Positions 1 through 64,000 of a DNA stretch of 64,000 nt are shown one piece after another (the stretch's first letter is position 1; each line of letters begins with the position of its first letter). The stretch spans positions 1 to 64,000 of the forward strand of contig CAJQOP010000002.1 in assembly GCA_905479945.1 (NCBI GenBank), written 5' to 3'. Made by a program: the position numbers and the translations under genes. Source of the stretch: an uncultured Glaciecola sp. (GTDB taxonomy: Bacteria; Pseudomonadota; Gammaproteobacteria; Enterobacterales; Alteromonadaceae). Under the pieces are notes generated by a model, which was given only the letters and a program-made list of their open reading frames with translations, made no database searches and was not told the origin of the DNA.

Positions 1-2732
1 CCTTCAGGGCCTAAATCGATAACCCAATCTGCTGTTTTCACTACATCCAAATTGTGTTCGATAACAACCACAGTGTTGCCGCGATCTCTTAGCCTGTGTA
101 ATACTTCCAGCAATTGCTTTATATCATGGAAGTGCAGGCCAGTTGTCGGTTCATCAAGGATATACAAGGTTTGCCCAGTATCGCGTTTTGATAACTCTTT
201 GGCGAGCTTTACCCGCTGTGCTTCACCGCCAGATATGGTGGTTGCTGACTGGCCCAAACGAATATATGACAAGCCTACATCCATCAAGGTTTGCAGTTTT
301 CGATTGATTGCCGGTATAGCTTCAAAGAAATCACGAGCGTCTTCAACAGTCATTTCCAAAATTTCGTGTATATTTTTGTGTTTATATCGAATTTCTAGGG
401 TTTCACGATTATAACGCTTACCCATACAAACATCGCAAGGGACGTACACATCAGGAAGGAAGTGCATTTCAACCTTAATTAAGCCGTCACCTTGGCATGC
501 TTCACAGCGTCCACCTTTCACATTAAAACTAAAGCGACCGGGCTTGTATCCGCGTGAGCGCGCTTCTTGAGTTCCCGCGAACATTTCTCGAATTGGTGTA
601 AAAATACCTGCATAAGTTGCGGGGTTTGAACGCGGCGTTCTGCCTATTGGGCTTTGGTCAATATCGACCACCTTATCCATATGTTCTAAACCGGTTATTG
701 ATTTGTATGGTGCGGGTTCATTGGTGGTCGCGCGATTAAGTTCACGTTGCGCAATGCGATAAAAAGTATCATTAATTAGAGTTGATTTGCCCGAACCTGA
801 AACACCGGTAACACAGGTCATTAATCCTTGTGGAATTTTTAAAGTAACCGATTGAAGGTTGTTACCTGTGGCTTCAGTTAATACCACCCATTCGCGATTC
901 TTTGTGCTGGTGCGCTGCTTAGGTATTTCTATGAACTCTCTTCCTGACAGATACTTACCAGTGAGTGAATGTTCACTATTCATTATATCTTCTAGCTTGC
1001 CTTGCGCGATAATTTCGCCGCCATGTACGCCAGCACCAGGACCAATATCAACAATATGGTCGGCTTCTTTTATGGCATCTTCATCATGTTCAACAACAAT
1101 AACTGTGTTACCTAGGTCACGTAAATGACGCAAGGTGACTAATAGACGGGCATTGTCACGTTGATGTAAGCCAATAGAAGGTTCATCAAGTACATACATC
1201 ACTCCTACTAAACCAGCGCCAATCTGACTTGCTAGCCTGATGCGCTGAGCTTCACCACCAGACAAAGTGTCGGCGCTACGAGAAAGTGAGAGGTAATTTA
1301 ATCCAACATTAACTAAAAACTGCAGCCGGTCTTTAATTTCTTTTAGGATCTTGTCGGCAATAGCCGCTCGTTGGCCAGTTAAGTTTAAGTTGGTGAATAA
1401 TTCCAAGCAGTCAGCAATCGACATTTCGGCTACTATTGGCAAGTTAGTCGTACCTTCAATGAATACGTTTCGGGCTTCTAATCTGAGCCTTGTGCCTGAG
1501 CATGAAGAGCAATGCTGGTGGCTCATATACTTGGCTAATTCTTCGCGTACTGTATTTGATTCAGTTTCACGAAAGCGCCGCTCCATGTTGGGAATAATTC
1601 CTTCAAACGGATGCTTACGCTCCATTATATCGCCGCGTTCATTAATATATTTGAACTTGATTGAAGTGCCCTTACTGCCGTAAAGCACTATATCTTGTGA
1701 CTTTTTATCTAAGTCTTGGAATACCGTATTTAAATCAAATTCGTAATGATCGGCAACCGACTGTAGCATTTGAAAGTAGTAATAACTGCGTTTGTCCCAG
1801 CCACGGATCGCGCCGCCACTTAAGCTTATTTCGTTATTGCCCACTACTCTGTGTGGGTCGAAAAACTGCCTTGTACCCAAACCATCGCAAGTTTGACATG
1901 CGCCTGCTGGGTTATTGAATGAAAATATTCTAGGCTCTAATTCAGTAATGCTATATCCACAATGAGGACAAGCGAAGTTAGCTGAAAACACAATCTCTTC
2001 TTTGTGCTTCTCATCATCATCCATGTAGGCTACTTTCGCTGAGCCAGAGGACAGTGTTAGTGCGGTTTCAAATGATTCAGCTAGGCGAAGTTGCAGGTCA
2101 TCACGGACTTTAAAGCGATCAACTACAATTTCGATAGTATGCTTTTTATGCAAATCGAGCGGGGGTGGATCTGACAAATCACATACTTCGCCGTCAATCC
2201 GTGCCCGAATAAAACCTTGGGCAGCCAAGCCTTCAAGTGTTTTGACGTGCTCGCCTTTGCGATCTTGTACAACAGGCGCTAACAACATCAGCTTTGTGCC
2301 TTCTGGCATTTCCAGTACACGATCAACCATTTGACTTACAGTTTGTGCGTTCAGGATAACGTCGTGCTCAGGGCACTTAGGTATGCCAACACGGGCAAAA
2401 AGTAAACGTAAATAATCGTAAATTTCGGTAATCGTTCCTACCGTTGAGCGCGGATTATGCGATGTGGACTTTTGCTCAATTGAAATAGCGGGCGATAAAC
2501 CTTCAATGTGATCAACATCAGGCTTTTCCATCATTGACAAAAATTGTCTGGCATATGCCGACAACGACTCGACATATCGACGTTGTCCTTCAGCATATAG
2601 AGTATCGAAAGCGAGTGACGATTTACCCGAACCAGATAAGCCAGTTATAACAACAAGTTTGTCTCGTGGAAGGGTTATATTGATGTTTTTCAGGTTGTGG
2701 GTGCGAGCCCCGCGAACTTCGATCTTATCCAT
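1..2732 (-). CDS. uvrA: Excinuclease ABC subunit UvrA (3' end cut by window edge)
   Basis: Damage-recognition ATPase of nucleotide excision repair; it acts in the cytoplasm as a dimer with UvrB. I translated the minus strand by hand because the ORF track omits it, presumably since no stop lies in the window. The protein starts [17 protein letters not shown], has the first Walker A ([14 protein letters not shown]), the zinc-finger region CPHCGYS...CQTCDG, the signature [12 protein letters not shown], the second Walker A ([13 protein letters not shown]), a second CEACQGDG zinc site and the second signature [12 protein letters not shown]. About 910 codons are present; the family is usually about 940, so only some 30 C-terminal residues are missing. 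ATG start matches the family N-terminus. It is divergent from yajR. I found no CTG-N10-CAG LexA box in front of it, unlike in E. coli. Confidence 0.97.
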
Positions 2733-3007
2733 ATTGCCTTAGAAAGTGTGGTGCCAGAACAATCAAATAGTATGACACATATTTAGTGAAAAATATGGGT
2801 TTGTTACGCAATCTGCATAGAAGGGATCATGTAGTTATGAGTCCTACAAATTCTTGTGCTAATATTCATCGTCATTGTTTTCGCATTCGTAAAACTGCAA
2901 CTTGGCTCTAAACTAAAGCCCGCGCTTAGGTCGGATAGACAACGATCCAACGTATACGAAGCGATGCAAACATCAGCTAACAATAAACCTTTGGAAATCA
3001 AAAGAAC

Positions 3008-4366
3008 TTGAATCCTCAAGAAACACGCGCAGCAATCAGTTTAGCCTTGGTATATGTGTTACGCATGCTAGGGCTTTTCATGGTTATTCCTGTGTTAGCC
3101 ATCGCGGCAATTGAATATCCAGATTACTCACCGTTATTGGTAGGTTTGGCCATTGGAGGCTACGGGCTAACGCAGGCTATTTTGCAAATACCGATGGGTA
3201 TTTTGTCCGATAAGTGGGGTCGTAAGCCGGTTATTTACATGGGCTTATGCTTTTTTGCGGCGGGCAGCCTAATTGCGGCGAACGCAGACTCTATGTTAAT
3301 GCTCACCGTTGGACGTATTTTGCAGGGAGCAGGCGCAATTGCTGGCGCGGTAATGGCCTTAGCCGCCGATGTTACTCGTGAGTCACAACGCGCCAAAGTA
3401 ATGGCTATTATTGGCGTATCAATTGGCTTTTCATTTTATTTAGCACTACTTACCGGGCCAATTATTGCTGGCCAATTTGGTATGCAGGGTATTTTCTGGA
3501 TAACTGCGATACTCACCGTTTGTTGCTTGCCATTGGTCAAATTTGGTGTGCCGAACCCCAAGCAAGAAAGCCCATCTGGGGATGCTTTACCGCAGTTGAG
3601 CCAATTAAAACACTTAGCTACAAATCCTAGTCTTTGGAGACTAAATGCAAGCGTGTTAACTGTTCATTTATTAATTACCTGCTTTTTTGTGCAGGCTCCT
3701 GTTTTACTCACTCAAATTAACTTTACGCTCGATGAACATTGGAAAATATATACGCCAATACTTTTTGTCTCGGTCTTAATTTTAGTTATTTTGATGAAAG
3801 TTTGTAAGCATTTAAAAACCTCAACCTCCTTTATTTTATCACTGTCATTTATGGCTTTAGGTTTAAGTCTGTTTTTGCTTCCAGAGCTCTCATGGCCAAT
3901 TATTGTGCTTGCCGGTACTTTGTTTTTTGCCGGGTTTAATTACATGGAAGCACATATGCCTGTGATGGTATCGAGTATCGCTCCGGCCGGTAAAAAGGGC
4001 AGTGCGATGGGAGTTTATGCCAGCTTCCAATTTTTTGGTGCGTTTTTAGGAGGTTTGATTTCAGGCACTTTGACTGGCTGGTTAGGGCCTAAATTGACCT
4101 TGGTAGTATGTATTGTGATTGTTTTGTTAGCTATGTTCATCGTGTCCGGCTTGCATCAAGCGGACAAGTTAAAGCGGGTTACGCTTTCTATCCGGGATGC
4201 CGCAATTATTGGCAATGCCAATAGTGAACTGCAAAGCTTAGAACAGAGCTTCTACAATGTGAAGGGCGTTCGAGAAGTACTCATTGATTTAGACAAGTGC
4301 GCTGTTTATTTAAAAGTTGAAAGTACAGGCTTCGATCTTGATGAAGCTAAAGCCTTGATAAGTTAA
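3008..4366 (+). CDS. yajR: MFS exporter of the YajR type with C-terminal YAM domain
   Basis: Twelve-helix inner-membrane proton-driven transporter, probably a drug or metabolite efflux carrier of unknown natural substrate. Residues 1-390 show the MFS fold, with the motif-A stretch GILSDKWGRKPV near residue 64. The last 60 or so residues (from about SIRDAAIIGNANSELQ) form a soluble alpha/beta tail that fits the YAM domain known from E. coli YajR, which has a similar length (about 454 aa). The start is a TTG codon preceded by GGAAATCAAAAG; no in-frame ATG gives a complete first helix, so TTG is chosen. It sits between divergent uvrA and co-directional ssb. Confidence 0.85.
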   Translation: MNPQETRAAISLALVYVLRMLGLFMVIPVLAIAAIEYPDYSPLLVGLAIGGYGLTQAILQIPMGILSDKWGRKPVIYMGLCFFAAGSLIAANADSMLMLTVGRILQGAGAIAGAVMALAADVTRESQRAKVMAIIGVSIGFSFYLALLTGPIIAGQFGMQGIFWITAILTVCCLPLVKFGVPNPKQESPSGDALPQLSQLKHLATNPSLWRLNASVLTVHLLITCFFVQAPVLLTQINFTLDEHWKIYTPILFVSVLILVILMKVCKHLKTSTSFILSLSFMALGLSLFLLPELSWPIIVLAGTLFFAGFNYMEAHMPVMVSSIAPAGKKGSAMGVYASFQFFGAFLGGLISGTLTGWLGPKLTLVVCIVIVLLAMFIVSGLHQADKLKRVTLSIRDAAIIGNANSELQSLEQSFYNVKGVREVLIDLDKCAVYLKVESTGFDLDEAKALIS

Positions 4367-4604
4367 GAAAGTTGCGTAGCGCAATCAACTCAATACTGAA
4401 CCTTAGACGGTATTATCTAAAAATCGGATAGATTGAGTGTGCAATATATCGAATTCAATAGTATATTAGCGTCATGAATTTGGTAGTTTTTATAGTTATA
4501 AAAAAGTCTTCATTATTCATTAAACGACTTATGCGGCTTGCAGAGGCCATAACTATTTAGAATCAAAATAAAAATTAAAGAATATTATAATAACAGGAGT
4601 TAGC

Positions 4605-5228
4605 ATGGCCTCTAGAGGTGTGAATAAAGTAATCTTAGTTGGCAATTTGGGTAACGATCCAGAAGTTCGTTATATGCCCAATGGTAATGCCGTCGCCAAT
4701 TTGAGTATCGCCACTAGTGAAAGTTGGAAAGATCAACAAGGTCAACTTCAAGAAAAAACCGAATGGCACAAAGTAACTATGTATCGTCGTTTAGCCGAAA
4801 TTGCTGGTGAGTACTTGAAAAAAGGCTCTCAAATTTATCTTGAAGGTAAATTGCAAACTCGTAAATGGCAAGACCAGCAAGGTAACGATCGTTACACAAC
4901 GGAAGTTATTGCTGACCAACTACAAATGTTGGGTGGCAAGAACGAAGGCGGCAACGCTGGTGGCGGTCAAGGCGGCTATCAACAAGGCGGTGGTCAGGGC
5001 AATCAAGGCGGCGGATATCAGCAGGGCGGTGGTCAGTCTAACCAAGGCGGCGGTTACCAGCAGGGCGGCGGCCAAGCTAGCCAAGGCGGTCAGTCAAATC
5101 AAGGTGGAGGCTACCAAAAGCCACCTCAACAGGGCTCAGGGCAGCAATCTCCACAACAGCAGGCACCGCAGAAAGCGCCTCCAATGGCAGAACCTGATTT
5201 TGACTTCGATGATGATATTCCTTTCTAG
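4605..5228 (+). CDS. ssb: Single-stranded DNA-binding protein
   Basis: Binds ssDNA as a homotetramer and recruits repair and replication enzymes. Residues 1-112 form the OB fold (starts [20 protein letters not shown]). Residues about 113-190 are a low-complexity Gly/Gln/Asn linker made of degenerate copies of GGYQQGGGQ with NQG spacers. The acidic tip [12 protein letters not shown] is the conserved protein-interaction tail. Total 207 aa, longer than E. coli (178) because of the linker repeats. Start has AGGAG eight bases upstream. The 134-aa ORF 4840-5244 in another frame is a shadow of the repetitive linker. No LexA box was found in the 238-bp upstream gap. Confidence 0.98.
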
Positions 5229-5264
5229 AGAGCACATAAATTAGAACTGTTCATTAAAATCATT

Positions 5265-5291
5265 AAGGGCTTGTTTTTACAAGCCCTTTTT
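5265..5291 (+). terminator. Rho-independent terminator of ssb
   Basis: A perfect 10-bp stem, AAGGGCTTGT and ACAAGCCCTT around a TTTT loop, is followed by a T run, 36 bases after the ssb stop. Confidence 0.9.
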
Positions 5292-5470
5292 GCATTTTTA
5301 AGGGGGCAAAACTATCCACATCTACCGATTTCCAACCTAAAGACCAATTAATATCAGAGCTTGACGAACTCAATGCTTACACCATAGTAGGCGTGCTCAA
5401 TGCAGCGCTAGTATAGGCACAGGCTTGTATAGCACTTTTTAAAGAAGTAGGGCGCTGCATCGTTATCTCC

Positions 5471-5890
5471 TTAACGAATTCTTATGCTAATTGAAGTATC
5501 ACCAGCTACGGTAAAATGAGCATCAGCATATGAAGCGGGACCAAATCTTCCGCCGTTATTACTAAAGCCATACCCTTCAGTTGGCATACCAACGAGGTTG
5601 GTATCTAACTTTCCATTGTCGTTTTCATCATGAAGTAACTTGATGGCATAATCGCCATCAGTTAATTCAGGAAAGCTGATGTCAAGTTGGTCGCCCGTTA
5701 CTTGAATACTTTTGCTGATAACTGGTTTACCGCTATTGTAGGTTTCTTCACTATTGAAAACGGCTATTTGAATAGAGCCTTGAGCCACTTGAATGTTACT
5801 AACTGTTAGCTGTATTTCAGCTGCTTGGGCAACGGCGGCTGAAGATAAAGCCAAAAAAGAAGTTAAAGTGAGTTTTTGAAATAAGTTCAT
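5471..5890 (-). CDS. DUF2141 family secreted protein
   Basis: Small exported protein of unknown function. The first 23 residues are a clear signal peptide (MNLFQKLTLTSFLALSSAAV, cleavage after AQA). The mature part (about 116 aa) has the DUF2141 pattern: a beta-rich domain with ALKLLHDENDNGKLD-like text (here IKLLHDENDNGKLDTN) and a C-terminal GYGFSNN...FGPASYADA block, which resembles a Ca-binding or beta-sandwich fold. 139 aa fits the family. It is co-directional with and downstream of the LytTR gene (160-bp gap), so it may belong to that regulator's circuit, but this is inference. No LytTR-type repeat is visible directly upstream. Confidence 0.8.
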   Translation of the reverse strand: MNLFQKLTLTSFLALSSAAVAQAAEIQLTVSNIQVAQGSIQIAVFNSEETYNSGKPVISKSIQVTGDQLDISFPELTDGDYAIKLLHDENDNGKLDTNLVGMPTEGYGFSNNGGRFGPASYADAHFTVAGDTSISIRIR

Positions 5891-6050
5891 CGTTGTTATC
5901 CTTTGGGTTAATTGACGTTATGAGAATACGTCAGCTCAGGATTGAACGAATGTGCCTAAAGTAGTGAGTATTTTCGTGACTTTTGGGCTATATAACTTTT
6001 CGTTAGGCAGAAAAAATAATTATCCATTCCAATGAATCAATGCGCTCTTT

Positions 6051-7643
6051 CTAACGAATTGCGTTTCTGACTTGCGGCATAATCCTGCGACTAACCGGCA
6101 CTTCATAATCGCCCCTTAGGGTTAGAAACCCTCCTCCAGAAGTTACTTCTTGCTGTCTAGTACTTTTACTGCTGAGAGAATCAATGTAATCCATATTAAC
6201 TAAGTATGAGCGATGTACTCTGAGGAAGGTTGTGGGTAACAGTGCTTCCAAATCTTTAAGGTTACCGCTGAATAGAATTTGCCTACTCTGTTCAAGATAC
6301 AGTTCAACGTAGTCCCCAGCCGCTTTGCAATAAACAATTTGTTCACTCGCGACCAATTCAACTTTACCCGCGCTATTGATACTAATTTTTTGTGGCTGTC
6401 GCTGCTGTTGGTTCTGTTCGAGTCTAAATTGTAACTTAGCGATTTGTTGCTGCTCTAGCTTACGATGCTTTTGTTCTCTATTAAGTTTAAGAGCCTGCTG
6501 AGCAAATAGAAAGCCTAAAACAGCGGTAATAATGTAATAAAACAAAATGTCGTGAAAATTGCCGAGGGTCATCAATATAACTGCTATAAACACCAATAAA
6601 ACCGATAGTGAAATGAACAACTCGATGCTTGGCCGTTTACATAACTGAATTACAATAAGTACTGCGCAGAAACAACTAGGTGCCAAAATACCTATTGCTG
6701 TTTTTGGGTCAAAGCCAGGCACTAAATAGACGGCAATAAGACTTAAAAATGCACCGAGCGCTGTCCACCCTAGGGCTTTTGGCAGCTCTAGCTTGACCGA
6801 GATAAAGTAAAGTAAGGAAACACCAAATAACCATGACAAACTTGCTATAAGCGTCAACCGTATATCATGCAGCGGATAACTATAAGAAAACAATGCCCTC
6901 GAAATTTCAGTAAATAATTGACAAGCCGCTAGCGAACACATCAACAAGAACAGAACATTGCTTTGTCGATTGAGCGGACTGAAGCTAGCCACTAAAAAAT
7001 AAAGCGCACCGAGCACAAGAGCACCCAAGGGAAGGAAGGATAGACTGAAATTCTGCTTGAGTATCGTGGTTGTGGCTGCATAACTCCCGAAACCGACGAA
7101 ATTTATTGGCCTCGCCAGCTTTAGAAAGCCGTGGTGAGAAGAAAACAGAACCACTATGTGGTTGTTATTAGGCTTTATCAATGACGGAGGAACATAAAAC
7201 ATCGCGTCGATTTTTCCTGGGAATTCATCAGCAGCCTTTAGACTCGGCGTGCCGTTTTGCCCAAGATATGCTCCATTAAAATATACTCTACTTGAGGTTT
7301 TACCTGAAACATATACGCTACGGGGTTGTTTATCATTAAGCATGGTTTGCGGAATATCGAGTGAAAATTTAGCCCAAAGTGCGGTGTTTTGAGGATCTAT
7401 TTTCCAGCCGGGTAGAGTTTTACACTCCGGTTCGCCGAATGATGGCAGACGGACAGTGAGCTCGGAAGGAATTGAGTCAGCGGCGATTGAGCCAACAGCG
7501 CTCAGATTAGCGGAATCAGCGATAACATCACAGACAACTACCTTATCTAAGTTGACCGATACCAAATTGATCTCGTTCGCACTGGCCCAAGTTTGTTGAA
7601 GCAATATAAGCATGCTTATCAACACCAATCGTTTAAATCCCAC
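6051..7643 (-). CDS. Membrane-bound LytTR transcription regulator with 7TM-DISM-like sensor region
   Basis: One-component sensor-regulator. Signal-peptide-like start, then a periplasmic beta-rich region (residues about 25-190; jelly-roll-like, with FSLDIPQTML and VYVSGKTSSRVYFNG), seven or so hydrophobic helices (about 195-385), a short Gln-rich coiled linker (QQQIAKLQFRLEQNQQQRQ), and a C-terminal LytTR DNA-binding domain (about 425-530) with the typical IVYCKAAGDYVELYL, FLRVHRSYLVNMDYI and GDYEVPVSRR blocks. GTG start with GAGG seven to eight bases upstream. The direct repeats 34-86 bp before its start are probable binding sites, so autoregulation and control of the divergent hydrolase are likely. 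The ligand is unknown. Confidence 0.88.
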   Translation of the reverse strand: MGFKRLVLISMLILLQQTWASANEINLVSVNLDKVVVCDVIADSANLSAVGSIAADSIPSELTVRLPSFGEPECKTLPGWKIDPQNTALWAKFSLDIPQTMLNDKQPRSVYVSGKTSSRVYFNGAYLGQNGTPSLKAADEFPGKIDAMFYVPPSLIKPNNNHIVVLFSSHHGFLKLARPINFVGFGSYAATTTILKQNFSLSFLPLGALVLGALYFLVASFSPLNRQSNVLFLLMCSLAACQLFTEISRALFSYSYPLHDIRLTLIASLSWLFGVSLLYFISVKLELPKALGWTALGAFLSLIAVYLVPGFDPKTAIGILAPSCFCAVLIVIQLCKRPSIELFISLSVLLVFIAVILMTLGNFHDILFYYIITAVLGFLFAQQALKLNREQKHRKLEQQQIAKLQFRLEQNQQQRQPQKISINSAGKVELVASEQIVYCKAAGDYVELYLEQSRQILFSGNLKDLEALLPTTFLRVHRSYLVNMDYIDSLSSKSTRQQEVTSGGGFLTLRGDYEVPVSRRIMPQVRNAIR

Positions 7644-7676
7644 TGTTTAACCTCAGATTGTCTATAAATAAAGGGG

Positions 7677-7737
7677 TACCGTTTACCGAAAAATCGCTAC
7701 CGTTAGACGTCATGACCCGAAAAATGGCTACCGTTGA
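7677..7737 (+). promoter_or_regulatory. Three phased TACCGTT direct repeats, probable LytTR operator
   Basis: TACCGTT occurs at 7677, 7698 and 7729, all on the same strand and spaced 21 and 31 bp, i.e. two and three helical turns. The last two lie in a longer near-identical repeat, CCGAAAAATSGCTACCGTT, at 7686 and 7717. LytTR domains bind direct repeats of a [TA][AC][CA]GTT-type core on one DNA face. The array sits between the divergent LytTR gene (34 bp away) and the hydrolase gene (about 130 bp away). Confidence 0.75.
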
Positions 7738-7868
7738 AAGAATATAGAATGAATAGTATCGGAAGCTAGTAGATAGTGAAACTTGATTCGATATCAGCGT
7801 TAGATTTCAATTTGCACTAAATAGACGCTGATATTAAAGACAGCTACTCAAACCACTAAGGAGTTTAC

Positions 7869-9383
7869 ATGATATCCCGGGCTTTTATTTCTCGAGTTAT
7901 CTTTACGAGCGTTATTGCTGCCTCTTCGGCATCGTTACTAAACCAGCAGGCGATTGCAAGCGATGCCGTTTTAAATGCCGTAAGCACTAACCTAACAGTC
8001 ACCTATCCGAATGAGCGACCGGTTGTGTTTGAAAATGACGGGGTTAAGGTTGATGCTTTTGAAGGTTCAATACAAGTGCTCGAAAATCGCTCAGACGAGA
8101 ATAGTCGCCTAATCCCGGTGCATTACCTGCGCTTCCCTTCTACTAGTAAAAAGCCTGGTTCGCCGGTCGTTTATCTAGCAGGAGGGCCGGGTGGTTCAGG
8201 GATTTCTACGGTCAGTTACCCAGGATTTCGTTTTCCATTGTTTATGGCCATGCGTGAGTTTGGTGATGTCATCGCCTTAGACCAACGAGGAACCGGTAAA
8301 TCACGCACCGCACCAAAATGCGAATCGAAGCAAGGTCTTCCTTTAAATGAAATTTTAAGCGATGCGGCAATCACGAACAGCTATAGAGCCGCCGCACTTG
8401 AATGTCTTGAATTTTGGAAACAACAAGGCGTTGACGTTATGGGTTATACCACAATTCAAAACGCAAAAGATATTGACCAGCTTCGCGAGCACCTTAATGC
8501 CGAAAAAGTCACGTTATGGGGGATTTCCTATGGCAGCCATTTGGCCTTTACTAGTATGAAGCTCATGCCAGGAAAGATCGATAAAGTGGTTATTGCTAGC
8601 GCAGAAGGACTAAATCAAACGGTAAAAATGCCGGCCCGAACCGATGCTTATTTTGCGCGTCTTCAGTTAGCGATTAATCTTCAACCCAAAGCGGTGGCAG
8701 CTTATCCTGATATCAAAATGTTGATGCGACGCGTACATAAAATGTTGGATGAGAACCCTATCAAACTGCAGATCCCAGTCAAAGATGGTGATGCAGTAGA
8801 GTTTCTTTTTCAAAGGGTTCATATGCAGATCTTAGCCTCAGCCATGATTGCTGACTCGCACCGCGCGGTTCCTATGTTGTTGGAGGTGTATAGCGGCATA
8901 GATCAAGGTGAGACTCAAATGTTGCCTGCTTTGGTTCAAAGAGTTGGCTTTGACAAGACCAATATTTCATTTGATGTAATGTCATTCACAATGGATGTTG
9001 CGTCGGGGATAACTGCTGACAAATTGAAGCAATTTAACGAGCAAGCAGAAAGCTCTTTAGTTGGTAAATCACTTAATTTCCCAATGCCTCAGTTGAATCA
9101 AGTGATCGATGGGCTTGACTTAGGAGATGAGTTTAGAGAGTACCCTAAAAGCGATATACCAACGCTGTTGTTAACTGGAACACTTGACGGTAGAACTTAT
9201 ATCGAGAGCCAGCGCGAAGCTACTCAAGGGCTTTCCAATTTGACGCACGTTGTGGTCAAAAATGCCGGACACAACCTATTTATGGTATCACCTGATGTAA
9301 CTGCACTTATTCAACAATTTATGAATAATGAAGTTATCAAAACTACTGAGATTGAATTTAAACTACCACCGTTTGTGAAATAG
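7869..9383 (+). CDS. Secreted alpha/beta hydrolase with TAP-like C-terminal domain
   Basis: Exported serine hydrolase, probably a peptidase of the proline iminopeptidase or tripeptidyl aminopeptidase type. Signal peptide in residues 1-30 (ends LLNQQAIAS). Oxyanion-hole motif LAGGPGGSG near residue 102, then ALDQRGTGKSR, the nucleophile elbow GISYGS near residue 219, a helical cap, the acid region LLTGTLDGRT (Asp) near 434 and the catalytic His in KNAGHNLF near 466. 504 aa suits the secreted TAP-like group. Start ATG has AAGGAG seven bases upstream. It is transcribed away from the LytTR gene across the phased repeat array, so it is the most likely regulated target. Confidence 0.85.
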   Translation: MISRAFISRVIFTSVIAASSASLLNQQAIASDAVLNAVSTNLTVTYPNERPVVFENDGVKVDAFEGSIQVLENRSDENSRLIPVHYLRFPSTSKKPGSPVVYLAGGPGGSGISTVSYPGFRFPLFMAMREFGDVIALDQRGTGKSRTAPKCESKQGLPLNEILSDAAITNSYRAAALECLEFWKQQGVDVMGYTTIQNAKDIDQLREHLNAEKVTLWGISYGSHLAFTSMKLMPGKIDKVVIASAEGLNQTVKMPARTDAYFARLQLAINLQPKAVAAYPDIKMLMRRVHKMLDENPIKLQIPVKDGDAVEFLFQRVHMQILASAMIADSHRAVPMLLEVYSGIDQGETQMLPALVQRVGFDKTNISFDVMSFTMDVASGITADKLKQFNEQAESSLVGKSLNFPMPQLNQVIDGLDLGDEFREYPKSDIPTLLLTGTLDGRTYIESQREATQGLSNLTHVVVKNAGHNLFMVSPDVTALIQQFMNNEVIKTTEIEFKLPPFVK

Positions 9384-9610
9384 TGGGCGATACAGGTAAG
9401 TGAATTGCTTGGCTGCTATTCATAGGGCTCAACATTCTATGAAACTAGTAGCTAGCAACTTTTAGATTATGATAATTAGCATCGTCACACACTGAAAAAT
9501 GGTGTTATATTCCATGTATATATCGCCATTTGATAGCCTCTGACTCTTCGTCATGTCTTACACGATACGCAGACTAATGGCGCAAATGTGAAAGAGGCGA
9601 ACAGGACTGC

Positions 9611-10506
9611 ATGCTAGATTATCTGATTATTATGGTGACTGTCGTCGTTGGCGCTGTGTTGCTTTATCCTAAAGTGGCGAAGGCCTTGCTTTGGCGTGCG
9701 GCGATCACGCCCTTAGCCTCTATTATCGGCAGTGGCTTTTTGGTGCTGGGCCCGATTCTGGTATCTTCGTTCGGACAATATGCGCCGCTTGTAATGTTTA
9801 TATTATGCGCGCTTGCTTATCTTTTTGGTGCTGCAATCCGGTTCAATATCGCACGACTTGCCGAATGCAATGGCATGCGGAGTGTTCCAGAGAATCGGCT
9901 TGAAAAGCTTGCGTCTTGGGCGCTAGCGTTCGCATATATTATTTCGGTTGCCTATTGTCTAAACCTGTTAGGGGCTTTTGCGGTTAGTTTGACACCGTTG
10001 AACGATGCGTTCCATGCAAAGTTGGTTACAAGTTTGGTCTTTGCGGCCGTGTTAATTGTCGGTTGGACCAAGGGATTTCTTGCGCTGGAACGCATGGAGC
10101 AGGTCACAGTCGGGGTGAAACTGCGATTATTGACCTTATGGCGATCGTTGCCCCTGTTTTGCCGCTACTTTTGATTGTGGCCGCAATCAGTGCTCAATTT
10201 AGCGCGGCTGTTGCAGATACCGGCGGATCCGGTGGCCTCATCTCAGAGCTTACCAAGGGACGGATTCCCGTAAGGACAGGGTATGTTGTGCTAGTTGTTA
10301 TCGGATTGCTCCTGACATGGGCGATGAGCGTGTTCGAAATCATAAGCTATGCATCACGTGCATTCGCGTTTTATTATGGATTACAGGCCTTTATTGCAGC
10401 AAAGGGAAGTTGGTCAGAAACGGGCTGGTCATTCAAAGGAAGCGGATTCGCAGTGTTGGGTGTTCTTGGACTGTCAATTGTAGTGTTCGGTACTCCTGTC
10501 GAATAG
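9611..10506 (+). pseudogene. Frameshifted and shortened integral membrane transporter remnant
   Basis: Two overlapping frames make one membrane protein. The first (from ATG 9611) gives about five hydrophobic helices and ends in non-conserved text after EQVTVGVK. The second frame (visible from about 10118 to 10506) resumes with IIDLMAIVAPVLPLLLIVAA and further helices to the stop. Together they reach only about 295 aa. The text ITPLASIIGSGFLVLGPIL near the N-terminus suggests a LeuT/APC-fold carrier, but the family is not certain. The frame change near 10120, probably with loss of internal sequence, marks it as broken. Base composition looks more GC-rich than its neighbours, which hints at transfer. 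Confidence 0.6.
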
Positions 10507-10580
10507 GCCTGAAGGCTAGCATGTCAGGGTTATGACGCCTGCATGCTAAGGTCTAATTTTGAGAAAGTGATGTAACTTTT

Positions 10581-12533
10581 CTAGCTACTCTCAATCAGAG
10601 CATTTTTCAATGGTCCTAAATGTGCTTCAAAATTTTTCCATTGGTCCAGCCCAGAACGATAGATAGGTTGCCTGACTTGTTCAGAGCTAGGTGTTTTGAT
10701 AGTGCGCTCTGTTTTATGAAATTCGATACACTTTTGTTCAAATGGAAGTCCGCAGAAATCTAAAATTCGACGCACCTGTCCTTCCAAATCATCAATAACA
10801 TCCTCGTGCTGAACTCGCAACACGAATCCAGGTAGCACGCTGTCCCAATGATTCATTAACTCAACATAAGAGCTATAGTAGCGACCGATGTTCTCTAGTC
10901 CGTAAGTAAAATCCTGTCCGTCACCAAACAGCTGTTTAAATCCGCTAAAGCAGCATGCCATCGGGTGACGGCGGGCATCAATTACTTTTGCATTAGGAAG
11001 TATTAATTTAATCAATCCGATATGCAGGAAATTATTAGGCATTTTGTCGATAAAAAACGGCGCGCCGGCGCGGTAATCTTGCGTTTCCTTTAGAAATTGT
11101 TCACCAAAACGGGTGAAGTAGCTGTGTTTAAGCTCAGACAAAATCTGCGGATATTGGTTTGTTGGCCCCTGTAGTCTAGATGCTAAGCCTAGAATATTGT
11201 GCAGCTCCATGGTGCCATCAACTTGGGAATGAGACGCAAGGATTTGCTCCAACAAGGTCGAACCAGCGCGCGGCAAGCCGACGATGAAAATAGGATCGTC
11301 CCTTTGTTCTCCGACTTCCTTAAGACGTTTAAACAGATCAGGAGTACATGTTTCTATTTGTGCTGCTACCTGTCTCTCAAAAGCTTCTGGTTCATATTTG
11401 ATTTGCTGCTGCTTGGTTTGATTTCCCATAGCGTAATGATGAAATGCTTGATCAAATACAAGGCTATCCTCAAAGGCTTTACCAAGCGCAAAGTGAAGAT
11501 GGGTCTTGTCATCCATTGTGACTTCATCCTCGTTAACGAGTTTTTGCATTTGTGTTAACTCATTCTCACTAAAACGGTAGGTTTTGGTATTTGCTAAGCT
11601 CCAGTAAGCGTCACCAAATTCGGCTCTGTAATGATAGGCTTTTTGGTACGCCGCTATAGCCGCAGGCAGATCACCAGAGGCTTTTAGTGCATGCCCTAGT
11701 AACAGATGAATGCCGGGTTGATTGTCGTCTTGTTGCAAAAGTTGGTGGTAAAGACTTAGTGCATCTGGCACTTCTGAAAGTCCAAGCAATGCGCTGGCTT
11801 TTGCTGCAAGTAAAACAGGATTACTGGGGTAATGGGCAAGTAATTTATTGGCTAGCGCTTTTACATCTTTGAACTTTCCCATTTTGGCCAATAATTTAAG
11901 ATATTCCATACCGGCTGCTTTGTGGTCTGGGTATAGTTCGAGGCAGCTGGCGAGAAGAAACTCTGCTTCGCCATATATTTTCAATTGAATACCAATTTCT
12001 GCCAATAACAGCAATGCTTCGGGATGATGTTTATTGGTTTGTAAAAATTGGCGGCAGACTTGGTCTGCTTTGTGTAAATCGCCATCGAACATTAGGTCTC
12101 TGCCACCAAGCACATCTCTTGGCAACCCTTTCAAATAGTCTATTTGCGCTTTACTGATCTCCGCTGCCTGCGTGTTTCCCATTTGTATGTATAGCTTATG
12201 CAATGCTAGCCAACTGGCTAGCAGAGCTGGATTTCTTCTGGTCGCCTGATAAAAAGCTATGGCTGCATCTTTCTCATTAGCTCTGGCTGCGTAAATATGA
12301 CCCATTTCCTGATACGTACGGGCATGATCAGGATTTTCGCTTAGTAAGCGTTTCGCCGATTCCAAGCCTTTTTCAAACTGCTTATCCAAGCGGTATGCGA
12401 CTACAAGCAAGTAAAGCAACTCACTTACGTCATGTTTTTCATCAACCTTGTTTAACGCTTCTGTGCCAAGCGTAATGGCTTTAACAAACTGCGCCTGAGT
12501 AATGGCGTCTTTAATCGCTTTGATAATACTCAC
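10581..12533 (-). CDS. TPR-repeat sulfotransferase family protein
   Basis: Residues about 1-330 are tandem TPR units (for example LLAEIGIQLKIYGEAEFLLA, LLGHALKASGDLPAAIAAYQ). Residues about 400-640 form a Sulfotransfer_3 domain: the PAPS 5'-phosphosulfate loop is IFIVGLPRAGSTLLEQILAS, and the 3'-phosphate region is in ARRHPMACCFSGFKQLF. It probably transfers sulfate from PAPS to a protein or small molecule; the substrate is unknown. Such TPR-sulfotransferases are common next to TonB receptors in Alteromonadales (from memory). It lies downstream of the receptor gene on the same strand, but a terminator separates them. No signal peptide is seen, so it is probably cytoplasmic. Confidence 0.85.
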   Translation of the reverse strand: MSIIKAIKDAITQAQFVKAITLGTEALNKVDEKHDVSELLYLLVVAYRLDKQFEKGLESAKRLLSENPDHARTYQEMGHIYAARANEKDAAIAFYQATRRNPALLASWLALHKLYIQMGNTQAAEISKAQIDYLKGLPRDVLGGRDLMFDGDLHKADQVCRQFLQTNKHHPEALLLLAEIGIQLKIYGEAEFLLASCLELYPDHKAAGMEYLKLLAKMGKFKDVKALANKLLAHYPSNPVLLAAKASALLGLSEVPDALSLYHQLLQQDDNQPGIHLLLGHALKASGDLPAAIAAYQKAYHYRAEFGDAYWSLANTKTYRFSENELTQMQKLVNEDEVTMDDKTHLHFALGKAFEDSLVFDQAFHHYAMGNQTKQQQIKYEPEAFERQVAAQIETCTPDLFKRLKEVGEQRDDPIFIVGLPRAGSTLLEQILASHSQVDGTMELHNILGLASRLQGPTNQYPQILSELKHSYFTRFGEQFLKETQDYRAGAPFFIDKMPNNFLHIGLIKLILPNAKVIDARRHPMACCFSGFKQLFGDGQDFTYGLENIGRYYSSYVELMNHWDSVLPGFVLRVQHEDVIDDLEGQVRRILDFCGLPFEQKCIEFHKTERTIKTPSSEQVRQPIYRSGLDQWKNFEAHLGPLKNALIESS

Positions 12534-12590
12534 TATAGATTCACTTCCGTTTGTCTGATAAATCAGAGCTTATGTTACCGTTTGGCTATA

Positions 12591-12625
12591 AAAATAAAAA
12601 AAGGGCAAACCATTATGGTTTGCCC
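12591..12625 (-). terminator. Rho-independent terminator of the TonB receptor gene
   Basis: GGGCAAACC and GGTTTGCCC make a perfect 9-bp stem around ATTAT. Read on the minus strand it is followed by a long T-rich run. It separates the receptor from the downstream sulfotransferase. Confidence 0.88.
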
Positions 12626-12653
12626 CTCATATTAACACTTGTAGAGCTAAAGT

Positions 12654-15311
12654 TTAAAAGAAGTCGTAAGACAATCTAAGCCCAATAGTACGAGGTCGGT
12701 TGGTGACCACTTTAGGCGTAAACTGTTGATTATCTATATACAAAACAGCGCTCTTATCGAAAAGATTATCGATGTAAAGTTCTGCTTTCCAGTCATCTTT
12801 TGTCACACCAAAGGAGACATTAGCAATAGCATAACTGTCTTGAACATAACGTCCGCCTTTAAAGGTTTGGCCGTTAGAATCTGCATAAGTTACACCTTCG
12901 TAAACAGCTGCTTCTTCTTGAATCGTTAGTCCTGAACCTGTGCCGTAGACCAATCTTGTGGTGTCTTCTGTTACAAAAGCATCCATTGTCATGCCAGCCA
13001 AACGGTCACCAGTATACGAGATAGATCCGTTAACGTATCCAGTCATGTTATCTGGTAAATCATAATAGTAACGAGCACGGATGTTGCCTGAGAATTCAGC
13101 CGAGTAAGGTAGTCTGCTTCCTACGCTAGGGGCTATGCCCTGCAACTCAGGATTGATTCTAGTCAACTCTGTATCCAAAATGCTAAATGACGCATCAATG
13201 ATCAGATTATCGGTAGCCAACCATGTAATATCGGCATCCATTCCTTTAATCTCAGCATCACCTACGTTATCGGTAAATACTAGGAAACTGATATTGGTAG
13301 GGTCGAATCGAGAGGTTTGTAAGTCAGTTATGTCAGAGTAATAAGCAGTCGCATTGACGCGTAGTATGCCGTCTAAAAAGTCACCCTTTATTCCTAGCTC
13401 ATAATTGTCCAGTGTATCAGTCAAAGAATATACTGGAATACGGAAGCCTTCAAACGCGCCAGTTTGGTTAGTTGCCTGACCACCTCCAACACGGTTAGTC
13501 ACTGGAGGACGGAAACCTTCTGAATATGTTGCAAATACTAATACGTCATCGTTCACTTTCCAATCGATAGACGCTTTTAAGATAATGTCATCGACGGTCA
13601 GAACTCCTGAGTCGTCCAACAAATCTACTTCCAGCTGACCGTTCGCAATGGCTTGCTGAATAAGAGCTGGATCTTCGCCTACTGCGGTAAGTTCACCAGG
13701 ATCTAAGGTACCGAAGGCACCAACTCGACGGCTTACGTCAACCGTAGTTGTAGAGCCTTTGAAAGTATCTTCAATTTCGTACCAACGTGCGCCCAAAGTT
13801 GCTGTTACAGAGTCCGTTAGATCATATTCAAACTGTCCAAATAATGCAATTTGGTCAATGGTATGAGTTACGTCATTGACGAAACTTACTTCAGACTCAA
13901 AAGGACCACCATTAGTATTTATGCCTTCTGTACCAACAGTTGTGCGACCCAAGTCTGTGAAAAAGCCAAGCTCTGTATTAGCAATCTGAAATTTACCAAC
14001 AGACGAAAGATCCTGTGAGTCATAGAAAACACCAGCAGTAACACGCCAATCATTATCGGTTGAGGTATTAAATCTCAGCTCATGTGTTGTGCGTGAAGTG
14101 CTAGTTTCTTCTTTATAAAATTTAGTTGGGTCTAGGCATCGCTCATCAGCGGGAGTAGCTGCTTCATAATGGTTACATACGTAATATGCTGAAAACAATC
14201 CGCCGTTGGTGTAACCGGTGTAGTCGATTGTTGAATCAATCTCTCGACTCAAGTAACCACCAGTGTAAACAACATCAAGTTTCTCTAAACGTCCTTCTAA
14301 GGTCCAAGTCGTTAAGCCAAACTCATCATCGTTATCTTCTGGTACGAAGCGATTAGTTGAGCTTTCGCCTGCCAAGTTAGGATCGTAAGAGAACACGCCT
14401 TCAGTTTCTAGGGTCTGTTGTGTGTGCTGAACTAAGAGGTTCCAATCATCATTAATAATATAAGACACACCAAAACGAACACCCGCATACATTGCGTCAT
14501 TCGCGTCTTCTTCAACTAAAGTGTCGTTTTTAGGAGCTACAACAGGTGTGTTAGCAGGGTCGCTTAATACGCCACCGGAAATTCTATCAATCACGATAGC
14601 ACTGCCACCAAATCCGCCATTTGCAGGATCATTAAGAATGTTATCTATCCATCCGCCTTGATGCTCATTATAAGCTGCTACGCGGATCGCTAAATCGTCC
14701 GTTAGGGCGAAGTTCATAAATGCTTCTACTGTATTGCTCATTTCGCCGCCTTTGGTGAACGCAACGTTAGTATCTACACCAGCAGAAAAATTGTCGTGAT
14801 CAGGCTTTTTGGTAATCAGCCTAACTGTACCAGACTGAGAACTCGCACCAAAAAGCGTACCTTGCGGACCAGGAAGAACTTCAACTCGTTCCATGTCAGT
14901 GGCAAAAATGTCAAGGTTTCGTCCCTGCATTGAAACAGGTTGTTCGTCTAGGTAGAACGCAACAGATGGTTGAAGAGCCTGCACAGAAGATACTGCAATA
15001 TTAGTTTGTGAGGTAGCAGCACCACGAATGTAAATCTCGTTTTGCCCAGGGCCTGTGCCTTGAAAAACTACGTTAGGTAAAAATTCAACGTAGTCTTGGA
15101 AATTGTCTACACCTAAGTTCTCAAGAGCTTCGCCATTTAATGCAGTGACAGTCATCGGGACGTCTTGAATGGATTCAGTTCGTTTTGTTGACGTAACTTG
15201 TATAGTTTCGATTACTGCTTTGCCTGCTTCTTTGCTTGTTTCTTCCTGAGCATAGACAGGGCTGGTAGCTAATGCTGCAAGCACCGCATAATTCAGCTTA
15301 GTTCTTTTCAT
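12654..15311 (-). CDS. TonB-dependent outer membrane receptor
   Basis: Outer-membrane beta-barrel that imports a large or scarce nutrient using TonB-ExbBD energy. I use ATG 15311 rather than the longer ORF start at 15398, because MKRTKLNYAVLAALATSPVYA is a clean signal peptide and the 29 residues before it are charged and not signal-like. A TonB-box-like stretch (ETIQVTSTKR) follows, then the plug domain (residues about 50-165, with VEVLPGPQGTLFGASSQSG), then the barrel ending in the aromatic GLRLSYDFF. 885 aa is typical. The sequence belongs to the broad sphingomonad/alteromonad-type receptor group; the ligand (siderophore, glycan or other) cannot be told. The neighbouring TPR-sulfotransferase may be functionally linked. 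Confidence 0.93.
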   Translation of the reverse strand: MKRTKLNYAVLAALATSPVYAQEETSKEAGKAVIETIQVTSTKRTESIQDVPMTVTALNGEALENLGVDNFQDYVEFLPNVVFQGTGPGQNEIYIRGAATSQTNIAVSSVQALQPSVAFYLDEQPVSMQGRNLDIFATDMERVEVLPGPQGTLFGASSQSGTVRLITKKPDHDNFSAGVDTNVAFTKGGEMSNTVEAFMNFALTDDLAIRVAAYNEHQGGWIDNILNDPANGGFGGSAIVIDRISGGVLSDPANTPVVAPKNDTLVEEDANDAMYAGVRFGVSYIINDDWNLLVQHTQQTLETEGVFSYDPNLAGESSTNRFVPEDNDDEFGLTTWTLEGRLEKLDVVYTGGYLSREIDSTIDYTGYTNGGLFSAYYVCNHYEAATPADERCLDPTKFYKEETSTSRTTHELRFNTSTDNDWRVTAGVFYDSQDLSSVGKFQIANTELGFFTDLGRTTVGTEGINTNGGPFESEVSFVNDVTHTIDQIALFGQFEYDLTDSVTATLGARWYEIEDTFKGSTTTVDVSRRVGAFGTLDPGELTAVGEDPALIQQAIANGQLEVDLLDDSGVLTVDDIILKASIDWKVNDDVLVFATYSEGFRPPVTNRVGGGQATNQTGAFEGFRIPVYSLTDTLDNYELGIKGDFLDGILRVNATAYYSDITDLQTSRFDPTNISFLVFTDNVGDAEIKGMDADITWLATDNLIIDASFSILDTELTRINPELQGIAPSVGSRLPYSAEFSGNIRARYYYDLPDNMTGYVNGSISYTGDRLAGMTMDAFVTEDTTRLVYGTGSGLTIQEEAAVYEGVTYADSNGQTFKGGRYVQDSYAIANVSFGVTKDDWKAELYIDNLFDKSAVLYIDNQQFTPKVVTNRPRTIGLRLSYDFF

Positions 15312-15741
15312 GTGACAGTTGGCCTTGTGTGACTTAGTGTTTAATAGATGGAGTCGATCTTGTTCTAATCGTATACGATCATAATGAAATCCAGTCAAAG
15401 TGCAAATTAGATTCAGTACTAATTATTGATATGCCATGGTATATTGTTTTTTCACGCTCAAAAAAGTAGCTTTAAAACTTCATTATTAATATTTAAATCA
15501 ATGATTTATGCTGATTTGTTTGAGTTTTTTTGTCAAAAAAAAATAAACGTGAGTTAATTTATTCAGTCCTATTAATTTAATTAGTGATCTAATTATTAGT
15601 GTAGGTATTTTAAACCCGATGCTAATGCTTTATATTGCTCTGTGTATCCGATTAAAGGGATGGCTACTAACAGCTTAAGCGCCGGTTCTGTTAGTGCAAA
15701 GCATAAGTAATATGCAGGCCAATTAGTACTTCGCCTCAGGA
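15312..15741. other. Intergenic region between divergent TonB receptor and BCCT genes
   Basis: AT-rich stretch without a convincing gene. It should carry the receptor promoter (minus strand) and the BCCT promoter, but I could not pick a clear -35/-10 pair. It leads into the 16-bp tandem repeat. Confidence 0.5.
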
Positions 15742-15837
15742 ACGCCCAGCTCAAGTAGTGCTCAGCCTAACTCGTGCTCAGCTTAACTCGTGCTCAGCTT
15801 AACTAATGACCAGTTTAATTAATGCACAGCTTTTTAA
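15742..15837 (+). repeat. 16-bp tandem repeat, about six copies, upstream of the BCCT gene
   Basis: Units start at 15742, 15758, 15774, 15790, 15806 and 15822. The two best match GTGCTCAGCTTAACT[CA], and the outer units decay progressively. The array ends 18 bases before the GTG start, leaving only the Shine-Dalgarno region between. Confidence 0.85.
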
Positions 15838-15855
15838 ATCAAGGGACCACTCTTA

Positions 15856-17823
15856 GTGAATAACAAAAATACCGCCAGCCTCAATGCAAAGGTCTTTTAT
15901 CCATCCTCTTTCGCTATTGTTGTCTTACTTATATTCGCACTGTGGGCACCAGAAACTGCCGACACATTCTTTAAACATGTGCAGCACTCCATTGTTGAAA
16001 ATGGCAGTTGGTTTTATGTGCTGAGCGTGGCCATCATATTGGCATTTGTGTTGTATTTAGGCTTTTCGCGCTTTGGTAGAATTCGTCTTGGGCCTGATCA
16101 TGCTTTACCCGATTACTCTTTAGCATCTTGGTTATCAATGCTGTTTGCTGCAGGAATGGGCATCGGTTTAATGTTTTTTGGTGTTGCCGAGCCCATGATG
16201 CATTATCTTGCACCTCCAACAGCCGAAGCAGGAAGTGTCGAGGCGGTGCGAGAAGCAATGAAAATGACCTTTTTCCACTGGGGATTTCATGCTTGGGCAA
16301 TTTATGCTGTGGTAGCACTGATCCTAGCCTACTTCAGCTTCAGACATGATCTACCGCTAACATTGAGATCGGCATTGTACCCACTTATTGGTGACAAAAT
16401 ACACGGTTGGGCGGGTCACACTGTCGATACGTTTGCGGTTATTAGCACCATATTTGGTATTGCAACGTCACTTGGCCTTGGTGCCTCACAAATTAATTCT
16501 GGCTTGGGCTATTTATTCGGCGTCGAGATAAGTAACACTAATCAAATTTTACTAATGGTAGGAATTGTCACGTTAGCAGTATTATCCGTTGTATCAGGCT
16601 TGGATAAGGGTATTCGACGTTTATCTGAACTTAACATGGTGCTGGCGATAGCACTCTTAGTCCTTATCTTAATATTGGGGCCAACTGTATTCCTGCTCAA
16701 AGCTTACTTGCAGAATACTGGGGAATACATATCAGATATCGTTAGAAACACCTTTAATTTATTCGCTTATGAAAAAACTGAGTGGTTAGGCGGTTGGACT
16801 ATTTTTTATTGGGGGTGGTGGTTAGCCTGGGCTCCGTTTGTTGGTTTATTTATCGCCCGGATTTCTAGAGGCCGGACTATTAGAGAGTTTGTGATGGGCG
16901 TACTCATTATTCCCACGGCATTCACTCTGCTCTGGATGACGGTTTTTGGAAACTCTGCCATCGAGTTGGTGTTTAACCAAGGACAAGTAAACTTAGGTGA
17001 AATGGTCAATGAGAATACATCTGTTGCACTTTTTGCGTTTCTTGAATACTTTCCAATGTCAGGTGTACTGACGTTTATCGCGATCGCAATGGTCGTTATA
17101 TTTTTTGTGACTTCCTGTGACTCGGGAGCCATGGTGGTCGATATGTTGTGCTCCTATGGTAATAATAATACACCGGTTTGGCAGCGTATATATTGGGCTG
17201 TTGGCGTGGGAGTGGTTGCCGCTGTGTTACTTGGCGCAGGCGGACTTGAAGCACTTCAAACTATGACGATTGCATCTGCACTGCCCTTTGCAGTTATACT
17301 GCTGCTATCTCTGGTGGGCTTAGTCAAAGCTCTACGTATTGAAGATTATAAACGTGAAAGTTTGCAAAACAATGCAATACCGTCACAACCTGACAGTCAT
17401 TCTGAAGGGTGGCGCGAGAGATTACAAAATATCGTTAATTTCCCTAATGCTAAGACAGTTGAGGCCTTTATAGATAAGATCGTGTCACCCGCGTTTGAGT
17501 CTGTCTCTCAAGAATTACAAGCCAACGAGATTGAAGTGGTGATAGTGCGCACTCAACGTGGTAGTGAAATTCATATCAAACATGGTGAGGAACAAGAGTT
17601 TGTTTATGGCGTGCACAGGATAAAACATCTGCAACCGGAGTTTGCTTCGTCTGATATGGATGTAATCGACAGTGATGATGAGCTGACTTATTATCGCGCA
17701 GAAATACATTTAAGCGAAGGTGGGCAGGATTACGACATTATGGGCTGGTCAAAACTGGCTGTGATCAATGATGTAATTGATCAGTATCACAAACACCTGC
17801 ATTTTCTACATTTGATGCGCTAG
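15856..17823 (+). CDS. BCCT family transporter (betaine/choline/carnitine type)
   Basis: Inner-membrane sodium- or proton-coupled carrier for quaternary ammonium compounds such as glycine betaine or choline, used in osmoprotection. About twelve hydrophobic helices; the family signature is seen in GWTIFYWGWWLAWAPF near residue 315 and GMGIGLMFFGVAEP near residue 97. The C-terminal cytoplasmic tail of about 150 residues is long, as in BetT-type choline carriers, and 655 aa is close to BetT. GTG start with AAGGGA nine bases upstream. No betAB genes are next to it. It converges on yqhD. Confidence 0.9.
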   Translation: MNNKNTASLNAKVFYPSSFAIVVLLIFALWAPETADTFFKHVQHSIVENGSWFYVLSVAIILAFVLYLGFSRFGRIRLGPDHALPDYSLASWLSMLFAAGMGIGLMFFGVAEPMMHYLAPPTAEAGSVEAVREAMKMTFFHWGFHAWAIYAVVALILAYFSFRHDLPLTLRSALYPLIGDKIHGWAGHTVDTFAVISTIFGIATSLGLGASQINSGLGYLFGVEISNTNQILLMVGIVTLAVLSVVSGLDKGIRRLSELNMVLAIALLVLILILGPTVFLLKAYLQNTGEYISDIVRNTFNLFAYEKTEWLGGWTIFYWGWWLAWAPFVGLFIARISRGRTIREFVMGVLIIPTAFTLLWMTVFGNSAIELVFNQGQVNLGEMVNENTSVALFAFLEYFPMSGVLTFIAIAMVVIFFVTSCDSGAMVVDMLCSYGNNNTPVWQRIYWAVGVGVVAAVLLGAGGLEALQTMTIASALPFAVILLLSLVGLVKALRIEDYKRESLQNNAIPSQPDSHSEGWRERLQNIVNFPNAKTVEAFIDKIVSPAFESVSQELQANEIEVVIVRTQRGSEIHIKHGEEQEFVYGVHRIKHLQPEFASSDMDVIDSDDELTYYRAEIHLSEGGQDYDIMGWSKLAVINDVIDQYHKHLHFLHLMR

Positions 17824-17978
17824 TTGTAAGAAGGCCTTGCCTAATTCAAGCCCTAGCATGTTAATGTCATTGCGCGCTATTAGCATCGTGACGCTAGGGT
17901 TTACCTACTTTTAACAGTCAGCTGTTTCGATGCCAACTTCTGGCTGAGCATTATTGCTTACGGACAAGCGCGAATGAA

Positions 17979-18006
17979 GTAGCTGGGTGCGATATCACCC
18001 AACTAC
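17979..18006. other. Hairpin between convergent BCCT and yqhD genes
   Basis: GTAGCTGGGTG and CACCCAACTAC pair with one mismatch around CGATAT. It lies in the convergent gap and may end transcription from both sides, but there is no strong T run. Confidence 0.4.
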
Positions 18007-18030
18007 CATGACTTTATTATGAAGTGAGCG

Positions 18031-19188
18031 CTAAGCCGCAGCGTCGTCCAAAATTGCCCGAGCTACTTCTGGAGTAATGTCTTTGTGTTCGCCAATAGCA
18101 GTTAAATTGTGCTTTATTAGCTGTGCGATTAAACCATCAACTGCCTCAGGCCCAATGCCGTAGCCGGCTAGTTTTGTTGGTACGCCCATAGTTTCAAAGA
18201 ATTCAGCCGTTTTGGCTATTGCTTGTTCAATCACTACGTCGTCTGAAGCGTCATTTATGCCCCACACACGTCGACCGTATTGAGCAATTTTATTGGCTTT
18301 AGTATCACGTTTGTGATGCATTAATGAGGGTAAAACGATGGCTAGTGTTTGTGCATGGTCTAAGCCATGCAATGCCGTAATCTCATGGCCGATAGCATGC
18401 GTTGCCCAGTCTTGCGGAACGCCCACACCAATCAGACCATTTAGCGCCATTGTCGCGGCCCACATAATGTTTGCTCTAACGTCATAGTCAGTTGGGTTGC
18501 TTAAGGCCTTAGGCCCTTCCTGTATTAATGTGCATAACAAACTCTCTGCAAACCTTTCTTGTACAGGTGCATTAACATCGTACGTCAAGTATTGTTCCAT
18601 AGTATGAACAAATGCATCGACTACGCCATTTGCGACTTGTCGTTCAGGAAGTGAAAATGTTACTTCAGGGTCAAGAATGGCTGTTTTGGGATAGACTAAT
18701 GGACTTGCGAAAGGCAGTTTCTCTTGAGTACTGCGTTTAGTTACTACTGAATTGCCATTACTTTCTGTGCCTGTGGCAGGCAAAGTCAAAATGCACGAAA
18801 TAGGTAGGGCTGAGCGGACTTTTGCGCCTTTGGCTAAAATATCCCAAGGATCGCCATCAAATGGCACTGCAGCAGCAACAAACTTTGCGCCATCGATAAC
18901 GCTACCGCCTCCAACTGCCAGAATATAATCGACTTTTTCCTCTTTCACCAATGCAATTGCCTTAGTTAAGGTTTCGATAGAAGGGTTGGGTTCTACACCG
19001 GAAAATTCGACAATTTGATGCTCTGATAGGGCGTCCATAACTTGCGCATATACGCCATTTTTCTTAATGGATCCGCCGCCATACATCAAAAGAACCTTAT
19101 GGTTTGTTGCTATTTCTCGCTTTATTTTCTTTATTTGGCCCTTACCAAAGATGATTTTTGTCGGGTTACTGAATTCAAAATTGAGCAT
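18031..19188 (-). CDS. yqhD: Iron-containing alcohol dehydrogenase, YqhD-like NADPH-dependent aldehyde reductase
   Basis: Reduces aldehydes, including toxic lipid-derived ones, with NADPH in the cytoplasm. N-terminal Rossmann-like domain has ILAVGGGSVIDGAKF near residue 93 (GGGS nucleotide motif). The helical domain carries the metal ligands of the family: Asp and His in VVDAFVHTMEQ near 190-195, and His residues in TALHGLDHAQTLAI near 267-281. 385 aa matches E. coli YqhD (387). ATG start. It stands alone, convergent with the BCCT gene and divergent from the msh operon. Confidence 0.9.
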   Translation of the reverse strand: MLNFEFSNPTKIIFGKGQIKKIKREIATNHKVLLMYGGGSIKKNGVYAQVMDALSEHQIVEFSGVEPNPSIETLTKAIALVKEEKVDYILAVGGGSVIDGAKFVAAAVPFDGDPWDILAKGAKVRSALPISCILTLPATGTESNGNSVVTKRSTQEKLPFASPLVYPKTAILDPEVTFSLPERQVANGVVDAFVHTMEQYLTYDVNAPVQERFAESLLCTLIQEGPKALSNPTDYDVRANIMWAATMALNGLIGVGVPQDWATHAIGHEITALHGLDHAQTLAIVLPSLMHHKRDTKANKIAQYGRRVWGINDASDDVVIEQAIAKTAEFFETMGVPTKLAGYGIGPEAVDGLIAQLIKHNLTAIGEHKDITPEVARAILDDAAA

Positions 19189-19505
19189 GAAATGTCCTTA
19201 GTTTTTGTTTGGAAGGCTTGCTATACCTAGCCTTGTCATTAAAGGTAAGTAACTGTATGCCGATTTATACGTATGAGTTGCGCAACGGATTGTTGCTATT
19301 TACATACCTAATGACTAAACGCGATCACATACAATCATTTAACAATAAAAGCGATTGAAAAGCTTAAGAGAATTTTTTCAGCGTCGATAAACATGACATG
19401 GTGCGTATAACAACGCTTACGTTTAGTTTAATACGTTACCGACGTTGGTGCATCTCTTTCACTCTTTTCAGTATATCGGAAACAACCAATAGGCACGAAT
19501 TACTT
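19189..19505. other. Intergenic region between yqhD and the msh operon
   Basis: No gene supported; the ORF 19042-19230 is a shadow. It must hold the divergent promoters. A 10-bp perfect palindrome, GTTGCGCAAC, lies at 19277-19286 and could be an operator. Confidence 0.45.
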
Positions 19506-20507
19506 ATGCGTTTGAGTTGGCGACAGCTTATCAGATCAAAACTAAGAGGGAAGTCATCGTACTTCTCCATAGGGATCGCTTTTTCAGGTGAAAGTGTGAT
19601 GTTATGCGCTTTGCAAAAAGAAGGTGATGAATTGAAGTGGGTTTTAGATGCCAGCTTTAGTCACACTAATTGGCAAAGTCAGCTTGCGGAGTATGTCAAA
19701 CGTCACAAGCTTGGGAATACCGATTGCTATGTATCGTTAACTTCTCATTGGTATCAATTACTTCAATTGGATCAACCAAAAGTGCCTGAAGATGAAATTT
19801 ATGCTGCCATTGCATGGCCTCTAAATGATTTGCTTCCGCCTAATACCGAATACGTATACGACTATCTGAATCCGCCAGCACAAGCCGCGGGTCAAGCAAA
19901 GCTGAGTGTTGTTGCGATCCCACACAAAGATATAGAGCGGATCAGCAAAGGCATTTACAACGCTGAGTTAAGCCTTAAAAACATTTCTATTGAAGAAACT
20001 GCGTCAGTAGAGTTAACGCCTGAATCTGACGACGCAGTAATGAGCTTAGTGCAGGAGCATGGCGAAGAAATTGTACTTAACATAGTGAAAGGCAATCAGT
20101 TGTATTTTACTCGAAGGCTCAAAGGTTTCGAAAATTTAGGAAGTTACAGCGAGAACGAGCTGTCCATGGGTATTACTGAATCTTTGTGTGTTCAAATTCA
20201 ACGCTCAATGGATTACTTTGAGAGCCAACTACGACAGTCACCTGTTCGAAAAGTGCTATTGAAGCTTGATACTCCCTTGGCCGATGAGTTGGCTAGCCAA
20301 ATACAAGGAAATATGGGATTGCCCGTTAACCCGTTTGAACCACTAATAATTTGTGGTTCAGGTTTCAACTTTAAAATGGCCAGTTTCTCCTGCTTGGGCG
20401 CAGCTTACATAAAACACGCGAATGCCGCTCAATCACACCTTAAAACTAAATCAGCTAAAGACAAAGCCGCAAGCAGCGGTGCTAGTTCAGCAGAGGTGTC
20501 GTCATGA
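19506..20507 (+). CDS. mshI: MSHA biogenesis protein MshI (PilM-like)
   Basis: Cytoplasmic actin-like component of the MSHA pilus inner-membrane platform, equivalent to PilM. The ORF track starts at 19398, but the first 36 residues are Arg/Ser-rich and unlike the family, so ATG 19506 (MRLSWRQLIRSKLRGKSS) is preferred; its ribosome site is weak. 333 aa. Segments such as YFSIGIAFSGESVMLCALQKEG and CYVSLTSHWYQLLQLDQPKVPEDEI follow the MshI pattern. The C-terminus is a Lys/Ser/Ala-rich tail. First recognisable gene of the operon; it overlaps the next by 4 bp (ATGA). No mshH/csrD precedes it. Confidence 0.85.
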   Translation: MRLSWRQLIRSKLRGKSSYFSIGIAFSGESVMLCALQKEGDELKWVLDASFSHTNWQSQLAEYVKRHKLGNTDCYVSLTSHWYQLLQLDQPKVPEDEIYAAIAWPLNDLLPPNTEYVYDYLNPPAQAAGQAKLSVVAIPHKDIERISKGIYNAELSLKNISIEETASVELTPESDDAVMSLVQEHGEEIVLNIVKGNQLYFTRRLKGFENLGSYSENELSMGITESLCVQIQRSMDYFESQLRQSPVRKVLLKLDTPLADELASQIQGNMGLPVNPFEPLIICGSGFNFKMASFSCLGAAYIKHANAAQSHLKTKSAKDKAASSGASSAEVSS

Positions 20508-21118
20508 AGACACGTTTTAACCTCTATCGCGACGAATTCAAACCTAAATTTGTATGGGTTTCAGCAAACAACACTTTTGTGTTTGGCGTTATTGCACTGA
20601 TTACTATGGCGGCTATATATTTTGGTATTTGGCAAGGCCAACAAACCCAGAAGCAAGAATTAGCGCAAGTGCAAAGCAGTATTGAAGCCAAACAACGAGA
20701 TTTAGATGAGCTGACTAAACAGTTGGCTCTGCGTACAAAAGATCCTGTGTTGCTAGCGAAACTCTCACAGCAAAAAATGAGGCTTTCTACTGCAAAACAC
20801 TTAGCTGAAAAGCTAGACAGCTTAAGTAAGCTTCAGGAGAGACCGTTTTCATCTGCTCTCGACTCTTTTGCTGAGATTAACAATAGCAATGTTTGGTTAA
20901 CATCGTTTATGGTTAACGATAAGCGAATCTTAATTGAAGGCAACATCAGCGAGCCTGGCGCACTGCCGGTTTGGTTAAAGTCGATTGGTAAAACTGACTT
21001 CTTTAATAATCGTGATTTTGGTGCAGCCACGGTTTTCAGAACAGAAGAGCAACTTAGCTTTACCATTGAGAGTAAAGAGCAGACTGCGTCTCAAGACATG
21101 GAGATAACTAATGAGTAG
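20504..21118 (+). CDS. mshI2: MSHA biogenesis protein MshI2 (PilN-like)
   Basis: Bitopic inner-membrane protein of the pilus alignment complex, corresponding to PilN. Short cytoplasmic N-terminus with the PilN-like INLYRDEF motif (here FNLYRDEFKPK), one membrane helix (about 25-42), then a coiled-coil (QTQKQELAQVQSSIEAKQRD) and a periplasmic ferredoxin-like domain. 204 aa. Overlaps mshI by 4 bp and mshJ by 8 bp. In Vibrio the equivalent may be fused to or annotated with MshI; the two-gene form is known in Shewanella-like genomes. Confidence 0.78.
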   Translation: MKTRFNLYRDEFKPKFVWVSANNTFVFGVIALITMAAIYFGIWQGQQTQKQELAQVQSSIEAKQRDLDELTKQLALRTKDPVLLAKLSQQKMRLSTAKHLAEKLDSLSKLQERPFSSALDSFAEINNSNVWLTSFMVNDKRILIEGNISEPGALPVWLKSIGKTDFFNNRDFGAATVFRTEEQLSFTIESKEQTASQDMEITNE

Positions 21119-21794
21119 CTCTATGGATAAGCTAGAGAAAAAGTTTAGTGCAATTTCAGCACGCGAACAAAAGCTTGTATTCTATGCGGTGCCTTTTCTA
21201 ATTTGTTTTGTGTTTATTTTGGGATTTATAGAGCCCGCTATCACTAAGACGATGGAGTCGCGCAACGACATTAGGAACATGAAATTACAGTTATCAACCG
21301 TGGCAAACAGCTTTGATTCTATGCAAGTAGCGCTCAGTCTTGATCCTGATGTTGAAACTAAAAATCAAATTGAAGGTTATAGTGCGCGAATTGGTCAATT
21401 AGAAAAGCAATTTGCTGATGAACTCCAACAACTGGTTCCACCACGTGCGATGCCTTTGGTTTTAGAGCAATTATTTGCTAAAGCGAAAAAATTAAAGCTA
21501 GTTCAAATGCGCTCTATAGCCCCGCGTAATATATTTGATGCTGATGCCAAAAACACAGAAGCTCAAGATAATACGCCACTGGCAGATGGGCCTGCACTAT
21601 ATCAGCATGGTTTGCGCATCACATTTGAAGGATCGTTCTTTGATACGCGGGATTTCTTGGTATCTGCGGAGCAATTAGGTTGGAAGCTGCACTGGCAGGA
21701 AGTTTTATTTAAAGTGAATGATTACCCTACAGCGCAAGTAGATATCGAGTTGTTTACGCTTAGCATGAGCGAGGTGTACATCAATGTTAACTAA
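21111..21794 (+). CDS. mshJ: MSHA biogenesis protein MshJ (PilO-like)
   Basis: Bitopic inner-membrane partner of MshI2 in the alignment complex. One membrane helix (FYAVPFLICFVFILGFIEPA, about residues 24-43), then a periplasmic coiled-coil (about 50-110) and an alpha/beta domain. Text REQKLVFYAVPFLI and PPRAMPLVLEQLFAKAKKLKLV fit MshJ. 227 aa. ATG start preceded by GGAG; overlaps both neighbours. Confidence 0.85.
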   Translation: MSSSMDKLEKKFSAISAREQKLVFYAVPFLICFVFILGFIEPAITKTMESRNDIRNMKLQLSTVANSFDSMQVALSLDPDVETKNQIEGYSARIGQLEKQFADELQQLVPPRAMPLVLEQLFAKAKKLKLVQMRSIAPRNIFDADAKNTEAQDNTPLADGPALYQHGLRITFEGSFFDTRDFLVSAEQLGWKLHWQEVLFKVNDYPTAQVDIELFTLSMSEVYINVN

Positions 21795-22149
21795 TAAAGC
21801 ACGTTCAATGTTTATCTTATTAGCATTAGGCAGTGTCGCTCTCAGTAGTCAAGCAAAAGTCTTGAGCGACCCAACGCGGCCTCCAGGTAAAAGCGAGATG
21901 ACTGAGTTAGAAGCTTCGTTTTCGGATTCGACAATCAGCATAAGCGCAGTACTCAAAAAGAATCAGGTGTTTTACGCAGTCATAAATAATAATTGGTTTA
22001 AGAAAGGTGAAACGGTAGGCGCATGGCGCGTCACAGATATCACCTATGAAGGCGTGTTTTTAAAAAATGAGAATGAACCAGAGGCCCGTCCTCTTAAGTT
22101 TTTGGTAAATGATAATAGTGACTTTAAGAAGCAGACAAATAATGAATAA
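21784..22149 (+). CDS. mshK: MSHA biogenesis protein MshK (PilP-like)
   Basis: Small periplasmic protein linking the inner-membrane platform to the secretin. Signal-like start MLTNKARSMFILLALGSVALSSQAKV, then the conserved LSDPTRPPG block and a PilP/GspC-type HR-like beta domain (ISISAVLKKNQVFYAVINN). 121 aa. Starts inside mshJ and overlaps mshL by 8 bp. Confidence 0.85.
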   Translation: MLTNKARSMFILLALGSVALSSQAKVLSDPTRPPGKSEMTELEASFSDSTISISAVLKKNQVFYAVINNNWFKKGETVGAWRVTDITYEGVFLKNENEPEARPLKFLVNDNSDFKKQTNNE

Positions 22150-23830
22150 TTTACGTATCTGCAAAGACTTAAGTCTTTGTTTTATCGCAATTTCACTGGC
22201 CGGCTGTCAATCAGCTAGTCAAAGCCATGTTGAAAAGTCACTCGCTGCAGAGCTTGATGCTCAAATGCAGTTGCCTGAGCCCCAGCCGGCGCCAGAACTG
22301 GAGGCTGCAGTTTCAGATTTTTTGCTTGCTGGTGAAACAACCAAACCAAGCAATACTATGTTTAGCGCAGACAAATACGATATTAATGCGCGTCAAATAG
22401 ACGCGGTTAGTTTCTTTTCTGGATTGGTCAAAGACACACCGTTCTCGGTAGCTATTCATCCAGAGGTTAGCGGGCTTATCTCGCTTGATTTAAAACAAAT
22501 CGACCTCGATACAATATTTGGCTTGGTTTCGGATTTATATGGTTTCCATATAGAGCGGACCGGCAATATTTTTAAAGTCTTTCCGGCTGGAATGCGCACT
22601 GAAACCTTCTCGGTTAATTACCTATTGATGCAACGTGATGGTAGTACTCAAACTAGTATTGTCTCCGGTGGCGTTGCGCAAAATGCTGGCGGCAACAATC
22701 AAGGCGGCAATGGCAATAATTTAAATGGCGGCAACAACTTTAGTGGCAATTCTCAAGTAAGCAATAATAACGGCCAGGGCGGCGGCTTTGGTAATAATGG
22801 TAGCAATGGATCAAACGGCACTTCTATTTCGACACGCACTGAAACAAATTTCTGGGACGATTTAGAAGAAAACTTAAAAGATATGTTGGGTAATAAAGAG
22901 GGCCGTTCAGTAATGGTCTCTCCGCAAGCGGGCTTAGTAACAGTAAGAGCATTGCCAAACGAACTAAAAACCATTGGTAATTTCTTGAACATTTCAGAAG
23001 AAAGTTTGCAGCGCCAAGTGATCATTGAAGCGCGTATTTTGGAAGTTGTGCTAGACGATGAATATCAGCAAGGCATTAATTGGACACAAGTGCTATCTCA
23101 CGCTGGAAGCACGGATATTGGATTCTCAACCTCTGCCGGTAGTTTAGGTAATGATATAAGTGCGTCGTTAGGCGGAATTACCAGCTTGTCTTTCTTAAAC
23201 AAAGATTTTAGTGGTGTGCTCAACCTTCTAGATACACAAGGCAACGTGCAAGTGTTATCAAGCCCTCGGGTTACTGCAATTAACAATCAAAAAGCAGTTA
23301 TTAAAGTGGGTGAAGATGAGTACTTCGTTACTGATGTATCAGCATCAAATACTGTTACTGCAACCTCTACCTCAGTTACGCCAGATATCAGCTTAACGCC
23401 ATTCTTTAGTGGTATTGCATTAGATGTAACACCACAGATTGATGAAAACGGCAGTATTTTATTACATATTCATCCTTCAGTGATAGAGACAGAGGAACAG
23501 GAAAAAGTCATTACACTTAACGAAGAGCAGTACATTTTGCCATTAGCGCAAAGTACTATTCGTGAATCGGACACCATTATTCGCGCAATGTCTGGTGAGA
23601 TTGTTGTGATTGGTGGTTTGATGCAGTCTATTGTCACCACTGAGAACTCAAAAACACCTCTGCTTGGTGACATTCCATATTTAGGCAACCTTTTCAAAAG
23701 CAAGCGTGAAAAAGAAACTAAAAAAGAGCTCATCATTTTATTAAAGCCTACCGTGGTTGGCAAAAATACGATGCGTGATCAAATTGAAGCCAGTCGCGCG
23801 CAAATGGCCGATTGGTTGTACGTGGAGTAA
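22142..23830 (+). CDS. mshL: MSHA pilus secretin MshL
   Basis: Outer-membrane secretin through which the pilus passes. ATG 22142 is chosen over the ORF start at 22109: it gives a lipoprotein signal with lipobox SLAGC near residue 21 and has AAGAAG upstream. An STN/N-domain follows (about 75-150), then an Asn/Gly-rich low-complexity insert (about 180-235), then the secretin core from about 280 (QRQVIIEARILEVVLDDEYQ) including VQVLSSPRVTAINNQKAVI and the terminal TPLLGDIPYLGNLFKSK signature. 562 aa. Leads directly into mshM (2-bp gap). Confidence 0.93.
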   Translation: MNNLRICKDLSLCFIAISLAGCQSASQSHVEKSLAAELDAQMQLPEPQPAPELEAAVSDFLLAGETTKPSNTMFSADKYDINARQIDAVSFFSGLVKDTPFSVAIHPEVSGLISLDLKQIDLDTIFGLVSDLYGFHIERTGNIFKVFPAGMRTETFSVNYLLMQRDGSTQTSIVSGGVAQNAGGNNQGGNGNNLNGGNNFSGNSQVSNNNGQGGGFGNNGSNGSNGTSISTRTETNFWDDLEENLKDMLGNKEGRSVMVSPQAGLVTVRALPNELKTIGNFLNISEESLQRQVIIEARILEVVLDDEYQQGINWTQVLSHAGSTDIGFSTSAGSLGNDISASLGGITSLSFLNKDFSGVLNLLDTQGNVQVLSSPRVTAINNQKAVIKVGEDEYFVTDVSASNTVTATSTSVTPDISLTPFFSGIALDVTPQIDENGSILLHIHPSVIETEEQEKVITLNEEQYILPLAQSTIRESDTIIRAMSGEIVVIGGLMQSIVTTENSKTPLLGDIPYLGNLFKSKREKETKKELIILLKPTVVGKNTMRDQIEASRAQMADWLYVE

Positions 23831-23832
23831 TC

Positions 23833-24795
23833 ATGTATTTGTATCACTTTGGTATCAAAGAGCTACCCTTCACGTTAACACCGAATACGAGCTATTACTT
23901 TGGCTTACCGAGCCATAAAGAAGCTATTGAAGTGTTGTCAACGGCACTGAAAAGTGGTGAAGGTTTCATCAAAGTAACAGGTGAAGTTGGCGCGGGTAAA
24001 ACACTAATTTGCAGAAAGTTATTAAATGAACTACCTGACGGATTTGTGACAGCTTATATCCCAAACCCCTATTTATCGCCTGCAGAATTGCGTCGTTCTG
24101 TTGCAGCTGAGCTGAATGTTGAGCTTCCGGAAGGAACCGATCAGCAAGAGTTCACACAACTTATTCAACAACGCCTAGTTGAAATCCATAAGCAGCATAA
24201 GAACGCAGTACTTATTATTGATGAAGCTCAGGCATTGCCTGATGAGAGTATTGAAGCATTGCGTTTAATGACCAATTTAGAAACAGAATCGCAAAAACTT
24301 TTGCAAGTGGTTCTCTTTGGCCAGCCAGAATTAGACGATAAGCTTAAGCAGCCGAAATTGCGTCAATTACTGCAAAGAATTACTTTCTCTTACAAGCTAA
24401 AATTAATGGATGCCGACCAGTTATATCAGTATGTTCGTCACAGAATGGCGGTTGCGGGATATCGAGTGGAAGGCTTGTTCAATGAAGCTTGTTGTGAGTT
24501 GATGCACAAAGCTAGTGGCGGTACACCGCGTATCGTCAATGTGTTATGTCACAAGTCGCTAATGTTAGCTTATGGCGAGGGCGTTCAAAAAGTCACGCTT
24601 GAACACGTTAAAGCGGCGATAGTCGATACCGAAGCAGCCATACCTATTAATAAAAAAGGGTTACGGCGTTGGCTACCAGCATCACTTTTTACCGCCGCAT
24701 CTGTATTTATGATGGCGCTAGCGAATATGCATGTTAATGCATCAGCAGATATTCTCGTTAACATTGAGCAATTAAGTTTAGGTTGGTTGCTATGA
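23833..24795 (+). CDS. mshM: MSHA biogenesis ATPase MshM (ExeA-like)
   Basis: AAA ATPase of the ExeA/GspA kind that probably helps secretin assembly. The start ATG 23833 (MYLYHFGIKELPFTLTPN) has GGAG upstream and fits the family better than the ORF start at 23812. Walker A GEVGAGKTLICRKLL, Walker B AVLIIDEAQALPDE, sensor region VVLFGQPEL, and SGGTPRIVNVLCHKSL in the lid. A C-terminal hydrophobic helix (LFTAASVFMMALANMHV) may anchor it to the inner membrane. 320 aa; stop overlaps the mshN start (ATGA). Confidence 0.92.
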   Translation: MYLYHFGIKELPFTLTPNTSYYFGLPSHKEAIEVLSTALKSGEGFIKVTGEVGAGKTLICRKLLNELPDGFVTAYIPNPYLSPAELRRSVAAELNVELPEGTDQQEFTQLIQQRLVEIHKQHKNAVLIIDEAQALPDESIEALRLMTNLETESQKLLQVVLFGQPELDDKLKQPKLRQLLQRITFSYKLKLMDADQLYQYVRHRMAVAGYRVEGLFNEACCELMHKASGGTPRIVNVLCHKSLMLAYGEGVQKVTLEHVKAAIVDTEAAIPINKKGLRRWLPASLFTAASVFMMALANMHVNASADILVNIEQLSLGWLL

Positions 24796-25925
24796 GTGTT
24801 GTTAATAAAATGCTCAAAGATCTAGCGCAGCGTGAAGGGCAATCGGTATATGAAGCTGACTATGTGCCAATTGAATCAAACACGACGAAATCAAGAAAAT
24901 TAGCCGTTGGGGTGCTGGTCATAGTAATTACCCTTGCAATTGTTACTTGGTTTTTATTACCAACACAAAATCAAAGTTTCGAACCAATAATTCAGGCGCC
25001 GGTATCTAATAATTTAACCTTGCAGCAAGCCAATCAGACCGCAGGCACCGCAATAGTAAAAGAATATTCGGGCCCAGCTCAAAGTGTTCAGCCGCAAATA
25101 GTGCTAAGTGAATTAGACCAAGCTACTTTGAACAGCTTAGAAAGCGCTAAGCAATCTGACAAATTAGTCCTTGTGACTGAGCCTGCTAACACAACTCAGA
25201 CAAAGAAAAATAAAGAAAAGCCACTTATCGTTATAGCTACTCCAGTGCAATCGCAAGCAGCTGTGGTGCAAACAGAAGTGCTTAAACCTAGCTCAGTACA
25301 GCCAACATCAAATGAACCTGCAGTATTCAACGTCACCTCAAGTAACCAGAGTACTTCAAGCAATCGCCTGTTAGAGCAGCGAATTCAGTTGTCGTTGAAG
25401 AATGGCGATACCGCGGCAGCACTTAAAGACTTGAATGATTTGGTAGCACTGGAGCCTCGCAATGGCAGCGCTAGAAAGCGATTGGCAAGTTTAGAGTTTG
25501 CTCAGAGCAACCCTAAAAGAGCGTCATTTTTACTCGACCAAGGTATAAAACTTTCGCCAGAGGACAGCAGCATGCGCTTAATGCAGGCGCGTTTGTTATT
25601 TCGCGAAAATAGAAATGTTCAAGCATTAAGCTTATTAAATGCGCATCCACAAAACGTGGTTGCCGACAACGACCTTTTGAGCTTTCGCGCGGCACTAGCC
25701 GAAAAGCAGAAAGACTATTCAAGATCGTTAGAAGACTACTCGATTTTATTGCGGCGACAGCCTACAAATTCGCGTTGGATGCTGGGTTTAGCGATAAGTC
25801 AAGATAAGCAAAAAATGCATCAACAAGCCGTTATTAGCTATAAAAAAGTTAAATCATCAAACCAGTTATCTGCGCAAGTTGTCAGTTTTGTAGACCGACG
25901 TTTAGCCGCTTTAGTAGGATCTTAA
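24792..25925 (+). CDS. mshN: MSHA biogenesis TPR protein MshN
   Basis: Bitopic protein with TPR repeats needed for pilus assembly. Starts MSVVNKMLKDLAQREG, the conserved MshN head; the ORF-track TTG start three codons earlier is less likely. One membrane helix (about 38-56), a Gln/Ser/Thr-rich periplasmic linker (about 60-190) and TPR-like helices from about 195 (LLEQRIQLSLKNGDTAAALKDLND). 377 aa. Confidence 0.88.
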   Translation: MSVVNKMLKDLAQREGQSVYEADYVPIESNTTKSRKLAVGVLVIVITLAIVTWFLLPTQNQSFEPIIQAPVSNNLTLQQANQTAGTAIVKEYSGPAQSVQPQIVLSELDQATLNSLESAKQSDKLVLVTEPANTTQTKKNKEKPLIVIATPVQSQAAVVQTEVLKPSSVQPTSNEPAVFNVTSSNQSTSSNRLLEQRIQLSLKNGDTAAALKDLNDLVALEPRNGSARKRLASLEFAQSNPKRASFLLDQGIKLSPEDSSMRLMQARLLFRENRNVQALSLLNAHPQNVVADNDLLSFRAALAEKQKDYSRSLEDYSILLRRQPTNSRWMLGLAISQDKQKMHQQAVISYKKVKSSNQLSAQVVSFVDRRLAALVGS

Positions 25926-25928
25926 AAT

Positions 25929-27761
25929 ATGAAAATTCGCTTAGGTGACTTGCTAGTCCAAAACAACTTAATCAATGATGACCAGCTTAAAACAGCCTTG
26001 TCTGAACAACGTCAATCAGGCCGTAAGTTAGGTGCTACATTAATTGCACTGGGCATGGTGTCTGAGGACCAGCTTTTAGAGTTACTGTCGAAACACTTAG
26101 GTGTACCTCTAATCAATATTGATGAGTATCGAATTAATCCGGAGGCTGTAAAGCTTCTACCGGAAATCCAGGCACGCCGATATAGAGCCTTGGTACTTGA
26201 TGACAAAGGTGACAAATTACTTGTAGGTATGAGTGATCCAGGCGACATCAATGCAGTCGATGACTTGAGTAACAGATTACCCAAGCCGATTGAGATTGCG
26301 GTCGTTAGTGAAACTCAATTATTTGCAGCTTACGAAAACTTCTATCGTAAAACTGAAGAGATTGCCTCTTTTGCACAAGAACTAGCGGAAGAGTATGACG
26401 ATTCTCAGGATTTTGAGCTCAATACTGGTGTAGACGGCGAGCAGGATACTGCAGTGGCAAAACTGCTGCACTCTATCTTTGAAGATGCGGTATTGGCCAA
26501 GGCTTCAGATATTCATATTGAGCCAGAGGAAAAGCAGTTGCGCATTCGTCAGCGCGTTGATGGACAGTTGCAAGAAACTGTTATCCCAGAACGAAACATT
26601 GCAGCAGCGTTGGTACTGCGCTTAAAGCTTATGTCGGGCCTCGATATTTCAGAAAAAAGATTGCCGCAGGATGGCCGGGCGCAAATAAAAATCAAAGGCC
26701 GCGTGATAGATGTGCGGGTATCGACCATGCCAGTGCAAAATGGTGAGTCGGTTGTTATGCGCTTACTCGATCAATCTCAAGGTATATTAACCTTAGACCA
26801 AACGGGTATGCCGCCTAGCATTGTTAAACGTTACAGAAAATTACTACAACGCCCTCATGGCATGGTTTTGGTGATTGGACCAACAGGCTCAGGTAAAACA
26901 ACGACCCTATATGGTTCGTTAAACGAGCTGAATAGAGCACAATCCAAAATTATTACGGTGGAAGATCCGGTTGAATATCGCCTTCCACGAATTAACCAAG
27001 TTCAAGTTAATCATAAAATTGGCCTTACCTTTTCGCAAGTGCTTCGAACCACATTACGCCAAGATCCAGATATCATCATGGTAGGTGAGATGCGCGACAA
27101 AGAAACCGTTGAAATTGGTTTGCGAGGCGCATTGACCGGTCACTTAGTTTTATCTACCTTGCATACGAACGACAGTATCAGCAGTGCAATTCGCCTGCTT
27201 GATATGGGGGCTCCCGGTTATTTAGTTGCCAGTTCACTGCGAGCCATTATTGCTCAGCGTCTTGTTCGACGTATTTGTGACAACTGCTGTATTGATGAAG
27301 AAATTACAAGTGAAGCTAGTTTTTGGCTAAAAACGCTAAATGAAGATATCTCTGACACCGTATTCAAAAAAGGTGCTGGCTGTCAAAAGTGCAATCATAG
27401 CGGCTATCGCGGTCGAGTGGGTGTGTTTGAATTGTTAGAGATGACGGAAGGCATGATGAATGCACTAAAAAACAACGATACGAGTTCGTTTTCTGATGAA
27501 GCTCGCATTAGTCCTGATTATAAGCCATTGGCGCACTCAGCCTTACTGTATGCGAAAGAGGGTATCACTAGCATTGCCGAAGTTCTTAAATTAGTTGAAA
27601 TGGTGGGTGATGCGCCACAAGAAGAAAAGAGTGAACATACTATAGAAGACGATGTTCCAACGGCTTTAGCGCCACAAACTGAGCAGGCGCCGTCCAAAAT
27701 TACCGCTAGCTTGCAAACTGGTTTTAGTGGTTCTGGTTTGTCTTTAGAGGATGATGATTAA
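25929..27761 (+). CDS. mshE: MSHA pilus extension ATPase MshE
   Basis: Hexameric assembly ATPase that powers pilus extension. The N-terminal MshEN domain has the two c-di-GMP-binding motif halves, RLGDLLVQNNLINDDQLKTA and KLGATLIALGMVSEDQLLEL, so extension is probably controlled by c-di-GMP as known for Vibrio MshE. Catalytic domain: Walker A GPTGSGKTTTLYGS near 322, Asp box ITVEDPVEYR, Walker B DPDIIMVGEMRDKET, His box LSTLHTNDS, and a tetra-Cys zinc site (CDNCC...CQKCNHSGYRGR). 610 aa, with an acidic C-terminal extension. The stop overlaps the mshG start (TAATG). Confidence 0.96.
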   Translation: MKIRLGDLLVQNNLINDDQLKTALSEQRQSGRKLGATLIALGMVSEDQLLELLSKHLGVPLINIDEYRINPEAVKLLPEIQARRYRALVLDDKGDKLLVGMSDPGDINAVDDLSNRLPKPIEIAVVSETQLFAAYENFYRKTEEIASFAQELAEEYDDSQDFELNTGVDGEQDTAVAKLLHSIFEDAVLAKASDIHIEPEEKQLRIRQRVDGQLQETVIPERNIAAALVLRLKLMSGLDISEKRLPQDGRAQIKIKGRVIDVRVSTMPVQNGESVVMRLLDQSQGILTLDQTGMPPSIVKRYRKLLQRPHGMVLVIGPTGSGKTTTLYGSLNELNRAQSKIITVEDPVEYRLPRINQVQVNHKIGLTFSQVLRTTLRQDPDIIMVGEMRDKETVEIGLRGALTGHLVLSTLHTNDSISSAIRLLDMGAPGYLVASSLRAIIAQRLVRRICDNCCIDEEITSEASFWLKTLNEDISDTVFKKGAGCQKCNHSGYRGRVGVFELLEMTEGMMNALKNNDTSSFSDEARISPDYKPLAHSALLYAKEGITSIAEVLKLVEMVGDAPQEEKSEHTIEDDVPTALAPQTEQAPSKITASLQTGFSGSGLSLEDDD

Positions 27762-28987
27762 TGGCTTCTTTTGCATACAAAGGAAGAGAGCCCAATGGCG
27801 CGCTAGTAGGTGGCACTATTGATGCTAGCGATGCCGCTGCAGCTGCCAAGTTGTTGATGACTCGAAATATTATTCCTATAAACGTCAATATAACTGGCGC
27901 TGCAGTCACGAAAGTCAAAAAAAGCGAAGAGCTTGGCTTCTTAGTGCCAAACGTAAGTATTGATGACTTAGTTATTTTTGCCCGTCAAATGTATTCCCTA
28001 GCGAAAGCGGGTATACCAATTATTCGCGCTGTTTCTGGTTTATCCAATACCAATTCAAAGCGAATGAGTCATGCGCTAACCGACGTGATAGACCAATTGG
28101 AGCGAGGCCGCAACCTGTCATCAGCGCTAGCGCAGCATCCAAAAATTTTCAATCAATTGTTTGTCAGTGTTGTGCATGTTGGTGAAAACACAGGTCAGTT
28201 AGATGAAGCCTTCTTGCAGCTTGCTGAGTACTTGCAAAGAGAACAAGAAACCAGAAAGCAAATAAAAGCGGCCACTCGTTATCCGATGTTTGTCGTGTTT
28301 GCCTTGGTGGCTGCCCTAGTTGTCATGAATATTTTCGTTATTCCGGTGTTTGCCGAAATGTTCAAAAAGTTTGATGCTGAACTACCCACTATGACCTTGA
28401 TTTTAATAGGAATGTCAGACTTCTTTTTAACTAAGTGGTATGTCCTAGTTATCGCCATAATAGTATGTATTTTCATAACATCGCGTTATCTTGATACTAA
28501 ACAAGGTCGATATAAATGGGATAAATTAAAACTCCGGGTTCCATTGATTGGTTCGATAATTGAAAGATCATTACTCGGACGCTTTGCACGCAGCTTTTCA
28601 ATGATGTTGAAAGCCGGGGTGCCGTTGACAACAGCGCTGAATTTGGTTGCAGATGCGGTAAGTAACAGCTACATGGGCAAGGCCATTATTACAATGCGCC
28701 AAAACATTGAGAAAGGTGAAAACTTATCTCGGGTTGCTCAGAACAGTGGTTTATTCACTCCACTTGTCATGCAAATGATTAATGTGGGAGAGGAAACCGG
28801 TCGAGTAGACGAGTTGCTAAAAGAAGTCGCTGAGTTTTATGAGCGCGAAGTTGAATATGACTTGAAGAGTTTAACTTCAAAAATCGAGCCTATTTTAATA
28901 GCGGTTGTGGCTGGAATGGTACTGGTTTTAGCATTGGGCATATTTACGCCAATGTGGGACATGATGAGCGTGGTGCAGGGCAAATAA
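27761..28987 (+). CDS. mshG: MSHA platform protein MshG (PilC/GspF family)
   Basis: Polytopic inner-membrane platform that the ATPase turns. Starts MASFAYKGREPNGALVGG, with two repeated GspF domains (about 70-195 and 275-395) containing the paired AGIPIIRAVSGL and AGVPLTTALNLV motifs and GENTGQLDEA/GEETGRVDEL repeats; three membrane helices. 408 aa is standard. Confidence 0.95.
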   Translation: MASFAYKGREPNGALVGGTIDASDAAAAAKLLMTRNIIPINVNITGAAVTKVKKSEELGFLVPNVSIDDLVIFARQMYSLAKAGIPIIRAVSGLSNTNSKRMSHALTDVIDQLERGRNLSSALAQHPKIFNQLFVSVVHVGENTGQLDEAFLQLAEYLQREQETRKQIKAATRYPMFVVFALVAALVVMNIFVIPVFAEMFKKFDAELPTMTLILIGMSDFFLTKWYVLVIAIIVCIFITSRYLDTKQGRYKWDKLKLRVPLIGSIIERSLLGRFARSFSMMLKAGVPLTTALNLVADAVSNSYMGKAIITMRQNIEKGENLSRVAQNSGLFTPLVMQMINVGEETGRVDELLKEVAEFYEREVEYDLKSLTSKIEPILIAVVAGMVLVLALGIFTPMWDMMSVVQGK

Positions 28988-29481
28988 TGTCTAGCAAACT
29001 GTTTCAGCTACTATCAGTGTTGATTGTCGTCATGTTGATTGGCGCTGGTCTTTACAGAAGTGTACTAGACAACAGCGAATCATGGGAAAAGGCAGGTTTC
29101 GAAAATATTAAGGCGTCAATGCAAAAAGGCTTAGCGCAAATGCATTGGCAGTGGGAATACGAAGGTCGTCCAGCGACGATTTTGTATGAAACGGCACAAA
29201 CTGAACGAGTTGATAAGCTAGCTATTAACCTTAAAGGTTGGCCAGCGTTAGCGCAATCAAAAGAAGCGTGTAGTGCATTTTTAAATATATTTGCGGGAAG
29301 CGTTTTGGTAGAGGTGAGCTTTTTGGAACTGAATGTTGAGGTTGAACGACAGTTAGGTATCCAGATCGAGTTCATAGGCGGACAAGAAACTAATGACTTG
29401 GGCGAGAGAGTCGATATATGTCGATATAGTCGAACAGGTCAACAATTTGAATATCAGCTTGGAACAGGAAATTTGTTCTAA
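28987..29481 (+). CDS. mshF: MSHA biogenesis protein MshF
   Basis: Small bitopic protein of the msh operon with unclear role. The start ATG 28987 overlaps the mshG stop (TAATG); the ORF start at 28954 lies inside mshG. N-terminal helix LFQLLSVLIVVMLIGAGLYR, then a periplasmic domain with WEYEGRPATILYETAQTERV. 164 aa. Identification rests on position between mshG and mshB plus family resemblance. Confidence 0.75.
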   Translation: MSSKLFQLLSVLIVVMLIGAGLYRSVLDNSESWEKAGFENIKASMQKGLAQMHWQWEYEGRPATILYETAQTERVDKLAINLKGWPALAQSKEACSAFLNIFAGSVLVEVSFLELNVEVERQLGIQIEFIGGQETNDLGERVDICRYSRTGQQFEYQLGTGNLF

Positions 29482-29512
29482 GTGCTAATTAGATAAATTT
29501 GCAGGAGACATC

Positions 29513-30118
29513 ATGACAACAGGCAATAATATGAAACAACGAGGCTTTACCTTAATAGAACTGATCATTGTTGTTGTTATTCTAGGGCTCTTAGCGGCAA
29601 CAGCAATTCCGCGTTTTTTAGACGTACCAAAAGATGCTGAAGATGCAACAGTTGAAGGCGTTGCTGGTGGTTTTGCGACAAGCGTTGGTTTAGTGCGAGC
29701 GCAGTGGGAAATAGAAGGTCGTCCACAGGACAACAACGGCAACAATTTGAGTTTTGTGACCATTGAAGGTTTGCAAATTGGTGTTGACAGCGATACCGGT
29801 TATCCCACTGGCCAACTTAACAACGATACAAGTACTGAAGACGACAGCATGACTCGTATAGATTGCGAAAGCATCTTCAATTTAATTATGCAAAGTGCGC
29901 CAACCCTAACATCAACTTGGAGCGCGCAAGCAGTAAAAGATTTTCGATACTTCACTAATGTGAATGAGAATGCTGGTTCGGGCGGTAACGACGTTTGTCA
30001 TTACTACTTAACTCGAACCATAAAGAACAGCACTAGTGAGCCGATTACCCAGGGTGTAGGTAACGGCTTTGTTTATGACCCAAGGATTGGTCAGGTGATT
30101 GTGTTTAGTAATAACTAA
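29513..30118 (+). CDS. mshB: MSHA minor pilin MshB
   Basis: Type IV pilin-like protein. Prepilin leader MTTGNNMKQRG, cleaved before Phe in GFTLIELIIVVVILGLLAAT; Glu at mature position 5 is present. The globular part contains WEIEGRPQDNNGNN and a Cys pair (DCESIF...DVCHYY). 201 aa. CAGGAG lies a few bases before the ATG. It immediately precedes mshA, as in other msh loci. Confidence 0.9.
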   Translation: MTTGNNMKQRGFTLIELIIVVVILGLLAATAIPRFLDVPKDAEDATVEGVAGGFATSVGLVRAQWEIEGRPQDNNGNNLSFVTIEGLQIGVDSDTGYPTGQLNNDTSTEDDSMTRIDCESIFNLIMQSAPTLTSTWSAQAVKDFRYFTNVNENAGSGGNDVCHYYLTRTIKNSTSEPITQGVGNGFVYDPRIGQVIVFSNN

Positions 30119-30184
30119 TTGACTAGGTATTACTTATCTTCAACTTTTTAATTTAATAGAAATATTTACATCGAGAGCAATATT

Positions 30185-30703
30185 ATGAAAAACCAAATGA
30201 AAAATCCAATGAATGCGCAAAAAGGCTTCACGTTAATCGAACTAATCATTGTTATCGTGATCCTAGGTATCCTAGCTGTTACTGCAGCACCACGTTTTAT
30301 TGACTTGCAGTCTGATGCTAAAGCGTCGACTCTGTCAGGTGTGAAGGCAGCTTTGCAAGGTTCGTCTCAATTAGTTTTTGCCAAGGCAGCAATCAATGGC
30401 CAGCTAGATGGCACTGCAGCAGCTCCTGAAAGCGTGCCTTTAAGCGCGACAGTGAATGTCGATACCGTATTCGGATATCCAGATGCGCAGAGCGTTGCTT
30501 CTGTTGCAGACGTCACAGACTTTCTTGATTTAGATGCGAATGATTTTACTATTCTTAACGCGACTGCAGCTGAAGTTTTCGTTATTGCTCTAGGTTCAGG
30601 GGTAGCTGATGTTGCCGCAGCAAATAACTGCTACCTTCAATATACTAATTCTACCGGTGCTAACTTATCGCCTACATTACTAATCGTTGATACTGGCTGC
30701 TAA
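30185..30703 (+). CDS. mshA: MSHA major pilin MshA
   Basis: Main structural subunit of the mannose-sensitive haemagglutinin pilus. Leader MKNQMKNPMNAQKG is cut before FTLIELIIVIVILGILAVTA; mature Glu5 is present. The mature domain ends with a Cys pair (NNCYLQY...DTGC), the usual disulfide loop. 172 aa. The 66-bp gap upstream is larger than most in this operon, so an extra promoter for this highly expressed gene is possible, though I could not define one with confidence. Confidence 0.94.
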   Translation: MKNQMKNPMNAQKGFTLIELIIVIVILGILAVTAAPRFIDLQSDAKASTLSGVKAALQGSSQLVFAKAAINGQLDGTAAAPESVPLSATVNVDTVFGYPDAQSVASVADVTDFLDLDANDFTILNATAAEVFVIALGSGVADVAAANNCYLQYTNSTGANLSPTLLIVDTGC

Positions 30704-30727
30704 TAAGCAGCTTCTAGCGAATTAAAA

Positions 30728-31285
30728 ATGTTGTGGCGACTGTCATTACCTAAGTATACCAAAGCTCAAGAAGGGTTCACTCTTCTTGAGCTTATTATCG
30801 TGATGGTGCTCCTCGGCGTTTTAGCTGTTTATGCAATTCCTCGCTTTACCGGGTCAGGCGGTTACTCTGAATTCACTTATCAAAATCGTCTGATTTCAGT
30901 TTTACGTAACATGCAAGTCAGAGCTATGCAGGACTCTCGTCCAAATTTTTGTCACCAAATTAACTTTATAAACACTGGTAGCCAAGCTGCTTTTGGACCC
31001 GCGTCTACTAATTATACTGCGGGAAATGCCGCCGCAACTTGCGCGACAACTATTGATTTTACTGCGCCTGAATTTTTACGAACGACCCCTAATGAAATAA
31101 GTGATAGCAACGTGGCAATGTCGGTGCTAGATGGTGCAACAGCAGTAGGAACAATTGGATTTAACTCTTTCGGCTCACCGTTAAGCTCAGCGTCAAGTTG
31201 CAGCGCTGGATGCTCAGTAACGTTTACGGGTGAGTCAGCAGTGCGGGTTTGTATAGAATCACAAGGCTATATACATGCTTGTTAA
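30728..31285 (+). CDS. mshC: MSHA pseudopilin MshC
   Basis: Minor pilin. Prepilin site EG|FTLLELIIVMVLLGVLAVYA after a 16-residue leader, with mature Glu5. The head region has FRNMQVRAMQDSR-like text (here VLRNMQVRAMQDSRPNF), resembling GspH/FimT-type minor pilins. 185 aa; overlaps mshD by 11 bp. Confidence 0.88.
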   Translation: MLWRLSLPKYTKAQEGFTLLELIIVMVLLGVLAVYAIPRFTGSGGYSEFTYQNRLISVLRNMQVRAMQDSRPNFCHQINFINTGSQAAFGPASTNYTAGNAAATCATTIDFTAPEFLRTTPNEISDSNVAMSVLDGATAVGTIGFNSFGSPLSSASSCSAGCSVTFTGESAVRVCIESQGYIHAC

Positions 31286-31928
31286 TAAACACCCAAACTC
31301 AAGGCCGCACCTGAATTCTTTTGAATGCAATAGTCTGCGTCAAAATGGCTTTACTCTGATTGAATTAGTCGTTGGTATGGTGATATTCGCCATCGCTATG
31401 GTCTTTGTTGTGAGCTTTTTACTGCCACAAGTAAAAAAAGGCATTGATCCTATTTGGCAATCACGCGCAGCTTCACTTGGTCAGTCATTAAGTAACGAAA
31501 TCCTAGCCAAGCCATTCGATCAAAACTCAAATCAAGTTGGCGGGTTGGAGCGCTGTAATGAAAGTGTTCCACCTGCAGCCCTTGTTCCGTGTACTACAAG
31601 CGCTCTACTTGGCCCTGATCCAGGTGAAAATAGAGGCTCTTTTAACGATGTTGATGATTATCATGGTTTCAATGTTAGCGGCTCAAATATTCTAAATTCA
31701 TTGGGCTTAACTACATCGGTAAACGGCATCAATATTTATGCCGGTTTTAGCGCAGAAGTTAGCGTTTTCTACGATCAAAACGTAGACGGCGTGAATGATG
31801 ATGACATTGGTCAAGACGGCACCTTAGATACAGGCATTTTGATAGCAAATAAAAAACTCATTACTGTTGTCATTGTAACGCCAGGCGGTGACCGCATTGC
31901 CTTGTCCAGTGTGAAAGGGAATTATTGA
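31275..31928 (+). CDS. mshD: MSHA pseudopilin MshD
   Basis: Minor pilin with a longer leader (about 25 residues, ends RQNG) before FTLIELVVGMVIFAIAMVFV. The globular part includes SLGQSLSNEILAKPFDQNSN, typical for MshD, and a C-terminal VVIVTPGGDRIALSSVKGNY. 217 aa. Confidence 0.88.
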   Translation: MLVNKHPNSRPHLNSFECNSLRQNGFTLIELVVGMVIFAIAMVFVVSFLLPQVKKGIDPIWQSRAASLGQSLSNEILAKPFDQNSNQVGGLERCNESVPPAALVPCTTSALLGPDPGENRGSFNDVDDYHGFNVSGSNILNSLGLTTSVNGINIYAGFSAEVSVFYDQNVDGVNDDDIGQDGTLDTGILIANKKLITVVIVTPGGDRIALSSVKGNY

Positions 31929-32803
31929 TGTTATTAAATCCATCGAAATTCTATCGAAAAAGTGGATTCACCTTGATTGAATTGGTCATGGTGATTGTCA
32001 TACTGGGGATCGTCGGGGTTGGTATAAGTCGCTTTATTGGGTCTTCGACACAAATTTTCATTGATACTAGTGAGCGTGAACGCTTGCTTCGAGATGGTAG
32101 TTTTGCCGTCGAACGCATTCACCGTGAAATTGCCGCAGCTGTTCCAAATTCGGTGCGCTTAGCCGGCAATTCAGCTGCTCATTGTTTACAGTTAGTGCCC
32201 ATAAAGTGGAGTTCCTTTTACCTGAACTTGCCACTTGCACCGACTGCCGACCGTGAAGTAGATGTGGTTACAATGCAAGATATTGACGGCAACGTTTTTA
32301 CACCTATTGCCAATAGTGATTACGCTATTGTATATCCAACGCAATCGAATGATGTTTATCAAACAACGAGTAATCGACGCCAACTTATAAGTGCCTGTAG
32401 TGACGATAGCACTGCTGGGAACTGCACTACTAATGATGATTCAGATGGCGTAGTGCAACTTACTCTTAATGGCGCATTTGCACAAGATAGCCCAGCCAAA
32501 CGTTTATATATTGCTGATCAAGCAGTAAGTTATTGCGTTAGAAGTAATGCAATTTATCGACATGTATCTGCTATTTCACCAACCCAAACGACATTCACTA
32601 GTGGTGGCGTTTTGATGGCGGAAAACTTGGCAAATCAACTGTCAAACGACCCAAATTCAGCAGTAGCTAATAGTCAAAATCCGTTTAGAGTTGTTGATGC
32701 TACGCTACGCCGCAATGCCTATACACAAACACAATTAATTTTCACTAGAGCTGATGAAAGTATCACTTTTACTCAGGAGGTTCACGTTCCTAATGTCCCT
32801 TAG
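31928..32803 (+). CDS. mshO: MSHA pseudopilin MshO
   Basis: Minor pilin of the PilW/GspJ kind. The ATG at 31928 overlaps the mshD stop (TGATG); the track's TTG one codon earlier is less likely. Prepilin site SG|FTLIELVMVIVILGIVGVGI with mature Glu5, followed by RERLLRDGSFAVERIHREI. 291 aa. Confidence 0.88.
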   Translation: MLLNPSKFYRKSGFTLIELVMVIVILGIVGVGISRFIGSSTQIFIDTSERERLLRDGSFAVERIHREIAAAVPNSVRLAGNSAAHCLQLVPIKWSSFYLNLPLAPTADREVDVVTMQDIDGNVFTPIANSDYAIVYPTQSNDVYQTTSNRRQLISACSDDSTAGNCTTNDDSDGVVQLTLNGAFAQDSPAKRLYIADQAVSYCVRSNAIYRHVSAISPTQTTFTSGGVLMAENLANQLSNDPNSAVANSQNPFRVVDATLRRNAYTQTQLIFTRADESITFTQEVHVPNVP

Positions 32804-33266
32804 AAAAAGCCTTTGCTTACAAACTTATCCTAGAGCTGCTTTTGGAAGTGTATCAAGACAAGGCGGCAGTATGATTATTATGGCGCTGTTTGCCATTATC
32901 GTACTTGCACTATTAGCCGGCACATTAGTTAACATGATCAGCTCATCATCAAATTCAGTGTTGTACGAGATATATGGCGTGCGCGCAAAAAATGCGGCGC
33001 AAGCCGGTATTCAAGAGCTAGCCATGGCTTCTTTTCCACTTGGAACTGGCCCTCAGCAATGCAATCAAGTAATCGCCAGCACGGCAAGTTTTGCGAATAT
33101 TTCTGGCTTAGAAACATGCCAATTTACGGCAAGATGCTCCACAGCAGATATCAACTTTAATGGCGAGGACTATCGGCATTATCGTTACACTAGCACAGGA
33201 AGTTGCGGGTTTGATGGAGTCGTTGTAAGTCGAACTTTGTCGGTTGACGCGATGCAAGAGAATTAA
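32793..33266 (+). CDS. mshP: MSHA biogenesis protein MshP
   Basis: PilX-like minor pilin without a classical prepilin site: RQGGSMIIMALFAIIVLALLAG carries the hydrophobic helix. ATG 32793 (MSLRKSLC) is preferred to the track start at 32754, because CAGGAGG sits 12 bases upstream. Four or more Cys in the C-terminal half. 157 aa; starts inside mshO. Confidence 0.85.
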   Translation: MSLRKSLCLQTYPRAAFGSVSRQGGSMIIMALFAIIVLALLAGTLVNMISSSSNSVLYEIYGVRAKNAAQAGIQELAMASFPLGTGPQQCNQVIASTASFANISGLETCQFTARCSTADINFNGEDYRHYRYTSTGSCGFDGVVVSRTLSVDAMQEN

Positions 33267-33269
33267 ATA

Positions 33270-36200
33270 ATGAAGAATATGATTAAGAAGAGTCTGCAAA
33301 GCTTAAGAGTAAGTGCTATTAGCTTGCTGTTACTAGCTTCAATACAGGTGACTGCTGCTACTATCGCCTCAGCATGCAGCGAAGCAGGTTACACTCAAGT
33401 TTATGGCCTTGATATAGACAATACCAACTTACATAGCAGCGTTCCCTATTCGATTAATAACGCCGCGTCGATTGCCACTGGTTCATTTGACCGTATTGCT
33501 TATCAGGTAGAGTTGCAAAAGCCAGGAGAAACTTCAGAGTGCGTATGGGTTTCTATGGACGCTTTTACTCAAGATGCATCTTTAATTGGTGTGCCAAGTT
33601 TTGCTGGGAGCAATACCAGCTTTCAACAAACACTAAGCAATATGAATGTTATTTCTACTAAGCTTGGTATTGTGACCGGTGTTGGTATCGCCACAGGAAA
33701 CATCGAGTTTTGGCCTTATAATTATAGGACATCAAATGCAAATGGTGTACCGTCAGCTTCAAATGGACTTTTCGATACTGGTGACTCTAACGGCAGAGGT
33801 TCTAGTTATGGATCAATGCAAATCCATAACCATGGTGCCAATCAAACCTTATTCGCGCTCAATCATTTTTCGGGTTCCACTAATAAAGACCTGGGTATTG
33901 GTAATAGAGAAAGTAGCCATCCTGACTGGACATTCAGCGGTAATTCAGGTCAATACACCACCAAAAGCATAAACATATATGTATCTGCAACACCAACACC
34001 GCTTGCCGAATACCAATTCGATGAACTAAGCTGGAATGGCACTAGCGACGAGGTAACCGACAATAGCGGTAACGACTACCACGGCACAGCCACGGGGATG
34101 ACTACAACCATTGCCGGGAAAATATGTGGCGCCGGTGACTTTACTAATACCGGAATAGATGACTACCTGACACTCGATAACAATGCGCTGGATGGCCAGA
34201 CTGATTTCAGCATCTCTGTGTGGACCAACACTACGCCCGTTGCCACTGTCGCGCTGCTCTCCGGCGCTAATAGTAGCCGGAACAATGAATTATTATTTTG
34301 GTTTGATGGTGCCAATAATATGCAACCGTTTATACGAAATTCCTCTCAAACCAGCCTGGCTGATGGAAATTTCGACGATGGTACCTGGCGTCACTTAGTG
34401 TGGACTCGTTCAGGCGCTCAACATTGTCTATACGTAGATGGCGCTTTATCACAATGTGCCAATGGATCAAATATCGGTGCCCTCAATATCGAGCCTGGCG
34501 GTCTAATTGTCGGTAAAGAGCAAGACACGGTCGGTGACAATTTTGATCCATCGCAAGCCTGGGATGGTTTGCTGGATGAGCTGGTGATCTTTGACTCAGT
34601 TTTGACATCAACTGAGATTCAAATTATTTACGCTAATCAAGATGCAGGCAATAACTACGATGGCAGCGCGCGAACTTGTCCAATACCAACAGTCACACCG
34701 GTATTAGAGTATCGTTTTGACGAATGCAGTTATACTGGATTAGGCGCTGATGTAGTTGATCAAATTGGTAATCCGAATGGCAGCGCTAACGGTGTGCCAG
34801 ATCCGATCGACGCAGCGGTAATTAACAAAGCGCTAGATTTAAGTGCAAACAATACCAGTGACTGGCTTAATGTGCCTATAGATGCGGTTGATGGTTTGGA
34901 TGACTTCTCAGTGTCAGTTTGGTTCAAAACGTCAGTAGATAAGCCTCAACAACAAATTTTTCATGCACTCGGCAACGATCCGAGTGATGATGAGCTAGAA
35001 ATTCATTTGAAAGATAACGATACCGTCGTCATAAAGGTAAGGGATGACGCGCAAGAGCTAATTAGTAATATCGTATTCGATGATGGTAATTGGCATCATT
35101 TAGTGCTTACTCGAGTAGGTAAAGATGTGTGCCTATTTATTGATGGTGAAGATCAAGAATGTGACAATGGCGTTAGAAACGGAAAGTTATCAATAACGAA
35201 TGCTAATGCGATAGTTTTCGGGCAAGAGCAAGATAGTTTTGGCGGCGGTTTTAGTACCACCCAAAATTTTGTAGGGCAGTTAGATGAATTTAAAATTTAC
35301 GATGTTAGGCTTTCTGATACTGATATCGATAGAATTTTCTTAAATGAATCAGCAGGCAATAACTATGATGATAGCCCGCGTGACGCTGTGCAGTGCGACA
35401 ATATCTGCTTTGCCACTCCTGGTGTGCTAAACGCGGTTGGTATTAAAATCGGCGGGGGTGTTGGCTTTGACACTCAGATAAACACAACAACAGAAGCATT
35501 AGATATTTATGCCGCGTGGCTCGCTGCTGGTTCAAATTTTTCTGGCTCGATAAATACACCTACTAAGACATATAATGTAACTGCAAGTGGTTCAAACACC
35601 GTTGACCGCATAGATTTTGGTGGTTCAGGGCGCGATTTTTCAGGCACATTAGCCTATCCTGGTGCCGCTGACGGCGTCGGTGGTAGTGACTTCTTAGTGC
35701 ATACATCAGGAACGCTGAGTCTGCCAGCAGGTAATTACACCATTTTTGTTAAGAGTGATGACGGTTTTAGTTTCGTAATGGATAGGCTGCCGGGTGATCC
35801 AGCAGACCCAATTTTATTCAATAAGTTTAGCGGAACAGGTGCTGGCGGGGGCAATGAGTTACGATTTGAAAACACCACCGGAAACTCAAATACTGGCGGC
35901 TCATTTGCTTTAGCTGAAGATTCAACATTCAACATAGCAGCGATATTTTTTGAACGCGGCGGTGGCGATTATTTAGAAATATCCATTGTAAATGGCATCC
36001 GCACTGCCCCAGCACCGTCAGACTATGAAATTCTGAGCGACGGCGCTTTAGGTGGTAATATCAAGTTTGGAGAGTGTGGAGTCAGCCCACAAATAGATCA
36101 TTATGAAATAGCTCACGATGGACAAGGCCTAACCTGTGATGCAGAAACGGTTACAATTAATGCTTGTGTAGACGCCAACTGTTCCATTTTAAGCACCGAA

Positions 36201-38210
36201 CCAGTAACACTTGATTTTCTTGCTGGTGGCGCTGTTATCGGTCCTCTGAGCTTTGTTGGCAGTACCAACGTTGACTTCAACAATACCGATGTTGAAACCA
36301 TCACGCTTTCCATAGCAAACAGTTCAATTGCACCATCTAATCCTCTAGTCTGCGACGATGGCAGCGGCAATTCATGTGATATGGTATTTACTGACGCGGG
36401 CTTCAGATTTCTCTCTGGTGCAGGGAATAGTACAAGCCTACCAAACCAAACTTCAGGCACAGTATTTGGCGACACTTTAAAGCTTCAGGCTGTTAAAGAC
36501 CTAGGCGGTGTTTGTACAGGTTTATTTACTGACAACGTGAGTGTAAGTTTATCGCAAGAAAACGTCGATCCCGGCGGCATCAGTGGTCTGAGTTTTAGTG
36601 CAGCTGGCAATGATATTGCGAAACACACCAATGTTACTCCTATTATCTTGAACTTTGGCGCCGACAGTATCGCGACAATACCAAACCCTTTTTATAATGA
36701 CGCGGGGCAAATTCGTTTACATGCCACGTATGTCGGCGGCGACGGCGAAACATTAGTTGGCAGCAGCAATGCGTTCTGGGTCAGTCCAGCTGAACTTGTT
36801 GTTAGCGCAACAACGGGAGCAATAAACCTAAATGGCGCTTCGGCAGCGGCAGCACGAACTTATCCCGCAGGCGAATATTTTGATTTAGGTGTAAGGGCCC
36901 TAAATAGTCTTGGCGTTATCACGCCTAACTATTCACCCGGGCAAATACAGTTTAGCTTAGCGCGCACGGGTCCTACACTGGGCGGCAGCGTCGATGGCAA
37001 TTTAACTTATGCACTAGCTTCAACATTGTTAACGAGCACGGCTCCGACGTTCCAAAATGTGACTCTCAGTAGCTTTTCTTCCGGTGTTTCTACTTATAAT
37101 GCGGCTCAGTATTCAGAAGTAGGTTTGCTTAACCTAGATGTTCAAGACAGTAATTATGGTAATGCTAGTATTGTTGTTCCGGCCACGCCGATTAACATAG
37201 GTCGCTTTATTCCTGATCACTTTGGGCAAACAGTCGCAGAAGATGGTTTGTTGCTTACAACATGCAGTACAGGCACAACGTTTGCCTATAGTGGCCAAAA
37301 GGATGAAGCTACTGATAGCATTGGTACAATTTCATATTTGACCAATCCAATATTGGCAATCACAGCCTATAATAAGCAGGGCATTATTACCCAAAACTAT
37401 TATGAAGACAGTCAAGGTAGCGTTAATGATTTCATGAAACTTAGCGCTTCTAATATTAGCATTACTGCCCCGACCTTTGATCGAGCAGCCCTAGGAGTTA
37501 ATGGCGCGATGTTACCCTTAACTGCTAATATGAATAATGGTACTTTGAGTCAAAATGATTTGACTGCACTACCTGGCGTTGCTGCATTGCCAAGAGGTGT
37601 GTTGCACTACCAATTGTCAGACGCAGATAATTTTTTCTATAATCGTTCAGCCAACGCATTAGTCGCCCCATTTACCTCGGATATTAATTTTTCTGTAAAT
37701 GCGATTGCAGATGCCGATACCGTAAATCTGACACCTTCTGATATTAGTATACTGCCAAGCACTGTTGACGCATTGCCAACAGGCGTTGAAATTCGATTTG
37801 GTCGCTTGATCTTGGAAAATAGCTTTGGGCCTGAAACGTCAAATTTCCCTCAACAGATGCAGCTTGAGCATTTTGATGGCAACGTCTTTATCACTAGCAC
37901 AAATAATAATTGCGTTAGCTACGATGCAAGTAAAATGGCACTCACCAACATTAGTTTAGATCCTGCACTCACCGCCGTATTGGGTGGAACAGGGGGCTTT
38001 ATTGCTGGGAAAACGCAAGCAATTGAATTGCAAGCAACTGGCGCTGGAAATCAAGGTCAAATTGGCGTGTCATACGAAGCCTATGATTGGTTGCAATATG
38101 ATTGGGACAATGATGGTGTTTATGACAACGATCCTTCAGCTGTTGCTACCTTTGGTATATTCCGAGGAAATGATCGCATAATTCATTGGCGTGAAGTCTT
38201 TAACGAGTAA
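33270..38210 (+). CDS. mshQ: Giant MSHA-associated adhesin-like protein MshQ
   Basis: Probable pilus-tip or surface protein, the last gene of the msh operon. Signal peptide (residues 1-30). Domains in order: an N-terminal module (about 35-240) with FDRIAYQVELQKPGE and CVWVSMDAFTQD, a pattern I associate with carbohydrate-related exported proteins; two LamG/concanavalin-like domains (about 245-465, DDGTWRHLVWTRSG; and about 475-700, DDGNWHHLVLTRVG); a PA14-like domain (about 715-895, YTIFVKSDDGFSFVMD); and a long C-terminal DUF6701-type region (about 905-1640, with VDPGGISGLSFS, IPDHFG and DWLQYDWDNDG). 1646 aa. The double LamG plus PA14 layout suggests glycan binding. Confidence 0.85.
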   Translation: MKNMIKKSLQSLRVSAISLLLLASIQVTAATIASACSEAGYTQVYGLDIDNTNLHSSVPYSINNAASIATGSFDRIAYQVELQKPGETSECVWVSMDAFTQDASLIGVPSFAGSNTSFQQTLSNMNVISTKLGIVTGVGIATGNIEFWPYNYRTSNANGVPSASNGLFDTGDSNGRGSSYGSMQIHNHGANQTLFALNHFSGSTNKDLGIGNRESSHPDWTFSGNSGQYTTKSINIYVSATPTPLAEYQFDELSWNGTSDEVTDNSGNDYHGTATGMTTTIAGKICGAGDFTNTGIDDYLTLDNNALDGQTDFSISVWTNTTPVATVALLSGANSSRNNELLFWFDGANNMQPFIRNSSQTSLADGNFDDGTWRHLVWTRSGAQHCLYVDGALSQCANGSNIGALNIEPGGLIVGKEQDTVGDNFDPSQAWDGLLDELVIFDSVLTSTEIQIIYANQDAGNNYDGSARTCPIPTVTPVLEYRFDECSYTGLGADVVDQIGNPNGSANGVPDPIDAAVINKALDLSANNTSDWLNVPIDAVDGLDDFSVSVWFKTSVDKPQQQIFHALGNDPSDDELEIHLKDNDTVVIKVRDDAQELISNIVFDDGNWHHLVLTRVGKDVCLFIDGEDQECDNGVRNGKLSITNANAIVFGQEQDSFGGGFSTTQNFVGQLDEFKIYDVRLSDTDIDRIFLNESAGNNYDDSPRDAVQCDNICFATPGVLNAVGIKIGGGVGFDTQINTTTEALDIYAAWLAAGSNFSGSINTPTKTYNVTASGSNTVDRIDFGGSGRDFSGTLAYPGAADGVGGSDFLVHTSGTLSLPAGNYTIFVKSDDGFSFVMDRLPGDPADPILFNKFSGTGAGGGNELRFENTTGNSNTGGSFALAEDSTFNIAAIFFERGGGDYLEISIVNGIRTAPAPSDYEILSDGALGGNIKFGECGVSPQIDHYEIAHDGQGLTCDAETVTINACVDANCSILSTEPVTLDFLAGGAVIGPLSFVGSTNVDFNNTDVETITLSIANSSIAPSNPLVCDDGSGNSCDMVFTDAGFRFLSGAGNSTSLPNQTSGTVFGDTLKLQAVKDLGGVCTGLFTDNVSVSLSQENVDPGGISGLSFSAAGNDIAKHTNVTPIILNFGADSIATIPNPFYNDAGQIRLHATYVGGDGETLVGSSNAFWVSPAELVVSATTGAINLNGASAAAARTYPAGEYFDLGVRALNSLGVITPNYSPGQIQFSLARTGPTLGGSVDGNLTYALASTLLTSTAPTFQNVTLSSFSSGVSTYNAAQYSEVGLLNLDVQDSNYGNASIVVPATPINIGRFIPDHFGQTVAEDGLLLTTCSTGTTFAYSGQKDEATDSIGTISYLTNPILAITAYNKQGIITQNYYEDSQGSVNDFMKLSASNISITAPTFDRAALGVNGAMLPLTANMNNGTLSQNDLTALPGVAALPRGVLHYQLSDADNFFYNRSANALVAPFTSDINFSVNAIADADTVNLTPSDISILPSTVDALPTGVEIRFGRLILENSFGPETSNFPQQMQLEHFDGNVFITSTNNNCVSYDASKMALTNISLDPALTAVLGGTGGFIAGKTQAIELQATGAGNQGQIGVSYEAYDWLQYDWDNDGVYDNDPSAVATFGIFRGNDRIIHWREVFNE

Positions 38211-38248
38211 AGAACCTTTAACGAGTAAAGAACCTCTCAACGAGTAAA
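38199..38248 (+). repeat. 18-bp tandem duplication spanning the mshQ stop codon
   Basis: TTTAACGAGTAAAGAACC occurs at 38199 and again at 38217, with a third core AACGAGTAAA at 38239. The first copy contains the last codons and stop of mshQ. Confidence 0.85.
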
Positions 38249-38282
38249 TTTATGAGGCATTGCTTGCCCTTATGTCAAGGCG

Positions 38283-38312
38283 TTGGTAAAGTTACGCCAT
38301 TATCCCTATAAT
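38283..38312 (+). promoter_or_regulatory. Candidate sigma-70 promoter of mreB operon
   Basis: TTGGTA and a perfect TATAAT are 18 bp apart, about 80 bp before the mreB start. Confidence 0.55.
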
Positions 38313-38384
38313 CCTGTTATAAATGCGCGCAGGTTCTTGTTTAGAACATAATTTGCGGGCACAAAAACTACAAAATTAAAGTAA

Positions 38385-39437
<1,053 letters not shown>

Positions 39438-39463
39438 GGACGGGCTATTGCCTATCTCTCAAT

Positions 39464-40375
39464 ATGAATGAAGTTTTTGCTCGTGGTCCCAGCCTAATAG
39501 TCAGATTAGCCATGGTTTTGGTTTTCTCTATTGGTGCGATGCTTATTGACACTAAGGTGGAAAATTTTTCTACGGCAAGAACCTATCTGAATTCCATGGT
39601 AAGTCCGCTGCAATATATTGCGAACTTACCCGGAGCCATGCTCAGTTACAGTGCCGAACGGTTTTCGTCCAGGCAACAATTACTTGAAGACAATACAAAG
39701 CTGACAAATCAAGTCACCTTGATGAGCGAGCAGTTGCAACGCTTTCGCATCTTGGAACAAGAAAATAAAAACCTTCGAAAGCTCATGGATGCCCCTGTAC
39801 GCGACAGCATGCATAAAATGATCACAGAGTTAATGGCGGTCGATACCAACCCATACAGTCATCAAATAGTGATAAATAAAGGCGCTCTCGATGGTGTCTT
39901 TCTTAATCAATCAGTGCTTGATGACAGCGGTATTGTGGGTCAAATTTCTGAGGTCGGCACAACAAATAGTAGAGTTTTATTAATCTCGGATGTTACCCAC
40001 GCGATACCAATACGTATAGAGCGCAACAACGTCCGCTTCATTGCGGTCGGTGATGGCAGCTTAAATTCAATGCAGCTTCAACATGTGCCTCATAGCGCTG
40101 ATATTGAAGAAGGGGACGTTCTAGTCTCTTCGGGCTTAGGTGATGTCTTTCCAGAGGGATATCCAGTAGCAACGATAACTTCAATCACGCGCAATGAGGG
40201 TCGACCTTTCGCTGAAGTGATAGCAACACCCTTGGCAAAATTAGATCGAATAAAATATTTGCTACTATTGTGGCCGAAAGAAACTGCCCCGGCTGGCGCA
40301 ATAGCACCAGGCAATGAACTCACCGATTTACTAGAAGGTAAGATGCCAGTAGATACGCCAGAGGATCCGCAATGA
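39464..40375 (+). CDS. mreC: Rod shape-determining protein MreC
   Basis: Bitopic elongasome scaffold. Membrane helix about 12-30 (LIVRLAMVLVFSIGAMLID), a coiled-coil about 65-105 (RQQLLEDNTKLTNQVTLMSE), then the periplasmic beta domain (VINKGALDGVFLNQSVLDDS). 303 aa. Overlaps mreD by 4 bp. Confidence 0.96.
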   Translation: MNEVFARGPSLIVRLAMVLVFSIGAMLIDTKVENFSTARTYLNSMVSPLQYIANLPGAMLSYSAERFSSRQQLLEDNTKLTNQVTLMSEQLQRFRILEQENKNLRKLMDAPVRDSMHKMITELMAVDTNPYSHQIVINKGALDGVFLNQSVLDDSGIVGQISEVGTTNSRVLLISDVTHAIPIRIERNNVRFIAVGDGSLNSMQLQHVPHSADIEEGDVLVSSGLGDVFPEGYPVATITSITRNEGRPFAEVIATPLAKLDRIKYLLLLWPKETAPAGAIAPGNELTDLLEGKMPVDTPEDPQ

Positions 40376-40848
40376 AGCTAAATAAAGCGCTTATCCCAGC
40401 GAGTGTTATTGTTGCGTTTATTTTACAAATCATGCCAATGCCAGCTGTAATCGATATGTACCGACCAGATTGGCTATTACTCATACTTTGTTATTGGACA
40501 ATGGCATTGCCCAATCGAGTTAGTGTTGGAACGACCGCTATTTGCGGTATTGTTTTAGATATTTTGTATGGAACGTCACTTGGTGTGCACAGCTTCGCTA
40601 TGGCTATTCCTGTTTATCTGGTTGCTGCAAATTATCAGCGATTCAGAAACTACAGTGTGGTGCAGCAGGCTATCATGATATTTATTCTATCCATGCTATA
40701 TCACATGGTTGTTTATTGGCTGCAATACTGGCTTACCGGTGTTCAGTTCCGTTTTGAGTTTTTGTGGCCAGTGATTACTTCAGTGTTCTTGTGGCCATGG
40801 CTATTTTGGTTACTTAGGCGGTATCGCAGATTATTGCGGGTCACTTAA
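40372..40848 (+). CDS. mreD: Rod shape-determining protein MreD
   Basis: Small polytopic inner-membrane elongasome protein, about five helices; MYRPDWLLLILCYWTMALP near residue 29 is the conserved block. 158 aa. One base separates it from maf. Confidence 0.94.
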   Translation: MKLNKALIPASVIVAFILQIMPMPAVIDMYRPDWLLLILCYWTMALPNRVSVGTTAICGIVLDILYGTSLGVHSFAMAIPVYLVAANYQRFRNYSVVQQAIMIFILSMLYHMVVYWLQYWLTGVQFRFEFLWPVITSVFLWPWLFWLLRRYRRLLRVT

Positions 40849-40849
40849 T

Positions 40850-41434
40850 ATGCCCGAGCCGCTAGACTTAGCAAAAATCATTCTGGCTTCGGCTTCAAGT
40901 CGACGCCACGAGTTGCTCTCATACCTAATCACTCATTTTGAAATCAGTTGTGCTGATATTGATGAAACTCCTCTAAAAAATGAATTGCCAGAAAATTTGG
41001 TTCGGCGTTTAGCTGAAACTAAAGCTGAAACTATTTTATGTAAAAATAAAGACGCTATAGTTATAGGCGCTGATACTATTGTAACGCTTGGAAATGAGAT
41101 TTTTGGTAAACCCGAAAATCAAAATGATAGTATGAATATATTGAATAAATTGGCGGGTAAGCGCCATATAGTAATGACTTGTGTTGCGATGCGCAGTAAA
41201 ACCAAAAAAATATCACAAGTGGTGAACACAGAAGTTGATTTTACCTGTCTTACTAAACAGCAAATACAAGATTATTGGCAAACTGGTGAGCCACAAGACA
41301 AAGCCGGAAGTTATGCTATTCAAGGCATAGGTGGTAAATTTGTGAGTCGTATAAATGGCAGTTATAGCAATGTTGTCGGCTTACCTTTAGTTGAGACGCA
41401 GGCAATGCTAACACGCATGGGGATAAACACATGA
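40850..41434 (+). CDS. maf: Maf-like nucleoside triphosphate pyrophosphatase (YhdE type)
   Basis: Hydrolyses non-canonical or excess nucleotides, probably dTTP/UTP for the YhdE branch next to mreD. Substrate motif ILASASSRRHELL near residue 11, DIDETPL, the catalytic GADTIV near 72, and the KAGSYAIQG loop near 147. 194 aa. ATG start one base after the mreD stop. Confidence 0.92.
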   Translation: MPEPLDLAKIILASASSRRHELLSYLITHFEISCADIDETPLKNELPENLVRRLAETKAETILCKNKDAIVIGADTIVTLGNEIFGKPENQNDSMNILNKLAGKRHIVMTCVAMRSKTKKISQVVNTEVDFTCLTKQQIQDYWQTGEPQDKAGSYAIQGIGGKFVSRINGSYSNVVGLPLVETQAMLTRMGINT

Positions 41435-41472
41435 GGGCACACGGATGAGGGCACACGGATGAGGACAAACAA
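41417..41472 (+). repeat. 14-bp tandem repeat between maf and rng, each unit starting with ATG
   Basis: Units at 41417, 41431, 41445 and 41459; the middle two are identical (ATGAGGGCACACGG). The array runs from the last maf codons through its stop to the rng ATG at 41473. Each of units 2-4 carries GAGG, so the last one supplies the rng Shine-Dalgarno sequence. Confidence 0.9.
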
Positions 41473-42939
41473 ATGAGTGCTGAGCTTCTTATCAATGTGA
41501 CGCCATCAGAATCAAGAGTAGCCTTAATTGAAAATGGCATCTTGCAGGAAATCCACATTGAAAGGCACACTAAAAGGGGATTAGTCGGGAACATCTATCG
41601 AGGCAAAGTGAGTCGCGTGTTGCCCGGTATGCAGGCTGCCTTTATAGATATAGGGCTCGATAAAGCTGCTTTTTTACATGCATCAGATATTGCGGTGCAT
41701 GATGAAATAGCCGATGACATGTCTCAAACTACTATTGAAAAGAAAGATATTCGTGAATTGGTTAGAGATGGTCAGGACATTGTTGTACAAGTAGTTAAAG
41801 ACCCCTTAGGCACCAAGGGAGCGAGATTGACTACTGACATTACGCTGCCTTCTCGTTATTTAGTATTTATGCCTAACGTAACTCATGTTGGTATTTCACA
41901 ACGCATTGAAGACGAAGCTGAACGCGATCGCCTTAAAACTCTTGTCGAATCTCTATGCGACGAAAACGGTGGATTTATACTGCGAACTGCGGCAGAAGGT
42001 GTTTCTGAAAATGAGCTGCATCAAGATGCAGCATTTCTGCGCCGCCTGTGGGCAAAAATTCAGTCGCGTTTGAAAATTAAAAAGTCTCATGTTCTATATG
42101 AAGATCTGCCCTTAGCACGTCGGGTACTGCGCGACTTCGTTGGCACAGAGCTTGACCGCATCAGAATTGATTCGAAGCTATCATTTACCGAGCTTCAGCA
42201 ATTTACCAAAGACTATGTACCCGAACTCAGTGAAAAGCTTGAGTACTATAAAGGCGAACGACCAATTTTTGACTTGTATGACGTTGAAAACGAAGCTCAA
42301 CGGGTATTAGAACGCAGAGTTGACTTGAAGTCCGGTGGCTACTTAATTATTGACCAGACTGAAGCAATGACAACGATTGATATTAATACCGGCGCCTTTG
42401 TTGGCCATAGAAATTTAGAAGAAACCATCTTCAATACCAATATTGAAGCTACCTTATCTATTGCTCGACAACTCAGATTGCGTAACTTGGGCGGCATGAT
42501 ATTGATTGATTTTATCGATATGGTGGAACCAGATCATAAAAGACGTGTCCTACATAGTCTAGAGAGTGCAATGAGCAAGGATCGGGCAAAATCCAATATT
42601 CATGGTTTTACCGCTTTAGGCTTAATTGAAATGACGCGCAAACGCACTAGAGAAAGCTTAGAACATGTTCTCTGCGGTGAATGTCCAGCCTGTAAAGGTC
42701 GAGGCAGCATAAAAACGGTTGAAACTATTTGTTTTGAGATTATGCGTGAAATTGTTCGAGTAAATCGCGCTTATGAAGCAGATAAATTTGTTGTTTATGC
42801 GTCATCTATCGTCGCCGATGCACTCTTAGGTGAAGAGTCTCATATGTTAGCCGAATTGGAAGTGTTCGTGTCTAAGCAAATTAAAATACAAACGGAGTTG
42901 TTGTATCATCAAGACAAATTTGATGTGGTAATGATGTGA
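41473..42939 (+). CDS. rng: Ribonuclease G
   Basis: Endoribonuclease maturing the 16S rRNA 5' end and some mRNAs. N-terminal S1-type RNA-binding domain (about 35-125, HTKRGLVGNIYRGKVSRVLP), catalytic DNase-I-like subdomain with Mg-binding Asp in TTIDINTGAFVG near 303 and IDFIDM near 346, and the zinc-link CGECPACKGRG near 404. 488 aa (E. coli 489). Stop overlaps the yhdP start. Confidence 0.97.
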   Translation: MSAELLINVTPSESRVALIENGILQEIHIERHTKRGLVGNIYRGKVSRVLPGMQAAFIDIGLDKAAFLHASDIAVHDEIADDMSQTTIEKKDIRELVRDGQDIVVQVVKDPLGTKGARLTTDITLPSRYLVFMPNVTHVGISQRIEDEAERDRLKTLVESLCDENGGFILRTAAEGVSENELHQDAAFLRRLWAKIQSRLKIKKSHVLYEDLPLARRVLRDFVGTELDRIRIDSKLSFTELQQFTKDYVPELSEKLEYYKGERPIFDLYDVENEAQRVLERRVDLKSGGYLIIDQTEAMTTIDINTGAFVGHRNLEETIFNTNIEATLSIARQLRLRNLGGMILIDFIDMVEPDHKRRVLHSLESAMSKDRAKSNIHGFTALGLIEMTRKRTRESLEHVLCGECPACKGRGSIKTVETICFEIMREIVRVNRAYEADKFVVYASSIVADALLGEESHMLAELEVFVSKQIKIQTELLYHQDKFDVVMM

Positions 42940-45900
42940 ATAAACTGTCAAGTGTAGCAACTTATATTGTCCGTAAACTGTGGACACTAATCGCGATAAC
43001 GCTTGTTGTCTTCGCGCTTTTGATGAGCCTGCTTCGCTATTCTTTACCATTGTTAAATGATAAAAAGCATTTTTTTGAAGACTACGTACAGCAAGAGTAT
43101 GGAGTTGGATTAAAAATTGAATCTATTTATGCCTCATGGCAAGGCGTCGGTCCGGCCTTGGTCTTAGATGGTGTCACTTTGGAGCAAAGTGACAAGTCAC
43201 CTATCGAGCTAAATATTCAAAGTATTTATATCGAAGTTGATTTTTGGGACTCCTTGCTAACAGGCCAAATATCATCGAAAAGCTTTAGTTTAGATGGTCT
43301 TTTGTTGGATATCGATCTGCAGCAAATTCGAAGTTCCAACAATGACTTTCCAATTTTAAGCGCTCTGGAAGGTTTGTTTTTGGAGCAGCTACAAACCTTT
43401 TCATTGGTCAACAGCGCAGTCACCATAAGTGGTGCCAACAATCAACAATCCTTCAACATCGCTAATTTGTCATGGTTAAATAAAGAAGAGCGACATCAAG
43501 GCTCAGGGCTAATTAGTGTCTCTGAACTTGCAAGCAACTCTGCTATGTTCGTCATTGACTTAAAGGGCCGAGCGGATAATTTTGACGGTACAATATATGC
43601 CAAGGCAGATGAGCTAGATTTATCGCCTTGGATAAATGAGTTTTCCGCGCTTGAGAGTGAATTGCTTGAGGGTAGGGCAAACTTTGAGTTTTGGGCCGAT
43701 ATTAATCGTAAGTCGATAACCAAAGTTTATGGCAATATTAAACCAACGCGCTTTATCTGGAAGCAAGATGATGTTGACCTAACAAGCGGCATCGAGTCGG
43801 GTGTTTTTGTAGCGCAGCCGGCCGATAATAAATGGCTTTTCAACCTTAGTGACTTAACCTTGTCGGTATACGATAAGACTATCAAGACAAATTGGCGTGG
43901 GTTTTTGTCCGAGCAGGGGGAATTTCAAATTCAGTCAGCAAGCGCATTTTCTCTTTCTCCGTTATTACCAATTGCAGGCTTGTTTAGCAGTAACTTAGGT
44001 AATCAGTTAAACACAGTCTCTGCTCAAGGAACTGTCGCCAATATTGCATTTCAAAACAGACCTGCAGGAAGCGCTGCTCAGATAAAGTTGAAAGATATTG
44101 CTTGGAAAACTAATACGCAATTGCCAGGGGTAACAGGTTTAAACGCCGAACTTTCTTGGCAAAAAAATATCGGGGCCATCCGCCTTTTTGGTGACGGTAT
44201 AGAAATCGATGCCGATCACATTTTCCCTCAAGATTTGAGTATTGACGATTTAGATTTACCTATACAGTTTTACCAAACTGACGATGCCTGGCTAGTTACA
44301 TCGACATCTGGAAACATTGGGCTACCAGAAACAAATATAAAGCCTGATTTTGAATATCGCACTGATAGGGGGGTTCTGTCTTTAGTGGCAAATGTGGGTG
44401 AGCTTAATACGTCTCATATTCAAAAATATTTGCCAAAAGAACCTTACCTTGGGAAAGGTGTAAGCCAGTTTTTAAATAGGGCCTTTTATGCTAGCGGGAA
44501 AATAGCGGATGCCCAAGTATTATGGCACGGTGAGTTTAGCCAGTTTCCGTTTAACAACAGTGAAGGTGTTTTTCAAGCCAATGTGGCTATTCGAAATGCA
44601 GACTTTCTATTTGAGAGAAGTTGGCCTAGCGTTAACAAATTGAATTTAGATTTACAGTTTGAAAATCTAAGTTTATCGATGCAAAGTCAGTCAGCTAAGA
44701 TTGCAGACATCGATATTGGGGATCTTAAAGCTTACATACCCCTGTTAAGCGCCGGTGCAGACTTGATCATAGAAGCAACAGCAACTGGCAGTGGTTATGC
44801 TGTATCACAACTGCTTGGGCAGAGCAGCTTGTCTGAAGGCCTCGGAAAGACGCTGAGTAGCGATATATTAGTAAGTAATGAACTGACAACTCAACTTTCA
44901 TTGTATGTGCCCTTAGACAATCCTGCAGCTACATCTGCTAGTGGAATTGTCACCTTACCCGACAACTTTGTACAATTACCGAGTTTGTTGCTGGAATTGG
45001 AAAATGTTAATGGCAAGATAATTTTCGATAATGACAAAGTTGTTTTTAAGGGCTTAAAAGCGAACTTGCTTGGCCAACCGGTTATTGCTGATTTCAATGG
45101 CGCACAGCAAATTGCAGAGTATCGATTTGACGTAAATGTTAATGGCGATTGGGACTTAGCGCCCTTAGTACCTTACATAAGTAGTGAGCTAGGTGAATAC
45201 CTCAATGGTAGCGGAAAATGGAACTCTTCTATTAACGTATCGCTTGGTAAAGATGACTTCTCATATATGGCAACCCTGTTCACTCAATTGGACGAGGTGG
45301 CCTCTATACTTCCTGCTCCCTTTGATAAGAAAAAAGGCGACAATAAAACTGTTTTATTGGAAGCAAACGGCAACCCACAAGCTTCAAATATAACCCTAGC
45401 TTTCGGCGAAAAAGTTAATTTTGATGGCATATTACCGCATAAGGAACTTCAGTTCAGTCGCGCTCACCTTGCTATTGGAGAAACTGACTTTGTTGGTCGC
45501 GGTGTCGGTTTTAGTATCAGCGCTAATTTGCCGGAAATTCATTTAACTGATTGGTACCAAAGCATCTCAGCATTGCTAGCAGGGGTATCTTCGGGTAACA
45601 AACCGATTTTTGAAGCACCACAACGCATATTCATTGAAACCGACAATCTTATCTTTGCAGGACAAGCTCTCAATGATGTTAACGCAACAGTAAAAACCAT
45701 CGACAAAGATTGGATAGTAGATGTTGCTTCTGATGAAGCAAAGGCGCAAATTAGATTTAATAAGCGTTGGATTGAAGAGGGCATCGAAATTAATGCTGAC
45801 TACGTCAGATTTGATAAGTGGATTGAGCAGGAGGACTTGCAGCGTCCTGAAATAGAGCCTCAATCATTACCTCGTATTCGCGTTAATTGCAAAGACTGCC

Positions 45901-46787
45901 AAGTATTCGGCAATCGTCTGGGTGAGATAAAATTTGAAAGCTTCCCAAATGACGACGGGCTTCGAATCGACAATATACAGCTAGATGGGCCAAATGGAAA
46001 AGTCAGAGCAAACGGACAATGGTATAAGCGTAATGGCGATCACTATACATTTATAAATGGTGATTTAAACAGCAACGACTTTGGCCGTTTCCTAAAAGAC
46101 TTTCAATTTGACTCTGGTATAAAAGACAGCGAAGCCGAAATGGATTTTGCATTTACCTGGAAGGCGTCGCCCTTCGACTTCTCATTTGAGTATCTGGATG
46201 GAGAGCTCCAATGGGAGTTAACCGACGGCTATATAACAGAGCTAAGCGATAAAGGTTCCAGAATATTCACGCTGCTGAGTTTCGATTCTTTGGTGCGTAA
46301 ATTGAGTTTAGATTTTAGAGACGTATTCGCCAAAGGCTTTTTCTATGATGAAATGCAAGGTAGTTTGCAGATCACAGAAGGTAAGGCAGATACGCGCGAC
46401 ACTAAAATTGATGGTGGCGCAGGTGAAATGGAAATATATGGCTATACCGACTTGGTCGCAAAAGAACTCAACTACAATGTGAGCTTTGCACCCAATGTGA
46501 CTGGTAACTTGCCTATCCTTGTTTACTTTATGGTTAACCCTCCAACTGCACTGGCAGCTTTGGCTCTGGATCAAGTACTTACGTCAGCAAAGGTAATTTC
46601 ATATATTAATTACAGTGTTACCGGTACCTTGGACGAACCTATATTAATAGAAACTGGTCGAGAAAGTACAGAGGTCGAATTGCCGGCAAGACGAGAACAG
46701 TTGCCTGAGCCTAAAGACGATTTTGTCGGACCTTTTATCCCTCCTACTGCAGCTGATACCTTAATGATGGAACCAAATAATGGCTGA
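42936..46787 (+). CDS. yhdP: AsmA-like phospholipid transport protein YhdP
   Basis: Very large inner-membrane-anchored protein of the AsmA clan, thought to bridge the periplasm and move phospholipids to the outer membrane. N-terminal membrane helix (about 14-38), then a continuous beta-rich body of about 1200 residues and a C-terminal helix region ending in ILVYFMVNPPTALAALALDQV. 1283 aa, close to E. coli (1266). Overlaps rng by 4 bp and the nitrilase by 8 bp. Confidence 0.92.
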   Translation: MNKLSSVATYIVRKLWTLIAITLVVFALLMSLLRYSLPLLNDKKHFFEDYVQQEYGVGLKIESIYASWQGVGPALVLDGVTLEQSDKSPIELNIQSIYIEVDFWDSLLTGQISSKSFSLDGLLLDIDLQQIRSSNNDFPILSALEGLFLEQLQTFSLVNSAVTISGANNQQSFNIANLSWLNKEERHQGSGLISVSELASNSAMFVIDLKGRADNFDGTIYAKADELDLSPWINEFSALESELLEGRANFEFWADINRKSITKVYGNIKPTRFIWKQDDVDLTSGIESGVFVAQPADNKWLFNLSDLTLSVYDKTIKTNWRGFLSEQGEFQIQSASAFSLSPLLPIAGLFSSNLGNQLNTVSAQGTVANIAFQNRPAGSAAQIKLKDIAWKTNTQLPGVTGLNAELSWQKNIGAIRLFGDGIEIDADHIFPQDLSIDDLDLPIQFYQTDDAWLVTSTSGNIGLPETNIKPDFEYRTDRGVLSLVANVGELNTSHIQKYLPKEPYLGKGVSQFLNRAFYASGKIADAQVLWHGEFSQFPFNNSEGVFQANVAIRNADFLFERSWPSVNKLNLDLQFENLSLSMQSQSAKIADIDIGDLKAYIPLLSAGADLIIEATATGSGYAVSQLLGQSSLSEGLGKTLSSDILVSNELTTQLSLYVPLDNPAATSASGIVTLPDNFVQLPSLLLELENVNGKIIFDNDKVVFKGLKANLLGQPVIADFNGAQQIAEYRFDVNVNGDWDLAPLVPYISSELGEYLNGSGKWNSSINVSLGKDDFSYMATLFTQLDEVASILPAPFDKKKGDNKTVLLEANGNPQASNITLAFGEKVNFDGILPHKELQFSRAHLAIGETDFVGRGVGFSISANLPEIHLTDWYQSISALLAGVSSGNKPIFEAPQRIFIETDNLIFAGQALNDVNATVKTIDKDWIVDVASDEAKAQIRFNKRWIEEGIEINADYVRFDKWIEQEDLQRPEIEPQSLPRIRVNCKDCQVFGNRLGEIKFESFPNDDGLRIDNIQLDGPNGKVRANGQWYKRNGDHYTFINGDLNSNDFGRFLKDFQFDSGIKDSEAEMDFAFTWKASPFDFSFEYLDGELQWELTDGYITELSDKGSRIFTLLSFDSLVRKLSLDFRDVFAKGFFYDEMQGSLQITEGKADTRDTKIDGGAGEMEIYGYTDLVAKELNYNVSFAPNVTGNLPILVYFMVNPPTALAALALDQVLTSAKVISYINYSVTGTLDEPILIETGRESTEVELPARREQLPEPKDDFVGPFIPPTAADTLMMEPNNG

Positions 46788-47613
46788 TCTTGTTGCCATA
46801 CAAATGACCTCATCACCAAGTCCAGAAGAAAATCTCGCCTTTATAGAACAACAAATCAAAGCACTACCTGAAAAACAACAGTTGCTTGTTTTACCAGAGT
46901 GCTTTGCTTGCTTCGGTGGAACTGAAAAAGCGCAATATAACCTAGCTGAAACACTTGATGATGGTCCTATTCAAACAAAGTTATCCGCACTAGCAAAAAC
47001 CTACAATAAGTGGATTATTGCGGGTAGTTTGCCTATTAAACCAGAAAAACTTGATGAGCAAGATAGCGCGAATACAAAATTTTATGCGGCGAGCCTTGTG
47101 TTTAACTCGCAAGGTGAACGCGTCAGTCGTTACGACAAGATTCATTTGTTTGACGTTACCTTAGACGACAACACAGGTAGTTACCGCGAGTCCGATAGCA
47201 CATTATACGGACAAAAAGTTAGTGTATTTGACAGCCCTTGGGGCAGAGTTGGGCAGCTAATTTGCTATGACTTACGCTTTCCGGAACTAGTGCAAAAAAT
47301 GGCTCAAATTGATGTGCTAGTTGTTCCTAGTGCGTTCACTCAGCGCACTGGTAAAGCCCACTGGTATCCGCTGCTGCAATCAAGAAGTATCGAAAACCAA
47401 TGTTATGTAGTAGCATCTAATCAAACGGGGGTTCATAATAACGGTAGGCAAACCTTCGGACACACTTGTATTTTCTCACCTTGGGGAGATTTGCTCGCTA
47501 ATTTATCAAAAGAGCAAGGATGGGTCGCAGCCCATTATGATCCAACACTCTTGAGTAAACTTCGTCAAGAAATGCCCATTCAACAACATAAAACAAATAG
47601 GAATGCATTTTGA
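46780..47613 (+). CDS. Carbon-nitrogen hydrolase (Nit-type amidase)
   Basis: Nitrilase-superfamily amidase; the closest known role is deaminated-glutathione amidase (Nit1) repair. Catalytic triad visible: Glu in [12 protein letters not shown] near 41, Lys in [10 protein letters not shown] near 113, Cys in [10 protein letters not shown] near 156. 277 aa. Located between yhdP and tldD, a conserved place for this gene in many gammaproteobacteria. Confidence 0.9.
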
Positions 47614-49055
47614 CCCAATCGGTTGAACATAATTTACTTACTGCTTCAGGTATTGATAAAAGCAGACTTTCTTCGTTATTAGACGACGTATTTACACATC
47701 AATCGAATTTTGCAGACTTGTACTTTCAATCAAGTCAGCACGAGAGTTGGGTTTTAGAGGATGGCATAGTTAAAGACGGCAGCTACAACATCGAGCGTGG
47801 CGTCGGTGTACGTGTAATATCAGGCGAAAAAACTGGCTTTGCTTATTCTGATGAAATCTCCAGTCGAGCATTGGAAGATGCCTGCAAAGCTGCAAGAGGT
47901 ATAGCGCCAGCCGGTGGTGTGCAAAAAATACAAGCATTTTCTTCACCAATATTAAGCTCGTTGTACACCGAAAAGAATCCGATAATCAGTATGCCGGATA
48001 GTGACAAAATAAGCTTATTACAAACGGTTGATCGCTACATCAGAAAAGCGGCTCCTAATGCAACTCAAGTTGTGGTTAGTTTAAGCGGAGTTTATGAAGA
48101 AATATTAGTCGCTGCAACAGATGGTACTTTTGCAAGCGACATCCGTCCGCTTATTCGTCTTAATTGTTCTGTTTTACTAGAAAAAGAAGGTAAGCGCGAG
48201 CGCGGGAGTGCTGGTGCTGGTGGGCGTCGTACTTATGATTATTTTGAGCACACGGGTAGCGATAACAAGCCATTATATGAGCAACTTGCGGATGATGCTA
48301 TTCACATGGCTGAGGTCAATTTAGCTGCAGTGCCAGCTCCTGCTGGTCTAATGCCTGTTGTGCTTGGCTGCGGCTGGCCGGGCGTATTGCTGCATGAAGC
48401 AGTAGGGCATGGTTTGGAGGGCGACTTCAATCGCAAGGGCTCGTCAACCTTCAGTGGCCGAATTGGCGAGCAGGTTGCATCTAAGGGCGTTACTGTAATT
48501 GATGATGGCACTATGGCTGACCGCCGAGGTTCATTGTCCGTAGATGATGAAGGCGTGAAAAGCCAGCGTAATGTGCTTATTGAAGACGGCATTCTTAAAG
48601 GTTATATGCAAGACAAACACAATGCATCATTAATGGGCGTGAAGCCCACAGGCAATGGTCGCAGAGAGAGTTATGCACACTTACCTATGCCGCGTATGAC
48701 TAATACCTTTATGTTAGGCGGGCAAGACAAACCCGAGGATATTATTGCTTCCGTTGAAAAAGGCGTATTTGCGCCAAACTTTGGTGGTGGCCAAGTGGAT
48801 ATAACCTCAGGGAAGTTTGTATTTTCGACATCCGAAGCTTATTTAATTGAAAACGGTAAAGTAACTACACCTATAAAAGGGGCTACTTTAATCGGAAATG
48901 GTCCTGAGGTTATGCAGAAAATCTCTATGATAGGCAATGATTTGTCTTTGGATATGGGCATTGGCGTTTGTGGTAAAGATGGACAATCTGTGCCTGTAGG
49001 CGTTGGTCAGCCAACCTTAAAAGTAGACGAGTTAACGGTAGGTGGAACAGCATAG
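47610..49055 (+). CDS. tldD: Metalloprotease TldD
   Basis: Zinc protease subunit that works with PmbA/TldE in microcin maturation and CcdA degradation. Metal motif [18 protein letters not shown] near residue 262, and [19 protein letters not shown] near the C-terminus. 481 aa, equal to E. coli. The usual partners yjgA-pmbA do not follow in this window. Confidence 0.97.
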
Positions 49056-49063
49056 TAATAGGA

Positions 49064-49102
49064 TTTAGAGCTTATATTTAGGGCTTATATTTAGAGCTAA
49101 GA
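49064..49102 (+). repeat. 13-bp tandem repeat after tldD
   Basis: TTTAGAGCTTATA at 49064, TTTAGGGCTTATA at 49077 and TTTAGAGCTAAGA at 49090. It runs into the 3' end of the convergent MBL-fold gene. Confidence 0.8.
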
Positions 49103-49118
49103 TTTATTTCTTAGCTCT
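49093..49118. terminator. Hairpin between convergent tldD and MBL-fold gene
   Basis: AGAGCTAAGA and TCTTAGCTCT form a perfect 10-bp stem with a 6-base loop. It spans the stop of the MBL-fold gene and could act on both strands. Confidence 0.5.
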
Positions 49119-49870
49119 CGTTTACTACCGTACATCTTCCGCCTAATCATTCTTTGTATTGCTAGTTTGTTGGTTTGGGCTTGGCTGGGAGCTTTGTTGA
49201 GCAAGTGCTCGAAGTCTTCGTCTGTTAGCGATAATTCACCGACGTGGGCCATCATCACAGAGTTTGGGCGCAAGGCTTGAAGCTTCAACAACGAACTCTT
49301 ATATAGTTCAGGAATATAGACTGGAAACGGGGGCGACAACTTACCTTTCACTTTAACAATGAGATCGGCGACATAGATGCGTTTAGAAGGCACATGCATA
49401 ACCGATAAGTCTCTGTCAGTGTGACCTGGGGTTTCGAATACTTGCCATTCTTCAAAGCCAGGGATTGTTTCTTGGTCTGTTAAGGTAATATCAGGATGTA
49501 AGTGCGGATGGTACCAAATGTTTCGCTTTGGTCTGTTCATTTTACCTGCAACCCAAAGAGCCAGTATAATGTCAATAATATGAGCGAGACGGCCTTTTAA
49601 ACCTTTGTACCATTGATTTTCACTCTGAAAGCTAACTATTTGGCAACCCGTTTTACTTCGTAAAAAATGAGCACAACCAGCATGATCAGGATGCATGTGG
49701 GTGACCAGAACCACTTTTAAGTCGGATAAAGGGCGTGCTAACTGTTTAGCGAAAAAGTCAGAAAGTGTGGGAAAGTCGGCTTTTGAACAACCATCAAGCA
49801 ACATACACTTGTCAGGGTATTCAACTAAGAATATGTTTTGTATGAATCCCTTCAAGACATGTATCTTCAT
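49097..49870 (-). CDS. MBL-fold metallo-hydrolase
   Basis: Metallo-beta-lactamase-fold enzyme with unknown substrate. Metal motif THMHPDHAGC near residue 56, a downstream His in ETPGHTDRDLSV near 148, Asp in YVADLIV near 170 and a late His in MMAHVGEL near 210. 257 aa; no signal peptide, so cytoplasmic. Convergent with tldD; no operon partner. Confidence 0.85.
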   Translation of the reverse strand: MKIHVLKGFIQNIFLVEYPDKCMLLDGCSKADFPTLSDFFAKQLARPLSDLKVVLVTHMHPDHAGCAHFLRSKTGCQIVSFQSENQWYKGLKGRLAHIIDIILALWVAGKMNRPKRNIWYHPHLHPDITLTDQETIPGFEEWQVFETPGHTDRDLSVMHVPSKRIYVADLIVKVKGKLSPPFPVYIPELYKSSLLKLQALRPNSVMMAHVGELSLTDEDFEHLLNKAPSQAQTNKLAIQRMIRRKMYGSKRELRNKS

Positions 49871-50055
49871 TATAAACGAAACTCTTCAAACTGATTAGAC
49901 CAGCTTGATACTACGTTATTCTAGAGTGCTTCATCTATTTATTTGGTGATGGATACTCATTAGTGAGCATCCGATCGCAAAAAAATACAGGCATTTCAGA
50001 CATTCAATAAAGCACTATTATATTAGTTGCAGTTCGATTTTATCGATTATAAAAA

Positions 50056-50346
50056 CTATTTCTTAGCTGATGAGAGTTCAACTACATCTGCCGATTCAAC
50101 TTCTAGGATGCCATCGACCTCTGCACCTTTCATAATTTTCATGACCGACTCTTTGTTTTTGGACAATAAAATACCTAACTCTTCAGCAATCGTTTCGTCA
50201 AGTTCAACGCCTTTGGCGGCTAAATACGTGCTGAGGTTGTCGGCAACCTCTAGCATTTTATCGTACTTATCTGCTTCTTTTTTATCTGTAGTCACCAATT
50301 TCTCAACTCCTTTATGCTGAACCACATACTGGGTGATAACTGCCAT
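50056..50346 (-). CDS. yebG: SOS-induced protein YebG
   Basis: Small damage-inducible protein of unclear molecular role, under LexA control in E. coli. ATG 50346 (MAVITQYVVQHKGVEKLVTT) is preferred to the track TTG at 50358, because GGAGG lies five bases before it; it gives 96 aa, the same as E. coli YebG. The core KKEADKYDKMLEVADNLSTYL matches the family. The last 20 residues are acidic and Ser-rich. A LexA box lies 70 bp upstream. Confidence 0.92.
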   Translation of the reverse strand: MAVITQYVVQHKGVEKLVTTDKKEADKYDKMLEVADNLSTYLAAKGVELDETIAEELGILLSKNKESVMKIMKGAEVDGILEVESADVVELSSAKK

Positions 50347-50415
50347 GTTGGCCTCCAAAAATTGTCAATAAAGTTTATAAAAGGGTTTGCCCTATAACAT
50401 ATACTATACATCAAT

Positions 50416-50435
50416 AACTGTATAAATAAACAGTT
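50416..50435 (-). promoter_or_regulatory. LexA (SOS) box of yebG
   Basis: AACTGTATAAATAAACAGTT: perfect CTG-N10-CAG with AT-rich core and symmetric flanks, upstream of yebG. Confidence 0.92.
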
Positions 50436-50630
50436 TCTTGTGCATTGAAAATAGTTATAGAAACTGGCGCTATTTTTATTGTGAACCATTATAGAGATTG
50501 CAGAGAATAATAGATAACAAAATGACTATTGATGTTGCAAGTTACCCCCGCTACTAGTGAACTTATTCTATATAGTTAATGGTGAGGTAATAATAATTAG
50601 GAGAAAGTTATTTTATTTAATTTTGAGAAA

Positions 50631-51176
50631 GTGAAAGGTATTATTTTCGATTTAGACGACACCTTAGTGAAAACGAATTTAGATTTTGGGGCTATCAAGC
50701 GTGATATTGCTTGCCCGAGCAATGAAGATATTTTGACTTTTATTGGTAATATTGTATGCCCAAGCATGAAAAGCCGAGCTCATAACACGGTTTTAGAGCA
50801 TGAGTTGCACGATGCCGTCACATCGAAGTGGTTGCCCGGAGCACAAGAATTTGTTCAGGCAGCAATACAACAAGACCTTCCCTTAGCGATTGTTACAAGG
50901 AACTGCAGAGAAGCAACCAACATTAAAATTAAGAATAATAATATTAGTATTGAACAAGTGATTACTCGAGAAGACGCTCCGGCTAAACCTGATCCGACTG
51001 CATTGCTAACGATAGCCGCCCAGTGGGATATTGACGTTAAACATATCGCTTATGTCGGCGACTATATTTATGATATCCAGGCAGCTCACAATGCCAAAAT
51101 GCAGGCTTGGTTGTATAAATATCAAGCAGATAAAAAGGACTATAAGGATTGCTTGTCCTACATCGCTAAAAATTAA
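50631..51176 (+). CDS. HAD-superfamily phosphatase
   Basis: Cytoplasmic phosphatase of the HAD-IA type; substrate unknown, phosphoglycolate phosphatase-like by pattern. Motif I IIFDLDDTLV near residue 4, motif II VTRNCRE near 87, motif III Lys in APAKPDP near 119, motif IV YVGDYIYDIQAA near 144. 181 aa, a small cap. The start is uncertain: GTG at 50631 has only GAGAAA very close by, while a better AGGAG lies about 30 bases upstream and no standard start codon is in frame in between. Confidence 0.85.
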   Translation: MKGIIFDLDDTLVKTNLDFGAIKRDIACPSNEDILTFIGNIVCPSMKSRAHNTVLEHELHDAVTSKWLPGAQEFVQAAIQQDLPLAIVTRNCREATNIKIKNNNISIEQVITREDAPAKPDPTALLTIAAQWDIDVKHIAYVGDYIYDIQAAHNAKMQAWLYKYQADKKDYKDCLSYIAKN

Positions 51177-51201
51177 GTTATTGTTTATACAATATAAATT
51201 A

Positions 51202-51232
51202 AAAACGTAAGTCGATTACTTGAAAACGTAAG
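51202..51232 (+). repeat. 10-bp direct repeat spaced 21 bp, upstream of the AraC-type gene
   Basis: AAAACGTAAG at 51202 and 51223. The two-turn spacing and position about 120-150 bp before an AraC-type gene make it a candidate operator. Confidence 0.4.
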
Positions 51233-51352
51233 GCTGAAGCACTAACACTTCACTTCACAATCACCGCATTGCTTCGCTGTATCCTCTCCTTTTGATCAGT
51301 TGTTTATAGTCTAGAAAGTTAGCAATATGTCTTCAGGAAGAAGTTACTTAAT

Positions 51353-53089
51353 GTGCAGGGAAGTGTCGTGTTTCTAAAACAAATTGTTCTATCGAATGGG
51401 GTTTTTCTTCCAGTCTCAATAATCGTAGTGTTTTTCTTGATTGCACTGGTTTGCATTTTAGCTTATCTCATCATCTACAAAAAATGGTTCCAAACCAATA
51501 AATTGCTAAAGGCTGAATTAAACAGTTTCAAACTGCGAGAAAAGGAAATATTGGAAGCGGTTAATTTTCAGCAAGTGAGTGTTACTAAGATCGGGGAAAC
51601 CATTCAAACAATAATTGCTCAAGAATTCGAACTACAAAACTCATCTCTGTTTGAGACCGATAGCAATACCGAGCGCAGGGAAACAAGCAAATCTAGCTGG
51701 CATAAGGTGCTTGAGCTATCAGAGCGATTAGCGCATTTCACGCTTCGAAACGTCCAGCGCAAAGAGAGCGGCCATACTGTTAATTCAGAGTCAGTCTTTG
51801 CTGAAAACCAAGCCATACTCATATCAATTGTTAACGCTAAACAGCAACAGTTGCATTACGTAAAATGTGGTCATGCGCTATTAAACCTTCCAGTTGGTGC
51901 CTTAGATAAGATAGTCAGAGGAATTATATTCCACGCATCAAAGGCTGCCGATCCAAATACTACCTTATGTTTAAGTTGTGACCTTGCGCAAGCCAGCTTT
52001 AATTTTAGTATTAGAGGCTGGGGAAAGGGTATTAGTGCTCAAGAAATTCATAATATTGATGTATCGGTGCGCACTAACCCGCGCTTTCATTTTGCTAAGC
52101 GTGCGCAAGATAACGAAGGTGATTTGAATCTAGCTAGTGTTAAGCGACTGGTAATGCAATTTGGCGGAAGCGTAAAAATTGCCAGTGGCTTGGAATATGG
52201 AACGACCATTTATGTTTCTTTGCCCATTCTCGCTTGCTCTGTTTCTAATTACGCAGTTCCTGCTTCTCTCAGTTTATCCTTCACTGAACAACAGCCTTTA
52301 CTTGGCAATGCAAAGCACAATGTACTAATTATTGATCAAAACGAAACGAGCCAAATTATTTTACATCGAGCATTACAGAAAAACTATGGTTGCTATGCTT
52401 GCACTTCACCCCTAGAAAGCATGCAAATGATTCGTCATTTGCAACCAAGTGTCATACTGATTGACCAAATGCTGCAAGATATTGAGTGTTTAGAACTGAT
52501 TAAACTGATTCGCGAAAACCCGCTTACCCAAAGTATTCCGATTGTTGTTTGTTGCGGTATTGCAGCCCAAAGCTTTAAACTATCTGTACTCAGCGTCGGC
52601 GCTTCCTACCTTATAGAAAAACCTATTGTGCAAAAAGAACTGGAACTAACCCTAGAGGGTTTAATTCAGCAGCAGTATCTTGTGGCTGAGAAAGTAGGGG
52701 AAAAGCTCTCCCAATACCATAGTCAACAGCTCGATGTGCCTGAACCAGATGCAGTTGGTAGCGGCAAGGATAAAGAATTTATTATCCGCTTCAACGATAT
52801 GATGGACGAAAACTATAGCAATGAGGGTTTTACGCGAGAAATAGCGGCAGACCATATGAATGTGTGCTTGAGAACCTTAAACCGGAGGCTCAGTGAACAT
52901 TACTCTCATAACTTTAAAGAGCATTTGAAAAAGTATCGATTGAAAAAAGCCAAAAGCCTTTTATCTAAGGGTTATACAATTAATGAAGCGTCGTTTGAAG
53001 TTGGATTCAATTCAGCTTCCTATTTCAGTACTTGTTTTAAGGCTGAGTATGGTTTCTCGCCATCAAGAATAGTCACTAAGTGTGCATAA
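51353..53089 (+). CDS. Membrane-anchored hybrid regulator: degenerate histidine kinase, receiver, AraC HTH
   Basis: One polypeptide combining sensor and output. One membrane helix (about 19-40), a coiled-coil stretch, an HATPase-like region (about 170-290) ending in SGLEYGTTIYVSLPI, a receiver domain (about 318-430; candidate phospho-acceptor Asp in VILIDQM, Lys in LIEKPI) and a C-terminal AraC/XylS DNA-binding domain (about 480-575; INEASFEVGFNSASYFSTCF). The kinase part looks inactive: no HExxP H-box is seen, the N-box Asn is His (GIIFHASKA), and the DxGxG motif reads GWGKG. 578 aa. GTG start with AGGAAGAAG upstream; a second GTG at 51368 is possible. Confidence 0.85.
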   Translation: MQGSVVFLKQIVLSNGVFLPVSIIVVFFLIALVCILAYLIIYKKWFQTNKLLKAELNSFKLREKEILEAVNFQQVSVTKIGETIQTIIAQEFELQNSSLFETDSNTERRETSKSSWHKVLELSERLAHFTLRNVQRKESGHTVNSESVFAENQAILISIVNAKQQQLHYVKCGHALLNLPVGALDKIVRGIIFHASKAADPNTTLCLSCDLAQASFNFSIRGWGKGISAQEIHNIDVSVRTNPRFHFAKRAQDNEGDLNLASVKRLVMQFGGSVKIASGLEYGTTIYVSLPILACSVSNYAVPASLSLSFTEQQPLLGNAKHNVLIIDQNETSQIILHRALQKNYGCYACTSPLESMQMIRHLQPSVILIDQMLQDIECLELIKLIRENPLTQSIPIVVCCGIAAQSFKLSVLSVGASYLIEKPIVQKELELTLEGLIQQQYLVAEKVGEKLSQYHSQQLDVPEPDAVGSGKDKEFIIRFNDMMDENYSNEGFTREIAADHMNVCLRTLNRRLSEHYSHNFKEHLKKYRLKKAKSLLSKGYTINEASFEVGFNSASYFSTCFKAEYGFSPSRIVTKCA

Positions 53090-53092
53090 AGT

Positions 53093-55324
53093 CTAGTGAC
53101 CACCACCACTAAGTATCTGTATTTGAGCAATATCGGTATCGCCCTTAAGTACTTTTAGTACTGCATCTTGAGTCAGTGTTCTCATGCCGTCTTTGGCCGC
53201 TTGGGCTTTCATTTCCGGCACTGATGCTTCTTTGTATACCATGCCACGCAAATCATCAGACATACCTAAAAGTTCATGCACACCTGTTCGCCCCTTGTAT
53301 CCTGTGCCTCCGCACGTTTCGCAGCCAACACCTTTCTTCAGTTCTAGGTCCGCATCAAAGTCGACTTCTAATTCGTCCAAATAAGCTTCACCGTACTGGC
53401 GTCGCAAAAATGCCTTGTCATCGTCTGTTGCCATATGAGTTTCTTTGCAATTTGGACAAATGGTTCTTATTAAGCGCTGAGCTAAAATACCGACGCAAGC
53501 ATCTGCAAAGTTGACTGGGTCGAGTCCTAAATCAAGCAAACGAGTAATCGTTTCTGGTGCAGAGTTTGTGTGCAGTGTAGACAAAACCAAGTGACCAGTA
53601 AGCGAGGCTTCGATACCCGCATGCGCAGTTTCTTTGTCTCGCATTTCACCAATCAAAATAATATCCGGATCGGCACGTAAAAATGCTCGCAGCGCGTTAG
53701 CAAAAGTGAAGCCAATTTTAGGAACGACCTGAACTTGTTGTAAACCAGGTTGTGTAATTTCCACTGGGTCCTCTGCGGTCCAAATTTTCTTATCCGGGGT
53801 ATTCAAATAACCTAGCACTGCATGTAGCGTCGTTGTTTTACCAGAACCAGTAGGTCCCACAACCAATAGTATTCCATGAGGACGCTTAATCATTTCCTCG
53901 ATCATGCCCATATTGCGAGGAGATAGATTCATTTTACCAATTGGCATCGCGCTGCCCGCTGCTAGAATACGCATAACCACGCCTTCACCGGCAACGGTTG
54001 GAATGGTGGCAACACGCACTTCAATGGGCTGACCAGACATTTTAAAGGTTAGTTTTCCATCTTGCGGAACACGTTTTTCTGCAATATTTAAACTGGACAT
54101 GATTTTGATGCGCGCAATGACTGCATTGTGATGCGAAGCAGGTACTTGGTTGATATCACGAATAACGCCATCAACTCTCATTCGAACACGTGTTGGCGCG
54201 CCTTTTTCTGGATCAACATGAATATCTGATGCGTTTAGTCTTTTGGCGTCATGTAATACTCGGCTTACTAAACGGACAACGGCAGGAGCATCATCTGATA
54301 ACTCATCACCAAGCTCTTCAATTTCTTCCCCAGATGTGCCAATTTCATCTAAGATTTCGTCAAGCTCACCGGGCCCTGAGCCGCCAACATTTGCACCTAG
54401 GTATTGCAAAATGTGCGTCGGAAGACCGACCGCAATTTCATAACTGTCTATACCTAATGCACTTTCGATTTCCATCAGCAATGTGGCATTATTTGGTTCA
54501 GCCATCAAAACAATAGGATTGTCGTTTGCATCAGAGACAACCGCAACATGATTACGCTTTAGGTAAGATAAATTTAATCGACTGTCGCTTTGGTATAAAT
54601 GGTATTTGTCGGGTAAATAACCGATAAAAGGGACCTGATAGTGAACTGAAATTGCGTTGCCAACTTCTGCTTCAGCAATTCGGTGTTCTGAAACTAGGCG
54701 TTGAATTACTTGTTTTGATGTTGCTCCATTTTCGGATAATTCATCAATGGTCTTCTGTGATGTTAAGCCGCGATGTATGAGATATTCAAATTGATGCTTA
54801 GTACCGCCCAATTCGTACCTAAACTTATCACCTAATATTTCTGCTACTTTGACCGCAATTGCGACGTCTTTATCACTAAATGGTTCGTCAATTTTGTTGA
54901 TAATTTGCATTACGCCCATTAACACGTCTGCATTAATAACTGGCACACAGAGAATATTTTGTGTGGTGAAAGTACCTGATTTGTCAAATTGTCCGGCAAA
55001 CCTGAGTCTCGGGTGAACCGAAGCTAGCTGCTCAGCGTTGTATGGATCGTCTATAACTAGAGGGCGCTGCGCAAGAGCAACATAACCTGCAATGGAAAGT
55101 GGACTAATCGGGACTTTTATTTGTTTAGTTTCTTTACCTGTTTTGAAGCGCGCAACTAGATCTTGATGCTGACGACGGCGTTGAAACAAACTCATTCGCT
55201 GCGCACCAAATATTTGCAATATGATAGGCTCAACCTGACTATACGCATCCATTAGAGTCGGATGCGCGTCTAGCTGGGCTTTCAGGTTGTCTATTGCTGG
55301 TTGGTGCAGCGTACTTTCAATCAT
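53093..55324 (-). CDS. Orphan GspE/PilB-family secretion ATPase with N-terminal GAF domain
   Basis: Type II/IV-type assembly ATPase fused to a sensor domain. Residues about 25-180 form a GAF domain (NILCVPVINADVLMGVMQIIN, FSDKDVAIAVKVAEILGDKF); about 190-340 an MshEN/GspE-N-like region; the ATPase core has Walker A VVGPTGSGKTTTLHAVLGY near 500, Walker B DPDIILIGEMRDKETA, His box LSTLHTNSAPET and zinc site CPNCKE...CETCGGTGYKGRTG. 743 aa, longer than MshE by the GAF domain. No pilin, platform or secretin gene adjoins it. It may serve a distant pilus or secretion machine. Confidence 0.88.
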   Translation of the reverse strand: MIESTLHQPAIDNLKAQLDAHPTLMDAYSQVEPIILQIFGAQRMSLFQRRRQHQDLVARFKTGKETKQIKVPISPLSIAGYVALAQRPLVIDDPYNAEQLASVHPRLRFAGQFDKSGTFTTQNILCVPVINADVLMGVMQIINKIDEPFSDKDVAIAVKVAEILGDKFRYELGGTKHQFEYLIHRGLTSQKTIDELSENGATSKQVIQRLVSEHRIAEAEVGNAISVHYQVPFIGYLPDKYHLYQSDSRLNLSYLKRNHVAVVSDANDNPIVLMAEPNNATLLMEIESALGIDSYEIAVGLPTHILQYLGANVGGSGPGELDEILDEIGTSGEEIEELGDELSDDAPAVVRLVSRVLHDAKRLNASDIHVDPEKGAPTRVRMRVDGVIRDINQVPASHHNAVIARIKIMSSLNIAEKRVPQDGKLTFKMSGQPIEVRVATIPTVAGEGVVMRILAAGSAMPIGKMNLSPRNMGMIEEMIKRPHGILLVVGPTGSGKTTTLHAVLGYLNTPDKKIWTAEDPVEITQPGLQQVQVVPKIGFTFANALRAFLRADPDIILIGEMRDKETAHAGIEASLTGHLVLSTLHTNSAPETITRLLDLGLDPVNFADACVGILAQRLIRTICPNCKETHMATDDDKAFLRRQYGEAYLDELEVDFDADLELKKGVGCETCGGTGYKGRTGVHELLGMSDDLRGMVYKEASVPEMKAQAAKDGMRTLTQDAVLKVLKGDTDIAQIQILSGGGH

Positions 55325-55663
55325 AAAACTTCTTTATCCATATCTTTATCACGTATCTTACTACGTAACTTATTGCATGACCGTGAATATCATAGAATGA
55401 TACCGCGTATAGACCCAGACTAAATTTGAATACATAGGTATAGCTATGCTATCGGCAACTTGAACAAAAACCGCTGTTTTTTGCCTATTTCAAACCGTTT
55501 TGATAGCCGAACTAGTTACTTAATAGCTAATAATAATTCGTTTATGCACATTATTTAATACGACTAGTAGGACAGTTTCATTAAGTATTTTGTTATGTAT
55601 AAGGTTCGAAGGCTGTAAATTTATGATTTTTAGCGTAACCAAGTCTTTATTCTGTAATTTCAG
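55325..55663. other. Intergenic region upstream of the S10 operon promoter
   Basis: AT-rich; no supported gene (the minus ORF 55520-55741 shows no recognisable features). It should contain the promoter of the GAF-GspE gene. No obvious repeat. Confidence 0.5.
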
Positions 55664-55691
55664 TTGCCTTAATGCGCAACTCCTGTATACT
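55664..55691 (+). promoter_or_regulatory. S10 operon promoter
   Basis: TTGCCT and TATACT are 16 bp apart, followed by a GC-rich discriminator (CTGCGCCC) as expected for a stringently controlled ribosomal promoter. Confidence 0.65.
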
Positions 55692-56274
<583 letters not shown>

Positions 56275-56308
56275 TGCAGTCTGAGCTAATAATTAGAGGG
56301 TAATAACA

Positions 56309-56947
56309 ATGTCGATTGGTCTTATCGGTCGTAAAGTGGGCATGACTCGTATCTTCACAGAAGATGGCGTTTCAATCCCTGTAACTGTTATTGAAGCGAC
56401 CCCAAACCGTGTTACTCAGTTACGTACTGAGGAAACTGACGGTTATCGTGCACTACAAGTTACCGCTGGCACTAAAAAAGCTAATCGCGTCAATAAAGCT
56501 TCTGCAGGACATTTTGCAAAAGCTGGCGTGGAAGCGGGCCGCGGCTTGTGGGAATTCCGCCTTAATGAAAATGAAGGTGGTGATATTGAAGTAGGCAGTG
56601 AAATTACTGTTGAAATCTTCAATGACACGAAGAAAGTCGATGTAGCAGGTACATCAAAAGGTAAAGGTTTTGCCGGTGTAATCAAACGTTGGAACTTTAG
56701 TTCTCAGCGCATGACTCACGGTAACTCACTATCTCACCGTGCACCAGGTTCAATTGGTCAAAACCAATCACCTGGTAAAGTATTTAAAGGCAAGAAAATG
56801 GCTGGTCAGCTTGGTAACAAGCGAATCACCACTCAGTCTTTAGAACTAGTTCGTGTAGATGCTGAAAACAACCTTTTATTAATTAAAGGTGCCGTACCTG
56901 GCGCTACCGGCAGCGACGTAATTGTCAAGCCGGCTGGCAAAGCATAA
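56309..56947 (+). CDS. rplC: 50S ribosomal protein L3
   Basis: Early-assembly 23S rRNA binder. Starts [20 protein letters not shown]; contains the conserved [19 protein letters not shown] loop whose Gln is the PrmB methylation site in E. coli. 212 aa. GAGGG upstream of ATG. Confidence 0.98.
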
Positions 56948-56962
56948 GGTCTGGGAGTAATC

Positions 56963-57568
56963 ATGGAATTATCATTTAAAGACGCGAAAGGCGCTCTTGA
57001 AGTATCCGACACTACCTTTGGACTAGAATTCAACGAAGCACTTGTACATCAAGTGGTTGTTGCATTTGGTGCAGGTGCTCGTCAGGGTACTAAAGCGCAA
57101 AAAACTCGCGCTGAAGTACGCGGTGGTGGTAAGAAGCCATGGCGTCAAAAAGGAACAGGCCGTGCTCGTGCTGGTACTATCCGAAGCCCAATATGGGTTG
57201 GTGGTGGTCGTGCGTTTGCTGCAAAGCCTCGTGACTTTGATCAAAAAGTTAACAAAAAGATGTACCGTGGAGCTATAAAAAGCATCCTATCTGAATTGGT
57301 ACGTCAAGAACGTTTAATTGTTGTTGAAAGTTTTGGTGTTGAAACGCCAAAAACTAAAGAACTTTTAGCGAAATTGAATGAATACGAATTGAAAGATGTA
57401 TTGATTGTTACTCCTGAAGTAGACGAGAACTTGTTCTTAGCTTCACGTAACCTTTACAAAGTTGACGTTCGTGACGTTCAAGGAATAGATCCTGTAAGTT
57501 TAATCGCATTTGATAAAGTGCTGATGACAGCTGATGCAGTGAAACAACTTGAGGAGGCATTAGCATGA
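56963..57568 (+). CDS. rplD: 50S ribosomal protein L4
   Basis: 23S rRNA binder lining the exit tunnel and the probable autogenous repressor of this operon. The tunnel loop is [19 protein letters not shown]. 201 aa as in E. coli. Overlaps rplW by 4 bp. Confidence 0.98.
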
Positions 57569-57864
57569 ACGAAGAACGTTTATTAAAGGTCATACTAGCA
57601 CCTCATGTTTCAGAAAAGGCTACGATGTCTGCTGAAACAAACAACACAGTTGTTTTCAAAGTTCTTAAAGACGCGAACAAAGCAGAAGTAAAAGCTGCAG
57701 TTGAAAAATTGTTTGAAGTTGAAGTGAACTCTGTTCGTACGGTCGTATGCAAAGGTAAAACTAAGCGTGCCGGTCAGTCTTTTGGCAAACGCAGTGACTG
57801 GAAAAAAGCATATGTTGTGCTTAAAGAAGGTCAGGAAATCGACTTCGTCGGTTCAGCTGAGTAA
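57565..57864 (+). CDS. rplW: 50S ribosomal protein L23
   Basis: Docking site for trigger factor and SRP at the tunnel exit. Starts [40 protein letters not shown] near the C-terminus. 99 aa; GAGGAGG inside rplD serves as ribosome site. Confidence 0.97.
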
Positions 57865-57878
57865 GAAGGGGATTAGAA

Positions 57879-58703
57879 ATGCCATTATTGAAAGCTAAGC
57901 CAACTTCTGCAGGTCGTCGTCACGTTGTTCAGGTAATTAATCCTGATTTGCATAAAGGTGCACCACATGCTCCTTTACTTGAGAAATTAAGCAAATCTGG
58001 TGGCCGTAATAACAATGGTCGAATTACTGTTCGTCATATCGGTGGTGGTCATAAGCAACACTATCGTACTATTGACTTCAAACGTAATAAAGACGGCATT
58101 CCAGCTAAGATTGAGCGTTTAGAATATGATCCAAACCGTTCGTCTAATATCGCTTTGGTATTATACGCAGACGGTGAGCGTCGTTATATTTTAGCACCTA
58201 AGGGCGCTAAAGCAGGCGATGCAATCCAATCTGGTTCTGATGCACCTATTAAACCAGGAAACGCAATGCCAATGCGCAATGTTCCTGTAGGTTCAACAGT
58301 ACACGCGATTGAAATGAAGCCAGGTAAAGGTGCACAAATTGCACGTTCTGCTGGTCAATATGCACAAATTCTTGCTCGTGATGGTTCGTACGTAACACTA
58401 CGTCTTCGTTCTGGTGAGGTTCGTAAAGTATTATCTGATTGCCGTGCAACTATCGGTGAAGTAGGTAACGCTGAGCATATGCTTCGTTCACTAGGTAAGG
58501 CCGGTGCTACACGCTGGCGTGGTGTTAGACCAACAGTTCGTGGTGTTGCCATGAACCCGGTTGATCACCCGCACGGTGGTGGTGAAGGTCGTACATCTGG
58601 TGGTCGTCATCCAGTATCGCCTTGGGGTGTTCCTACGAAAGGTAAGAAAACCCGAAGTAATAAGCGTACCGATAAACTTATCGTACGTCGTCGAAATAAA
58701 TAA
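57879..58703 (+). CDS. rplB: 50S ribosomal protein L2
   Basis: Peptidyl-transferase-centre-associated protein. Contains [20 protein letters not shown] and the conserved [18 protein letters not shown] loop with the key His. 274 aa. AAGGGG upstream of ATG. Confidence 0.98.
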
Positions 58704-58718
58704 CAGCGAGGATTCACC

Positions 58719-58994
58719 ATGCCACGTTCTCTCAAGAAAGGTCCTTTTATTGACCTGCACTTGCTGAAGAAGGTAGAAGCTGCAGTGGAAAAGGGCGAAA
58801 AGAAACCAATTAAGACTTGGTCTCGTCGCTCTATGATCATCCCAGATATGATTGGGTTGACCATTGCGGTTCATAACGGTCGCCAGCACGTACCTGTATT
58901 CGTCAGTGACGAAATGGTCGGCCATAAGTTGGGCGAATTTGCACCAACGCGTACTTATCGCGGCCATGTCGCAGATAAGAAAGCCAAACGATAA
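58719..58994 (+). CDS. rpsS: 30S ribosomal protein S19
   Basis: 16S rRNA 3' domain binder. Starts [20 protein letters not shown] and ends [10 protein letters not shown]; 91 aa (E. coli 92). Confidence 0.97.
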
Positions 58995-59004
58995 GGGGAT
59001 TAAA

Positions 59005-59337
59005 ATGGAAGCATTAGCATTACACCGTTTTGCTCGTACGTCACCTCAAAAGGCACGCTTGGTAGCAGATCAGATCCGCGGATTGCACGTTGAAAAAGCT
59101 TTAGAAGTTTTAACGTACAGCCCAAAGAAAAGCGCTGCGTTGATCAAGAAAGTTCTTGAATCAGCTATCGCCAACGCTGAAAACAACGAAGGTGCAGATA
59201 TCGATGAATTATCGATTACTAAAATCTTTGTTGATGAAGGCCCGACTATGAAGCGAATCAAGACACGTGCTAAAGGCCGTGCTGATCGTATCTTTAAGCG
59301 TAGCAGTCACATCACTGTGGTTGTGGCGGATAACTAG
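59005..59337 (+). CDS. rplV: 50S ribosomal protein L22
   Basis: Exit-tunnel protein. The track ORF starts at 58864 inside rpsS; the true ATG is 59005 ([20 protein letters not shown]), with AAGGGG upstream, giving the standard 110 aa. Hairpin loop [20 protein letters not shown] is intact. Confidence 0.97.
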
Positions 59338-59346
59338 GAGTAGATT

Positions 59347-60048
59347 ATGGGACAGAAAGTTCATCCTACCGGTATACGCCTGGGTATCAGCAAACCATGG
59401 ACATCAACCTGGTACGCTAATACGGCAGAGTATGCAGATAACTTGTTTAATGACCATCAGGTCCGTCAATATTTGACGAAACAGTTAAAGAGCGCGTCTC
59501 TTTCGAAAATCGTTATAGAACGCCCAGCGAAGAGTATACGTGTGACTATTCACACAGCTCGTCCAGGTGTTGTTATCGGTAAGAAGGGAGAAGACGTAGA
59601 GAAGCTTCGCAATCATGTTTCTAAGCTAGCCGGTGTGCCAGCTCAGATCAATATTGCCGAAGTTCGTAAACCTGAGCTAGATGCGCAGCTCGTAGCTGAC
59701 AGCATTTCAAGCCAGCTTGAACGTCGTGTTATGTTCCGTCGCGCTATGAAGCGTGCCGTGCAAAATGCAATGCGTTTAGGTGCACTTGGTATCAAAGTTC
59801 AAGTAAGTGGCCGTTTAGGTGGTGCAGAAATCGCACGTGCTGAATGGTATCGTGAAGGTCGCGTACCTTTGCACACTTTCCGTGCTGACATCGACTATGC
59901 AACGTCTGAAGCAGCAACGACTTACGGTATCATTGGCGTGAAAGTCTGGATCTTTAAGGGTGAAGTATTAGGCGGATTGCCTCTTACACAAGAGCAACCA
60001 GCTCCTGCACCTAAGAAGAAAGGCCGCAACGCTAAACGAGAGGGCTAA
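59347..60048 (+). CDS. rpsC: 30S ribosomal protein S3
   Basis: mRNA-entry protein with KH domain ([19 protein letters not shown]). 233 aa as in E. coli. AGGAG upstream of ATG. Confidence 0.98.
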
Positions 60049-60050
60049 TC

Positions 60051-60464
60051 ATGTTACAACCAAAGCGTACGAAATTTCGTAAAATGCATAAAGGTCGTAA
60101 CCGTGGTCTTGCTGTTGCAGGTAGCAAAGTAAGCTTCGGGACATATGGTCTTAAGTCGATTGGCCGCGGTCGTATGACTGCACGTCAAATCGAAGCGGCT
60201 CGTCGTGCCATGACTCGTCACGTTAAACGTCAGGGTAAAATTTGGATTCGAGTTTTCCCTGATAAGCCAATTACTGAAAAACCTTTGGAAGTTCGTCAAG
60301 GTAAAGGTAAAGGTAACGTTGAGTACTGGGTATGCCAAATTCAACCAGGACGCGTGTTATATGAAATGGAAGGTGTTCCAGAATCTATAGCTCGTGAAGC
60401 GTTTGCATTGGCTGCGGCGAAATTGCCATTTAAAACAACCTTTGTAACTCGGACGGTGATGTAA
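60051..60464 (+). CDS. rplP: 50S ribosomal protein L16
   Basis: A-site region protein. Starts [20 protein letters not shown]; 137 aa (E. coli 136). The stop overlaps the rpmC ATG by one base. Confidence 0.98.
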
Positions 60465-60655
60465 TGAACACGACTGAACTTAGAGAAAAAAATGTAGAAG
60501 AGTTGAACGCTGAGTTAGTTAACTTGCTCCGTGAGCAATTTAACCTTCGCATGCAACATTCTACTGGCCAGCTTGAAAAAACTGACCAAATAAGAACAGT
60601 ACGTCGCAGCATCGCACGTGTTAAAACTATTTTAACTCAGAAGGCTGACGCGTAA
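60464..60655 (+). CDS. rpmC: 50S ribosomal protein L29
   Basis: Small helical protein at the tunnel exit. [20 protein letters not shown] and SIARVKTIL fit the family; 63 aa. Overlaps both neighbours by one base. Confidence 0.97.
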
Positions 60656-60906
60656 TGACTGAAAAGAAAATTCGTACAGTAAAAGGCCGTGTTACTAGTA
60701 ACAAAATGGATAAAACCATTACTGTTATGGTTGAGAGAACTGTTAAGCACCCAATTTACGGGAAGTTTATCAAGCGCTCAACTAAGTTACACGCACACGA
60801 CGAAGCTAACGTGTGTAATGAAGGCGATTATGTAACTATTACTGAATGTCGTCCTTTGTCCAAGTCTAAGACTTGGAAGTTAGTTGACGTAGTGACAAAA
60901 GCTTAA
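60655..60906 (+). CDS. rpsQ: 30S ribosomal protein S17
   Basis: 16S rRNA binder and last gene of the S10 operon. [20 protein letters not shown] and [19 protein letters not shown]; 83 aa. Followed directly by a terminator. Confidence 0.97.
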
Positions 60907-60923
60907 TTTAAGCAATTGAATAA

Positions 60924-60957
60924 AGGCGCTACCTTTCGAGGTTAGCGCCTTTTTTTT
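60924..60957 (+). terminator. Rho-independent terminator of the S10 operon
   Basis: GGCGCTACCT and AGGTTAGCGCC pair around TTCG with one bulged base, followed by eight T residues. Confidence 0.93.
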
Positions 60958-60967
60958 GTCTTTAAGA

Positions 60968-61111
60968 AAGCGTTAAATGGTTAGTTAGGCGGGAGAATTT
61001 CATGGGAACAAACTCGCTTTTCGCCATCCATGGCTGCTCTCAAATGACATCCATGTCATTTGAAGGTTTGTTCCCATGAAATTCTCCCGCCTAACTAACC
61101 ATTTAACGCTT
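60968..61111. repeat. 144-bp nested palindromic element with perfect 46-bp inverted arms
   Basis: Left arm 60968-61013 and right arm 61066-61111 are exact reverse complements over 46 bases. The 52-bp loop contains a second palindrome, TCAAATGACAT-CC-ATGTCATTTGA, at 61040-61063. No ORF. It begins about 10 bases after the S10 terminator T run. It has the look of a fold-back or MITE-like repeat. Confidence 0.92.
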
Positions 61112-61151
61112 ATCACGCATTTTCGGTAGCTTTGGGAATTAGTATTAAACT

Positions 61152-61198
61152 AACAAACGCGCTTTTCGTCATCCATGGCCGCTCTCAAATGACATCCA
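61152..61198 (+). repeat. Diverged direct copy of the palindromic element's inner segment
   Basis: 47 bases here match 61007-61053 at 44 positions (core TTCGTCATCCATGGCC versus TTCGCCATCCATGGCT). The inverted arm and the inner palindrome's second half are absent. Confidence 0.88.
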
Positions 61199-61219
61199 AG
61201 CCATATTAAAACAAACCTC

Positions 61220-61251
61220 TTGACCTTAGATGTTACTCTAAGGTTTATAAT
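61220..61251 (+). promoter_or_regulatory. MerR-type promoter-operator
   Basis: TTGACC and TATAAT are 20 bp apart, the over-long spacing typical of MerR-activated promoters. A perfect dyad ACCTTAGA-N6-TCTAAGGT (61223-61244) fills the spacer. It lies 27 bp before the merR-like gene, so the regulator controls its own operon. Confidence 0.92.
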
Positions 61252-61277
61252 CGTATTATTGATTCAAGGGAGGTAAT

Positions 61278-61679
61278 ATGAAAATCAGCGAATTGGCAAA
61301 AAGAGCAGACATTAGTGCGCACACTATTCGGTATTACGAAAAGCTTGGTTTGTTAAAGCCCACTCAACGAAGTGAAAGTAACTACCGGATATATACTAAC
61401 GATGATGTAGTTACTGCAAAATTCATAAAGCGTAGTAAAGAGTGTGGCTTCAGTTTGGCAGAGACCTCCACGTTATTGGCTATTAAAAATGATAAGAGCC
61501 AGCACGTGTGTGCGGAGGCTAAGAATATGACTAGTAGTAAAATAGTCGAAATATCCGAACAAATTGCTAAACTAAAAAGAATGCAGTCTACACTACAGGA
61601 ACTAGAAGTATTGTGCTGTGGTGGTCAAGAGAGCGCAGAGTTTTGCTCAATTATTTCGAACTTGGAAAAGGTGGTGTAG
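61278..61679 (+). CDS. MerR-family metal-responsive regulator (ZntR-like)
   Basis: Cytoplasmic dimeric activator sensing a thiophilic or transition metal. N-terminal winged HTH (MKISELAKRADISAHTIRYYEKLGLL), a dimerisation helix (about 82-112), and a metal loop. Cys78, Cys113, Cys114 and Cys123 fall one residue from ZntR's Cys79, Cys114, Cys115 and Cys124; the ZntR His119 position is Glu here. So Zn, Cd or a related ion is likely, with changed specificity possible. 133 aa. GGGAGG lies about six bases before the ATG. It is followed by the permease with a one-base gap. Confidence 0.88.
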   Translation: MKISELAKRADISAHTIRYYEKLGLLKPTQRSESNYRIYTNDDVVTAKFIKRSKECGFSLAETSTLLAIKNDKSQHVCAEAKNMTSSKIVEISEQIAKLKRMQSTLQELEVLCCGGQESAEFCSIISNLEKVV

Positions 61680-61680
61680 C

Positions 61681-62766
61681 ATGGAAGTAATTAATAACTT
61701 CATAGAGCTATTTGTCGAATCAGCGCCTTTTTTGTTATTAGGAATGCTGATTGCAGGCGTCATTCATCAATTTGTACCGAAAACTTGGGTAGAGAGAACC
61801 TTAAGTGGAAAGGGCTCAATTATAAAGGCAGCATTGATTGGCGCGCCACTTCCTCTATGTTCCTGCTCCGTTATACCTGTTGCAATGGGTATTCGAAGAA
61901 GCGGCGCGAGCAAAGCCAGTACCGCTAGCTTTTTAGTTGCGACGCCAGAAACTGGGGTGGATTCGATTGGAATCACCTATGCGCTGATGGGACCGATAAT
62001 GGCCATCGCACGACCTATCGCTGCAATATTTTCCGCTATATGCGCGGGTGTTTTGGTACTTCTCTTTGGGCGAGGAGAAAACCAAGAAGACATACAAGAA
62101 GAGCCGTCTGTTGAGACAACAGAATCTATGAGCTGTTGTGACAGCAGTGAGCCCGAACCTATTGAAACGAAAAGTTGTTGCTCGAAAAGCAAACCTAAAG
62201 GTCTTGGATTCACTGACAAATTGAAAGCAACTTTTACATTTGGTTTTGGGCAATTGCTCAAAGACTTCATGATCTGGTTTTTGATTGGGATCTTTTTTGC
62301 TGCCTTAGTAACAACATTTGTTCCGCCGGAGTTTTTTACTCAATACGGGAAAGGTGTTTTTGCTATGTTAATCATAGTGTTAATCTCAATCCCGATGTAT
62401 GTTTGTGCAACTGCCTCTACGCCGATTGCTGCGGGTTTATTGCTATCGGGTATTTCGCCTGGTGCAGCATTGGTTTTCATGCTGACAGGACCAGCAACAA
62501 ATATTGCCACGCTCATGGTCATTAAAAACGAACTTGGTAAACGCGAGTTGATGCTCTATTTAATCGCTATTGTAGTGAGCGCGGTTGGTGCAGGCTTGGT
62601 GCTGGACTGGTTATTTCAGATATTCAATTGGCAACTTGACTTAGCGCATGGTGAGCATTCAGAGATGTTAGGTCTCGTATATCAGGCGAGTGCAATAGTA
62701 TTGTTCGGTTTAATACTGTATCAAATGCAAAAAGTGTATTTGTCAAAGCTTCTTAAGCTTGCTTGA
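61681..62766 (+). CDS. SO_0444-type Cu/Zn efflux permease (DUF318/ArsP-like)
   Basis: Polytopic inner-membrane exporter of metal or metalloid ions. ATG 61681 is chosen; the longer ORF begins inside merR. Two halves of about four helices each share the motifs ALIGAPLPLCSCSVIPVAMG and ISIPMYVCATASTPIAAGLL, including Cys residues probably involved in metal passage. The central loop (about 140-175) has two CC pairs (SMSCCDSS, KSCCSKS), a likely metal-collecting site. 361 aa. It is translationally linked to the MerR gene under the dyad promoter. Confidence 0.88.
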   Translation: MEVINNFIELFVESAPFLLLGMLIAGVIHQFVPKTWVERTLSGKGSIIKAALIGAPLPLCSCSVIPVAMGIRRSGASKASTASFLVATPETGVDSIGITYALMGPIMAIARPIAAIFSAICAGVLVLLFGRGENQEDIQEEPSVETTESMSCCDSSEPEPIETKSCCSKSKPKGLGFTDKLKATFTFGFGQLLKDFMIWFLIGIFFAALVTTFVPPEFFTQYGKGVFAMLIIVLISIPMYVCATASTPIAAGLLLSGISPGAALVFMLTGPATNIATLMVIKNELGKRELMLYLIAIVVSAVGAGLVLDWLFQIFNWQLDLAHGEHSEMLGLVYQASAIVLFGLILYQMQKVYLSKLLKLA

Positions 62767-62794
62767 TATTGGTGTTTCATAAAAGTTCGATTAC

Positions 62795-62838
62795 AAAGAA
62801 TAATGCGACAGTCCGAAATTGGTCTGTCGTTATTCTTT
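62795..62838. terminator. Hairpin terminator between convergent permease and GspC-like genes
   Basis: AAAGAATAATGCGACAG and CTGTCGTTATTCTTT pair with a two-base bulge. Located in the convergent gap; it could serve both directions. Confidence 0.65.
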
Positions 62839-62847
62839 GCTTTATTG

Positions 62848-63651
62848 CTACATCTTTAGCGTTTCAGAAGGAATGTCTAGGTATAGTGTTATTCGTCGGC
62901 CCCCTCGGTAGACAACGAATTTTAGTGTTTGAGCTGTGCGAATGTGCGTTTGTAGTTCACCGAAACTTGCTTCATCGTCAATGTTAAAGCCATTAACTTC
63001 AAGCAAAACGTCGCCTTCTTTGAATCGAGCAGAGTTGTATAAATCCGGGTTTTGACCAGGGGTAATTAGCTTACCGCCATCATTAAAAGGACTGGGCAAT
63101 AGTCCGACTATATGTTCTATTTGTCGCGGTCTTGAACCAATTTCTTTTGCAGTCATTTGATTAAATTCAACTAATATCCTTTGTTCTTCAAGCGAGTTCA
63201 TTTGACTTAATTTGATCTCATAGTTAACTGATTGATAGTCGACAAAAATCGAATTTTTGTTGATCCTATTAAGGTAAATTGATGTGTTGTGAATTTCTTC
63301 ATCTATATTGAATTCTGCGATATTGCCATCAACAGCTATTTGCACATAACTCTCAACTGATAGCTTGCTATATACCAAACCCAACAACTCAAGCTGAACA
63401 GGAAGCCCTCCTCCTGTTTTATTGTTTTGAGTCTTAATACTTATAAGCGATTTATCGTCTTTGCTGTTTGGTCTATTCGAATCTACGCTACTGTTGCTAT
63501 CGTCGATAACATTTGTGTCAAGCTTTGAAGGTGAGACAGTGTTGCTGGATACTGCAGTTACTTCGTTTATTTCATTATCATTCATAGATTGTAGGGTAAA
63601 TATAGTGACACCGACAACTGCGATTGTGACAACAAGTAATAATTTATTCAT
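62848..63651 (-). CDS. GspC-like protein with PDZ domain
   Basis: Bitopic inner-membrane protein resembling the type II secretion component GspC. ATG 63651 (MNKLLLVVTIAVVGVTIFTL) has GGAG upstream; the track start at 63687 is 12 codons earlier and poorer. Membrane helix 2-20, a Ser/Asn/Asp-rich linker (about 25-80), an HR-like domain (about 85-155, VQLELLGLVYSKLSVESYVQ) and a C-terminal PDZ domain (about 180-265, SARFKEGDVLLEVNGFNIDD). 267 aa. No gspD or other T2SS gene follows it; the neighbour on the 3' side is the convergent permease. Confidence 0.8.
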   Translation of the reverse strand: MNKLLLVVTIAVVGVTIFTLQSMNDNEINEVTAVSSNTVSPSKLDTNVIDDSNSSVDSNRPNSKDDKSLISIKTQNNKTGGGLPVQLELLGLVYSKLSVESYVQIAVDGNIAEFNIDEEIHNTSIYLNRINKNSIFVDYQSVNYEIKLSQMNSLEEQRILVEFNQMTAKEIGSRPRQIEHIVGLLPSPFNDGGKLITPGQNPDLYNSARFKEGDVLLEVNGFNIDDEASFGELQTHIRTAQTLKFVVYRGGRRITLYLDIPSETLKM

Positions 63652-63739
63652 TTGCGCTCCTTTTCGATAACTCATTGTAATCAACAAAATGCTGCATCAC
63701 CATAATACTTTTCGATATTTTTATTTGCATTCATATATG

Positions 63740-63794
63740 ACTTAAATAATGAGTTATATATTTTAAAAGCCATAAATTAACTCATTATTTAAGT
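63740..63794. promoter_or_regulatory. 17-bp perfect inverted repeat in the divergent promoter region
   Basis: ACTTAAATAATGAGTTA (63740-63756) and its exact reverse complement TAACTCATTATTTAAGT (63778-63794) flank 21 AT-rich bases. It lies between the divergent GspC-like gene and the 63926 gene; likely an operator or a stable hairpin. Confidence 0.7.
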
Positions 63795-63925
63795 TGTAAT
63801 TTAATAGCGAAGCGATTTTTTATTTAATATACCATTAAAATCAACAACTTAAAATATTTAGACTTGTTGGCATAGCCTGTGCATATAGACCTCTAAGCAG
63901 TACAAAGTTTTAATTGGAGAAACAC

Positions 63926-64000
63926 ATGCACATCAGTAATACCCTAAAAACGATGCTCTTTGTATCACTAGCATTTATGGGACTCGCTGGCGTCCTTGCA
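63926..64000 (+). CDS. Start of a secreted or membrane protein (cut by window edge)
   Basis: Only 25 codons visible. MHISNTLKTMLFVSLAFMGL is a signal-peptide-like start; TTGGAG lies seven bases before the ATG. Function cannot be told. Confidence 0.7.
   Translation, partial: MHISNTLKTMLFVSLAFMGLAGVLA

What the first reader, a model, noticed from the sequence alone, without database searches (positions are those of the whole stretch)
60968..61198. Nested palindromic element with exact 46-bp arms plus a diverged half copy
Two 46-base arms are perfect reverse complements around a 52-base loop, and the loop holds its own 11-bp palindrome. A 47-base part recurs 145 bp downstream with three mismatches and without the arms. 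Perfect identity over 46 bp implies recent formation, gene conversion or selection. It sits just after a terminator and encodes no protein. It may be a MITE-like mobile repeat, a processed RNA, or a structure that marks a rearrangement point.
Basis: seen in the sequence. Interest (0 to 1): 0.72.

Follow-up and report, generated by a model that had tools for sequence, protein, structure and literature searches.

The report
Dispersed CsrA-type double-hairpin RNA repeat
The palindrome is one of at least 17 copies in this marine bacterium of a known but uncharacterised RNA family (TwoAYGGAY), two small hairpins that look like landing sites for the global regulator CsrA held on a long stem whose sequence differs at most sites yet stays almost perfectly paired.

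Summary
In detail: 46/46 complementary arms (60968-61013, 61066-61111), a 52-nt loop, and a diverged core copy at 61152-61209. The element matches Rfam RF01731 (TwoAYGGAY) above its cut-off, on the minus strand. Rfam puts that family in the same clan as CsrB. Both loops carry CANGGANG, the CsrA/RsmA site. The genome holds 17 copies of the core, and 11 of 13 genomes of the genus hold 2 to 108. Nearly every full copy has 25-80 bp arms that pair with each other (80-99% on average per genome) but usually do not resemble the arms of other copies. Arm mismatches are G-U on the GGA strand far more often than the mirror-image A-C (127:44 in the genus, 64:4 in other lineages), and alignable arms show compensatory changes. 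So the stem looks selected as a structure of that strand, most simply RNA; template-switch correction may add to the near-perfect pairing. The site is empty in two related species. It is not a MITE or REPIN with constant ends, nor an assembly artefact, nor a rearrangement scar. The 'half copy' looks like a decayed upstream unit; such units recur at other loci. Transcription, CsrA binding and the means of dispersal are untested.

The parts
60919..60955 (.). Terminator hairpin of the S10-spc operon after rpsQ; symmetric stem that could also stop minus-strand transcripts coming out of the element
   Evidence: inverted repeat I3, 92% complementary, followed by T8; use as a minus-strand terminator is inference
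60968..61013 (-). 3' arm of the long stem (GGA strand = minus strand)
   Evidence: 46/46 complementary to 61066-61111; inside the RF01731 match 60965-61114
61014..61065 (-). Core between the arms (with the inner ends of the arms: model R1, 61008-61071), present 17 times in this genome
   Evidence: R1 match 84.1 bits, E 8.1e-23; RF01731 match
61040..61063 (-). Hairpin 1 of the core, first in 5'-3' order on the minus strand: loop CATGGATG
   Evidence: fold; CANGGANG invariant in 16 cores while the stem covaries
61023..61034 (-). Hairpin 2 of the core: GCCATGGATGGC, loop AUGGAU
   Evidence: fold; invariant CA.GGA.G
61066..61111 (-). 5' arm of the long stem; preceded by TGCGTGATAAG, a motif shared by several copies in this genus
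61152..61216 (-). Decayed second core (the 'half copy'): no arms; hairpin 1 loop mutated (CTTGGATG) and its stem broken; the remaining upstream unit of a two-unit tandem
   Evidence: R1 match 61153-61216, 48.6 bits, E 2.3e-11; fold; the same arrangement at C22, C74 and the tuf loci of G003

Best explanation
The palindrome is a member of the TwoAYGGAY RNA family (RF01731), read on the minus strand. A long double-stranded stem presents two short hairpins whose loops (CANGGANG) have the form of a CsrA/RsmA binding site. SHOWN: family membership, multiple dispersed copies, invariant loops on covarying stems, arms that stay paired while their sequence changes, a one-strand G-U bias among arm mismatches, an empty site in two relatives, and a csrA gene in the genome. 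INFERRED: the minus strand is transcribed; one CsrA dimer binds the two loops, so that the copies together act as a CsrA-titrating sponge like CsrB; the stem protects the RNA and holds the hairpins. Arm identity is kept by selection on pairing, probably helped by replication template switching between the arms, which copies one arm onto the other. The half copy is a leftover unit of a tandem array. New copies arise by an unidentified route.
For: RF01731 at 52.6 bits against a cut-off of 43, E 1.4e-7 in the own genome and no hit in 14 control genomes. RF01731 and CsrB share Rfam clan CL00106. A published motif scan proposed CsrA binding for this family (PMC4333381); the SELEX site RUACARGGAUGU and the ANGGAN hexaloop are described in PMC7652899. 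In 16 aligned cores CA.GGA.G is invariant in both loops while the stems covary. 17 own copies and 11 of 13 genus genomes positive. Arms within a copy average 94.5% identity against 41% between copies in this genome (8 copies; random 35%); 98.7% against 44.5% in G003, 94.8% against 43.9% in G002. Arm mismatches: G-U on the GGA strand 127, mirror A-C 44 in the genus (p 1.6e-10; per copy 49:7); 64:4 in other lineages (p 6e-15). Compensatory changes: 24 of 48 pairs, 0 of 500 shuffles reach it, slides give 4-6; 23 of 48 in genome G004; two both-sided changes between lpd orthologues of G009 and G010. Empty site in G009 and G010. csrA gene present. Template switching is reported to create and maintain RNA hairpins (PMC8794818).
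Against: No expression data. No convincing minus-strand promoter (2 weak matches, 1.0 expected). The GGA strand lies antisense to the flanking genes more often than sense (74:42 on one side, 71:42 on the other), so read-through from neighbours would give mostly the wrong strand. The G-U bias could in part reflect strand-biased C-to-T mutation, or selection on a single-stranded DNA hairpin, where G-T is also tolerated. This genome alone has few informative mismatches (6 G-U, 3 A-C, 13 other). Arms were measured only in copies with a detectable arm match, which raises the within-copy figure.
Confidence: 0.62

Rival explanations
1. A selfish mobile DNA repeat that acts as single-stranded DNA: the folded GGA strand is recognised by a transposase or recombinase, and the loops are its recognition site. 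The resemblance to CsrA sites is incidental.
For: Dispersed copies, tandem units and empty sites; placement mostly just past gene ends; a one-strand fold would also give a G-T bias; orientation mostly antisense to neighbours.
Against: Loops match the CsrA site in detail and the family shares Rfam's clan with CsrB. The Y1 (REP-type) transposase family PF01797 is absent from the genomes with most copies, G004 (108) and G002 (45). Arms are not shared between most copies, unlike transposon ends. No target-site duplication was evident by eye in the flanks.
Confidence: 0.2
2. A purely mutational palindrome: replication template switching (quasipalindrome correction) repeatedly overwrites one arm with the other, and the structure has no function.
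For: Very few G-U pairs in G000 and G003 arms (10 in 616 pairs) against 64 in 986 in other lineages, as expected if whole arms are overwritten. At the lpd and tuf loci the middles of both arms differ together between species while the ends are kept.
Against: It does not predict the one-strand G-U bias, the invariant loops on covarying core stems, or membership of an RNA family found in distant phyla.
Confidence: 0.1
3. Inverted duplication of local flanking DNA around an inserted core, so that each copy's arms are simply the neighbouring sequence copied in reverse.
For: Arms differ at almost every locus in G000, G002 and G003.
Against: In G004, 24% of copy pairs share recognisable arms, so arms travel with the element. 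Orthologous arms at lpd in G009 and G010 align throughout. An apparent gene end in the arm at C78 was not a gene.
Confidence: 0.05

Closest known systems
TwoAYGGAY RNA, Rfam RF01731 (Weinberg et al. 2010, PMC2864571)
   Same: Two hairpins with AYGGAY/ANGGA loops inside an outer stem; score above the Rfam cut-off; outer stem poorly conserved in sequence, as noted in PMC4333381
   Different: Here the outer stem is 46 bp and perfect, its sequence is specific to the locus, copies are many per genome, and several loci are tandem
CsrB/RsmZ-type CsrA-sequestering sRNAs (Rfam RF00018, clan CL00106)
   Same: Hairpins with GGA loops of the CsrA type; same Rfam clan
   Different: Two sites per copy on one long stem and many dispersed copies, instead of one gene with many sites; binding and expression unproven here
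REPIN / REP elements with RAYT transposases (PMC3116915)
   Same: Dispersed, extragenic, hairpin-forming, sometimes tandem
   Different: The two small hairpins are in the same orientation, no RAYT-type gene in the richest genomes, arms not constant
MITEs and NEMIS/Correia-type repeats (own knowledge)
   Same: Short non-coding repeats with long terminal inverted repeats
   Different: Those have ends shared by all copies and target duplications; here most arms are not shared and no duplication was evident by eye
Template-switch-maintained RNA hairpins (PMC8794818)
   Same: Perfect stems and multi-base compensatory changes
   Different: That work concerned rRNA and other RNA genes; here it would act on a dispersed repeat

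Membership tests
TwoAYGGAY RNA (RF01731) | Covariance-model score at or above the gathering cut-off | tested here: met
   52.6 bits against 43, minus strand 60965-61114, positions 1-168 of 168
TwoAYGGAY RNA (RF01731) | Two hairpins with AYGGAY-type loops enclosed by an outer stem | tested here: met
   Fold of the minus strand; invariant CA.GGA.G in both loops of 16 cores
CsrA-binding sRNA (CsrB clan) | GGA in hairpin loops matching the CsrA consensus, and a CsrA protein in the genome | tested here: met
   CATGGATG in both loops against RUACARGGAUGU; csrA at C86:25889-26044
CsrA-binding sRNA (CsrB clan) | Transcribed and bound by CsrA | not testable with these tools
   No expression or binding data; no convincing promoter
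MITE | Terminal inverted repeats shared by all copies | tested here: not met
   Between-copy arm identity 41-46% in most genomes with several copies
MITE | Target-site duplication | tested here: inconclusive
   None seen by eye in the flanks of the copies listed; exact insertion ends are not resolved at the empty site
REPIN/REP | Y1 (RAYT) transposase in the same genome | tested here: not met
   PF01797 absent from G002, G004, G005 and G012, which carry 23-108 cores; the window's own genome does have one PF01797 gene, not examined for linkage
REPIN/REP | Two REP units in inverted orientation | tested here: not met
   Both small hairpins have the same orientation and loop

The most novel reading that the evidence does not exclude
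A bacterial genome carries a distributed CsrA sponge: many mobile copies of a CsrA-binding double hairpin, each on a long double-stranded RNA stem that is rewritten by template switching, so that a selfish-looking repeat sets the free level of a global regulator.
Probability: 0.2. Interest if true: 0.8.

Novelty: new variant of a known kind. Interest (0 to 1): 0.55.

Why it matters
TwoAYGGAY was described in 2010 and I found no shown function for it. The copies found here give many natural variants, a strand assignment (the GGA strand) and a direct test: CsrA binding with and without the GGA loops. If the copies are expressed, total CsrA-binding capacity would vary with repeat number between related species (2 to 108 cores), linking repeat spread to global regulation. 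The arms are also a natural system for separating selection on pairing from template-switch correction.

Tried and rejected
Arms as inverted copies of local flanks: suggested by C78, where an arm seemed to be a gene's end, but no such gene exists there and arms are shared between copies in G004. Link to rRNA operons: the shared flanks were tuf and lpd gene ends, read from the sequence; no tRNA or rRNA family was found. Rfam's MIR2275 match is below cut-off and occurs on both strands, as any long palindrome would. REPIN/RAYT: transposase absent where copies are most numerous. Integron attC site: considered because of GTTAG/CTAAC in the arm, dropped because that part of the arm is not shared by other copies. 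The first genome contigs pattern scan was too strict and found nothing. The four-species lpd alignment A2 was misaligned and cut short, so it was not used. A literature search for CsrA-binding dispersed repeats gave nothing to the point.

Full report
OBSERVATION. The arms 60968-61013 and 61066-61111 are 46/46 complementary with 52 nt between them, and a 58-nt stretch recurs 145 nt downstream at 88% identity. The strand folds at -99.4 kcal/mol against -32.0 +/- 3.5 for shuffles. The place is the gap between the rpsQ (S17) terminator and a merR-like gene followed by a permease. Rpl/rps, merR and permease names are my reading of the translations.

IDENTITY. Rfam RF01731 (TwoAYGGAY) matches the minus strand 60965-61114 over its whole model, 52.6 bits against a cut-off of 43. 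Four copies pass the cut-off in this genome and a fifth scores below it; no control genome has one. A covariance model of the core alone (R1) finds 17 copies here and copies in 11 of 13 genomes of the genus, from 2 to 108. A public-genome pattern scan finds related cores in Shewanella, Nitrincola, Marinobacterium, Pantoea, a Legionellaceae genome and Desulfuromonadales; some of those single-pattern hits may be chance.

ANATOMY. On the minus strand the order is: 5' arm, hairpin 1 with loop CATGGATG, hairpin 2 with loop CATGGATG, 3' arm. In 16 cores CA.GGA.G is invariant in both loops while the stem letters change in matching pairs. This is the form of the CsrA/RsmA site (SELEX RUACARGGAUGU; ANGGAN hexaloop; PMC7652899). 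Gardner and colleagues proposed CsrA binding for this family (PMC4333381), and Rfam lists it in the same clan as CsrB. The genome has csrA.

ARMS. Almost every full copy has arms of roughly 25-80 bp that pair with each other, while outer flanks do not match. Within-copy identity averages 94.5% here, 98.7% in G003, 94.8% in G002 and 80.5% in G004; between copies it is 41-46% in most genomes with several copies and 56% in G004, where some arms are clearly related (random 35%). These figures come from copies with a detectable arm match, which favours high values. Arms therefore belong to the element and change fast while staying paired.

WHY PAIRED. If RNA pairing on the GGA strand is selected, leftover mismatches should be G-U on that strand and not A-C. 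They are: 127 against 44 in the genus and 64 against 4 in other lineages. Where arms can be aligned, both-sided changes abound: 24 of 48 pairs in one lineage, beyond all 500 shuffles and 4-6 for slid controls, and 23 of 48 in G004. Between lpd orthologues of G009 and G010, two pairs changed on both sides. Strand-biased deamination or a single-stranded DNA role could also give the G-U bias. G000 and G003 arms have fewer G-U pairs (10 in 616) than other lineages (64 in 986), which fits extra homogenisation by template switching, a mechanism proposed for RNA hairpins (PMC8794818). That step is inference.

HISTORY. The site is empty in G009 and G010, which have the same S17 terminator and merR gene, so the element was gained here or lost there. 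Elements at the lpd locus are shared by G000, G003, G009 and G010, and at tuf by G000, G003 and G010: they are probably old and inherited, with changed arm middles. G009 keeps what looks like an arm remnant at one tuf locus. G003 has three core units in tandem at one tuf gene and two at the other. The window's half copy fits as an upstream unit that has lost its arms and hairpin 1 loop.

WHAT IS NOT KNOWN. Expression: the promoter scan is at chance level, and the GGA strand is mostly antisense to neighbours (genes there are simple ORF calls). Movement: no Y1 transposase in the richest genomes, no target duplication noticed by eye.

VERDICT. A real, structured, dispersed RNA-family element in a long-armed form, most likely a CsrA-binding RNA; function and transcription remain to be shown. 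It is filed as a new variant and not just a new member because of the long locus-specific arms, the many dispersed copies and the tandem units; membership of RF01731 itself was tested and met.

Noticed in passing
L215 (G000:C22) about 840-970 and L225 (G003 lpd, minus strand): A second repeat near tuf (G000) and lpd (G003) has a related GGA core between TTGCCAAAA/TTTTGGCAA, with a short stem segment that differs between the genomes but stays paired, and shared sequence outside the stem (CCTAGCGACAACAGCG ... TTATAGATTGCGGCC).
   Followed up: partly
L265 (G003 tuf) and L255 (G003 second tuf): Tandem units of core plus one arm separated by GTGTGATAAGTGTTATC; one unit's arm resembles the arm at the other tuf gene.
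   Followed up: partly
L264 (G009 tuf): An arm-like remnant without core or partner arm after the tuf terminator, apparently a lost element.
   Followed up: no
window 61221-61252: TTGACC...TATAAT-like promoter with a long spacer around a dyad before the merR-like gene, typical of MerR-regulated promoters; the gene downstream encodes a permease with a cysteine-rich stretch.
   Followed up: no
G012:C4:362559-363013: Three cores at an exact spacing of 194 bases, a regular tandem array.
   Followed up: no
G004 (108 cores), G002 (45 cores): Copy number of the core varies from 0 to 108 between species of one genus; no cause identified.
   Followed up: no
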